From Tethya wilhelma (taxonomy: Eukaryota; Porifera; Demospongiae; Tethyida; Tethyidae), in the NCBI GenBank assembly GCA_964030475.1, contig CAXIPT010000002.1, positions 16,066,305 through 16,130,304 on the forward strand: DNA of 64,000 nt, in the 5' to 3' direction. Positions 1-64,000 of the stretch are shown here, piece by piece. Numbering within the stretch: the first letter of the stretch is position 1; each line of letters starts with the position of its first letter. The notes beneath the pieces are model-generated. The model saw nothing but the letters and a program-made list of their open reading frames with translations. It did not search any database and was not told where the DNA came from. The position numbers and the translations under genes are program-made.

Positions 1-533
1 ATTATCTATGGGTAAATGCAATAGTGTAATTTCCACGGAGTCAGCATGAAGCCATACAAATTTTGGATGTTAAAGTAGAAGTCTCGCTGAACATTTTGGT
101 GAAATTTTGATGGTCATAGCTTATCCGATGACTTGGTTATGATCGATTATAGTTAAGGTGTTATAGGGTGTTAGAATAATTATGGTTGTCAGAAATACTG
201 TAATCTAATTGGTCAATTAGAAGTCTCGATTGAGCTAGAGACCTGCTGGTCTTCTAAGTGCCTGAGGCAAACTATATTATATTCAAACAACAGCAAACAA
301 CTAATACTACCAGTGTCTTCTCTTGTTTTCTTGAAAAAACGTTTATAAGCCCTAGCAGGTCAGCTATAAAGTTTGACCTCTGAACTCATTTCAAAACCAC
401 TCCCATCTGTCAGCATGCAAGAAGGCTTGACTTGCCATATTACTAGCTCGAGTATCTACTGTATGGAAGACAGTCCAATTTGAGTGCAAGCCAAAGATGA
501 ATCTTTTAATAGAATTTCTTAGCCCATTAAGGC
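1..533. other. AT-rich flank, no gene recognised
   Basis: No coding pattern, RNA gene or clear repeat is visible. The segment ends at the left edge of the LTR element. Bases 530-533 (AGGC) are repeated just after the element at 5384-5387 and are the likely 4-bp target-site duplication. Confidence 0.5.
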
Positions 534-923
534 TGTGGTAGTTGAGATTGAACTACTAACAAACTTTAATCAAATTGAATGCAATGTTGCAAGTGAAGAT
601 TATAGTGGTGATGATGCGAATATGTGGTAGCTACAAACTCTGGGTATTTATACAAAAATCCATGAGCTACTAAAAATAGTGTGGTGTACCTAAGAATATC
701 CTAGACAAAAAGCATGAAGTAAAAGGATGTGGTACAGGTGTTAAGTAGATAAGGTGAATGGTGAATATAGAACCTAAAAGCATCAAAGTAAAAGTACTGA
801 CTAAGAGTGATGTGAGATCAGTAGTCAGGTGGAAAAGCATGACCAGGAAATTGTATGCAGATGATTACAAAAATGATGAGTAAATAAACGTAAACAAACA
901 TGCATTAATAAGTGGTCACTACA
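534..923 (-). repeat. 3' LTR of the gypsy element
   Basis: 390 bp with TG...CA termini. It matches 4994-5383 at every position compared. In element orientation this is the downstream LTR, because the polypurine tract abuts its start at 924-936. Confidence 0.95.
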
Positions 924-936
924 TTACTCCCCCCCA
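924..936 (-). other. polypurine tract
   Basis: On the minus strand a run of seven G followed by AGTAA lies directly before the LTR start TGTAGTG. This is the expected plus-strand primer site of an LTR retrotransposon. Confidence 0.8.
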
Positions 937-941
937 GTGTC

Positions 942-3900
942 TTACACGTTATGAGATAAATAAGATGGAAAATGCACATGACGACCAGAACGAGTTGTGT
1001 GCGTATGAGTGGTCGGTGTGTGTGAGTGTGAGGGTGATGGGGATGGAGGAGTGGAGGATGATTGAGAATGATCAGTTTGTGTTGGGTGAGATGCTGTGTC
1101 TGTGGTTCTTGCTTGTGAATGTTCAGGATCGATGTGAGCAGGTTTGAGGCGATCAACTGAAACTGTGTCATGACGACCATTGATGTTGATTGTGAAATGT
1201 TTGTGAGTTCGTTTGATGACTGGATAAGGTCCATCATAGGGTGGTTGAAGGGGTTTACGAACTGCATCATGGCGGATGAAAACATGTGAAGCGGTGGACA
1301 GTGTCTTTGGAATGTTTGTGATGGTATTGGTTAGACGAGGTGAGGTTGGTTTGGTGTGTTGGAAATGTTCTTTCAATTGAGTTAGAAAGTTGGAAGGGTC
1401 TGGAGTAGAATTGGTGTTGCTGGGAATGAAAAATTCACCAGGTAGGCGGAGAGTTGTGCCATACACCATCTCGGCAGCAGTAGAATTGAGGTCTGATTTG
1501 AGAGCTGTTCTGATGCCGAGGAGAATGAGAGGTAGGCTGTCCATCCAAGCTTCAGGATGAGGTTGAGCTTTCAATGCAGACTTGAGGTGGCGATGAAAAC
1601 GTTCAACCATGCCATTGGATTGGGGGTGGTAGGAGGTTGTTCGAGAACGTTTGGTTCCGAGTAAAGACATGAGGTTGTTCCACAGAGCAGACTCGAATTG
1701 TCGACCACGGTCTGTGATGATGGTTGAGGGAACACCGAACCTGGAGATCCATCCACTGATGAAGGCTTGAGCGACTGATTCAGCAGTGATTGAGGTGAGA
1801 GGGATGGCTTCAGGCCAGCGGGTGTAGCGATCAACACAGGTGAGGAGGTATGAATGACCTTTGGAAGAAGGTAGTGGTCCAACAATGTCGATGTGGATGA
1901 CATCAAAACGAGCGTCTGGGGTGGGGAAAGAAGAGAGTGGAACTGAAGAATGTCTTTGAACTTTGGCACGTTGGCACTGTATACATGACCGTGTCCATCG
2001 ACGAACATCAGCGTTGATTCCGGGCCAAACAAAACGAGAAGTGATAAGTTTTTGAGTAGCACGGATGCCTGGATGTGAGAGTCCATGTAGTGAGTCGAAT
2101 ACAGTGCGATGCCAAGAGAGTGGTACGATAGGTCGTTGAGTTCCAGTGGAAGTATCACAAAAGAGTGGGTGAGCCGAGTTAGCAAGTGGTATAGCTTCCA
2201 CAACGAGGGTAGATGTTGGTGAGGATTGAAGTGAACGAATGAGTGGATCAGTAGCTTGCGTAGCAGCAATAGCAGCAAAGTCTACTTTGGGTGGTTGACC
2301 AGTGAGTAAGGCGTTGGTTTCGATTCGTGAGAGTGCATCAGCGACAATGTTGTCCATGCCATGCACATGACGAATGGTGGAGGTAAATTGAGAAATGAAG
2401 TCAAGGTGACGAGCTTGTCTCGGAGAGTGACGATCAGAGCGAGAGTTCAAAGCATGAGTGAGGGGTTTGTGATCTGTTAACACGTGGAATGTTCGTCCTT
2501 CGAGGAGATGTCTGAAATGTCTGTCGAGCGTCTGGGGTGGGGAAAGAAGAGAGTGGAACTGAAGAATGTCTTTGAACTTTGGCACGTTGGCACTGTATAC
2601 ATGACCGTGTCCATCGACGAACATCAGCGTTGATTCCGGGCCAAACAAAACGAGAAGTGATAAGTTTTTGAGTAGCACGGATGCCTGGATGTGAGAGTCC
2701 ATGTAGTGAGTCGAATACAGTGCGATGCCAAGAGAGTGGTACGATAGGTCGTTGAGTTCCAGTGGAAGTATCACAAAAGAGTGGGTGAGCCGAGTTAGCA
2801 AGTGGTATAGCTTCCACAACGAGGGTAGATGTTGGTGAGGATTGAAGTGAACGAATGAGTGGATCAGTAGCTTGCGTAGCAGCAATAGCAGCAAAGTCTA
2901 CTTTGGGTGGTTGACCAGTGAGTAAGGCGTTGGTTTCGATTCGTGAGAGTGCATCAGCGACAATGTTGTCCATGCCATGCACATGACGAATGGTGGAGGT
3001 AAATTGAGAAATGAAGTCAAGGTGACGAGCTTGTCTCGGAGAGTGACGATCAGAGCGAGAGTTCAAAGCATGAGTGAGGGGTTTGTGATCTGTTAACACG
3101 TGGAATGTTCGTCCTTCGAGGAGATGTCTGAAATGTCTGATGGAGAGGTACACAGCTAACAGTTCACGGTCGAATGTGCTGTACCGGGTCTCTGCAGGTG
3201 ACATCTTACGTGAGAAGAAGGAGATGGGTTTCCATGTGCCATTGATGTTTTGTTGAAGTACTGCTCCTACAGCTGTGTCAGAAGCATCTGTCATCAGGCA
3301 GGTTGGAGCATCTGGTGAGGGGTAAGCCAAGAGAGAAGCGTTGGCTAGCGCTTGTTTGGTGGCGTTGAATGAGGCAGTGGCTTCGTCAGTCCAAGAGAGA
3401 GACTGTGACTTGCCTTTGAGAAGTGAGTGAAGAGGCTGCATGAGGTCAGCACAGTGAGGGAGGAATCGGTGGTAGAAGTTAACCAGTCCGATAAAACGAC
3501 GGAGTTGACGTTGAGATTGGGGTTGAGGAAAGTCGCGAACAGCTTGTACTTTCTCAGGTAGCGGGGTGATACCGTGTTGGTCGATGTGATGGCCGAGAAA
3601 GTCCAACTCGCTTACACCGAAGAGGCATTTGTTGGGGTTGATGATGATGCCGTGTTGAGCAAGTCGTTCGAAGACGATTTGGAGGTGCTTGAGGTGTTCT
3701 TCGGGAGTGGAACTTGCGATGAGGACATCGTCGATGTAAGCATAGGCGAATGGTAGACCACGGAGAACTTGGTCCATGAAGCGTTGAAAGGTTTGAGCTG
3801 CATTGCGGAGTCCAAATGGCATCTTGACGAATTCAAAGAGTCCAAATGGGGTGGTTACAGCTGTCTTGGGGATGTCTTCAGGGGCCACAGGGATTTGGTG

Positions 3901-4764
3901 ATAAGCTCGCACAAGGTCGAGCTTAGAGAAGATAGTGGCACCCTGTAAGGTTGAAGAAAAATCGTGAATATGGGGTACAGGATACCTGTCTGGTACAGTG
4001 GAGCGGTTGAGAGCACGGTAGTCTCCACAGGGTCTCCAGTCACCAGGAGTTTTCTTGGGCACCATGTGAAGAGGAGAAGACCAGGCACTAGAAGATGGGC
4101 GAATGATTCCCAGTTGAAGCATGTGCTCAAATTCCTGTTTGGCTGCTTTGAGTCGATCAGGAGCAAGTCGACGAGGGCGTGCAGCAACAGGAGGGCCTGT
4201 GGTCTCGATGTGGTGGAGTATGTCGTGCTTGACAGGTGTCTCTGGAGCTGTCACTTGAGTGAGAGAGGGGTACTCGGATAATAGCTTGAGGTAGGGGGTG
4301 GAGACATCTTTGGATTTGAGGGTGGGGCTCGGTGAAGTGTTTGCAGATAAAATACCCTGTACTTGGAGGTGTGTGCATGTGTCAATAAGTGTTCTCTTGT
4401 TCATGTTCACCATTAGTCCGTAGTGTCGGAGGAAGTCGGCACCGAGGATGGGCTTCTGAACATCAGCAATGATGAATATCCAAGGTAGTGAGCGACGTAG
4501 ACCAAGGTTGAGAGTGAGAGAGCGTTGACCATAAGTGCGGATGGATGTGTTATTGACAGCGGTGAGGGTGCGTGGATCCGGAGAGCGTCTTCGGTCAGCA
4601 GGGGTGGGGGTGATGACACTGACTTCAGATCCGGTATCTACAAGAAAATTGGTGTTTGTGTGTGAATCGAAAATGTGGAAAAGGCGACTTGAAGGTGGGC
4701 CGGTGGCATCTGTCGCCGCGAGTGTCCGGCCTAGGCGTTTCCCCAGTTGCAGGGTTCCTGGCAC
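942..4764 (-). pseudogene. pol: gypsy pol polyprotein (protease, RT, RNase H, integrase), frame-broken
   Basis: Read from 4764 downward. The aspartic protease core [10 protein letters not shown] comes first, then reverse transcriptase with the YIDD catalytic box (in [12 protein letters not shown]). RNase H follows with LMTDASD and the [21 protein letters not shown] region. The integrase has a zinc-binding HHCC module ending CIQCQRAK and DDE catalytic residues in HIDIVGP, ITDRGRQFES and HPQSNGMVERFH. The chain stops 18 nt before the 3' LTR. At 2524 reading leaves the second copy of a 615-bp duplication and enters the first copy out of frame, stopping at 2434. The integrase frame is open only when read in the other phase from 2894 to 942. 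No single frame therefore encodes the whole polyprotein. Enzyme assignments are secure; activity is not expected. Confidence 0.92.
1909..3139. repeat. 615-bp internal tandem duplication inside pol
   Basis: Positions 1909-2523 recur at 2525-3139 with no difference seen by eye. The two copies are separated by one extra T at 2524. The unit covers the end of RNase H and the zinc-binding part of integrase. The 616-bp offset is not a multiple of three, so it causes the pol frameshift. Confidence 0.93.
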
Positions 4765-4970
4765 TTCTTGGCTGCTTCCCCAAACTTCTTATGGTACCAG
4801 CAGAGAGTGAGAGAGTCTTGTGGGGGCTGAGAAACATTGGGTTGGTGTCCAGGGCTCTGGTGGCGACGGGTTCTGGAATGGCTGCGATGTTGAGCGAGAG
4901 AGGAAACAACTAGTTGTGTTAGTCTTGCGACCTCTGTTCGGAGTTGCTCGAAGTCCGAGTCAATAGCCAT
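4731..4970 (-). pseudogene. gag: gag remnant with a C-terminal Cys/His box
   Basis: About 79 codons starting just after the primer-binding site (MAIDSDFEQL). A short coiled-coil-like N-terminus is followed by an Arg/Ser-rich stretch. The C-terminus contains [18 protein letters not shown], a Cys/His pattern common at the end of gag proteins in invertebrate gypsy elements. Normal gag proteins are several times longer, and the capsid domain is absent here. It overlaps the start of pol in another frame, as expected for a gag-pol boundary. Called a remnant because of its length; a very small specialised gag is an alternative. Confidence 0.65.
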
Positions 4971-4974
4971 TGTG

Positions 4975-4992
4975 TCCTCGTCAGGGTCACCA
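4975..4992 (-). other. tRNA primer-binding site
   Basis: Minus-strand TGGTGACCCTGACGAGGA lies one base inside the 5' LTR end. It starts with TGG, the complement of a tRNA CCA tail. The tRNA species was not identified. Confidence 0.8.
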
Positions 4993-4993
4993 A

Positions 4994-5383
4994 TGTGGTA
5001 GTTGAGATTGAACTACTAACAAACTTTAATCAAATTGAATGCAATGTTGCAAGTGAAGATTATAGTGGTGATGATGCGAATATGTGGTAGCTACAAACTC
5101 TGGGTATTTATACAAAAATCCATGAGCTACTAAAAATAGTGTGGTGTACCTAAGAATATCCTAGACAAAAAGCATGAAGTAAAAGGATGTGGTACAGGTG
5201 TTAAGTAGATAAGGTGAATGGTGAATATAGAACCTAAAAGCATCAAAGTAAAAGTACTGACTAAGAGTGATGTGAGATCAGTAGTCAGGTGGAAAAGCAT
5301 GACCAGGAAATTGTATGCAGATGATTACAAAAATGATGAGTAAATAAACGTAAACAAACATGCATTAATAAGTGGTCACTACA
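4994..5383 (-). repeat. 5' LTR of the gypsy element
   Basis: 390 bp, TG...CA ends, identical by eye to 534-923. It is followed on the plus strand by AGGC (5384-5387), the right copy of the target-site duplication. Confidence 0.95.
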
Positions 5384-5400
5384 AGGCTATATTCTAAACA

Positions 5401-5524
5401 AGTTAGAGGCCTCGTCCAATGGTCTCTACGCTATTTAGAGGCCCCCAGGCCCTTAGCTCGGGAAACGGACACTACAGCCTCGGTCCTCTAAATAGCGTAG
5501 AGACCTTGGACTCATTCTCTAACT
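5401..5524. repeat. short hairpin (MITE-like) inverted repeat
   Basis: Arms of about 40 bp (5401-5441 and 5485-5524) are near-perfect reverse complements, sharing CTACGCTATTTAGAGG and its complement, around a roughly 43-bp loop. The size and form fit a tiny MITE or foldback element. No open frame. Confidence 0.8.
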
Positions 5525-5609
5525 AGATTATATCTAAGACTACGTACATCTATAATATAATCTATGCTATTGTTTATGTTACATTTGTTGTATGGTTTCC
5601 TAAAATGGT

Positions 5610-6560
5610 TGGTTGGTTAAAAACTCATTTTATGCTGGTTATATTCCATGGTAAAGTTTCATTTTCATACCACAAACCATTGAATTGAGATATAGCGTGG
5701 ATTGATTCTTCTGATGGTAGTGAAATATCGTCAGGATCATGTTCATTCTTTGTCATTCTTAGGGGATAGCTATAGTTCCATCTTGAGGACAGTCCATAAG
5801 GCTGCATATGCATGTGGTTGTGTTTTGGCGATTTCATTGAGCCTCCTAACTTCATTCACCCAGCACTCCACTCAGGCTCCTTTCAACACACTAACAAACA
5901 AAGGAGATAACACCCAGAGCTCCCCCAAGGTAGCGGTCACCCTCAGTTGAGACTATTATCCCTGTGTCTTTGAACATGTCCTCTGCAACATTGCTTTTAG
6001 TAGGATGTGTGTCCTATAGTTCCCTTAGGGAAGTAGCCATATCAATCTCTCTAAGTAGGTCCTACCACTCACTAATTCTTTCCATAGTTGATCCTGCAGT
6101 GGAATCGTTAGCATACTATACTTGCTTGGCAAAGCCATCTAGTTGGCAATTTAAGGAGAATCACTTTGTGTGGTACCTTCTTTGGAGAGCAAGCACTCTC
6201 CATTGACAAAGATGTTTGAGTCATTGCATGTGTTGATCAAGATATGAGAAAGTGTAGCTTCTGAGTTAAGTAGTGCCATGGCCATTTGTCTATTCAAGCA
6301 GTTGAAGGCGCTTGATTTATCAGCCAAGATCATTGCCTCAGTATTGTCATCCTTAAAGATCTCCATTGCACAAACAGCTGCCTCATTGCCTGCTTCCTGA
6401 CCAGTACATAAATTGGAAAGATCCCACTGCATCCTGTAGGTCTTGTCGGATCTACACTAGTACTGCTGCCCTCCACACCCAAGGTGCAGCTGGTCCCTCT
6501 AGACTTGATGCTGTGAACTGAACAATCATGTCTATGTAGTGCCTTCAGACCTCATCAAAT
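5610..6560 (-). pseudogene. decayed reverse transcriptase fragment
   Basis: Minus-strand translations in several frames give collinear pieces of one RT. They run LCTGQEAGNEAAVCAMEIF, AFNCLNRQMAMALLN (palm region), NIFVNGECLLSKEGTTQSDS (the G-T-T-Q-G-D box with G to S), YFPKGTIGHTSY, and finally YGLSSRWNYSYPLRM. The order matches reverse transcriptases common in cnidarian and sponge genomes whose downstream region reads like HAAYAAxxHGLSSRW. Stops and frameshifts interrupt it throughout. The class of element is not certain. Confidence 0.7.
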
Positions 6561-8200
6561 AGAGCTTCTAGAGACTCTGAGAGGCTGGTTGGGGGTTAGG
6601 GTATTTTTCTTCTATTATATCTCTGACATTCTTTTCAAGTCAATTTAAAATTTATAGCTGCTAATCTCTAGAGCTTTATACTCCATATAAGAAGTAGCAT
6701 CTGATTCAGTTCATAGCTTAGAGTTGCCCTAAAGCTTTCATCAGATAATGCTAGTGGAGGTCCTGTGAGTCCTGAGGAGGTTGTTATTAATATATAAGTG
6801 AGCACTCCATTCCTACACTGCTAATTTTTATGAAATTTTTTCTATATTTGTTTCTTCACTTTTTTCAACACTAAGGTGCTAACTCTCCCCTCCATCATCC
6901 TCTTGGCAAATTTATGAGCTACTGCAGGTCCCCTATGATCGTCCCTTGACATGCACATGGCTGGTATCTTTTGAGGGACAGAGTTGAGAGTTGTGACATT
7001 ATTCTTGTACATTGTGTGGTTAGGAAGTACTGGACTAATAATTGTTGTATAATTAGTTCACTGGTGTTGCAGAGAGTTTTGAGTTGGAGTTGTCTTATAA
7101 AGCAATATACTATTATCAAAGCCAAGACACTACACATACAGTGAATCATTCAATTGGATGTGAATTTTTTCATCTATATAAGACTGGGTAGTGTACACAA
7201 TTGTAGATTCATGTTTCATACTATAATTATATTTGCTATTTAGTGTGCTAGCAGCTCGGGCTGGGCCACACATGTGGAATTCACATGAAATAGTTTAGCT
7301 TGTCTTTTGACATCCGGGTGAGTGATGCATAAAATAATAACTCATTTTGTCCTAAATTTTATATACTCATGGCAATCTATGTTTACATCAAACTGGTGAA
7401 ATGATAAAGTTCAACATCAACATAATGTATGATTGTGCTCAAAACCTGTTTGTATGAAATCGAAGTCAAATCAAACCGTCATTCATAACTCTGGTTTCTG
7501 TCATTTTTTATTTTTAACCAACAATTACATCATTTCCTGCTACAATCACTACCCACACTAGTGCCATGCAAAATATCTACTACAAGTTTTACATAACCGT
7601 TACTCAAATGGACTAAGTTTAACTCTTTGTTGTAGAAAACCAAAGTTCAAAATTTGAGCGACTATGACACCATTGCTCATCTAGTACACTTGCTCCGCCC
7701 ACAGTGATGGCCAGGTTGCTTTTCCACCATGAACACTGAGAAAACTTCTAATTGACAAGTACACTGATATTGACATTCTATCGTCTAAGAAATCTTAATT
7801 AAGCTCCTAGTTTCACATGCAAATTGCATCGTGCTGAGCTGGCACTGTGATGATTATCCCATTTCATGCACCTGACCATAGGCAAAAGTATTGAATGGAT
7901 CACAAGCACTAAAAATGCCAGCTTAGCAGCTGTCGTACCTCCTCTGGCCAATGCCTCTGTAAGATAATGAACAGCTTTTGAATTTACATTAATTTTGTGT
8001 ATTGACATGTTGAGATTCCTATAATACCAGGGAGTCTCCTGGTAGTGTAAACGGTGACTGTATAGTGATGTATTGATTTGGTTACTCAGCACCTTCATTG
8101 AAATCATTCACACTTTAATGTAGCCTATCCTCTTTTGTATTCTTTCGGGGTTACAAGCACCAAAAAGCTTTCATCATTGCTGAGGCTCCTCTGGCTACTT
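6561..8200. other. gene-poor stretch with a MITE-end fragment
   Basis: No convincing exon. Positions 6818-6875 resemble the terminal repeat of the element at 17380-17777 (ATTCCTACACTGCT followed by a T-rich tract and TTCACTTTTTTCA). Between 7799 and 8250 the minus strand gives short repeating peptide patterns (LTEALARGGTTAAKLAFL; LLEVARGASAMMKAF) that could be eroded helical repeats, but they cannot be assigned. Confidence 0.45.
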
Positions 8201-8214
8201 CTAGAAGATGATCT

Positions 8215-9132
8215 ACTCCAGAAACTGTGTAGTTGTGGTAATGCCGTCTGAGCTGGTGGAGAATGGACAGGTACAAACTAAAAAACTTTGATGAGATAGT
8301 TTGGTACAGGGTCACCATGATTACATGCACAAATTATGAAAGGGTGTGTTGAACAAGTAGATTTAATGTTGTTTTACAGGAGAGTATATAGCTACCAGTA
8401 CTGGCCTAGTAGTGGGTTACAAAACTGTAGAGAGTTCATAGTTGACCTGATTGAAGAGGAACAGCTGAAGGGATTTACCATCAGGACTCTCAGTGTGTTA
8501 GAAGGAAAGGTAGAGAGTGAAAATTCCAAACTGTTTTTTGCTTGAATTCCAATTCTTGCCATTTTCTACCCGTTTCAGAAGGCTCACCAAGTGACTCAGT
8601 TCCACATCACCAACTGGACACCTGATGGAAAGTGCTCCGACCTTCAGACCATCACTGATGTGATTGCGGAAGAGATGGCCAAAGTACAAAGGAGGACTGG
8701 AAACCACCTCATTGTCATCCACTGCAAGTAAGTGTAATTTTGGTGATCTATTGTCTAGTTAATGCTACAGGACAAGATGTAGCCATGATGTTAGTTTTTT
8801 AAAAAAAAATTTCTCCTTTTTTAATCCATTCAGTGACACTGTGACTCGCTGAATGTTCTGTGTCACAGCCTCTACTATTGAGCGCTGTAAAACAGGTCTG
8901 GTGGATGTCTTCCATGCAGGTGGTGAAGCCTCTCAGAGTACAGAAACTAGGAGCAGTTCCCACTGTGGTAAGTATTAAGGTAGCTTCTACATATATAGCT
9001 GGCAGCCTGGATAGCAGTATACTGCCTGTTGTTTTTTCTTCACTGAATCAGGAACATTATCAGATGGTGTTTGAAGCTGTTCTTGCTTATTTTGACTCTT
9101 TTGATATGTATGCTAACATTCAAAATGTTTAA
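8215..9132 (+). pseudogene. protein tyrosine phosphatase domain, decayed
   Basis: Spliced plus-strand pieces follow a classical PTP domain. The pieces are CVVVVMPSELVENGQ (8215-8270), SYQYWPS..REFIVDLIEEE (to 8509), then QFHITNWTPDG and LIVIHC (8579-8727). These are followed by an exon at 8834-8967 with ERCKTGLVDVFH and KPLRVQKLGAVPTV, and one from 9052 with EHYQMVFEAVLAYFDSF. The last motif is a typical PTP C-terminus. Exon borders have GT/AG and compatible phases. Joining 8727 to 8834 gives HCNDTVTR as the signature loop, keeping C-x5-R but altering the usual residues. A TGA follows at 8850-8852 and a one-base shift occurs near 8917. It is probably a decayed receptor PTP domain; sequencing error could explain part of this. 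Confidence 0.75.
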
Positions 9133-9474
9133 ATTATTACATTATTATTTTATGTGTAACAGCTACCAGGTAGTATAGTATAAAATGACATCTAGACTTA
9201 ATATAAAATACTGCTAATGGATAGATAGGTGTTAGTATTTAGTATGTTACAATGTCATGCATTGTATATACAATCTTGTGAGATTTTTTTGAGAAAATTG
9301 ATTTCAGTATGGTTCCACACAAATCTTACAAATGTGCAATACACATTTATGCGGAGCTGGTATCTGAACAGGTACCCAAATGATGCAGAAATAAAAGAAA
9401 AATGACACAAAATATCGTATAACAATTCCTTTTAAATGGGACAAGCATAATGATCTGATATTATAAAGCATTCT

Positions 9475-10901
9475 TTAGGTTCTCACATATTCCTCTTGAT
9501 ACTTGTTGCGCAAATCTATCTGTGATAATGTGTGATGAGTTAGGATTGTTTTTATACTCACTCGGTATACGATACCTGCATGTAGTGGGCCAGTAAACCC
9601 ACATCTAATGGTACATTGAAGTCAATTTTGCCATCCATTTTCTGACAGACATGATGGATATTATGGTCGTAGATATATCTTGCATGACTGAGCACTTTTG
9701 TTCTGTACCTGAAATCTGGTTCATGATGAATTCGTACAGTTTTTGTAAAGTATTTTGCGGGAGATATATTGGGACAACTCACATTCGATGTTATGGGGAT
9801 GCTTTGCTCACGCTCATTATTAGTTGGCTTGACAAAAAAAGCGTTTTGAAATGTAAAAAATGCTATTTTTTCATTTCCAATTGCAGTCAACATTTCTGCC
9901 CAGTTTTTGTGTTGGATTGGGATTATCATTTCATCGAGATCAATGAATGCTAGGTAGTCCACTTCGTACATCATCCTATACAAACAGTCAGCAATCATCA
10001 GATATTGATTGTGGTAATGCATTGGGTACCATGCTCTGAAGGCTTTCCAACCAACTGTACGGATTATGTTGGGATAGTGTTTCCAGATGAACTCCAGAAC
10101 TTTAGTGTCTACCTGTGTCTCATTCACATAAATGGCTATCAATTCAACTCCTAAAGCTGTACTCATCTCAACGAATTCAACCACATCTCTGATGACAGCA
10201 GCACTGCTGGTTTGTGACTTTCGTACCAAAGGACTTCCAATACACACTCCAAATCTTTTGGGAGCCGGAACAGCTGTCATGTTTTGGGTATATCCTCGAT
10301 TCTGAACAGGAATCTCTCCGGAGAAGAACTGTGGGTCACATGTATTAGAGGTGCTAAGTTGGACAGACACAGGAGGCTCTTCTTCGGGCCTAACTGGGCA
10401 GAAGAATTGAAGTTCCTTGGCATAGTATTTATGGTTCATTTTATGGAAACAACTACAGGGGTGCTGACGAAATGCTTCCTCCTTAAAACATGTTTTGGAT
10501 CCATTCATGTATCTTAGGACACAGTATAGTTCTATTTCAGGAACTTCATTATATACATACCCTAATATGAACACTGCAGGCTGATGACTTCTTGGTCGAC
10601 TGTCATAATATGCAGAGAAGAAATGATAGGAGTCTTTTTCCTGATTGCCATAGAGAGAGGTCCAATGTAGCTTCACAAGCTTAGAAAATGCTAAATAGTG
10701 GCTAGATTGCTCTGTTCTATTTTCCTTTTCAGCCATGGTAACCGCCATTCCCAATTGCAAGCTATAGGAAGTGTTTGGCCTTTGAGTCTGTACACCATAC
10801 ATGCCATATACATAGATGGTTACCAGCACACATATATTTGTACATACTAGGATTACCACACAAAACTTCAATCTGGCTGAATCCAAGGCCATTATACACA
10901 T
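9475..10901 (-). CDS. GT92 (DUF23) family glycosyltransferase, type II membrane protein
   Basis: Two exons, 10901-9576 and 9519-9475, with a 56-bp phase-0 GT-AG intron; about 456 aa. A cytoplasmic stub is followed by one transmembrane anchor (about residues 12-35, CVVILVCTNICVLVTIYVYG). The lumenal domain carries GT92 landmarks: FGVCIGSPLV, the long stretch containing VEFVEMSTALGVELIAIYVN, and the metal-binding DxD-type site in FIDLDEMIIP, with FFTFQNAFF after it. Family members such as nematode GALT-1 add galactose to N-glycan fucose in the Golgi, so a Golgi sugar-transfer role is inferred. The exact donor and acceptor cannot be read from sequence. The second exon is inferred from splice signals; without it the frame stops at 9558. 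Confidence 0.85.
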
Positions 10902-11019
10902 CTAGAACATATATGAGAATACAGACAAGAAAGTTCTTGCTCTCATCATTGTCTCATCCATGATTGATCTGGTCCATATATAGTTCTTTTTAATACCCAC
11001 TTTAGCCATGGCGCCAAGG

Positions 11020-11090
11020 CAAGGAGAAGAGGTGGGGTCTGGGGACGACTGCCTTGGCGAAGGGGTGGGGTCTGGGGACGAGGTACGACA
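11020..11090. repeat. short GC-rich tandem repeat
   Basis: The motif GGTGGGGTCTGGGGACGA occurs twice within about 50 bp, flanked by the inverted pair CGCCAAGG and CCTTGGCG. It lies in an otherwise AT-rich region upstream of the GT92 gene. Confidence 0.6.
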
Positions 11091-11094
11091 CGCC

Positions 11095-11830
11095 GCGAGT
11101 GTCCGCGCAGCGCAGGTCCTCGGCGATCACGTGATATTATTTCCGGGTCTCGATCTCCGTACGTACTTGCACATATATATCTAAGCTTTTAGCCATTTCC
11201 AAACGGTTGTTTTGCCCTCTAAGCAACATTCGAGCGAAGTAACAAGAAAGAGAACAAAACCTAGCTTACTTCCAAGTAGCAGCGTCTGATTTCAAGACCA
11301 GGAAATGCGAGTCACGTGATGTAGATGTCGGACCTCCTCTGGCGCGCCCAAGGGAAGGTCAATACATATGAAAATGAGTTGGCAAAAAATGTACGTAGCT
11401 GACGTAGAGAGCATGCAAGAAATTCGAAATGGACCGCTAATTTTTGTCTGCACGCGAATTATTATCCGCGCGTGAACGGAGGGACATGACATATCCGCGG
11501 GCGGGCGCCGCGCCAGGATCACGTGATGTCGTTTCTTGGTACGTACGTACCTGGTCTAGTCTCGCGTATAGCTCACTTTTTTTTTGAGATTTACCGCAAC
11601 TTCAAGTTTAGTAGCTATTCTGACGAAGTAACAGGAGAGAGAAGAATTCCTAGCTTTTTCAAGGCAGGAAAGCGTCGAAAGCGCCTCAAATCAAGATCAT
11701 GTACAGAGCGGTTGACGCCTGACAGGCCGCTGTGCAGCCTCAGCTGTTTCAAAACGCAAAGAATAGTCGTCAAGTCACCGTTAGTGCCTGTGGGCCTGAC
11801 TAGTAGAGCTCGAGGTCGGTGAAGTACTCG
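11095..11830. promoter_or_regulatory. CpG-rich promoter-like region with repeated TCACGTGA boxes
   Basis: Base composition changes sharply here. Three CACGTG boxes sit at 11128, 11313 and 11520. Two of them head related blocks of roughly 140 bp (11126-11268 and 11518-11655), each running from ATCACGTGAT to CGAAGTAACA followed by CCTAGCTT. The same box lies next to gene starts elsewhere in the window (48708, 48720, 52614). This suggests a promoter or a diverged tandem promoter duplication, although no clear coding exon follows. Confidence 0.45.
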
Positions 11831-13906
11831 ACTACTCGCCTCGGCCCTGAGAACGTACGTGGGAATGAGCTCGAGTCGAGGTTACCCATATTTTGTGGTC
11901 AAGCACTCGAGCGGATCGGACCGTGATTCGGGGTCAGACCGCTTTCTTTTCCACCCCCATACTAAAACTGTGACGTGTTTTCAAAATGGCTCCACCCATC
12001 AGGCGCAGTATTTAACTGCTGTTGCTGACAGCTGACCTCTTTGCATGAATCCAAGGAACAGGAGAGAAGGTTTAATATTTTGTGTAGTAAGTTAATTCAT
12101 GTCTGTAACTTGCTGTACACATACTTCAATAATAATTAATAATAAAGTTAATTTTGTGCTCCTAATAGTCACTGGTACTTCTGAATGTTTTAGATGATTA
12201 TTGTTTCACATGTTAAAGGAACAGTATCAGTATGAATTATAGTCACTAAAATACAAGTCATGATATTTTACGACGTTTTTTTGTATTTTATGGGCTACAT
12301 AAATAAGCACGTTTGCATACTTGCTGAGCAGCTCTGTGTACTGCACACTGGTGTAATAACAACTATGTGGTCAGCTACAATCATAGTACAGCAGAAGCTG
12401 AACATCTCGGGGTACAGGCTAATTTTCAGCATTTGGAAAACTATATTTGTTTAGATAACTAAAGTTATAAATCAATGCTTTTTTATAGCTCTACTAGTAG
12501 CTATGATAGTTTTTTTGGCTCTTTAACATGCCAAAAAACTGGTAGATGGTTTGATCAAACATGAACCACTCGAATAATGGTGATTGCATGCATGTAACAA
12601 TTACGTAAGCCTCAAGCGAAGAAAAGAGTGTTCTGATTTCTTCTAACCAAATTTTGGCCTTCCAGCTCTGTTTAGATAATAGAGGTACTACTGTTGCTTT
12701 CTTAATGCTTCTGGTCATGTTTGATATTTTAATGCCAGCTTATTTTCTGATACTGTGAGTAGCTTCATTCCCAAGCTCTTCCCAGCTCTTCAAGTTACAC
12801 ATTACATGTCAGCTATTAAAATTTAATTTTTTCCCCTTAAAACGGGGGTGTTTTTTTTGGGGGGGGGGGCACTAGAAATTTTTTCTACAAATCTAGAAAA
12901 AGATAACTGAGAGACTCTGACAATGAATTATACTTTTGTTGAAAGCCTTAATTTAGTATGGATTTAGGCAAAGAATTAAGCATAGATACTTGCACTAACA
13001 GCTAGTCAGCTACCTATAGCAGGCTATAGTAGCATCCCTTCGCTAGAATCTATGATTTGCCCAGTGGCGTAGGCAAAGAGGGTTCAAAGGTGCTCCAGCA
13101 CCCCATTTGAGCTTGATCGGCCAGAAAAAGAAAACAATTAATAATTGGCTTTGTTAAGAGCTACTCAAACCTTTAAATTGATTCTTTGGAGCTTGTTTTT
13201 CTAGATTATAGACCTCAAGCGCTTGATAGACAAAGTTTAATTCACGCTATAGAGTGCTCCGACTACTTGAAACAACAGTTTAAAGGTCATGTAAACAGAA
13301 TGTGCAGTAATTAGTGGACGTAGCACCCCAAAATAGTCTTGGCAATAGCTACTAACTTCCCTCAAGTAGTCACACTAGTGTAATGAATTCCAACATAGGT
13401 TCCATGAATCCGAGGGTTTGTTTTTGTTATTCATTTTAGTATTCTCAGCAAAATAGAAGTGAGGTTTTTCTGTTTGCCCACATATACACAGTTCAACCAC
13501 TGTTCAACCTCACGTGCCATCGCATATCAGGCCCTCCTGATTCTTAGGGTGTATAACACTAGAGGAAGGTGTAGCCTGGTATAAGACTACTGACATAGTA
13601 CCTTTAATTGTGTTATCCAATATGAGTATTTTGGTGCACACAACATGCCATATTATGAACTGTGCATAATTATGTACAATGTCATGTACTTTGCATGGTT
13701 TAGTAATGTATAGGTTCTTCTATGGGGTGAATTGATTTTCAAATTGGTATACACATCAGAGATTTATGATTTGCAATGCACAGGCCCATTGGTAGACTAC
13801 TTCATGACATTGTGTTGACCTAGCTGGAGAAATGAAACATGATATCATAAGATATGCTGTGTACGAACTCTGCCTTGTTCAGACACTCATACCACTGCAT
13901 TTTCTC
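11831..13906. other. no gene recognised; repeat-derived DNA
   Basis: AT-rich sequence without convincing exons. Around 13070-13130 a stretch (CAGTGGCGTAGGCAAAG ... GGTGCTCCAGCACCCC) has the look of a dispersed transposon-derived repeat. A poly-G run lies near 12858. Confidence 0.4.
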
Positions 13907-14216
13907 ATCATACGTACGGTAGTACGTATAGTAGGAATGGGCCGACTGTCCCATTGACACAATACAAAATGTTCATGCTTATAAACTTTCAGGGAAAGAA
14001 AGCTAAGCTTTCAAATGCATTTTATAGCCTCCCCCAGACAGTTTACTTACTGTATTAACCAAGAAAACAGGCAGAAAGTTTCTAGAGCACTCTGGAGAGA
14101 GCGCTGGCGAGAAGCCACAAGAGTGCAATTTTGTTCTCCCCTTCCTTCCTTCCTTCCTAACTGACTTACTTGAACGCGATTTCCAGACAAACAAAAGGCA
14201 TTGAGCCAACTTTGAC
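13907..14216 (-). repeat. dispersed repeat, inverted copy of 18077-18396
   Basis: About 310 bp that reads as the diverged reverse complement of 18077-18396. Shared landmarks are GTCAAAGTTGGCTCAA, ACTGACTTACTTGA and its complement, CATTTTGTATTGTG, and the end ACCGTACGTATGAT. A (CTTC)n run lies inside. No coding capacity is evident, so a non-autonomous element is likely. Confidence 0.7.
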
Positions 14217-14799
14217 CATATAGTGGGACTGAGAGGGCGGAGTCCGTTCGGATTTGATTAACGGAAATTTGGCCTTTCAGTTCTAATAATTATCACACGA
14301 GAATTTTGCACTGTGTCGCTGGTGTACATAGTATTTATAACACCCTTATTCATCTTTTTCTGTCATGTTTCAAAAGAGGTTGTACATCTGACTGTGATTT
14401 GATCAGATATTGTTTTCTCTCCTCAGTTCAAGTTGTGTATATACCTCCATTGGTTTCAATTATCGGTACAGCCAAGATTACTCAAAAAGCTATTCCATTG
14501 ATGATGTGATGTGCGCTGAATTTATACGAGACATTCGTCTGAACGTATTGGTTTTTGACTCTATTGACACTACAAACTTAATCATTAATTCTGTATGCTG
14601 TGACTAACCATTTTCTATTCTATATATCATACTTTCTCTTTTCTTTTGCACCTATTAAGCGGGGGGCAGAGCGGGGAATAGCCTCATTTCCGGACAAGGC
14701 TGAGCAGCTGGGAACGGAGGGCCTGGCTAATCGGTTTACGAGGCATCAAGCTGAGTTGCTAATCAGGTTCCATTCTGCGATCACTGCATGCAAGAGACA
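14217..14799. other. no assignable gene between repeats
   Basis: Open stretches of about 65 codons occur (14306-14607) but share no motif with any family I know. They are not supported as exons. Confidence 0.4.
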
Positions 14800-15612
14800 G
14801 GCGACTCACGTAGCACTGATAAGCCGGAGTATTAGAGTTCTATTCCTAATTCGTCGTACTATCTCACATTTTTCCCATGTCTCCACCCGAAGATCACTGT
14901 ATATCTCTTTAGTGAGATCACACCTAACATATTGTTCTCAGATTTGGAGACCAAACCTTATTAAGGACATTTCTTTGTTAGAACGAGTGCAAAGAAGGGC
15001 CACCAAATTTATTCTATTTAACCAATCCTGTGACACTAATCTCTCTTACAAGGCTAGACTAATAGCTCTCCACATATTTCCACTCATGTATTGGTATGAA
15101 ATACAAGACATTCTATTCTTAATAAAATGCCTGAAGGAACCACCTGACAATTTCAATGTACATGACTATGTTACATTCTCTAGAGGCAGTACACGCTCTG
15201 CCTCAGCAGGCAAACTTGTTCACAACATGTCAAGGCTCTGCTCCACCCGCCACTATTACTTTAATAGAATTGTCCGTCTATGGAACGCTCTGCCATCTAT
15301 TAACTTAAATGAATCATTCGTAACTATCAAAGCCAAGCTGTTAGCATTTCTTTGGACACACTTCACCACTCATTTTGACTCAGACAACATTTGCTCATAT
15401 CATTACTTATGCCCTTGTAACAAATGTATCCAAAATGCAGTAAGACAACTAAACAGAGAACTCTAACCTATTCATTATAGTAAAAAAAAAATTTTGTGTG
15501 TATTATGTGTTCTGTCTTATCTAGTTTTTGTAGAGCAGCGTTGTACATCAATGGCTGTCTCTCAGCATTATGCTGTAAAGTTTATGATAATAATAATAAT
15601 AAAATAATAATT
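14800..15612 (+). mobile_element. 5'-truncated LINE (non-LTR retrotransposon) 3' end
   Basis: The open frame to 15466 carries the C-terminal region found downstream of the RT in jockey/CR1-type LINEs. It includes SLYISLVRSHLTYCSQIW, LLERVQRRATKFIL, and the tail RLWNALPSI followed by a Cys-rich end CPCNKC. The RT palm itself is missing, as expected for 5' truncation. The element ends in a TAA-rich microsatellite tail (about 15587-15612). The first 60-70 codons of the same open frame (from 14600) look unrelated and probably belong to flanking DNA. Confidence 0.8.
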
Positions 15613-15832
15613 ACTAATACTATTGACGACCTTTACCTACATCTGGCGCGGCCGGATTGGAAACGAATTACGTGATCTAATAATGCGAAGCGAAAATTAA
15701 AAGCAGAGCCTGGTGGCCTCAGGCGCCTTTGTTGAGCCGTTTATCTTTAGTAACTCAGCTTGATGCTCTAAGCCGGGATCGGAGTTTATCTAATTTATCA
15801 GATTCTATAATTTTTAGAGATAGCTAGACACT

Positions 15833-16321
15833 ATGCGGGTGATAGTACTACTTTATTGGTCAAACGCAATTATGTGTTTATTATTTATACTAATTGCAGT
15901 AAAGGCCCAAGTTCCAGGTATACTTCTACTGATGCCCGGCATAATTTTGTTACTTATCAAAGTTAACTTTCTCCTGCAGAGCTGACCCTCTTACTCAATG
16001 GTGAGGTTATACCTGAACATGAAGCACTAGATAAAGAAGATGTGGGTGTACAAGCAAATCCAGATGGTGCACTCTCTGTTGTGTTTTCTGGTTCTGGAGG
16101 AGATCCTAGAATTTTTTCATCAAGACCTTTTCGAATTGAACCACCAAGTCGTGGTTTTCATTGGAGATTTGAAACTAAGACATTCTCTAATAACTCCCGA
16201 ATCCTCCGTCTGTTGAGAAGAGACAACATGGAGCAATCAAATGATCAGGAAGGAGTCTGGAGATTTATAGTTCCTGATGGCAATGGAGAGAGGACCATCT
16301 ATGTTGGGCTATACACTCGTG
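15833..16321 (+). CDS. 5' exons of a secreted or receptor protein, orphaned
   Basis: Two exons with matching phases: 15833-15917 and 15980-16321. The start codes for a signal peptide (VIVLLYWSNAIMCLLFILIA, then VKAQVP). An ectodomain follows with LTLLLNGEVIPEHEA, RPFRIEPPSRGFHWRFETK and WRFIVPDGNGERTIYVGLYT, of no family I recognise. The second exon ends in a GT donor (phase 1), so the gene should continue, but a TG microsatellite with a gap and several repeats follow. Decayed kinase exons on the same strand at 23-24 kb make a disrupted receptor tyrosine kinase possible. That link is inference only. Confidence 0.55.
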
Positions 16322-16401
16322 GTAAGAATTTACAAATGTGTATTATTAAACCTTGGCATGTTTCACACACCCAAACTGAGAAAACTGAGGGTTATAGTAG
16401 T

Positions 16402-16404
16402 TAT

Positions 16405-16496
<92 letters not shown>
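16402..16496. repeat. (TG)n microsatellite next to an assembly gap
   Basis: About 45 TG units ending at an 'n' at 16497. Length and position suggest a collapsed or unresolved repeat. Confidence 0.95.
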
Positions 16497-16497
16497 N

Positions 16498-17230
16498 CGT
16501 TTAGCAATGTGCTACGTTCCCAAGACTGATGGTAAAGGGTCTCCAAAGCCTGCTGGGTGGAGCTTGTGAGAATCTACAGCTCTTTTACCATAGTCTTTCA
16601 TAGCAGAATTCGACAGAAAAGATAAATTTCCATAGAAGTAAGCTTCAACCATACACTGGCAACTGTCATACGTTATGTTGTTGTAACTAACCCGCTCAAA
16701 CAACTAAGTGAAGGCAGCCATCTCTGATTGAGCCACCTCCCACATTGGCTCAAATTCTGCCGCCAAGTGGAGGCGCGCGCGGCTATGGGTAAGGTCTATT
16801 GAGACATACAATGCAGGCTGTACTGTTGCATAGGCGTGGCTATACTAAGGCAATGTCACGATCGTAATATTATCATGAGCTAGCTTGCTGCAGAGTTTGC
16901 AAAAACACAAGCACTTGGACTAGAAATACTCTGTTGCATGCGTCTAAGCATTTATACTAGAGTCAGTGTCGCTATCTCAGACTTCCAGTGTTCTAGCAAG
17001 GTGCAGCTAGCACATGATCGGGCAACTCTCGTTAGCTCGCTCGCTAATGGGTGGGGTCACATAGCCAAAATGGCCGCTCAAGCGATGGCTCGGACTGAAA
17101 GTCGTGGCATAGCTTAGGAACTATAAGCTTTTAGCTTCTGAAAAATATAATTTTTTTAGATAAACATTAGTACTCTATGCATACATCCATAATTTTCAGA
17201 GTAGACTTGCTGTTCTTCAGATTAATAGTG

Positions 17231-17232
<2 letters not shown>
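16498..17232. other. no gene recognised
   Basis: Contains CG-rich bits near 16765 and 17040 but no exon signal I can support. Confidence 0.4.

Positions 17233-17266
<34 letters not shown>
17233..17266. repeat. (GT)n microsatellite
   Basis: About 17 GT units. Confidence 0.95.
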
Positions 17267-17268
<2 letters not shown>

Positions 17269-17379
17269 CACTGTGGGAGGGTGTGAGTGTGTGCAATAAG
17301 AAAGCAAATCCTTAGAGTGCTATGCATGCCATCAGAAGAATCTCATGTGGTTTAATTTTTAGCTAGCTACATATATATA

Positions 17380-17777
17380 TAATAAAAATTTCAAAAAAAT
17401 AAGCAGTGTAGGAATGGGCAGTGCATTAAAAAGTGTTGGAACAAGGAATGGTCCCAATTTCGGCACATGACTACTTCATTTTCATTTCTATCCCTCATGC
17501 ATAGCTATTTATGTGGTAAAATTAATGGTTCAAAGAATGATCTGTACTTGAATAGCTTATCAGTATCACATTAATTTTTATCCCATGGTTCCGCAAATTC
17601 CTGCCAATCTTATCACTTGGCTAAAAAGTGGAATAAAGTATAGCATGCAGAATACCATCCAAGACTTGGGCACAAAAATGAAGTAGTCATGTGCCGAAAT
17701 TGGGACCATTCCTTGTTCCAATACTTTTTAATGCACTGCCCATTCCTACACTGCTTATTTTTTTGAAATTTTTATTA
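17380..17777. mobile_element. MITE with about 103-bp terminal inverted repeats
   Basis: 17380-17482 and 17675-17777 are near-perfect reverse complements. Shared blocks are AGCAGTGTAGGAATGGGCAG, GGAACAAGGAATGGTCCC and GGCACATGACTACTTC. The roughly 190-bp core has no open frame. Partial copies of the same end occur at 22294-22372 and, more diverged, near 6818-6875, so this is a dispersed family. Confidence 0.88.
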
Positions 17778-18076
17778 CTTGTTCATTCACTTTTTTCACC
17801 ACTACAGTGAACAGACTATCAGAGACTGGTTAGTCTGTATAAAAGCTTGAGTTATCTGAGAAGCAGCTACATTGGCTGCTCTAGAGCAGCTTGTGTGCAT
17901 GCGCATTTAATGCCACTTGACTGACCTTTGAACTCTACCTACAAGAAGATGGCTACATTGAAGTACATGAATTTATACTCTAAGTTTCAAAGCTTTCTAG
18001 TTTTTGTTTAGGCTTATTTGTGATCAAAGCGAGTATCAAGGATTGTAGTACCTATGAAAAGGAGTTACTTTGTGCT

Positions 18077-18396
18077 GTCAAAGTTGGCTCAACACTTTCT
18101 GGTTCTCTGGAAATGCTTTTCAAGTAAGTCAGTTAGGAAGTACGTACGTACGTACGTAAGTTAGATGAACAAAAATGGCACTATTGTGGCTTCCCACTAG
18201 CTCTCTCTACGAGTGCTGAGGAAAGGTTCTGTGAGTTTTAGGCCTTGCACACAATTGGTAATCTGTCAGTTAGACACTGTGAGCAAGTTTGAAGACTCAA
18301 TTTTGCTTTGTTAGATTTTTATGATCATAAACATTTTGTATTGTGCCTATGGGACATTTGGCCCATTCCTACTATACATACTACCGTACGTATGAT
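18077..18396 (+). repeat. dispersed repeat, partner of 13907-14216
   Basis: Diverged inverted copy of 13907-14216. It contains a run of ACGT repeats near 18142-18160. Confidence 0.7.
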
Positions 18397-18492
18397 ACTG
18401 CATGCATGCATGAGAAACATTGGGGCCACTTGTATATGTGCCTGATTCACTTTTCTCAGTTGATTTTAAAACTGTCTGCGTATACTTGATAC

Positions 18493-18561
18493 TAGTCTGG
18501 GCACCAGACCCTTCCTTTCTTATTTTAAAACCTAGCAAGAAAGGGTCTGGTGTCCAGACTA
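18493..18561. repeat. 69-bp hairpin with TAGTCTGG ends
   Basis: Arms 18493-18520 and 18538-18561 are inverted repeats sharing CACCAGACCC. Its end motif TAGTCTGG...CCAGACTA matches the ends of the larger element at 58606-59177, so it may be a minimal derivative. Confidence 0.7.
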
Positions 18562-20067
18562 ACTTGATACCAACATTGATAGCTAGCTATGCATATTGAG
18601 CTATATTCTCTGACTTTTTAAATTTTGCCTGGGACTGAAGCAGCTAACGAAGTATAACTCTGAACAGCTTGGACATTCCCAATGAAGATAATTTAAAATA
18701 TAGTCATAATGTCATTTAGTCTATAAACCAGAATTATTGTTATTATTGCTATAATTTCTTTGCTACGCCACTAGGACTGCATGAGGTACAAAATATGGAA
18801 CAGGACAAATAGAAGCATATTGAAGAAGAAGATTGAAAGTCTTTGAACGAGTTCTAAGTGCAATAGGGATCTATAGGCTATTATCACCTCAGCAGACTCA
18901 ATATCCACACCAGGCTCACCACCTCTGACCCTAAAACCATTAGAGACACGATTAGAGGGATAAACTTCTTCAGAGTCATTACCATTTATCAGTCTAGTCC
19001 AGGGTTGTATATTCTAGTATATACTCAACTGAGCTTTTGTTTGTTTGTTTGTTTTTTCTTTCTTTTTTCAAGTTAAAGCAATAGCATGAGCATACAGGTG
19101 TGGCATGACTAAATAGCACAGAAGAGCTAATAATGAAATAGCACAGAAGGGCTAATAATGGACATGCAGTCACCTCAATATGATAAGTGAATTAAAAGTT
19201 GACATAACTGAGGAGAGGAACGTTTAAAAGAGGGGTAGGTATCTACTGAGATATAAAAAAAAGAGTATACAGAAAGGGTGTCATGGAGCCATATGTTGGT
19301 GAATTTGGCTCTTAAAGGCATCTGGGGATGTAGCTAATAACCAAAAATTATTGTGCCGGAAAAAGTTAGTAGCTACATTATAGCATTCTATAGAACACAT
19401 TCCACAGTGCAGATTTTGTTAAAGTAAAATACCGTAGTCACAGGGTTAATCGCGGGTCAAAGGTCGCGGGGCTTCTCGTTGCATAGTAAGCAGTGCTCAA
19501 GACGAGCGCAGTTCAATGAATTATGCTTGAAATAAATAAAATATAAGCTGATAAGACTTTAAATTCACTTTCAAGAGTGATATTTTACATAAGATTGGAG
19601 AAAAAGCCGAGAAAACTGCAGAACACGATGACATCTCCGCTGCGATCGCATGAATAACTATTAATAATTTTGCTCACGTGATGAAAAGTGGGCGTGGCTA
19701 CCTAGGGTATAGTCACCAACTTCCGGACACTTAAGATCTTATTTAAAATATTATAGCGACAAAGCAACACTGACCTTTTGGTTATTACACAGGGTAAACT
19801 TCAAACCTTAGGCAACAATTTAGTGCAAAGTTGGTTTCTTTTGCACCGGTACCCGGACAGCTGTACCACAAAACGGACTAGCCCCGCCCACACTATATTA
19901 TGGACAAGTTCTCTATTTAAAGGACACTACTCTTTTCTCAAAAACTATGCAATGCCCAGTGCCCAAATTTCTACCACATAATCACCATTTAATACTCATT
20001 TGAACCCTACAATAATTTCTTTATAATTTCATCCAACAACTATAATACATGTATGTTAAAAAGACAT
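18562..20067. other. no gene recognised; probable flank of the pogo element
   Basis: AT-rich with a (GTTT)n run near 19039. The segment 19690-19980 contains TTCCGGACACTTAAG and GGACTAGCCCCGCCCAC. It may include the 3' end of the adjacent transposon, but I could not pair it with a matching inverted repeat on the other side. Confidence 0.4.
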
Positions 20068-22155
20068 CTATAATGAGCAACATTCCAAGCACTTCCAGTC
20101 AATATCAGTCACCTCACAATCGGCATCTAAATCTGCACAAATTATATGAGTCCAGGTTTCGCATGATTCACATTGAATCCAACGATCTCCCACCTTTTCT
20201 TTCTCACCACAAATAGGACAAAGGTAACTGGAGTGATTATCTGTATCACTATCTTGGTCTGATGAATCTGAAGATGACAAGGAGGGAGATGGTGACTCAG
20301 GTGGTTCTTGCTCAAGACTCCTACTATTACTAGCACGACCACGACCACCTCGCTGGCCTCTACCTCGTCCTCTTCTTCCTCCACGTCCTCTCCCTCTAGT
20401 AGCAGTTTGCCTGGAAACTTTCTCTGCTGCTCTTTGTTGTCTCGCTAGCTCTTTAATCCTCTTTTGTTCTTCACGTTCTAGTTTCTTTCTTTCCCTTTCC
20501 TGCTTACGTAGCATCTTCGCTTCCTCTTCTTTTTGCTTTTGTTGTTGTTTTTCTTCAAGGTAAGAAACAAATTGCTCACTGCTTAAATGTTTTGGCATTT
20601 CAGACGTAGGTTTAGCTCGAGCCTTCTTGGTGGGAGGATGAGGATAGGTAAGGATTTCCTGAACTACACTAGATACTTTCTGTTGCCGAGTAGGGATATC
20701 TTGAGATTCATGACCTGAAGATTCACTGACTGCATCTTGAGTATCCTTATCACCAGAATTAGAATCAGGGATAGCTGTATCAGATATTGTAAGTGCTTTC
20801 AATTTAGTCCAGACAGAGTACATTTCATCAGACTCAATGTCATAGCCCTCAGAATATCTAGTGTTGAAAAGCTTAATAGTCTTGGGTTTTATGACAGATT
20901 CAACAACTCTCAATGCCTCAGCTGGTGTAGAAGAAGCAACACTCTTTGGTTGGTTTGCTGTTTTCTGGTTCTCACTACTGAAGAAATGGGTCGATGGCAT
21001 GATTTTGGTTTGATCAATAGCTTGTCTATTCAAAGGATATATTCCAGCCTTTGGGAATGCATTTACAAAGGTAGAAGCTTTAACACAATCTAGCCAGGCA
21101 TCTTTGAACACACTTGCAAAGCCATACTTTGTGAGAGGGATGGTTGGATTCACCAACTTGTATTTTTCGCAAGCTTTCCCCCAAGACGATTTCAGAGCTC
21201 GGAAAAAACCAACATCAAGCGGTTGAGTGAGATGAGACGTATGAGGTGGGAGACAATACAAGTAAATTTCATTTTCTCTATAAAACTTCGCAACTTCTAG
21301 GTCAATATGTGAACTGTGTCCGTCGACCAGAAGTAGGACAGGGCGGTGTTTCACAAATTTAGAGAAATGGTTAGCCAACCACCCATAGAACAATTCAGTA
21401 CTAATCCATCCATTTGTTGATCGCCCAAAGTACGCATTTTCAACAGATCCTTCCATAGGATTACTCTTGAACCTCACACCCGAGAAGATATGCATAGGAG
21501 GAACTGTATCTCCAGAAGCACTGGCTGCAACAAGGGTTGTGATGAGCTCTTTCGAATCTTGTGTCATGCCATAAACCGTCTTCTCATTACGAATAGCTAA
21601 AACTTTTCCTGTTTTAGGACAAAGTTGAAAGCCAGATTCATCAGCATTCCAAATGAGGTGTGGGTGGTCCTTTAGCTCACGAGTTTCAAGAAACACATCA
21701 AACTTTGCATACCAATTATCTAAAGCTTCCTCTGTACATGATCTGACGCGTGACAGAGTAAGGTGTTCAGGAGTACGTAAAGAAAGTCTTGGATGTCTCT
21801 TTAAGAACAAAGACCACCACTTCCGACCAGGAGTATTATCCTTGAATGGATTAGGACGCTTGTCTTTCACTAAAATATCTCGAACAATGTTTGTAACGTG
21901 TTCTTTTGTCCTACCATAACCAATCTTACTCATATGCTCGATATACTGTACAATCTTCATCTCTTCTGCAGTGGTTAAGATGGTATCTGGACCACGTCTG
22001 CTTCCTATATCAATCTTTCCAGCAGCATAATCATACAAAGTGCTTTTGGGTATTCCATGGGCTGCTGATGCTGCCCTAATTGATAATTTCCTACAATGTA
22101 GATCTTCTAGTGCTGCTTTTAGGTCCTGCATGGACCATGTGGTCTTGTTTGCCAT
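20068..22155 (-). CDS. pogo/Tigger-type DDE transposase with C-terminal zinc finger
   Basis: One uninterrupted 695-aa frame. The N-terminus (about 1-55) is a psq-type helix-turn-helix (WSMQDLKAALEDL, GIPKSTLYDYAAGK). A second DNA-binding region covers about 60-150. The DDE catalytic core has WNADESGFQL, LLLVDGHSSHIDLE and LTQPLDVGFFRALK. From about residue 480 a low-complexity tail has a Lys/Glu-rich coiled coil, then an Arg-Gly-rich stretch. The last 50 residues form a PHD-like finger (CPICGEKEKVGDRWIQCESC ... WTHIICADL ... WKCLEC). It should cut and paste pogo-superfamily DNA in the nucleus. The frame is intact, so it may be recent or domesticated. Terminal repeats were not located. Confidence 0.93.
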   Translation of the reverse strand: MANKTTWSMQDLKAALEDLHCRKLSIRAASAAHGIPKSTLYDYAAGKIDIGSRRGPDTILTTAEEMKIVQYIEHMSKIGYGRTKEHVTNIVRDILVKDKRPNPFKDNTPGRKWWSLFLKRHPRLSLRTPEHLTLSRVRSCTEEALDNWYAKFDVFLETRELKDHPHLIWNADESGFQLCPKTGKVLAIRNEKTVYGMTQDSKELITTLVAASASGDTVPPMHIFSGVRFKSNPMEGSVENAYFGRSTNGWISTELFYGWLANHFSKFVKHRPVLLLVDGHSSHIDLEVAKFYRENEIYLYCLPPHTSHLTQPLDVGFFRALKSSWGKACEKYKLVNPTIPLTKYGFASVFKDAWLDCVKASTFVNAFPKAGIYPLNRQAIDQTKIMPSTHFFSSENQKTANQPKSVASSTPAEALRVVESVIKPKTIKLFNTRYSEGYDIESDEMYSVWTKLKALTISDTAIPDSNSGDKDTQDAVSESSGHESQDIPTRQQKVSSVVQEILTYPHPPTKKARAKPTSEMPKHLSSEQFVSYLEEKQQQKQKEEEAKMLRKQERERKKLEREEQKRIKELARQQRAAEKVSRQTATRGRGRGGRRGRGRGQRGGRGRASNSRSLEQEPPESPSPSLSSSDSSDQDSDTDNHSSYLCPICGEKEKVGDRWIQCESCETWTHIICADLDADCEVTDIDWKCLECCSL

Positions 22156-22293
22156 CTCTGTAGCATGAAAAATAACCCCAAAATGGTTAACCTAATAGAG
22201 AAGCCATAAAAGCCTGTGGTTTTTAACTTAATTAAGTTAGATAAGCATTAACCATTACATTGTGGCATGGTGAACCTGCATACCAAGTCTCGA

Positions 22294-22372
22294 GACATGC
22301 CTTGTTCCAATACTTTTTAACGCACTGCCCATTCCTACACTATTTATTTTTTTGAAATTTTTACTACTTGTC
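22294..22372 (+). repeat. fragment of the 17.4-kb MITE end
   Basis: Reads GCCTTGTTCCAATACTTTTT and CACTGCCCATTCCTACACT as at 17715-17755, then the same T-rich end. Only one arm is present. Confidence 0.85.
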
Positions 22373-22374
22373 AT

Positions 22375-22612
22375 ATGTTGGATGTCGCATGTCGCATGTC
22401 GTATGTCGTATGTCGCATGTCGCATGTCGCATGTCGCATGTCGCATGTTGCATGTCGCATGTCGCATGTTGCATGTTGAATGTCGTATGTCGTATGTTGG
22501 ATGTAGGAGATGTAGGATGTTGGATGTTGGATGTTGGATGTGTCGCATGTCGCATGTCGCATGTTGCATGTTGAATGTCGTATGTTGCATGTAGAAGATA
22601 TAGGATGTTGTA
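22375..22612. repeat. heptanucleotide satellite (CGCATGT)n
   Basis: About 34 tandem 7-mers of the form xGxATGT (CGCATGT, CGTATGT, TGCATGT, TGAATGT, TGGATGT). Variants are arranged in short higher-order blocks; the block from CGCATGT to TGAATGTCGTATGT recurs. The 7-nt period gives open frames on both strands that are not genes. Confidence 0.95.
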
Positions 22613-23004
22613 TTGTCTGTTACATATTCTTTAGTGTTCTTTTGATGAAGCAGGTCAACTCACAAAGTGTGAAATTAACTAGTATAACTACAGAAACACA
22701 TAACTATCATAATGGTCTTTCAATTTGTTCGTGCTTCTGTTCATTGAAAATCGATAATTTCTGCGACATAATTATTATTTGGTAATAATAAGCATAATAT
22801 AGACAACTTGAGAAGCATAATAGGCAAATTTTGGAGCATAATTGGGCCATTCTTTGAGCATAAAAGAAAAGAAAAATAGTCAGAGTCTTGAGCATAATCT
22901 ATCAAGACCTACCCACATATATAGTTTGCACGCAAGTCTAGTCTGCATGGATGCCACAAGAGTTAGTTCAATCAACTTGTTGGTTTCTATAATTATACAT
23001 GCAG
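22613..23004. other. no gene recognised
   Basis: AT-rich spacer before the decayed kinase exons. It probably contains intron sequence of that relic. Confidence 0.4.
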
Positions 23005-24028
23005 ATCAGTAATTTTGGTGTGGCACGAGACATAGATTGTAACATGGCCTATGTTGATCACCATGGACCAAAGATAAAGACAAAATGGACTTCCCCAGAG
23101 GTAATAATAAACTATAGTATGACTGTTTGACTGCTTGAGTGTATCAGGCTATAGTTCAAAAGTTTCATTTATACATTATTATATTGCATGCTTTAAATGT
23201 CCAATGACTAATGACCCTTTGTAAAGATTGATGCATGTGAAATAATTATTTTAATTTCAACATAATGATGTTGTTTGTCTGCATAATTATACAGGCTCTT
23301 CATCATGACATCTTCTCCTCTGCCAGTGATGTGTGGAGCTTTGGTCTGTCATGTTGAATATGGAGTCTTGGACATAAACCGTTTGAGACGTGGACTGATG
23401 CACAAGTCATCAAGAAGATAGACCGTGGGTATCGCCTCCCCCCACCTCCTGGATGCCCTACTGAAATGTACCGCCTAATGGTACAGACTTGGTAAGAATT
23501 GAATAATATAGTCCATGAGCCTTAGAGAGTAAGCTGTGTTGGATATTCTTTTTTTTGATACACCCACACTAATTGGGATTTTGGGAATTATGTAAAAGAG
23601 AACTAAAACAGACTGCATGTGATGCATGCCTCATTCGGTACATAGCATAGACTAAGTTGTATTCTTTATATGCTTGGACAGAATGTTTTCATTTGTCCTA
23701 TATATTTTCTAACCCTTTGATTTCTTAGCAAAATGGTTATAATTAGTACTTTTGTTCACTGGCCAGTATGAATAGAATACCATAATATATTCATACATGC
23801 ATGCATAAAGGAATCCATTGCCTTTGCTCCGACCTACTATTTACCCAACTTCACTGAGGAGCTCTCTAAAAATCCTCGCTCTCATAAGCTGCTCAGTGTC
23901 ACAGAATCGGACGAAGTATCTGTTGAACTTCACCCACAGTACGCAGAGCTTGGAGCACCTCTTGAAGCTGGTGGCAAACTTTACCAGTCTTTGCAACGAG
24001 CTTATATTTTTCAGTCAGCAAACAACTA
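23005..24028 (+). pseudogene. decayed receptor tyrosine kinase C-terminal exons
   Basis: Three plus-strand blocks parallel the last exons of the intact minus-strand kinase at 24663-27288. Exon 23005-23100 encodes the activation segment but has ISNFGVARDID where the intact copy has [11 protein letters not shown], losing the catalytic Asp of DFG. Exon 23295-23491 keeps SDVWSFG and IWSLGHKPFE and the segment RLPPPPGCPTEMYRLM, but small deletions create an in-frame TGA after WSFGLSC. Block 23813-24028 matches the C-terminal tail (EELSK, HKLL, GAPLEAG) with a frameshift, and ends at the gap at 24029. Intron borders are retained. It is an inverted paralogue of the intact gene; it may be the 3' end of the gene starting at 15833. 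Confidence 0.85.
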
Positions 24029-24029
24029 N

Positions 24030-24662
24030 ATGGTGAACCTGCATACCAAGTCTCGACCCTAGAACTCAAACTAGGAGAACATTATGGTAATTAAATGTTG
24101 CTTTATCAAACTGTTAGACACTAGCTAATATTAAAAAAGTATAATGCTAAAATTAATGTACATTGTACAGTAGCTCTGTAGCTGGTGTATACTTAACTGT
24201 TTAATAATGATAGTTTTGTAGGAATTAAGGTGTAGAGCTTTTGTCCCAAATCATTTATTTTTATATCAATTATTATGCTTTACATTTTTTACACTTAATT
24301 ATTATCAAATAACTTATGTAGGTTTGTACTAAGAGTTCAGTTGTATGCTCAAACCCTTTTTAATGCCCACTGCCAAACTGAATGACCAACAATAAATTGT
24401 TTATTGCATAAAAATAAATGATTAAGTAAACGAAAACAATTCATCTCAAACAATACAGAAGTTTAGGATTATAGCCTTTTTAGCAGCAATTACCAGCAGA
24501 TTTTTGAGTAAAATAATAATGTACAACACAGTTATAGATCCGCATAAGATTAAACTTAGCTATCAACAAGTCAGTTTTGAATAGTATATTATACAGTCAT
24601 TTCATTTATCAATTAAGACTTAGTTTTAAAGTTTCAAAAGCTGTATACATAGCTGCGATTAG
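24030..24662. other. spacer between convergent kinase copies
   Basis: Starts with ATGGTGAACCTGCATACCAA right after the gap, a string also present at 22267-22293. The rest is AT-rich without exons and probably serves as 3' flank for the minus-strand gene. Confidence 0.4.
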
Positions 24663-27288
<2,626 letters not shown>

Positions 27289-27437
27289 CTGAAGAAAAGT
27301 AAAGTACCAGGGGTCCACTGTAAACTCAGTAAATGATCGAGATCAAGTAGATAAGATAATATGTCACATTGAATCATGCATGCATTCCTTTTGCATACAT
27401 GCTCTAGCTTAAAAAGGAATGTTAAGTGCCATTGCCT

Positions 27438-27677
27438 AACTCTGGAAATATGATGGAGGAAAAAAATTGATCTCATACCAAACAGTCTACGCTAAGCCCT
27501 CGTTTCTACATCATCTACTTCCCGTTTGCAGTTTTAGTATAGTACAGTACATAAGAACGAAGAGAAACTCTGGAAATATGATGGAGAAAAAAAATTGATC
27601 TCATACCAAACAGTCTACGCTAAGCCCTCGTTTCTACATCACCTACTTCCCGTTTGCGGTTTTAGTATAGTAGAGTA
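27438..27677. repeat. tandem duplication, 128-bp period
   Basis: The block starting AACTCTGGAAATATGATGGA (27438-27549) is repeated at 27566-27677 with a few substitutions. The second copy runs into the palindrome. Confidence 0.9.
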
Positions 27678-28812
27678 AGCCACCAATTATCGGCCACCAT
27701 CGAATTCGGACGCGATTTTTGACTTACCAGCTGGTGCAACTACTCCAAGTTTGGTACCACAAGATAGCCCATGAAAAGTTACACTGGGTTGTGCAGACTT
27801 CAAGCCCCGCCCACTCACCTGGAAGGTTTCCTAACGTCATTAAGCGCTGGCCGAAAAAAATCAACAATCGGCCACAAACCATCATATTTCGGACTGCAGC
27901 TCAAAAACCCCCTGAAACTTATGGTTGAGCTACCAAATCTGGAAATCAAGAAGTTCAATCTTCCTACTACTGATATTCCAAATGGGGACCTGATTGCAAG
28001 TATGACCGTCTCTAACAGAGCTGTCATATCACCATGATCGAGCGATCAATTATCGGACACCTATTTTCCCTATTTTTACTGAATTCTGCCATCTACGGTA
28101 GATGCAAGCGAGATTTGAGGCAGTAGGCATGTAGAGTAGCTTATTGTTAGCTTCTGTATGCAGTTTGAAGTTGCAATGACCAACTTTATGCAAATTGTCC
28201 ATTTATTTCCTAGTCGCACCCATATCGATGTAGACTGGAGTACAGTCTATTGCTTCGTAGAGGTGCGACTAGGAAATAAATGGACAATTTGCATAAAGTT
28301 GGTCATTGCAACTTCAAACTGCATACAGAAGCTAACAATAAGCTACTCTACATGCCTACTGCCTCAAATCTCGCTTGCATCTACCGTAGATGGCAGAATT
28401 CAGTAAAAATGGTGAAAATAGGTGGCCGATTATTGATCGCTCGATCACGATGATATGACAGCTATGTTAGAGACGGTGATACTTGCAATCAGGTCCCCAT
28501 TTGGAATATCAGTAGCAGGAAGATTGAACTTCTTGATTTCCAGATTTGGTAGCTCAACCATAAGTTTTAGGGGTTTTTTGAGCTGCAGTCCGAAATATGA
28601 TGGTTTATGGCCGATTGTTGATTTTCTTCGGCCAGCGCTAAATGACGTCAGGAAACCTTACAGGTGAGTGGGCGGGGCTTGAAGTCTGCACAACCCAGTG
28701 TAACTTTTCATGGGCTATCTTGTGGTACCAAACTTGGAGTAGTTGCACCAGCTGGTAAGTCAAAAATCGCGTCCGAATTCGATGGTGGCCGATAATTGGT
28801 GGCTTACTCTAC
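27670..28812. mobile_element. 1,143-bp foldback element: 551-bp arms, 41-bp loop
   Basis: Arms 27670-28220 and 28262-28812 are near-perfect reverse complements with a few mismatches, around loop 28221-28261. Ends read GTAGAGTAAGCCACCAATTA and its complement. Internal sequence contains CGGCCACCATCGAATTC and a CCCCGCCCAC block. There is no transposase; short open stretches are mirrored between arms. It resembles a non-autonomous DNA transposon that is almost all terminal repeat. Clear target duplications were not found. Confidence 0.93.
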
Positions 28813-28848
28813 TTCAGCAGACCACTTCTACTTCTCTTTTACTTCTAG

Positions 28849-30384
28849 TTCAACTTCAGCTGTGGATGAATCCTCATGGCTAAGTCAATCTCCACAGACT
28901 CTTACAAACGGTAAGAAAGGTAGCAAGAGCTATAACATCCATGGTAGTAGCTAGACAAGTTACTAATCAGTTCATACTTGATAGTAAGTGGTGGAGATTC
29001 GTGGAACTAAACCAGAAAGCCCAGCAGCATGGATCTAGAATCAGTATGTATTCACATTTAAAGCACAGATTTAACCCAAAATAATTGGTATACTGGCTAA
29101 GGTCTGATGTACTGGCACAATGATATGTAGGTAAACCAAGCCCTGAAATTATTTCAGCTCTAAAGATGACTATCAAGCTGACATGTAGGTTGATTTATTT
29201 AATCAGAAGTTGATAAGTTCAGGTGTACAAATACTGACTTAATTAATTGTATACGTAGTGCAGCAATATTTACAAAGACCAACAGTGGAATTATCTGTTG
29301 TGTTAGGAGAACTTAAATGGTACTCCATTTCACTTCAAGTCAGTCTGTTGTCAGGTATTTATCTGTGTTTTGAATTCTTTGATACTTTACTGATTGAAGC
29401 CATGCATGCATGGATAATTGTTGCAGATCTGCCTTATACTTTATCAGAGTTGTGGAAGGTGGTTTGTGCTAAAGTACCACAATCTGAACCACAACAACCA
29501 CTAACCCATGTGTTTTTACAGATTGGAAACTCTCGTTATTTTGCATTAGATGAACAAAGTAAGTTATAGAATATGAGTATATATCATGATACACTAGTTG
29601 CATGGTATTAGTAGAAAGCTTGCTACACTTTATGCCTTTAACAATAGGTGTACGAAAAGAGAGATTGGTTCTTTCATACAAACATTTGGCAAAAATCCAG
29701 GAAGAGTGCACAAAAGAAGGCTACACACTTGGTACAATTGTGACATTTATTGTATGCATGGGAACTAAAACTTTAATATGGTGCATTGAATTTTTTTGAG
29801 TGATTTGCAATTTTCCTTTTTGCAGTTTATTTTAGCATTTAAGTGGTATGGGGGGTTAGTGGATTTAGTAAAATCCACAAACTGTGACTAGAAAATTTCC
29901 TTGCACTAAAACATGTTCACAATGCATGTATATTCACACAAATCTCCCGAATAAAGAAATTCAAGGTAAAATAATTATGGTATTAATAAATATTACCTAA
30001 TTGAATTAAGTGACACTCTTGGAATTATAGAACAAGCCTTAAACAAACCAAAAGAGCGGAGTAAGCCTGATCTGATTGTACATTTTATGGTTACCTATAG
30101 CTATTATTATTGTATTGTTTCTTGTCTACATATATATATACTCTCGAGACGAGCGGTCACTGAGAGGAGCTGACTCAGATAACTCACTTGAAGAATGGAA
30201 GCAGATCTTAGCTATTTTAGGAATACCACTTCAACCTGATAGTAAGTAATCTGATTCATTGATCGTCAGCTAACTTAACATAATAACATCACCTATGATT
30301 ATACACTTGCACATGCATGCCTGCAGAAACTGTAAACCAATCTGATTTGATCAACAATGTTCCTGATAGTACTAGTACTAGCAT
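28849..30384 (+). CDS. unrecognised multi-exon gene, partial
   Basis: Six plus-strand blocks join with GT-AG borders and consistent phase-1 junctions: 28849-28910, 29259-29354, 29427-29558, 29648-29731, 30149-30241 and 30327-30384 (gap at 30385). The merged peptide includes STSAVDESSWLSQSPQTL, QQYLQRPTVELSVVLGELKW, DLPYTLSELWKVVCAKVPQ, GNSRYFALDEQ, KHLAKIQEECTKEGYTLG and SLEEWKQILAILGIPLQ. It looks like a folded, mostly helical cytosolic region followed by Ser/Thr-rich sequence. I do not recognise the family. The uninterrupted phase agreement across five introns is the main evidence. The 5' end is missing or hidden by the palindrome, which stops 36 bp upstream. Confidence 0.6.
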
Positions 30385-30385
30385 N

Positions 30386-32834
30386 ATATGTTAGTATATA
30401 CACATGACGACCTTTGCCGAAAAATTAGAGGTAAATTCAATAAATCTGGTAAAGGGTGCCGAATAATAAGAGGTGACGAATTTTTAGAAGATCTACGGTA
30501 AATTTCTATAGCATATAACTTTCAAAAAAATTTTACAGAATGTACTGTTAAAGGAAGTCCTGGTTAAAGTACTGGGCATGTACATGCAATGTTTTGGTAA
30601 ATAACTTGTATTTACTACCTCAGATTCAGGCAGGTCAGTGACACATGTACACAATTACACTGAATTGAAGCAGTCGTATAAGGAAACTCAGTCATAAAAC
30701 ATTCATGGTTCAAATTTGTGGATAAATTAATGCTTACATGTAGTGGGTATATTAAGTACAAGTACACAGAAATGTTTGGGAGGGGGGTCATAATATTTGT
30801 TTAAAATGTCCTTGTAAAACTTAAACACTTTAGGGAATGTTTTATGCAGTGCTCAATTAAACTGTCTTAACTGATAGTAGCAATGGCTCATATTCACACT
30901 CGACATTGGACATATGGATTTCAGGGATAATAATGTCCATCAGGTTAGGACATGCCACACAGACATCTGCTTTGAATCAGCCAATAAGCAAGTAAAGTTT
31001 AATTACTTCATTCTTCATACAGTAAGCTAAGATTTGGGTGCTATAAGTATAAGATCAGTGAAGGCTATTTACATGTGTTCAACATAAACCAAATGCACTT
31101 AGCTCTTGCTTCATTCTATGAAGTTTGTAGTCAGTAAATCATAGAGGTAATGGGATTTTTGACTGGGTAAGAACATAATTATTATTATTCCAAAATTTCA
31201 AAGTCAAAAATCTCATTACCTCAAGTAAATTTGGATATTGACGCCTAGCCACTTGCTAGTCGTGCAGCGTTGGGTGTTCACATAAGCTGGGTTGACGTGT
31301 CATTAGATCCCGATGACATCATGGTCATGCTGCCACACCTGGCATCAGCACTGCATACTAGACACATTACAGTTATACTATTTTTCATTGATGATACTCA
31401 GTTGATGCAGACGATACCTTGCTGCCCTTGTGCTGCTGATGAGGCCTGGTATTGGCCGAAACCAATACAGCACAATGGGCAATGAATGTTGAGGTGAGTT
31501 ACTGGGTTGAAATTGTTTCAAAGATATACCTGTGCTGCTAGTGCAATGGCCTTCCCCCCAGGTAAAGAATCTGTGTTTTTTTTATTAAAACATGGATTGT
31601 ATCTACTGCATTGTAATCAAAACATTGGCCAGAATGGACTGGTAAAAGAATTAAACTTTGAAATAAGTAAATCATAGAACTTTTTTTTCAGGACTTTGAA
31701 TTTTGGGCAAATCAGTACTGGACTATTCTGAGACTCCAGATTTCGGATACCTATTCTTTACATAGCTGGAGCTATGCTGTAGGACAGCTGTGTATAATAA
31801 ATGAATATCATTATCTGCATGTTTGATAACAGAGTCTACGATTGACGACATTCCTTGATTATTCAGAGGAGAGATCCAATTGATGTNGAGACTTCAGAAT
31901 CTATAATTTTTTTTAAACTATACAGACTGCGTGAAGTAAGCAGTGTATGTATGGGTAGTGTTACAGTGACATAATTTAAGGCTTATGTATATGTATCAAT
32001 TTGACACAAGACTAGTAATGCATTTTTTGTATCAGTCTTGCAAAGTTTTAACAATTATTGCCTGCATGCATGCTTCCTTGTACTACTGTATTGCTGTATA
32101 TATTGACAGAGATTTTAATATGGTGGTTTGATGGTCAAACTTTAATTGTCAAATTTAAGTCCGTCAATATTTTGGCCACTGTACACACATGTACTAAATA
32201 TGCACTAAGTCTTGTGCAAATTGTCAAATTTAAATTGGATGTTACGTTCTGCGGAGCAAACTGTCAAACTTTTTGACCGTCAATATTTCTGGCTATAATG
32301 GTATTATTCCACTTAGCCAACAGTCATGTATGCATTTGCACAAGACTTAGTGCATATTTAGTACATGTGTATACAGTGGCCAAAATATTGACGGACTTAA
32401 ATTTGACAATTAAAGTTGCATAATGCATAATTTATTGGTATGAATTTGAATCATAATGTTCAAAATTGTTAGCCTCATATACCAAGCCACTCCCAGCCTT
32501 TGCTGTGTTGTACGCAAAAAACGAGGCTTCAAATTTATAATTTTTTTATGATTGAATGTGTTTCAGGGCCACAATTATGTAGTAATTATTATATCGGATT
32601 CTATAGATCGACTACTCAGATACAGTAAGGAATATGACCATTCATTATTAAATGATTAGCATTTTTAACGAGCAATGTCCTCTGTTTCTATGGCAACTAA
32701 ACTTCTCTGGAGTGTCGTCTCAATGAATACTAAAATTTCATCCATGGATTGATATCTTGTTAATTTCCAAGGTGGGATATTGTCCAACTAGAAAGAGGTG
32801 TCTTGAGGGTAATGGGGTGAAGGAAATGAAAAAG
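30386..32834. other. gene-poor stretch between two gaps
   Basis: No supported exon. Holds a small inverted repeat with a 37-bp loop (arms 31144-31164 and 31202-31222, GAGGTAATGGGATTTTTGAC type) and the hairpin at 32137-32416. A 71-codon open stretch at 31270 lacks recognisable motifs. Confidence 0.4.
32137..32416. repeat. 280-bp inverted-repeat element
   Basis: Arms of about 90 bp (32137-32226 and 32327-32416) are reverse complements. They share TTTAATTGTCAAATTTAAG, CCGTCAATATTTTGGCCACT and ATATGCACTAAGTCTTGTGC. MITE or foldback type, non-coding. Confidence 0.85.
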
Positions 32835-33060
32835 TGTAACGGCCAGGGTCTGAGGCCGCGCGTTGAGTGTTGCTAGCTATGATCACTTGTCCCAGTTACT
32901 GGTAATAGGTTCTTTATTCACAGCAAAAACAACAACTACTCTCAATACAAAGTAGGAAAGTGACTATACAACAAAGATCAAGAGTACCATACACACTTCC
33001 TGTATATACTTAGTCAGGGCTAAATTACAACATAAATATTAATTTCTATTAGTCACTACA
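32835..33060 (-). repeat. solo LTR, 226 bp
   Basis: On the minus strand it begins TGTAGTGACTAATAG and ends CCTGGCCGTTACA, so it has TG...CA ends. It is flanked by a perfect 4-bp AAAG duplication (32831-32834 and 33061-33064). The start TGTAGTGAC equals that of the gypsy LTR at 534-5383, but the rest differs. Fits LTR-LTR recombination of a related Ty3-type element. Confidence 0.78.
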
Positions 33061-33998
33061 AAAGCCTATTAATAAGCTACAGGTGGAGACACAGAGCATT
33101 ATAGACTCTATAATTATATGCATATATAATCAGGGGATGAGTTGGGTTGAGGGTACTGTACTGAGTTGTAAAACTAACAAACTTTGAGCCCAATATGGTA
33201 AAAATAATATAAGGACCTAGGATTGGCCTTTGTTCAGGTTTGACTGTATAATAATAATTTTACCCCATGTATGTTTCCAAACAGTAGCTTTTATCTGGGA
33301 TTCTGCCCCCCCCCCCCCATCCATTAGTAATGGGTAAAGCTTTGGCCTCCAATGAGTTGGAGTGCTTCTAAATGTAGTATTTTAGCCTTATATTATTAAT
33401 TTTATCAAAATTAATGATGTTGGAATGCTAATAGCTGTTCATATCTCACCTTATACACTAGGCAACAAGTTAATCGCCTGTGTAATTTATTGCTTGCAAC
33501 ATCTTAAAGCAGACATTGAGAAAAGTGACTTGTTGCTACGTATACATCTATGCTTTGATTAGAGAGGCTTTCTATTTTAAGCAACACATTGCTTCAATGT
33601 CTCGATGTCTGCTGCACTTCAAAGGTACATTTTAAGCTACAAATGGCTGGCCTAGTGTATGATATGGACAGGAAGTTACTTTAAAAATAAACATGACCAG
33701 AAGCATATTTTTAGTGGGCTTCTAGTTCACATAGATACTCAAGAATGTATGGAATCTAGATCCACAAACTTAATTATAATTATTGCACTGGAATGTATAC
33801 ATTACAATTATGTCACCTTAAGGTAACTGTGAAAAAATAATTATTTATGGCATGCACTTAATGGACCGTATGATACGGTCCATTGGTGTTGGTATGTGTA
33901 ATTAAGTAAATGCTATAAACTAAAGCTACGAATGTCATCAGTTCAGTTTCTAATATCTAGATCTGTAGTCATTAGTCATATATTATTAGATTCAAACT
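33061..33998. other. no gene recognised; small perfect palindrome
   Basis: AT-rich. Positions 33860-33884 form AATGGACCGTAT-G-ATACGGTCCATT, a perfect 12-bp inverted repeat with a one-base spacer, downstream of the carbonic anhydrase stop. Confidence 0.5.
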
Positions 33999-34963
33999 TC
34001 AGTTCATGTTGGAGAACAAGTACAGCATAAGTAGCATCGTTATCATGACCAACAGGGACGAATGAACTTGAGCTCTTCCCGATCCACTTGACAATGTATA
34101 GACCGTGCGATCAAACAGGGGCTGCACATTTCTGCGGTTCAAAAGAATAAGCTCACCACTATCAAAACGAGTGGTACGCAACTGTTCTAGGTATTGACTA
34201 GGTACAGGTATTGTGTCTTGTAGCACAAACCATTGAACAAACTCCCAGCATCCAGGGCTGGTTTGAGAGCCCTCATAGTAATAATAGTCCTTGTTCTCAG
34301 GCAGTACCATTGGATAACTAATGCCTGTCACATTAATGGTATCACTTGCATTGACTACCATTGTGGGGTTGAGGGTTTCCCACACTCCCGAGATAGGCAT
34401 GGTTTCGTTCGCCTCGCCAAGCACTGTGATGACGGAAATTGTATCNCTCCCGAGATAGGCATGGTTTCGTTTGCCTCGCCAAGCACTGTGATGACGGAAA
34501 TTGTATCACCAGGTGTATCAGGTCCTAGATTTGACAAATCAGCACCCAATTTGACAGTCACAAAGTGAAATTCCACACCAAAACGCTGCCCGTCTATTTG
34601 ATGACCAGTTCCATTGTTGTCTTGAGGTCCCCAGTGCATATGAAAGTTCAACAGCTCGTAAGTTCCAAGATGATTCCGAACAGTTGCTCTCTGACCGTTG
34701 TCTACAAAGCGGACGTTAATCCCATTATTTGAAAACCTACCAGTCAACATGGCTGTCCATCGCTCATCGAAATCGAGTGGGATAAGATCACTGTTTTCCT
34801 CCACGTCAGCAGTAACTATGTTGATGGGAGTTTGGCGCATGGCCTGAGAATTGCCACAGTTGTCGGGCCACGTATCTTGTCTTTGATAGTCAAAATTAAT
34901 CTGAGCAGTGACACTGGTAATAAAAATGGCAGCAACAGCTCCAAAAATGTAGAAAGACTTCAT
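33999..34963 (-). CDS. alpha-carbonic anhydrase, secreted, probably GPI-anchored
   Basis: Intronless frame from ATG 34963 to stop 33999, about 300 aa once a 62-bp duplicated stretch at a gap is discounted. Signal peptide at 1-20 (FGAVAAIFITSVTA). The alpha-CA zinc ligands are visible: His108 and His110 in NFHMHWG and His133 in VEFHFV. The DGQRF strand and the threonine-gate region EGSQTSPGC (usual TTPPC altered to TSPGC) follow. A C-terminal hydrophobic run (LLVMITMLLMLYLF) after a Ser-rich site resembles a GPI-attachment signal, as in CA IV. It interconverts CO2 and bicarbonate outside the cell. Sponge alpha-CAs are implicated in biomineralisation or pH control, but this gene's role is not shown. 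The frame break at 34446 is best explained by assembly. Confidence 0.92.
34385..34507. repeat. 61-bp duplicated contig ends around an 'n'
   Basis: 34385-34445 and 34447-34507 are the same sequence with one difference (TTCGTTCGC versus TTCGTTTGC), separated only by n. This pattern is expected when overlapping allelic contig ends were not merged. It creates a false frame break in the carbonic anhydrase. Confidence 0.85.
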
Positions 34964-35209
34964 TTTGTCACCTCAGGTGAATCTTCGGTTTCTGCAACAA
35001 GAGTTTAAGGGCGTGATAATGATAATACACTGAGCATGCGCAAAACTCCACCCTTCTTCACGAGCCAGAGGAAAAATAATTGGGCGGGGCTGCAATTATG
35101 TGCACACGAGTTGCATACACTACCAACAAAATTCACGTATATAAGAGTAAATAGCAATAATTATGCAATAACAAGAAGAACTACAATGGTAAAAAAAAGT
35201 GATACGCCA

Positions 35210-38200
35210 TCACAGTTTTGACTTGGGATCTCCTGGCAATTGGAAATAAGCTATTCCTTTCTTCAAAGTAACAGTCATCACAGCACCAGCCTTAGAGGTA
35301 TCGGCAATCAGTTGCAGCATACCTTCAGCTACTTGTTCTGGCCTAAAGAAAAAAATTAAAAATAGCAACCATGACAATTTGTCACTCAAGGAATACTCCA
35401 CTCTAATCTTAGTGTTGAGTGCACATGTCTAGCTGGTAAAGATCGTCACAACCAAACGCTACAACTAGCTCACTCTCTCATTCACTCACTGTAGCATCCC
35501 TATCTTCTGCACCAGCTCCACTGTTTCACCAGCATTACTCTCAAATGCTGCAGGACTTGGAGCAGACATTCCTCTGATCATTGGAGTGTCAGTAAACTCT
35601 GGACAAATACAGTTGACTCGAACTGACTCATTCTCCGCTAGATTTCTCAGACTCCTAGTGAAGCCCACCACTCCAGTCTTTGAGGCAGTATACACTGGGC
35701 CAAATGGCATAGGAACAATCCCTATGAGAGATCAGGACACAATATAAATACAAATACAATAGTATGATCGAATTGCAAGTTGCATGCACAATACGGGGTA
35801 TACCTCTTGAGACTTAATGTGCCCTTGTAACTGGTTACAGTGGTTACAATGTATTTATGTATAGTGATGTGTTTATTATAGTAATTTTAAGATTAGCTTA
35901 TAATATCGAAGTCAGCCAGAATCTGAAATATCTAATTTTCATGTGGGAAATTTCATAAATGGAAATTATAAAGGGTTATGAGAGATTACAGACAGTTACA
36001 ATGGGTTACAATGAGTTATAGAAGATTACCAGAGGTTAAAATGGGTTACAGAAGGTTGCCAGAGGTTACTGGAGGTTACAATGGGTTACCAGAGGTTACC
36101 GAAGGTTACAGAAAATTACAATGGGTTACAGAAGGTTACAGTTGTTACAGAAGTAAATACTATTTCTCAGTATCACTTCTGAAGTTCAGTACATTTGCTA
36201 CACAGAAGATTAATTTGGGTTGCACCCACTCTATAGAAAGTTTGGGTGCACCCGTTAGTAGTTCTAATCATAACAGTTCTAAGCAGATGCTTCTTCAATC
36301 TTGCACGCATACTCTGGCTATCCACAAGGAGACAGTATGTAAAGTAATGACCCTCCCATACCTATAGTACATGTAAGGATGTGCCTTCCAGGGTATGAGC
36401 TAGTGACTCAAGAGGTCGCCAAGTGGGTCAAATGATCAGCTTACCAGCCATTGAAGCAACATTGATGACAGTGCCACCCTTCCCTCCCTTACTAGTTGAC
36501 ATGTAATCCAGAGCAATGTAAGTACCTTCAATCACAGCCACCTATATCATGTGATCATGAGTACAGTATAATATATAGTTATGTGTACAGAAAAGGCACA
36601 ATGAATATTTATCACTTACCAAGTTTATGTCAATTGTTTTCCTCCATTTGAATTCATTGCCAATACCAGCATTGTTACAGACAATGTCAATGTATCCATA
36701 TCTTTCTTTGGTCTGTTCAAAAGCAGATCTCTGTATGGAGTGTTGTAGCAAATAAATCATAGTGGGCCCTTGGACCAAACTGAATTCACTGAATTGGCTT
36801 GATTGGGCAAGATATAGGACAACCTCCGTTCTGTAGCCAATTAGCATTATACATTTAAATCACCCTACACAGGGTGTTTTTTTATTTGTTCACTGGATAC
36901 AGCTACAGTGTGTATGAGGTATGGTTCCCTGTTTGACCAGAGTGCAGAGTTCTAGTGTATATGGTCTGAGTGGAACGAGTGGCTGGTAAACCCATTAGAC
37001 AGGGCCACATTGATAGCGTATTGCCTTCAGCCGAAAATATGGGACTTGTACTTATGGTTGTAACAGAGAGGTGACCTTAGTACTCAGGAAATCATTTAGC
37101 TTAGGTTTTACTGTAATGGTATTTAACTCTCACATCGAATGAAAGCTCAAAGTATTAAAAGTAACCCTGTAATAATGCTAGTCTAGTCCTAGACCTCGCC
37201 TTTTCCGCCCAGCGAAAAATGGGGGTCTAGAAAAACTGGCACACATTTTGTGTTCTCTACTCAAAATCAGGTAAAGCCAATCAGATTGCTTACATGTGAC
37301 TATAATGTCACATGACAGAACGTTGATTGTGGAAGTCGCAAAAAACTGTTACTTGTAAACTGAACAGTCTGCATGATTTTTGCGTGTGAGTATAAAAGTT
37401 TAGAAACCAGTTGAAACTCATACAACGTGCCATTGACATCGCTGAAGCTAGCGCTTTCATCTCTGAATGGAACAGATAAGAATCTATGTTGTTACTAAGG
37501 CATGAGCTACAGAAATTCAGTAGGTAGGGTTAGCGTGACATTTTGACTTAAAGCACTCGATCTATTTGGCGAAGATTACTTACTGGCTACTCTTTTCTCA
37601 AGGTATAATGTTCACTATAAAGTCTCCTGCTTGGACACAAAAACTGTGTTGAAACTTGCTCGCGAAAATGCTGTAAGATCCGTAATAAATTTTTGAGGTC
37701 AGGCTGCACATGAATCATGACGAGGTTACGAATAATTACATTCCAAGTTTTCACTGAAAGTGTGCAAGTTTTTCTAGACCCCCATTTTTCGCTGGGCAGA
37801 AAAGGCGGGGTCTAGGACTAGACTATAATATTGCTACCATCAAATACTGACCAGTTGCTCTTTCTTTGTTACATCTGTAGTAACAAACATAACATCATCA
37901 TCAGTGAACTCTTTCTGGAGACTGGAACAAGCAACTTTTCCAAGCTTTCCATTGATATCAACCATACTCACCTGAAACAATTAGATATTGAACATGAAGA
38001 CTTAGTTCTCCACCACTAGACAATTACTTACCCTACAAACCCAGGCTTAGAGAAACAGCCTTTCAGGCAGAATATTAATATAGCATGCACATAGAGTAGC
38101 ATGACATCTAGCTGACAGATCCTTGAACTATACTATAAAAGTTCAGACACGGTTTTTTGTGGAGGGGGCATCAAATTATAGTCTAAATCTCTCAATGGTC

Positions 38201-38313
38201 ATATTGACTCAAAAGACTCTTACCCTAGCTCCATTCTTTAGCAATAGTCTTGTGGTAGCAAGGCCTATTCCCTGAGCTGCACCAGTTATGAGAGCAACTT
38301 TCTTTGCCAACAT
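35210..38313 (-). CDS. short-chain dehydrogenase/reductase, 15-hydroxyprostaglandin-dehydrogenase-like
   Basis: Six exons: 38313-38224, 37971-37852, 36730-36620, 36541-36445, 35721-35490 and 35342-35210. All phases agree, giving 260 aa. Classical SDR landmarks are present: cofactor loop [12 protein letters not shown] near the N-terminus, MVDINGK with an acidic residue favouring NAD over NADP, NNAG, the catalytic Ser region INVASMAG, and the YTASK catalytic Tyr/Lys pair. The following [15 protein letters not shown] is typical. Length and the NN-G-IG pattern resemble HPGD, which oxidises 15-hydroxy prostaglandins and other hydroxy fatty acids. Substrate assignment is tentative. Introns hold a minisatellite and a MITE, without effect on coding. 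Confidence 0.88.
35972..36152. repeat. minisatellite of GGTTACAG-type units
   Basis: About 17 imperfect units of 10-11 bp of the form GGTTACAnnn (GAAGGTTACAG, ATGGGTTACA, CAGAGGTTACC) within the large SDR intron between 35722 and 36444. Confidence 0.9.
37179..37825. mobile_element. MITE with about 70-bp terminal repeats in an SDR intron
   Basis: Ends TAGTCTAGTCCTAGACC at 37179 and the complement at 37809-37825. The arms extend through CGCCCAGCGAAAAATGGG. No transposase. TA at each outer edge is compatible with TA target duplication. It lies between SDR exons 2 and 3. Confidence 0.88.
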
Positions 38314-38512
38314 CTTGTTGGAGTTTTAATTTACAGGAACATACTCCTCCCGCCTCCAGAATGCCCCACCCACCGGTGCACGCACCATCATCTATAATCT
38401 GCGGCACTATTTTTGTGGAAATAATGTCACTCAGTAAAATTCGAGTAAAACAACTTTACAAAAGTGAATATAATTATAGAAAGTTATGATTAATGCGAAT
38501 TACTAAGTCACA

Positions 38513-40605
38513 ATGGCAAGAAAGCAAAAATCAAGTTTGACATTCTTTAGAATTGAAGTGTATGGTTTATTCTGTATATTGTTGGTGAGTGAAGAGGGAA
38601 AAAAATAATTTTGTAGTATAATACTGATATTTGTTCTTAATACCGTAATTTATCAATCCCTCTAGGTAGGAGCTGTTCACTCACAGTATGATATCAGAGT
38701 ACACACACCCATCAACATTACAAACCCTACTAACACGCTGGCTAATGACAGCTGCTGCATCACCAATGAATCAATGCCATGTCCTACTGGCTGTACTGCA
38801 AGAGTATTTCTGTGTTTACGTCAACCAAACTTCCCTCAGGATCAACGTCAACTGGAATCCTCCTCCACTACTTGCCCTCTTGCTGGTTTAGTTTCAACTC
38901 CTAACCCTATGACACCAAACACAAATACATTGTCTCCCCGGCTCCCCTTGACATCCCTTCCGGTACATCAATCATTCATAATCACAACACTCAGTATTTT
39001 TTTGCAATGTCTGTTGTATAGGGAGAATCTCAACTCTACATCAGAATCTCTCAAATTGTTGAAGGTCTAGGTTCACTTACACTACCAATCATTGATGAAT
39101 TCTTCATAGAAATTGATGACACAGTGGTGGGCACTCCTAGAGACTACACTGGCATACAAGGAGACAGTGGAATAGCCAGTATTTCATTAGCTGTAGAGTT
39201 AACTCTTAATCCAATGTTCACCACTGATGAAGAAAATGAAGTACCTACCACAACTACAGTATCCAGTGAAAGTGATGAAAGCACAACCACGGCTGCTACA
39301 ACAACCACACTCCCAAGCACCACACAACAGACTGGGAGTGGTACCACAGCAGCTGAAACAACATTAGGAGGTGAGAATGATACCACTTCAACTTCTGGTA
39401 CAACTTTAACTTCTGGAGGTTACATGTCATCAGAAGTACCTATGTTAACGACCACTAATGGTATACATATATATACAGTGACATACTTGGCTCCAATAGA
39501 TTTATTTTCCAATATTTTGCTTTATGGACTCTTTATTGTGAATTATACAGATGACATAGATTCAACCACAAGTGGACAGCCTATCTCTGATTCCAGTGGG
39601 AACATTGCTGCTATTGCTGGTGGTGTGGCAGGAGGAGTGGTGATAGGGATCATCTTGACTGCCATCATTGTGGTGATAGTAATAATAGCATGTCGGCCAA
39701 CTTCACCAAGGCAGGGATACGACAAGAAACATGGTAAATGTAATGCATGCATCATGAGTTAGCATTAATAGGGAAACAGAACACTAGTATTTGTATAGCA
39801 CTGATAACTTGACCATCACTATTCTAGATCATGGTCCTCTGGAGAAGAATGGAGACACTCAAACAGCTAGTGGAAGCATACCAGTGTATGCAGTTGTGAA
39901 CAAAAAGAAAAGTAAGATTATTATTATTGTAAGCAACACAACTTGGACTATTTTGATTAAATTTTTACTTGACCAGAGAAAAAGGAGAAGACAGATGAGC
40001 CACCTACTGTTCCTCCTTATGTGGGTGATCTGATCTACTCAAATGTCAATTCTGAGTCTGATTCAAAACATGTAAGCCAAGAAGCAAAGAGAGAGAGCAA
40101 GGTTCCATGTTTGTATTTATTACTGTTCACTGAATGAGACCTCATCAAAGGAGATGTGGGGAATTAAGTTTATATGCATATGTGCAGATATCAAAACACA
40201 AGTGTGAAACAACAGCTTGGATATAATTTCTCAATGTCAAGAATCCCCAAACATGCACTCATATCATGTTACATACACTATACACACAATTATAATATTG
40301 TGTAGTATCATCATTGTAATCTTATTTGGCATGTGTTTCAGTTCTCTGAGGATGCACACCAACAAATGTCTGAAACAAGGTTCACCTCAAATGTGCCAGT
40401 GTCACATCAGTATTCAGAGATCTCTGATGTCACACATCAGTATTCAGAGATAAAAGCTGAGAATCAGTATTCGGAGATACCTGACAATGATAAGAAACCA
40501 AAGGTATTTAATGCCATAAACAAACTATAAAATAACTTGAAGTTATATGGTTGCTAAGGTATAAGAGCAAATAAGATTTACGTGATCACACACACACACA
40601 CACAC

Positions 40606-40696
<91 letters not shown>

Positions 40697-40797
40697 NACA
40701 CACACACACACACACACACATGTATGAACAGGGTACAGGAGCTGACAAGAAATTGGAGGATGTTACCAAAGTCACATATTCAGATGTCCAGTACTAA
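38513..40797 (+). CDS. receptor A: Cys-rich type I membrane protein with ITAM-like YSEI tail
   Basis: Eight exons: 38513-38584, 38666-38962, 39022-39460, 39551-39733, 39828-39911, 39977-40071, 40342-40503 and 40732-40797. All phases match; 465 aa. Signal peptide (VYGLFCILLVGAVHS), then a Cys-rich domain (DSCCI...CPTGCTARVFLCLRQP) shared with the three next genes, and the GESQLYIRISQ / IIDEFFIEIDD strand pair. It lacks the second, DSL-like Cys module of its neighbours. A Thr/Ser-rich stalk precedes one transmembrane helix (GVVIGIILTAIIVVIVIIAC). The tail has LIYSNV, three YSEI copies (first two with six residues between, as in an ITAM) and VTYSDVQY. Likely a tyrosine-phosphorylated surface receptor. 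Intron 39461-39550 is 90 bp and open, so it may be retained. Confidence 0.8.
40587..40720. repeat. (CA)n microsatellite with a gap
   Basis: About 65 CA units in the last intron of receptor A, with 'n' at 40697. True length unknown. Confidence 0.95.
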
Positions 40798-41905
40798 TAA
40801 AGAAAATAAAAATTCATAATGTTGATCATTATATTTTTACCATTTTCACATTATATATACGCTAGTTATTGTAGTTCAGACTCTGAGTGTATCCATAATA
40901 CTACCAGGAGTACTTCTTTTGATACTACTGATATATTGCTGTTAATTCATGTCCTTCATTATTATTTCCCTAAAATGAAGTAGTTTAGAAATTAAAGCAC
41001 ACCATGTTTATGTCTAGTGAATTTGGAATGTTATTTGATGTTAGTACCAGCCTGAACCAAGGTACCATAGAAAACATACACTATTCAATCATGTCATATA
41101 ACTATTACTGTGGATATTGTACGTATACTCAAGCTCAGCAAAACTATCGTAGCAATTACCTGTGTGAAGTTAACATTAAAAACGTTTCTGCAACTCTGAG
41201 TGAAGCAGATTCAAAGCTCAAGAAATTGATGAGGTAACACAGACCCATTTTGGGGGGCATTTTGAGCTAGTAACAATAAATATTATGATTATATTATTAT
41301 TGCATGCTTAAGTAAGAAAAGACTTAGTCTACTAACAATGAATTAAAAGTAATTTATCATAATCGCAACAGTCAACTTCATGAACAATAAATAGTATTTC
41401 TATCAGTTGATCATGAATCATGACCTTCAGGCATGCAAGCCAGCCATGTTGTATTATATATATGGGTCAAAGTGCTGACAGTGTTTGGCATGATGGCTTA
41501 ACTGTAAGCATATACACTACTTGTGTGTGCACATGATGCACATGTGCAAGTTCATCTGTAGAGTTAGTTACACAGTGACAGGTTTGGCATCTGATTAGGT
41601 CCATACATTTGAATTAATAAATAACTATGTAAAGCCATAGTCAGAGCAGCATGATGCAAAGGAGTACTTCACGTGCCTTGAAATCTGTCTGTAACATGTG
41701 TCATGGACACGTACACTACCTAATGGAATGATAATTAACTTTGTAATAATAAGTATGTCATACAATTTGACGTCATCTCTCCAATGTACATGGATGAGCC
41801 TGGCACGGATGTTTGCCAAAACAAAAGTGCATGATTATGACTTCACTTTTCCAGGTAAATTGCTCAGTACCGGAACAAATAATGACTGCTTATCCTCACA
41901 GAGGG
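40798..41905. other. intergenic between receptors A and B
   Basis: Only 3' and 5' flanking sequence; no exon matching the receptor domains is seen. Open stretches near 41004 and 41698 have no Cys-rich or signal-peptide pattern continuing in phase. Confidence 0.45.
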
Positions 41906-43134
41906 ATGGCAGCATTCCTCTGCTTAGCAGCAACAATAATGGTAAATTAAACCATGAGACAGTATATAGGCCTGCATACATTTTGATTCTGACTACTAAT
42001 AATATTATATGCAAATCCTTTTCTATACTTGACATGCACAGCTTTCAGTGCCTGTGGTACAAGGTGACTACAATGTGGGATTTGTGCTATCACACTTCAG
42101 CCATCCATCCAATACCCTTTTCAACAACACTTGCTGTGATCCAACTAATTGCAGTGATTGTGAGGTCACCTTGAGGATCTGCTTCAGGGAGTCTCAGCAC
42201 CCACAATCAGATACCGACTCAGATTGTCCCATATTTCAGCTGAATCGAATCTATGCCACATTCTTTTCCATGTATGGAACAGACCACAGCCCAACTGAAG
42301 GACCCTATCCAGTAAAATACAAATTTAATCAATGAAATAGTTTTATCATCATGTTTTATCCACACATATATAGGGAGAGTTTCAAGTCTATATCAGGGTG
42401 TCTCATTCTAGAGACCCCAATAATGGGAACTTTGACCCCCCATTCAGTGATGCACTCATTGATGATATCTTTGTTGAAGTGTCTCTCCCAGCTGCCTCCT
42501 ACGAGAACAGGGATTTACCTGTAACAGAAATGTATCCAGTAGAAGGAGTGTATGGCAAGGCAAGCCTACAGATTAGGGTGAATGTTCACTGTGCTGAGGG
42601 GTACCATGGAGCAAAGTGCGACAAGACAGGTTCAGATGAAGAGACTGAAGATAGTGACGGGCACACTGGTGATTCGCATCTGGAAATTGCAGATGGTGTG
42701 TATTTAGATATATTATAATAACACTCAGTCTTTAACATGCTTACAATAACATTATTGTAGAGTCAGGTTTCAGATCAGAGGATGAGAGCTCTAGTGTTGT
42801 AGCAATTGCTGTTGGATCTGTAATTGGAGCATTTGTGGTTGTTGCTCTATTGGTGATTGGTATTGTTGTTGCAGTGGCTCTCAAAAGATCAAAGCGCACA
42901 ATCTGGAAATCAAAATGTATGACCTATATAATAGCTAATAATAATTATTATTATTGTTGAAACTACCCATGATCTCTGATTCTTTACTTGCATGGTTCTA
43001 ATCACACATCATGACTATTGGTTACTAATTCAGATACAAAGTGGTTCCCAGCAAGTGAAAAGTCTGAGACTAACGTGTACACCACTGCTGATACTGATAT
43101 CATTGAGAATCCTACCTACAGCAGCAGTTCATGA
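41906..43134 (+). CDS. receptor B: Notch-ligand-like Cys-rich membrane protein, short NPTY tail
   Basis: Five exons: 41906-41941, 42042-42311, 42374-42695, 42761-42916 and 43034-43134. Phases agree; 294 aa. Signal peptide MAAFLCLAATIMLSVPVVQG. First module: NNTCCDPTNCSDCEVTLRIC then FRE...SDTDSDC, a Cys spacing like the N-terminal MNNL region of Delta/Jagged. Then GEFQVYIRVSH, DPPFSDALIDDIFVEV and a second module ending LQIRVNVHCAEGYHGAKCD, like the start of a DSL domain. No EGF repeats. Transmembrane helix AFVVVALLVIGIVVAVAL, then a short tail with NVYTTAD and IIENPTYSSSS. NPTY fits the NPxY motif for PTB-domain adaptors. Family likeness is inference from Cys pattern. Confidence 0.78.
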
Positions 43135-43533
43135 AGCCTGCTGCATTGGAGCATGGAACAAGAACTTTAAATTTAATTTCATACAAATAACTTAATTTTA
43201 GCATCTTGATAACTTGAACATAACGTATTGGACACTGTTACTATATAGTTAACTTGATGAGCAGAGATTTAAATAATAATACTATAGTGTAAACAATTTC
43301 AGATTGTATTACATATTCATGGGATTTAGCTATAAGGTTTCTGTTTACAAACTATCAGAATCATGACTTTATTATTGCATAACAAAATATGAATCTACAT
43401 TGAATTACATGGTGATTTTGGAATTCACAGTACTTACGTCCATACACAGTCATAATGACCTATACTGACCATAGGGATTCAGTTATAGGCTACTAGCCGA
43501 CAGAAGTAAGAAGAATACTCAAATGCCGTTAAC

Positions 43534-45010
43534 ATGGATAACAAAGAATCGAATCGAAAATATTTATATTATCTTTTGTATATCTGTATTTTTTACATGG
43601 TTAAGGTGAGTCAAATGGATCAAGAAGAGGCATGATTTCAGTGTGGGACTGACAGAGCATTATATATACCTTAAATATTAATGATAATGATTACCTTTGG
43701 TTCATGTATACACACCATGTCACACATACTTATTACAACAGGTGAAGGCAGATTTTCACCTAGGATTTGTTACTAGACAATTTAGCAACCCAGGCAACCT
43801 GCTCTACAATGGAACATGCTGTCAATCAGACTGCAGTGAATGTTTTGTTACTCTAAGACTTTGTTTCAGAGAAGCTGGAACCCCTCATTCAGACACGACA
43901 TCACCCTGCTCCATACTTCAGTTTGATCGCAGCACCCTATCATCATTTCCTGTCTTTGGGACTGATGGCAACGCAACAGAGAAAAACTATACTGTACGTT
44001 AATGCTATTATGATAATTATAATGTTAACATCAACACATTATGAATTTATGCATGCTCATGCATGTAGGGATCGTTTCAAGTGTACATACGTGTGTCGCA
44101 TCATGCCGACCGGAATGTGGATCCCAGTTTCAATCCACCATTTCTTGATCCTCTCATTGATAACATATTCGTTGAGGTCACTGATCTCGTTGCTGGACCC
44201 TTTGAACAGATAAATTCACCAGTTTTTACATCATATGAAGTAACAGGAGAATTTAGTAGAGCATCTCTTCAGTTTAGGGTGTCAGCCCACTGTGCTGAAG
44301 GATTCAATGGTTCAGACTGCAGTACACTGTGCCGGGAGATAAATGGATCATTAATGTGTGAGCAAGGTAAGAATAAGTACTAATCTTATACAGCGAGTAC
44401 CATCCGTTTTTTTTCTTAAAACTTTCAGTTACTTTTGATACTCCAACACAAGTGCCAGTGACCACTAATCCACAGACAACAACACAATTCATTGAGGAAA
44501 CAACATTACCAACAACAAATGAACAAACAACGACATCACCAACAACAAATGAACAAACAATGACATCACCAACAACAAATGAACAAACAACGTCACCAAC
44601 AACTGTTCAATCAGACGATCAAACAACCATAATAGGTTTCACCACTGAACAGATGACCACGTCAACAGAGCTACCTGAAGAAAGCAACAGAGCCCTGCCT
44701 ATTGCAGTGGGTGTTTCAGTTGGTGGTGGGACCATTATCCTCTTCCTTTTCATTGGAGTCATCATTTCAATGGTGTTCTTCATTGTAAAGGTGTGGATGA
44801 GGGACTCTTACAATAAAAAGAAAGGTATATAGATATAAGCAACCTAGAACTCCATTAAGGAGATAACAATACTGTAATGCCACGTGCATGCTAATTTAAC
44901 AAACATACAACTATGAAATTTACATAGCTATTAGTGACACTGAACTGGAGTCACAACAGCCATTAACTTCTGAGCTAGCTATCAGCACCAGTCACAAAGG
45001 AGCATCATGA
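43534..45010 (+). CDS. receptor C: Notch-ligand-like membrane protein, Thr-rich stalk, tyrosine-poor tail
   Basis: Five exons: 43534-43605, 43742-43993, 44069-44366, 44429-44824 and 44928-45010, giving 366 aa. A signal-peptide-like start (YLYYLLYICIFYMV) is followed by the shared module GTCCQSDCSECFVTLRLC, then GSFQVYIRVSH and PLIDNIFVEV. The DSL-like module AHCAEGFNGSDCSTLC runs on to MCEQ. A stalk has the repeat TTNEQTTTSPTTNEQ (about three units), probably O-glycosylated. Transmembrane helix TIILFLFIGVIISMVFFIV. The tail (SDTELESQQPLTSEL) lacks signalling tyrosines except one beside the membrane; it has an acidic ExxxPL element resembling a sorting signal. The first exon could end at 43599 instead; the last exon is chosen by phase. 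Confidence 0.76.
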
Positions 45011-45850
45011 TTAGTACTCAATAAATGCAATTACAGGTATGGTAACTGAAACTGACATCCAAATTAGTGTATAATTATGTTGTCTATCTTTAATAATAAT
45101 AGTACACTTTCATGTGTATAGAGGGCTCAAAGGTCACCTACACAGCTGTAAGATAATAATGACTGACTAAAATTAATGTTAATAATTATTACAACAATGT
45201 TTTGTATAATTATAGTTAATATGTACGTACATAAGTACATTATATTATAATGTAAATACTTGCAAGGCAATATTACATAAACATCGTTATAATTAATGTG
45301 GAAGAAGGATGTTTGCTAGCTATAGCCACGATAGTCCGGCTGGCCAGACAGACTAATAGCCATGAATGGGTGGAGCTTACATGTACAGGAGGAACTCTAC
45401 ACTGGTGATGTTGGAATGAATCATTGGAACCACAACAATAGCATGTAAAGTCATGAAGCCTTGTAAGCATGCATTGTGTTGTTATGCACTAGCTGCCATA
45501 AAGTGCTTTGAACATTCAATTGGTTTCAGTTTGAGAGTAGTAAAGATCTTGAGACTTGAGTAGCAAATAGCTGCTCTGCACCCAGATAGACTCACTGAGG
45601 GCTCAATCATATGACTGTCAATACTAAGTTGGCTCAAGACAAGTATAAACTTAAAGGTATACTAGCTGTCTATGTAGTAGCTTCTTACCGTATTAATAAT
45701 TGTAAGTGTGATGAACATAGGGAGGCATGCATATAGTCGATTATCATTATATACAAGAGAGAATGGTTACAATCACTTAATAGCTACCTTCTTCATGTTG
45801 GCAGAGGACCAGGGGACATGTGTACATTTTAATGAGGGATTGATATAACT

Positions 45851-48496
45851 ATGAAGCACCTGATCACACATGGAGCAGTTTGGGTTTTAACCTTCAATCT
45901 ACTAATTATGATGGTTAGTCTTCCTATTGTGTAACATCATGTAGTAATTAAGGTTTATAATGTTATTGTCATATCACATCATACAGGTTAAGGCAGATTA
46001 TGAAGTTAATATTTTATCACCAACAACGTTCAGCCATTTCAACAATTCACTACTCTTTAATGGCAGCTGCTGTAATGATGATTGTACTGAGTGTACAGCC
46101 ACCTTGAGATATTGTGTCAGGGATTCAGGACATCCAACATCTGATACAACTTCATGTCTTCTCAGTGCTAATCGTGACAATCTATTACAATTTACAGTGG
46201 AATTAGGACGAATAAGTGCTTGCTATACAGTAAGTCTGCACGATTTGTCTTCGAATTGAGTACCTAGCTATAGGCTAGGCTACTAGGTTAATGTTTTATT
46301 GTTTGTGCATGTAGAAATTAACCAGAATTTGTCCTTTATACACTGTAGATTAGCATTAGCTTGTTTGTCCGCAATTAATGTAAATAACTGAGTTTAATTG
46401 TGATTATGTGTGCATACACATACATTATGTATGTCTCTTCATGGCATGGTAAATCATTGGATATGATACAGGGCTCCCTTCAGATATACATCAGAGTTTC
46501 TCATCAAATTAGTGAAGAGCCAGATTTTGATCCACCATTCAGTGATTCTCTTATTGACGATGTTTTTGTTGAAGTCACAAACCTTGCTGCACAACCATTT
46601 CAAGCTACTGGAAGGACTCCATATGAAGCAACTGGACAATTCACCCAAGTATTCTTACGCCTTAGGGCTAGGGTAACCTGTGCCCAAGGATTCAATGGTT
46701 CAGATTGTAATACATTTTGCAATGATACAGATGGAGAACTAGTGTGTGAACAAGCAGGTCAGGAAGAGTATTAACACACACATAGCAACGTCAGTGTGCC
46801 TTGTCAATAATTAATCAACTAATAAAATTAGTTGCACTCTATGTATTTTGTTGAGCACATGGATGAGGTTTATGTCATGACACCGGCCCTACCTTTGTTT
46901 CTGTTTGTCTCTTAATTGGTGTGTAATGGTAGTTTTACTTTTGATGATGTATTTCAATTTCATTCTTTTGTAGTGCGTGATTGTAACTTTACTACTGATA
47001 CATCTACCACCTCAACTGCTACGACTGCACCTCCTACCTCAACTGCTACTACGGCACCTCCTACCACTACTCCAATAACACCCACCACATCTGCTCCACT
47101 TGGACCATCTGGTAGTAACAACAATGTTATCGGGATTGCTATTGGAGCTACCCTAGGTGGCATTCTTGTCCTAGTCATCATACTCATCATCATCGGGCTA
47201 GTGGTGATCTGGCTGAGAAGATCTCAAAGAAAGGGCTCCTATGACCCTCAAGTTGGTAGGTAACTAATTCAATCAATGTAGGCTGATGTTAAAGTTTGCA
47301 TATCATAATGTATGGACATAATATTATGCCGCGATACTACATTTTATTACAAGTTTTCTATCACTCAATCAGTTCATAATGTTAGTCACTATCCGTTGGT
47401 ATCAAATCGTGACTCTGTGACCGAATCTCAACTCAAAAGCCGTCCAAAAAGCTTTGACTCATTCAGCAGTGAAAGTCAAAGTACTAGCACCAACAGCCCC
47501 AGGAGTGTAACTGACACATATTCTACTGTGAACAAAAAAGGTGATTAAAATGAATTGTGTGTTGCCAGTTATTAAGTCAAGCAAATAGAAACTATACAGT
47601 AACCATACGTACCTTCTGACTTATTGCTCATCTGACCTAGGCACAAACAAGTCTCTCTACACACCACCATATGTTCCGGAGGCAAGTTTCAATCAACAAC
47701 AAGACATGGTAACTTGAATACACTGTGCTACAAAACCTTTATACTTATACCTTTATTCTGACTCCACCAAGCTTGACATGGCAACACATGCATGTACGTA
47801 CAATATCATGATAAAAGTGTGGTTGTTCCTTCCAGGATGATTATGATGATGATGATGATGAACATACATACCAAAATACAATCTCAATACAGGAACAGAA
47901 ACGTTATACTGGTGTGATTGAAACTGAGGTACCTATATTTTAACAGACAAAAAGTTGGGTTTCCTACAGAGAACGTTTTTAGCATTGCACATGATGACTG
48001 AAAAATGATACAACCATGATTTCTTTGGCTTCTGTTGTGAAAGTTCAGCCAAAAAGCCTTTGTTTATCAAATTTCTAATCGCAATCCAATGAAATGAATA
48101 CAGCACCCCTCACCATTCACATCACAGTTCATGGCTTCAAGACAGTGAAACTAAAGTAGGGGAATAATGGGGAATGCCTGGTAACCTTAAATGTGGAAGT
48201 GTGCATTGAAAGGTATCCATCATAATTCATTTAATATCACAGATTATTGTACCCAACGAGACACCTGGGCAGGATGGATTGGTGTATGCTGATTTGGACA
48301 TCTCTAGGCAAGGAACAATGCAGACAAGCCATGAAGAGGCAATGAGGACCCATTCAAACATGATAAGTGTGGTAAGTTACTTCAATTCACACAAATACAA
48401 TGTAGTTAAATATATTCAAACTTATTCTAGGATGAAGATGCTACTGCAGAACCATATGACAACATTGAAGTTCAATATACCACTGTAAAACATTGA
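45851..48496 (+). CDS. receptor D: Notch-ligand-like membrane protein with ITIM-like, tyrosine-rich tail
   Basis: Nine exons: 45851-45913, 45987-46229, 46472-46757, 46974-47255, 47373-47540, 47641-47708, 47836-47928, 48243-48371 and 48431-48496. Phases agree; 465 aa. Signal peptide WVLTFNLLIMM. Modules GSCCNDDCTECTATLRYC and GSLQIYIRVSH, SLIDDVFVEV, then CAQGFNGSDCNTFC continuing to VCEQ. Pro/Thr stalk, then transmembrane helix ILVLVIILIIIGLVVIWL. The tail is encoded by five exons with about ten tyrosines. They include LVYADLDI (consensus ITIM form L-x-Y-x-x-L), PYDNIEVQYTTV (YxN Grb2-type site plus V-x-Y-x-x-V), DTYSTV and an acidic DDYDDDDDE run. Likely an inhibitory or adaptor-recruiting surface receptor; no ligand known. 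Confidence 0.8.
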
Positions 48497-48639
48497 GCTT
48501 GTACTAACTAGCTACAGCCTAAGCATGACTAACATATTTATTTTTTCATAAACATTCCTAATAATAGTGGGTAACTAACACTTGGCTGTATCATTACTAT
48601 GTTGTGAAGTAGTCTGAAGTGGAACATAATAGTAACTGC

Positions 48640-48757
48640 ATTTTTGCTGAGTCAGCGTGCACCGGCCGGTCTCCGCACGCGCGCCGCTCATGCTCAACTC
48701 AAGATCTCACGTGCCAAAACACGTGGATGAGTTTGAAGATCAGAAGAGAGGTACATC
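48640..48757 (+). promoter_or_regulatory. NOG1 promoter region with paired E-boxes
   Basis: A short CpG-rich stretch (CACCGGCCGGTCTCCGCACG) is followed by two CACGTG boxes at 48708 and 48720, about 40-50 bp upstream of the start codon. Such E-boxes suit Myc/Max-type control of a ribosome-biogenesis gene (inference). Confidence 0.55.
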
Positions 48758-50827
48758 ATGAGCCACTACAATTTCAAGAAAGTTACGGTCGTTCCATCGT
48801 CCAAAGACTTTGTAGACATTGTCCTATCAAAGACCCAACGTAAGACACCAACCGTTATCCACAAACACTACAAGATATCTCGCATCCGTCAATTCTACAC
48901 AAGGAAGATCAAGTTCACTCAGCAAAATTTTCACGACAAGCTTGCTACCATTTTGAGCGAGTTTCCAAAACTAGACGACATCCATCCCTTTTATGCTGAT
49001 CTCATGAACGTACTCTACGACAAGGATCACTATAAGCTAGCACTCGGGCAAATAAACACTGCCAAGCACTTGATTGACAACGTAGCCAAGGACTATGTCC
49101 GACTACTAAAGTTTGGTGATTCACTGTACCGATGCAAGCAACTCAAGAGAGCAGCTCTGGGTCGAATGTGTACTATCATGAAACGACAGAACCAAAGCCT
49201 TCAATATTTGGAACAGGTGAGACAACATCTTGCCAGGCTGCCCTCCATTGATCCCAACACACGTACCATACTCATCTGCGGTTTCCCAAACGTTGGCAAG
49301 TCGAGCTTCATCAACAAGGTCACTCGAGCTGACGTTGAAGTTCAACCTTATGCCTTCACGACCAAGTCCCTGTTTGTTGGCCACATGGACTACAGGTATC
49401 TCCGCTGGCAGGTAGTGGACACCCCGGGGATCTTGGACCACTCCTTGGAGGAGAGGAACACCATCGAGATGCAAGCCATCACCGCTTTAGCTCACCTCCG
49501 AGCTGCTGTCCTCTACGTGATGGATATCTCTGAGCAGTGTGGGCACTCCATCGAGGAGCAGGTGGAGCTCTTCAACAACATCAAGCCCCTCTTCACCAAC
49601 AAACCACTGATTATTGCCCTCAATAAAGTGGACATTCTTCGTCCTGATGAACTCCAAGATGAGTGCAAAGCTTGTCTGGCTAAGGTGGAAAGTGAGGGAG
49701 TGATGGTGCTACCGATGAGCACTGTCACCGAAGAAGGAATCATCGATATCAAGACCAAAGCGTGCGATATGCTTCTCACCCAGAGAGTCGAGGCAAAGCT
49801 GAGAAGCAAGAAGATGCCGGAAGTGATCAACAGACTTCACGTTTCTGTTCCGACCCCTCGTGACAACGTGGAGAGACCCCCTTTCATTCCTCCCGGTGCC
49901 AAGCTGAAGAAGGCCACAGCTCCCTCGTCAATGGAGCTTGACGATGAAATCACAAGTGGTGGGCCAAAGAAGAAATCAGAGAGAGAAATCGAAATCGAAA
50001 TGGGAGACGATTATGTTCTTGACCTCAAGAAGCACTACATGTTAGCTGACGAATCTCACAAGTATGACACCATTGCTGAAATCTTTGAAGGAAAGAACAT
50101 TGCTGACTACATTGATCTGGACATTCTCCATCGGCTGGAGGAGCTGGAGCGCGAAGAGGAGGCCAGAGAGGCTGCTGGTGTGTACGAGTCCGAACCTGAG
50201 GATGAGCAAACTGTCGAGACGAGAAAGTTTGCGATTGCCATTCGTAAGAAGAGGGCTTTTCTTAGGAAGCAAAGCTGGGAGAAGAAAAGTAGGAACTATC
50301 CCACAATGCCTAGAGGGGTAGGCCAAGAAGGCCGAGGTAGAAAGAGAACTACTACTGAGAGAATGGAAATGGGAGGTAGTGATGATGGAGACTCAGACAT
50401 GGAGGATGATGGTGAGAGAAACATTCATTATTCTAAGTAGAGCACACCATGATAATTGTTGTGTCTTCCTCAATGCAGATGTCTCAATGGGAAGTGTTCC
50501 CAGCCGTAAAAGACCTCGGTCACAATCAGCTGCTGTTGCAAAGTCTCGTTCATTGTCAAGAAGACCTCGGTATGCCACATTTTCCTAAGTGTACTATAGT
50601 TGTTAGGAACATCATTGTTTACTGTTGTAATGTCCTGTCCCTCCAGTGATCAGTCTGGTGTTCGTGATGCAGTCCAGTTGAGAGCAGCCAAGAAGAAAGT
50701 AAAGTTAGCTCAGCGTTCATTTGCTCGTAAAGGCACCCAGGGAGAGTCTGATAGAGTGGTAGTGATAAAGAAACCCAAGCACTTGTTTGCTGGAAAGAGG
50801 AAACAGGGAAAGACTGGTCGGAGATAG
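48758..50827 (+). CDS. GTPBP4: nucleolar GTP-binding protein NOG1/GTPBP4
   Basis: Three exons: 48758-50411, 50479-50569 and 50647-50827. Phases match; 641 aa, close to the usual size. The N-terminus [20 protein letters not shown] and the [16 protein letters not shown] block are diagnostic of NOG1. The GTPase domain shows G1 GFPNVGKSS, the TTK/LFVGH switch region, G3 DTPGI and G4 NKVD. A Lys/Glu-rich C-terminal arm ends [16 protein letters not shown], as in other eukaryotes. It acts in the nucleolus on pre-60S ribosomal particles, binding near the peptidyl-transferase centre and the tunnel during 60S maturation. All key residues are present, so the gene should be functional. Most of it is one long exon, with small introns only in the basic tail. 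Confidence 0.97.
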
Positions 50828-50993
50828 TGACCATTGGCATAATATTAGAGTGTAATGTTTGTGATTTTGCCTAAAAAAATAACTCTTCCAACATGTGCAA
50901 ATTAAAATCATTGTTGAAATAACTGTGCATGATTTTTGAGTTAACTCTCAGTTCATGTCGTGTGGGCCAACTTGTTCTGTGTGCTAGCTAGCT

Positions 50994-52596
<1,603 letters not shown>

Positions 52597-52638
52597 ACAT
52601 AATTCGTCCAATCCACGTGATCGTGAGGGACGTTCAAT
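52597..52638. promoter_or_regulatory. 42-bp bidirectional start-codon spacer
   Basis: Only 42 bp separate the NMNAT ATG (52596, minus) from the EF-hand gene ATG (52639, plus). A CACGTG box lies at 52614-52619. Both transcripts must start within or inside each other's leader. A further TCACGTGA box at 52271 sits in the first NMNAT intron. Confidence 0.7.
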
Positions 52639-54452
52639 ATGGGAATTCCGGAATGGGACGCCGTGAACTTTGACCCCAAGACGCTACCGGGCGTAAAGCT
52701 TGCTAACAGATTTTACAATGTCGCTGCTTCCAAGGAGAAGAAATGCACTGTATGGTGGTGGTTTCCGAAACTACAACAATGACCAAAAGTGGAGAAGCAA
52801 AAGAAACGTAAAAATGCCAAAAATTTGCATTAATTAATGACAATAGACAAGTCAGTTTCCATTTTTTTCAGCGAATGAGTATGGATATTGGAAGGAAAAA
52901 AGTTGAAGAGGTATTCAATTATCCATTGGAACAATGTTATAAGTTCAATCTGTCAGATCACGAACATTTGCTCTGACTTCCTTTTGATTTATGCAGGAAG
53001 AAGAAGTGAGCCATGGACTGACTCCAATGCAAGTCGAAGGTATCAGTATTACAAGCAACATCAAGTGGAAGTTATGTTTAAAGTGGAATTAATTCTTCCC
53101 TTTTAGCTTTTCGTGAAGTGTTCAACCTATTTGATATCAATGGAGGAGGGACCATTGATGCTGATGAGCTGGATTCAGCACTTAGGACAGTTGATATCCA
53201 GTTAGAGCAGAATGAAATCAGTGATGTTCTCCAAGTTCTTGATGAAGATGGTATTGCTTCACTAAATCAGCTTGGTAATCTGGTACACTAGCTATTGTGT
53301 AACACCTGTAGGTAATGGAGAAATTGATTTTGATGAATTCCTCACTCTAATGACATCTACCGAAAAGTTTCTTGAAAACTTGAGAGGTTTGTTTTGTTAC
53401 AAATTTAACTATCTATATGCATCACAACTCTTTGCTTACTGTTGTCCAACTGTATGCATTCAGGGTCAGGATCAGGATCAAAGCAAGATGGAAAGGAAAA
53501 TATTCTTTTTTCCGCTTTGGCAAAGTTCATGAGAAAATCAGCTCTCTCATCTCTATCAGAGATTGAACGTTATTACAACAACAAGGTCCGCAAGTCACCT
53601 CATGTTGTTGGGCACTATGCAGCTGGTGCTAGACTGATTGGACTCACTGAGAAGCAAATGGCAAAACATTTGGCCACTCTGAACTCAGTTACAGATGGAG
53701 AGAACAATGATTCACCCTATGCTCAGCCACTGTGTATGTTCCATACAAATATTCCCAGCAAGATTCTTGGAAAGAGAAAGGGAAATGGAAAGATACGATT
53801 GAAAATAGTTGTGAAGAAGAGTACAGATGGAGAGAAAAATGACACTGAGGATCAGACAGGTGATGAAGGTATCTCTATTGATGAAGAAGGATCAAATGTA
53901 AGTCTCTGTAAACTTCAATGTCTTATTTTTCTACTGGTATGACAGTGAGCTTTTACAATTGTAACCGTGAATTACCATTACAGAGTGGAGTCTTTGGTGA
54001 TGCAGTCAAGAAAAAGAGCATCTCCTTATCTTCCCCTGACATACCAATCCTTGGGAGTAAGCCAAAGCTGGTCTCCTCTCAGATATCTCCTCTGAGATGG
54101 AGACCAACTTCTGTCCCTCTACCAGCTGTTTCAGTGAGAGGAATTCAACGGAAAAATCCTAGCATGCTTACCATTGAAGACCTACCATTGATCAGAAAAA
54201 AGGTGATGGTCCCACTGGACTGTGTCATTGTTTTACCTGTACTATAATGTCCTACAGGTACAGTTGGCTAATGAGTGCTACCACATAAAGCAAGATGCTG
54301 TGAAGGAGGAAACGGCCAGGTCTTGTGCCTTCTCAGATCTCAGTGCAATTCCATCCAGGAGACTGCAACGACAGTTTAAGCTCATTTTGGAAGCATACAG
54401 TTTTAAACCAAGGAACATACCTCCTAACTTGTACCCTAAATTGGCATTTTGA
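52639..54452 (+). CDS. EF-hand protein of unknown function
   Basis: Exons: 52639-52749, a possible 18-nt exon near 52790, then 52872-52910, 52997-53039, 53107-53250, 53312-53386, 53464-53897, 53984-54202 and 54258-54452. Phases agree; about 420-425 aa. Two EF-hands lie in the first third: DINGGGTIDADEL (complete loop) and DEDGNGEIDFDEF (complete loop, split by an intron). Both have Asp at 1 and Glu at 12 or its equivalent, so calcium binding is expected. The rest (LSEIERYYNNKVRKSPHV, GLTEKQMAKHL, a Lys/Glu-rich centre, and RRLQRQFKLILEAYSFKPRN near the end) is not a domain I can name. The start is chosen for its position and MGIPEWDAVNF; the small second exon is uncertain. Confidence 0.8.
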
Positions 54453-54588
54453 GTTCAATATTGTAGTCTATGGATGATGTAACTTTGCCGCTACTGGGAA
54501 GCTAAGTGAGCATGCGCAATCAACACGCGCACGCGTAAAAACAGCGTAAACCACGCACATTGCATGCATGCAGCGTCCTAAGAGAGAA

Positions 54589-58605
<4,017 letters not shown>

Positions 58606-59177
58606 AGTCTGGTGTAGCCAGACCCTTACACCCACGCGGCAAAAGTGTCTGGTCTCAACCCCAGCACTTCCATGTCCCCCTGGAATGTCACACGGACGTG
58701 ATTTTTAGATAGTCGCACATATTAATTAGAGTTGCCCAACTATTTGTCTTTGCACTAAAACTGAGGCTCAATACATGGCTAGCGAGCCAAGTCTTAGCTA
58801 TTTCTTGGCTTTAAAATCCCTAGACTATGTAAATCTGTTAGAGCAGCATGGCTCTACTCGTTTTACAATGCACTTTATCAGCCTAGATTCAACAAGAAGC
58901 TCGATCCTCTACACCACACTGATCTCCAACAGTCTTATAAAACACAGGAGGGCCTTAGCTTGTTCCAATCAGCCGTCTTCTCTAAATTCTTGTCCCTACA
59001 AAACTGCTCTTTCAAAAACTCGCGAATGCTCAAAACCACAGGAATTTAATTATTGCGTGACATAAGTACAGGAGCAATACTAAGCCAGCATTCCTGGCCT
59101 GGGCGACACGAAAAGGCTGGGGTTGAGACCAGACCCTTTTCCTGCGTGTGTGTAAGGGTCTGGCTACGCCAGACTAA
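58606..59177. mobile_element. Mutator-like MITE with 9-bp target duplication
   Basis: Ends AGTCTGGTGTAGCCAGACCC and its near complement at the right (about 59135-59175). The inverted repeats extend about 60 bp through GTCTGGTCTCAACCCCAGC. The element is flanked by direct repeats GTCGTATCT at 58597-58605 and 59178-59186, which mark insertion. Long terminal repeats with a 9-bp duplication fit Mutator-like elements. No transposase inside. The 18493-18561 hairpin shares its ends. Confidence 0.85.
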
Positions 59178-60031
59178 GTCGTATCTAGGTTCTCCAGCAC
59201 CCTGAGATGTCCACTTGACAGTTGATTACCAACACAACATGGTGGTTGAGAGGGAGAAGTGTTTGCAGGCTGGATCCTTTACTATGGCACAAGTCTATGG
59301 GGCACAAAGCAGCACTGGTTTCGCCAACGGAGTCATTTTGTTGCCATGGTGGACACCATTGTTAGCACAACTTCAAAAATTTTTTTGATTGATTTTCATG
59401 CTTGCTCATGCTCACCCTCACAATGTATACATTCGACTAGTTATGGTTAAAAGTTGATCATTCTACTAAGGGTTGGCCTGGTGGCTGGTTCAACAATGTC
59501 GGTATAGGTACTTCAAGTCCTTTCCGTGCCATAGTTATTTTCCCCATTTTCTCTTTCAAGCCCTGCAGACCCTAGTTGACCAGCTCTACCATTCTTCAGA
59601 GGGGATGCAAAGCTGGAACATACGTGCATGCACGCGCATATGTACAATGTAGCGTGCAGAATTAAATCGCCAAATTTAAAATCGGCAATCATGCTAAAAT
59701 GCAAATTTGCCAAATTTTAGCCCACCAAATTTACCCAGTACACAATATTGCCGTAGTTCAGACCAAGCATGTATGTAGAGTTCATTTGAAGTTTTGAAGG
59801 GTTTTTTGGGGGAATTCTGACTTGACTTTGAGTCTTAGTATACAATAAAGAATCAACAAATTGTGATGCTAGTGTCATATTTTCTTTACTCATGAGATAT
59901 GACAGTGAATTGAACGTTTGTGGCAGCCATCTTGACACCCACCAATTTTTTTACTGAACATGCTTAGAACACCATATGGACTGGAAGATATCAATGCTAT
60001 GACTGGAATTGGAGGAACAATGCTAATCAAT
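59178..60031. other. no gene recognised
   Basis: AT-rich. The last bases before the duplicated unit (60028-60050) include TATTGCTCCAGTACAATAA, the same codons that end the downstream gene, so a remnant of an earlier paralogue's 3' end may lie here. Confidence 0.4.
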
Positions 60032-60337
60032 GTATTGCTCCAGTACAATAACATCAACATCCTAAGGGTTTGAACACTATATGTTCACTTGTTGATATTG
60101 CAAGTATTTGAAAACATCTTAGTTGTACTGAAAATCTGGCATTTGGTACAAAAGCACTACTGTTACTGTGTATTCCTTTACTATTGAGTAAACTACCTTA
60201 AAAGTAATAGTATTATTATTATGAAACTAAATGGCAGTTGAGTACCGTAATGGATTAAAGCAAACAGCAACTGCGAAAAATATACATGTGTTCCATAACC
60301 ATATTCCTAAAGGCTTGTTTAGTAGACGATTGGAACG

Positions 60338-62112
60338 ATGATACTGCCAAGAGAGAGCAGCATCAGTGTAGCCTTGCTAGTAGTGTCACTATCACTTGTC
60401 AGTTCAAAATATACCAATATCTTAGCTACTAACTCTTGTGCTATCTCCAGTGATATTGTGAGTCAATGTCCAGCTTGGTTCAAACCAGGCAATGGTGTTG
60501 AGAACACATGCGAGTGTGGAAATGATGTGGGTCAATATATTCAATGTGATGTCAACACAAGAAAAACGATACTCTATCGGAATTATTGTGTTTCGTTTGA
60601 TGCTAAACATCGAACAATTTTACCTATACTGGTTATTGTCCTTACAACAACTTGAGAGACAACAGCAGTGCTTCTCTTCAGCTAGAGGTTACCCTCCCAC
60701 CCAATGTCCACCAGTTCAATGAAATGTGTGAAGAGGAGTTCAATAGGACTGGTCTGTTATGCAGTGAGTGCATGCCAGGATTGGGGCCAGCTGTTCTCTT
60801 GAGGAGAAAGTGTGTAAAGTGTTTTGACAGTGGATACGGATGGCTTGTCTACATTACAGCAGCACTGGGTCCAACCACCCTCTTTTCTATCATAGTCATC
60901 ATTTGTTGCATTGATGCAAATGCACCTATATTGAATGTATTAATATTAGTCTGCCAGTACATTGTCTACTTTTTCTATGACAACAAAAGTATGCTTAACA
61001 GTTCTAAAGAGATAAAGCCTCTCTTGCTAGGTGTGCTCTCATTTTATGGTATTTGGAATCTTGACTTCTTTCGTGATGTGATCCCCTCATTTTGTATCAG
61101 CTCTAAAATGAATATGCTTCAAGTGTTAGCCCTTGACTATCTTGTTGCATTGTATCCCCTTGTAGTTACAGCTGTTGTGTACTATTGCATTGAGTGGCAT
61201 GACAGAGGGTGTAAGGTGCTAGTTACTTTGTGGAAACCATTCCATCCATGTTTTGTTCAGTTTAGAAGAGGGCTAGACATCAAAGGATCTGTTGTGAATG
61301 TGTTTGCAACTTTCATGGTTCTTTCTTATTGCAAGCTGTTCTATACCTCTGACACTTTATTGAGGCCAATTCCCCTCTACAATGGCTGTGGTGAAAAAAC
61401 CACTGTAGTCTACAATGAACCATCTGTCCTTTATATGAGCAAGTCTCACTTACCATATGCCATCATTGCCATGTTGTTTCTTGTACTATTTAATTTTCTT
61501 CCTCTGGTGTTCATTTTATTCTATCAAAACAAACTTTTCCAAAGGTGTCTTCAAATGTGTAGAATGAATGTGATGTTGTTCTCTGAGTTGGCTAGGGTCT
61601 GTCACATCCATTACAAGGATGGTATTGATGGAACACCTGACTGTCGTTGGTATGCTGGAGTTTACTTTGTGTATCGAATACTTTTTCTGCTTACAGTTTA
61701 CTATTTTGGGAGCAGCTATACTTTAAATATGGCTATTCTTTTGGTGTTTACTGTAAGCATAGCTTTGTTGTGTTCATTTTTAAAACCTTACAAGAAGAAC
61801 ATTTTTAGTTTATTTGACACCCTTCATTTTGGGATGGTGGCATCTGTAATATCATACTTGAGCTACTTTGTATCGTTGAAACGTCATTCTGTTGGTTCCA
61901 TCATACCTATACCTATCTTTATAGCACTGCCTCTACTCTACTTTCTTTGCCTCATAATTTTCAAAATGTTCCAAATTGTAATCTCATTTGAGTGTACTCA
62001 AACTCTTCTACAAGCTGCTAAGAACCGTGTGCTACGTCAAGAGCCTATTGTTCCACATCGATTGTGTCGCCCAGGCCAGGAATGCTGGCTTAGTATTGCT
62101 CCAGTACAATAA
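60338..62112 (+). pseudogene. Cys-rich multi-pass membrane protein, frameshifted, copy 1
   Basis: Starts with a signal peptide (SVALLVVSLSLVSS) and an ectodomain with Cys motifs (SQCPAWFKPGNGVENTCECG, TGYCPYNN, GLLCSECMPGLGP, KCVKCFDSGYG). About seven to eight transmembrane helices follow, for example ITAALGPTTLFSIIVIICCI, AIIAMLFLVLFNFLPLVFIL and MAILLVFTVSIALLCSF. The protein ends CWLSIAPVQ at 62112. The first frame (60338-60655) and the second (open from about 60605 to 62112) differ by one base, with the switch around 60600-60620. No splice signal there can repair it. The domain order resembles a large sponge/cnidarian family of uncharacterised membrane proteins; function unknown. Either a pseudogene or a consensus error. 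Confidence 0.7.
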
Positions 62113-62398
62113 CATCAACATCCTAAGGGTTTGAACACTATATGTTCACTTGTTGATATTGCAAGTATTTGAAAACATCTTAGTTGTACTGAAAATCTGG
62201 CATTTGGTACAAAAGCACTACTGTTACTGTGTATTCCTTTACTATTGAGTAAACTACCTTAAAAGTAATAGTATTATTATTATGAAACTAAATGGCAGTT
62301 GAGTACCGTAATGGATTAAAGCAAACAGCAACTGCGAAAAATATACATGTGTTCCATAACCATATTCCTAAAGGCTTGTTTAGTAGACGATTGGAACG

Positions 62399-64000
62399 AT
62401 GATACTGCCAAGAGAGAGCAGCATCAGTGTAGCCTTGCTAGTAGTGTCACTATCACTTGTCAGTTCAAAATATACCAATATCTTAGCTACTAACTCTTGT
62501 GCTATCTCCAGTGATATTGTGAGTCAATGTCCAGCTTGGTTCAAACCAGGCAATGGTGTTGAGAACACATGCGAGTGTGGAAATGATGTGGGTCAATATA
62601 TTCAATGTGATGTCAACACAAGAAAAACGATACTCTATCGGAATTATTGTGTTTCGTTTGATGCTAAACATCGAACAATTTTACCTATACTGGTTATTGT
62701 CCTTACAACAACTTGAGAGACAACAGCAGTGCTTCTCTTCAGCTAGAGGTTACCCTCCCACCCAATGTCCACCAGTTCAATGAAATGTGTGAAGAGGAGT
62801 TCAATAGGACTGGTCTGTTATGCAGTGAGTGCATGCCAGGATTGGGGCCAGCTGTTCTCTTGAGGAGAAAGTGTGTAAAGTGTTTTGACAGTGGATACGG
62901 ATGGCTTGTCTACATTACAGCAGCACTGGGTCCAACCACCCTCTTTTCTATCATAGTCATCATTTGTTGCATTGATGCAAATGCACCTATATTGAATGTA
63001 TTAATATTAGTCTGCCAGTACATTGTCTACTTTTTCTATGACAACAAAAGTATGCTTAACAGTTCTAAAGAGATAAAGCCTCTCTTGCTAGGTGTGCTCT
63101 CATTTTATGGTATTTGGAATCTTGACTTCTTTCGTGATGTGATCCCCTCATTTTGTATCAGCTCTAAAATGAATATGCTTCAAGTGTTAGCCCTTGACTA
63201 TCTTGTTGCATTGTATCCCCTTGTAGTTACAGCTGTTGTGTACTATTGCATTGAGTGGCATGACAGAGGGTGTAAGGTGCTAGTTACTTTGTGGAAACCA
63301 TTCCATCCATGTTTTGTTCAGTTTAGAAGAGGGCTAGACATCAAAGGATCTGTTGTGAATGTGTTTGCAACTTTCATGGTTCTTTCTTATTGCAAGCTGT
63401 TCTATACCTCTGACACTTTATTGAGGCCAATTCCCCTCTACAATGGCTGTGGTGAAAAAACCACTGTAGTCTACAATGAACCATCTGTCCTTTATATGAG
63501 CAAGTCTCACTTACCATATGCCATCATTGCCATGTTGTTTCTTGTACTATTTAATTTTCTTCCTCTGGTGTTCATTTTATTCTATCAAAACAAACTTTTC
63601 CAAAGGTGTCTTCAAATGTGTAGAATGAATGTGATGTTGTTCTCTGAGTTGGCTAGGGTCTGTCACATCCATTACAAGGATGGTATTGATGGAACACCTG
63701 ACTGTCGTTGGTATGCTGGGGTTTACTTTGTGTATCGAATACTTTTTCTGCTTACAGTTTACTATTTTGGGAGCAGCTATACTTTAAATATGGCTATTCT
63801 TTTGGTGTTTACTGTAAGCATAGCTTTGTTGTGTTCATTTTTAAAACCTTACAAGAAGAACATTTTTAGTTTATTTGACACCCTTCATTTTGGGATGGTG
63901 GCATCTGTAATATCATACTTGAGCTACTTTGTATCGTTGAAACGTCATTCTGTTGGTTCCATCATACCTATACCTATCTTTATAGCACTGCCTCTACTCT
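62399..64000 (+). pseudogene. Cys-rich multi-pass membrane protein, copy 2, truncated by window
   Basis: Tandem copy of 60338-61939 with the same start, the same Cys pattern and the same one-base frame switch (about 62660-62680). The end lies outside the window. Sharing the frameshift means it predates the duplication, or that both copies come from one mis-assembled source. Confidence 0.7.

Follow-up and report, generated by a model that had tools for sequence, protein, structure and literature searches.

Four tandem genes with reduced Delta-type ectodomains and tyrosine-motif tails in the sponge Tethya wilhelma

Results

The window, that is, the whole 64,000-nucleotide stretch of Tethya wilhelma DNA that was analysed, carries a same-strand (+) tandem cluster of four genes, A to D, which starts with the ATG of gene A at 38513 and ends with the stop of gene D at 48496. 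The models were built by splice-site modelling from sequence only, and all their introns are GT-AG and keep the frame (Table 1). The four genes follow a common plan, in which a hydrophobic leader comes first, followed by an ectodomain spread over two exons, a single transmembrane (TM) helix and a cytoplasmic tail of 1–5 exons; four exons lie 3' of the TM exon in A, one in B, one in C and five in D. This confirmed the original prediction of four same-strand genes with one TM helix and tails encoded by 1 to 5 exons. The signal peptide claimed for all four is upheld as a hydrophobic leader, judged from hydropathy only (N-terminal peaks of 1.27 to 2.01, the weakest in C). No charge was found in the 19-residue TM peak of any of the four genes. 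Gene B has no Thr-rich stalk, and its short tail carries NPTY and no ITIM. By splice-site consensus only, gene C may also have an alternative end, in which exon 4 is joined in phase 1 and in frame to the candidate last exon and exon 5 is skipped.

Table 1. Predicted genes and features of the cluster (window positions)
Feature	Position	Strand	Description
Gene A	38513..40797	+	7 exons, 495 aa; predicted splice model
Gene A exons	38513-38584, 38666-38962, 39022-39733, 39828-39911, 39977-40071, 40342-40503, 40732-40797	+	GT-AG, in frame
Gene A exon 2	38666..38962	+	MNNL/C2-like first half, CC..C..C..C; Pfam MNNL 13 bits, below cut-off
Gene A exon 3	39022..39733	+	C2-like second half LYIRISQ/IIDEFFIEI, Thr-rich stalk, TM helix; 16.5 bits; no DSL cysteines
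Gene A tail exons	39828..40797	+	PVYAVV; LIYSNV (ITIM); three QYSEI repeats; terminal KVTYSDVQY (ITIM)
Gene B	41906..43134	+	5 exons, 294 aa; predicted splice model
Gene B exons	41906-41941, 42042-42311, 42374-42695, 42761-42916, 43034-43134	+	
Gene B exon 2	42042..42311	+	MNNL/C2-like first half; Pfam MNNL 14.9 bits, E 0.019, below cut-off; genome HMM 30.1 bits
Gene B exon 3	42374..42695	+	C2-like second half and DSL remnant CAEGYHGAKC (2 cysteines); 33.8 bits
Gene C	43534..45010	+	5 exons, 366 aa; predicted splice model
Gene C exons	43534-43605, 43742-43993, 44069-44366, 44429-44824, 44928-45010	+	
Gene C exon 2	43742..43993	+	MNNL/C2-like first half; Pfam MNNL 14.6 bits, E 0.024, below cut-off; genome HMM 32.6 bits
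Gene C exon 3	44069..44366	+	C2-like second half and DSL remnant CAEGFNGSDCSTLC...MC (4 cysteines); 46.5 bits
Gene C candidate alternative last exon	45122..45156	+	EGSKVTYTAVR, ITIM-type; splice-site consensus only
Gene D	45851..48496	+	9 exons, 465 aa; predicted splice model, GT-AG, in frame
Gene D exons	45851-45913, 45987-46229, 46472-46757, 46974-47255, 47373-47540, 47641-47708, 47836-47928, 48243-48371, 48431-48496	+	
Gene D exon 2	45987..46229	+	MNNL/C2-like first half; genome HMM 24.5 bits; missed by Pfam
Gene D exon 3	46472..46757	+	C2-like second half and DSL remnant CAQGFNGSDCNTFC...VC (4 cysteines); 50.2 bits
Gene D exon 4	46974..47255	+	Thr-rich stalk and uncharged TM helix
Gene D tail, 5 exons	47373..48496	+	SHYPLV, YSTV, YQNT, YTGV, LVYADL, YDNI, terminal VQYTTV

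The ectodomains share the strand pair originally described, as VYIRVSH/LIDDIFVEV in B, VYIRVSH/LIDNIFVEV in C, IYIRVSH/LIDDVFVEV in D and in a weaker form in A. The proposed cysteine block is present, with its last spacing corrected from x5 to x6 (CC-x3/4-C-x2-C-x6-C in B–D, CC-x7-C-x3-C-x6-C in A). The CAEGFxGxxC module assigned to B–D holds as CAEG[YF]xGxxC in B and C, and D has the variant CAQGFNGSDC. While a full DSL domain has six cysteines, four are kept in C and in D, two in B and none in A. Of the four full DSLs in the alignment, three show the PRDD..GH stretch whole or in part (L013a, L019 and, as PRND..GH, L023); it is missing from the cluster remnants. Pfam DSL had no match in the window or in the four spliced proteins, and EGF repeats were found neither in the A–D proteins (Pfam scan, E<=1) nor in the models. 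Other weak Pfam matches (MGC-24, TMEM154, RIFIN and similar) were attributed to stalk and TM composition. Ectodomain identity to C was 49–51% for B and D and 25–28% for A, the most diverged member (tree end branch 2.12).

The Pfam MNNL cut-off of 22.5 bits was not reached by A, B or C (13–15 bits), and D had no match to this model. The gene C ectodomain had no relative at E<=1 in a 5.8-billion protein database, and gene C alone retrieved no Notch ligand from PDB (three matches, E 0.22 or worse), so a family profile of A–D and a paralog, E, was needed. Among 177635 distinct PDB sequences, this profile gave six matches at E<=10, all six of them Notch ligands (7alt, 7alk, 5mw7, 5mw5, 5uk5 and 4cbz, that is, Jagged/Serrate/Delta of bilaterians); the best E was 1.3e-4 and four matches fell below E 0.05. 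By hhalign, the family matched the Delta-like genes of the sponge genome itself with a probability of 99.5 and E 3e-23. An AlphaFold2 model of the gene C ectodomain from window sequences only had a mean pLDDT of 37.6, too poor for fold comparison.

We scanned 17 loci and found an MNNL exon in 16, the match at L014 being a TM segment without MNNL. HMMs of Delta-like exons were made from 16 MNNL exons from 14 of these loci and from 13 following exons, chosen and trimmed by eye. For both exons, A–E scored above all 2000 shuffles and all 2000 cysteine-fixed shuffles (0/2000 controls reached the real score in each of 20 tests), with a narrow margin for A exon 2 (27.5 bits vs 26.4 for the best cysteine-fixed shuffle). 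In a genome search with the gene C ectodomain, 29 of 36 matches at E<=1 outside B–E overlapped a Pfam MNNL or DSL match, by hand count; gene A was absent among the matches at E<=1 when C or B was the query.

The gene structure pointed the same way. The border between exons 2 and 3 falls in the same alignment column in 11/11 sequences (six locus pairs and A–E), and the intron there has a phase-0 GT donor in 15/16 genome exons and an AG acceptor in 12/13. Thus, the intron that splits the C2/MNNL domain has its place and phase in common between the cluster and the Delta-like genes of the genome. A tree of 11 locus pairs and A–E placed A–E in one group (support 90/89); a further set, A4, used eight pairs. 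Collectively, exon HMMs, hhalign, the PDB profile search and the shared intron supported the Notch-ligand-like ectodomain of the original prediction. Its more precise form, MNNL plus the start of DSL, survives in a reduced version: similarity to MNNL came through the family profile, though Pfam MNNL itself stayed below its cut-off, Pfam DSL gave no match, and A has no DSL cysteines. At the sequence level, descent of A–D from Delta, with the DSL cut down and the EGF repeats missing, is well supported.

Two further loci, L021 and L029, resemble the cluster in having an MNNL exon, the same intron, a shortened DSL, a TM segment and no EGF in the stretches read. They differ from A–D by CCP/sushi repeats, named by eye, and the tree does not group them with the cluster. 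Paralog E lies outside the window, and its ectodomain is 81% identical to that of D. It matches parts of D exons 4, 5, 7, 8 and 9 and lacks the three strict ITIMs of D, and its tail looks damaged (exon 5 damaged, a frameshift, motifs lost). Based on few changes, D/E dN/dS came to 1.26 in exon 2, 0.49 in exon 3 and 0.70 over the two together, with no clear sign of diversifying selection. D and E are the nearest thing to a receptor pair, but for the apparent damage to the E tail. The genome also has Notch-type LNR matches and Wnt matches.

The differing tyrosine motifs claimed for the tails were borne out as sequence. In shuffles of the A, B, alternative C and D tails, the ITIM pattern [ILVS]xYxx[ILV] was observed 6 times vs 0.83 expected (p=1.5e-4); with the main form of C in place of the alternative one, the observed count would be 5. 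The shuffles assumed independent genes, despite a terminal motif common to several of them. It occurs twice in A, once in the alternative form of C and three times in D, and is absent from B and from the main form of C. Yxx[ILV] was observed 13 times vs 3.33 expected, a count that none of 20000 shuffles reached, whereas enrichment was not significant for YxN (p=0.11) or NPxY (p=0.06). The main-form tail of C has none of the tested motifs, hence no Yxx[ILV]. The motif V-[TQ]-Y-[ST]-x-V closes A, the alternative end of C, and D. ITAM-like spacing was found in a single stretch, in A (YSEI-x6-YSEI, two of the three QYSEI repeats), beside ITIMs. Since the EGF-bearing Delta-like loci of the genome also carry tyrosine motifs beside their TM exons, NPxY included, the tails may have come down from the ligand rather than being a new signalling device. 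The genome has 64 SH2 matches and, at C9:1427138-1429062, a gene whose exons, as read, line up as two SH2 matches followed by two PTP matches; we take this SH2-SH2-PTP gene to be of SHP type.

Discussion

Bilaterian Jagged, Serrate and Delta carry a full DSL and EGF repeats; what the cluster has in common with them is the N-terminal C2-like domain. A closer likeness is found in AmqDelta1-5 of Amphimedon queenslandica, which, as described, also have a signal peptide, an MNNL-type cysteine pattern and one TM (PMC3482393). The same description gives a DSL domain in all five, no EGF repeats in AmqDelta4, tails that diverge and for which SH2 and PTB sites were predicted, and essential binding sites that are not conserved. 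By that account, the sponge cluster differs in its DSL of 4, 2 or 0 cysteines, tandem array, ITIM-type sites and tails of up to five exons. For human Notch-ligand tails, the legend of a prediction figure names ITIM/ITSM (PMC1965462). The original prediction knew of no description of such a combination; AmqDelta4, the SH2/PTB predictions and this legend are partial precedents.

We propose, with a probability of roughly 0.55, that A–D are tandem duplicates of an EGF-less Delta tip that act as contact receptors, with ITIM-type sites damping signalling. Tandem duplication of a Delta-type Notch ligand would have given rise to the four genes, which would have kept the C2-like MNNL tip, and in B–D also the start of DSL, while the EGF repeats were lost. 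The tip would be carried on a Thr-rich stalk (except in B) and one TM helix, and at cell contacts the proteins would most likely be receptors rather than Notch activators. The tip may bind something on the neighbouring cell, whereupon Src-type kinases would phosphorylate the tail tyrosines; the ITIM-type sites of A, D and the possible splice form of C, if its alternative exon is used, could then recruit the SH2-SH2-PTP phosphatase and so damp signalling. B, with NPxY and without ITIM, would work via endocytic or PTB adaptors. Ancestry, anatomy, tail motifs, SH2 matches and the SH2-SH2-PTP gene are results at the sequence level, from which we infer the signalling role.

Alternatively, the four could still belong to the Notch pathway. 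They would then be Deltas without EGF repeats whose binding to Notch, in cis or trans, makes them chiefly inhibitors or weak ligands, and their tails would serve endocytosis. The ancestry established by hhalign and the PDB profile would fit, as would the Notch-type LNR matches, the A. queenslandica precedent of an EGF-less Delta (PMC3482393) and the NPTY of B, which recalls the NPxY near TM exons of EGF-bearing Delta-like loci. The eroded DSL and the missing PRDD..GH stretch argue against it, yet this loss is not decisive because the essential binding sites of the AmqDeltas, as described, are not conserved either (PMC3482393). On balance, we consider this account unlikely. That the array is decaying and its tail motifs are functionless leftovers seems very unlikely: the strong divergence of the A ectodomain and the frameshifted E with its lost motifs would agree with decay, but A–D are open across 5–9 exons with intact splice sites, their tail motifs are enriched, and the same terminal motif is kept in A, C and D.

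The original prediction saw in the cluster the pattern of paired activating and inhibitory receptors, perhaps for self/non-self recognition. Divergent tails in a tandem cluster, ITIMs in A, D and the possible C form, the ITAM-like spacing in A, and the pair D/E, in which E lacks the strict ITIMs of D, could be read this way. The Botryllus FcoR, which are encoded at the fuhc locus and are type I receptors whose tails bear tyrosine motifs, offer a parallel to the possible alternative last exon of C, as their splicing swaps ITIM and hemITAM, and ITIM/ITAM motifs are reported for the Hydractinia allorecognition locus (Alr) in the same account (PMC12065747). However, FcoR ectodomains are described there as Ig and sushi, in contrast to the Notch-ligand C2/DSL of A–D, which are not known to act in allorecognition. 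The sequences do not establish the pattern itself: the TMs are uncharged, the sole ITAM-like spacing sits beside ITIMs, and B has no ITIM. From the identities to C, no near-identical ectodomain pair was seen within the window; the closest ectodomains, those of D and E, come with an E tail damaged in exon 5, and the few D/E changes give no clear diversifying selection. We therefore regard a paired-receptor cluster as quite unlikely.

The contact-receptor proposal has a bolder form, speculative and somewhat unlikely, in which an early-branching animal turned a Notch ligand round into ITIM/ITAM-type contact receptors. The tip would have become the sensor, the EGF stalk would have been dropped, and shuffling or splicing of tail exons would switch the output, much as in self/non-self systems whose ectodomains are unrelated. 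A domain scan would overlook such genes because none of the four is caught by the MNNL and DSL models of Pfam. A–D now provide named genes for tests of contact-dependent or self-recognition signalling. Should the tails signal in the way that their motifs imply, then, near the base of the animal tree, Notch-ligand domains would have headed receptors with phosphotyrosine tails, and this would bear on the origin of both Notch ligands and ITIM-type immune signalling.

Gene models of the cluster

In a window (C2:16066305-16130304) of the 124.6-Mb genome, positions 38513-48496 of the plus strand can be modelled as four genes, A to D, with GT-AG introns and the frame kept (see table). These predicted splice models bore out the original prediction of four same-strand genes with a leader, a cysteine block, a strand pair and one transmembrane (TM) helix, and confirmed the cluster. 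The N-terminal leader is hydrophobic in all four, C having the weakest, and the TM helix is uncharged. Exon 2 encodes the cysteine block, and exon 3 encodes the VYIRVSH/LIDxIFVEV strands and, in B, C and D as had been predicted, the CAEGF-type module. The TM is encoded by exon 4 in B-D and by exon 3 in A; tails of 1 to 5 exons had been announced, and the counts after the TM exon were 4, 1, 1 and 5 for A-D.

Features of the cluster and of other loci in the genome (bare coordinates are window positions)
Feature	Position	Strand	Description
Gene A		+	7 exons, 495 aa; predicted splice model
Gene B		+	5 exons, 294 aa; predicted splice model
Gene C		+	5 exons, 366 aa; predicted splice model
Gene D		+	9 exons, 465 aa; predicted splice model
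Candidate alternative last exon of C	45122-45156	+	in frame with exon 5 skipped
(CA)n tract	40586-40720		long, one N; inside last intron of A
Open frame	48737-50440		567 aa, directly after D; presumably resembles NOG1-type GTPase
E exon 2	C2:16176281		D-like
E exon 3	C2:16181367		D-like
L021	C8:1357000-1364500	-	MNNL + shortened DSL + CCP/sushi-like repeats + TM
L029	C13:378000-386000	+	MNNL + shortened DSL + CCP/sushi-like repeats + TM; VVYSTI in open frame 3' of TM
L015, L016	C5:4025000-4056000	-	MNNL, shortened DSL, TM-like exon rich in cysteine; EGF not noticed in the vicinity
L039	C1:24737107-24740367	-	MNNL-like exon, EGF exons, TM, long tyrosine-rich open frame
L041	C1:16629259-16632447	-	MNNL-like, DSL-like, EGF exons, then phosphatase-like exon (HCSDTVTRSG); Ig-like exons upstream; exon types named by eye
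MNNL/DSL cluster	C1:16.60-16.67 Mb		further PTP matches
SH2-PTP gene	C9:1427138-1429062		SH2, SH2, PTP exons in that order; taken to be SHP type

About 61 kb beyond D lie exons 2 and 3 of a D-like gene, E; they are 5 kb apart and were taken as one gene. The tail exons of E match those of D. Exon 5 carries a frameshift and no longer has SHYPLV, and LVCAST and AQYMTV stand in place of LVYADL and VQYTTV. D/E dN/dS, computed from few changes, came to 1.26 (exon 2), 0.49 (exon 3) and 0.70 (the two exons together). E could represent either a copy in decay or a partner that lacks ITIMs.

Ancestry of the ectodomain

The ectodomains had been likened to the MNNL domain and the start of the DSL domain of Notch ligands. 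Pfam MNNL scored 13.0, 14.9 and 14.6 bits in A, B and C, all below the cut-off of 22.5, and its scan gave no MNNL match in D. The same genome holds at least 26 MNNL and 81 DSL matches (Pfam, E≤0.001), every one above its cut-off and none inside the window. Of 17 loci scanned, 16 yielded an MNNL exon; several of these loci are of Delta-like type, having exons for DSL and EGF. HMMs were built from 16 MNNL exons and 13 following exons. Against them, A-E scored 23-33 bits (MNNL exon) and 16-53 bits (following exon). In each of 20 tests the real score was reached by 0/2000 shuffles and 0/2000 cysteine-fixed shuffles, exon 2 of A lying only 1.1 bits above its best cysteine-fixed shuffle.

Profile-profile comparison of A-E with eight Delta-like ectodomains of the genome gave a probability of 99.5 (E 3e-23). 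Searched against 177635 distinct PDB sequences, the A-E profile had six matches at E≤10. Each of them is a Notch ligand, namely Serrate (1.3e-4), Delta (9.1e-4), Jagged-2 (0.0028 and 0.012) and Jagged-1 (0.13 and 0.19). A profile of the genome's Delta-like ectodomains, serving as control, found 16 at the same threshold (12 Notch ligands, best 2.4e-32; the other four, not Notch ligands, at 0.11 or worse). Gene C as sole query found no Notch ligand in PDB. The likeness to MNNL stood with genome-built HMMs and profiles, but not at Pfam's cut-off.

The exon 2/3 border fell in the same alignment column in 11/11 sequences, which had been pre-cut there and then joined; a phase-0 GT donor was present at this border in 15/16 genome MNNL exons and an AG acceptor in 12/13 following exons. 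The ectodomain of C had 44 genome matches (E≤1), eight being exons of B, C, D and E and none of A; by hand count, a Pfam match to MNNL or DSL overlaps 29 of the remaining 36. A tree placed A-E in one group (support 90/89), A on a long branch. On these comparisons, Delta-type Notch-ligand ancestry of the A-D ectodomains is well supported.

The DSL is reduced: of six cysteines, C and D keep four, B two and A none, and in the alignment the cluster lacks the PRDD..GH stretch that full DSLs like those of loci L013a and L019 contain, positions which presumably contact Notch. As predicted, no EGF repeats follow in the models or in Pfam scans of the four proteins. L021 and L029, with CCP-like repeats where Delta-like loci have EGF exons, are another Delta-derived architecture. 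Elsewhere, the genome has six Notch-type LNR and nine Wnt matches, which are indicative of an animal, plausibly a sponge, and two innexin matches just above cut-off (25.6 and 25.4 bits versus 25).

Tail motifs and signalling

In the pooled tails of A, B, the alternative form of C, and D (20000 shuffles), [ILVS]xYxx[ILV] occurred 6 times versus 0.83 in shuffles (p=1.5e-4) and Yxx[ILV] 13 times versus 3.33 (0/20000 as high). ITAM-like spacing occurred once (p=0.028), as did NPxY (p=0.06), and YxN three times (p=0.11). Because the tails of A (VTYSDVQY), alternative C (VTYTAVR) and D (VQYTTVKH) end alike, their terminal motifs are not independent. Tyrosine motifs read from open frames, not exon models, beside TM exons of other Delta-like loci (for example NPLYES, L017; NPAYIT, L019; LVYMYV, L023, its EGF repeats unconfirmed) count against a special role for the A-D tails. 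As possible effectors, the genome has 64 SH2 and 167 PTP matches, including those of the SH2-PTP gene in the table.

The combination had been thought undescribed. No sponge Notch-ligand ectodomain with ITIM tails is reported among the matches listed from open-licence literature (subscription papers and preprints being mostly outside it), and MNNL and ITIM are nowhere co-mentioned there. Its elements, however, have precedents: AmqDelta4 of Amphimedon likewise lacks EGF repeats, the AmqDeltas all keep the MNNL cysteine pattern (software detecting the domain in AmqDelta4 only), and their tails likewise have predicted SH2 and PTB sites (PMC3482393). Other papers mention an Amphimedon Delta with zero EGF and unusual DSL-only cnidarian genes (PMC2770060), ITIM/ITSM in a figure legend as predicted motifs of human Notch-ligand tails (PMC1965462), DSL domains in a receptor tyrosine kinase of Capsaspora (PMC4810162), a choanoflagellate with MNNL and DSL (PMC6040629), and ITIM/ITAM motifs in the allorecognition systems of Hydractinia and Botryllus (PMC12065747).

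The paired activating/inhibitory function suggested for the cluster is unproved; receptor-like signalling by A-D is plausible.
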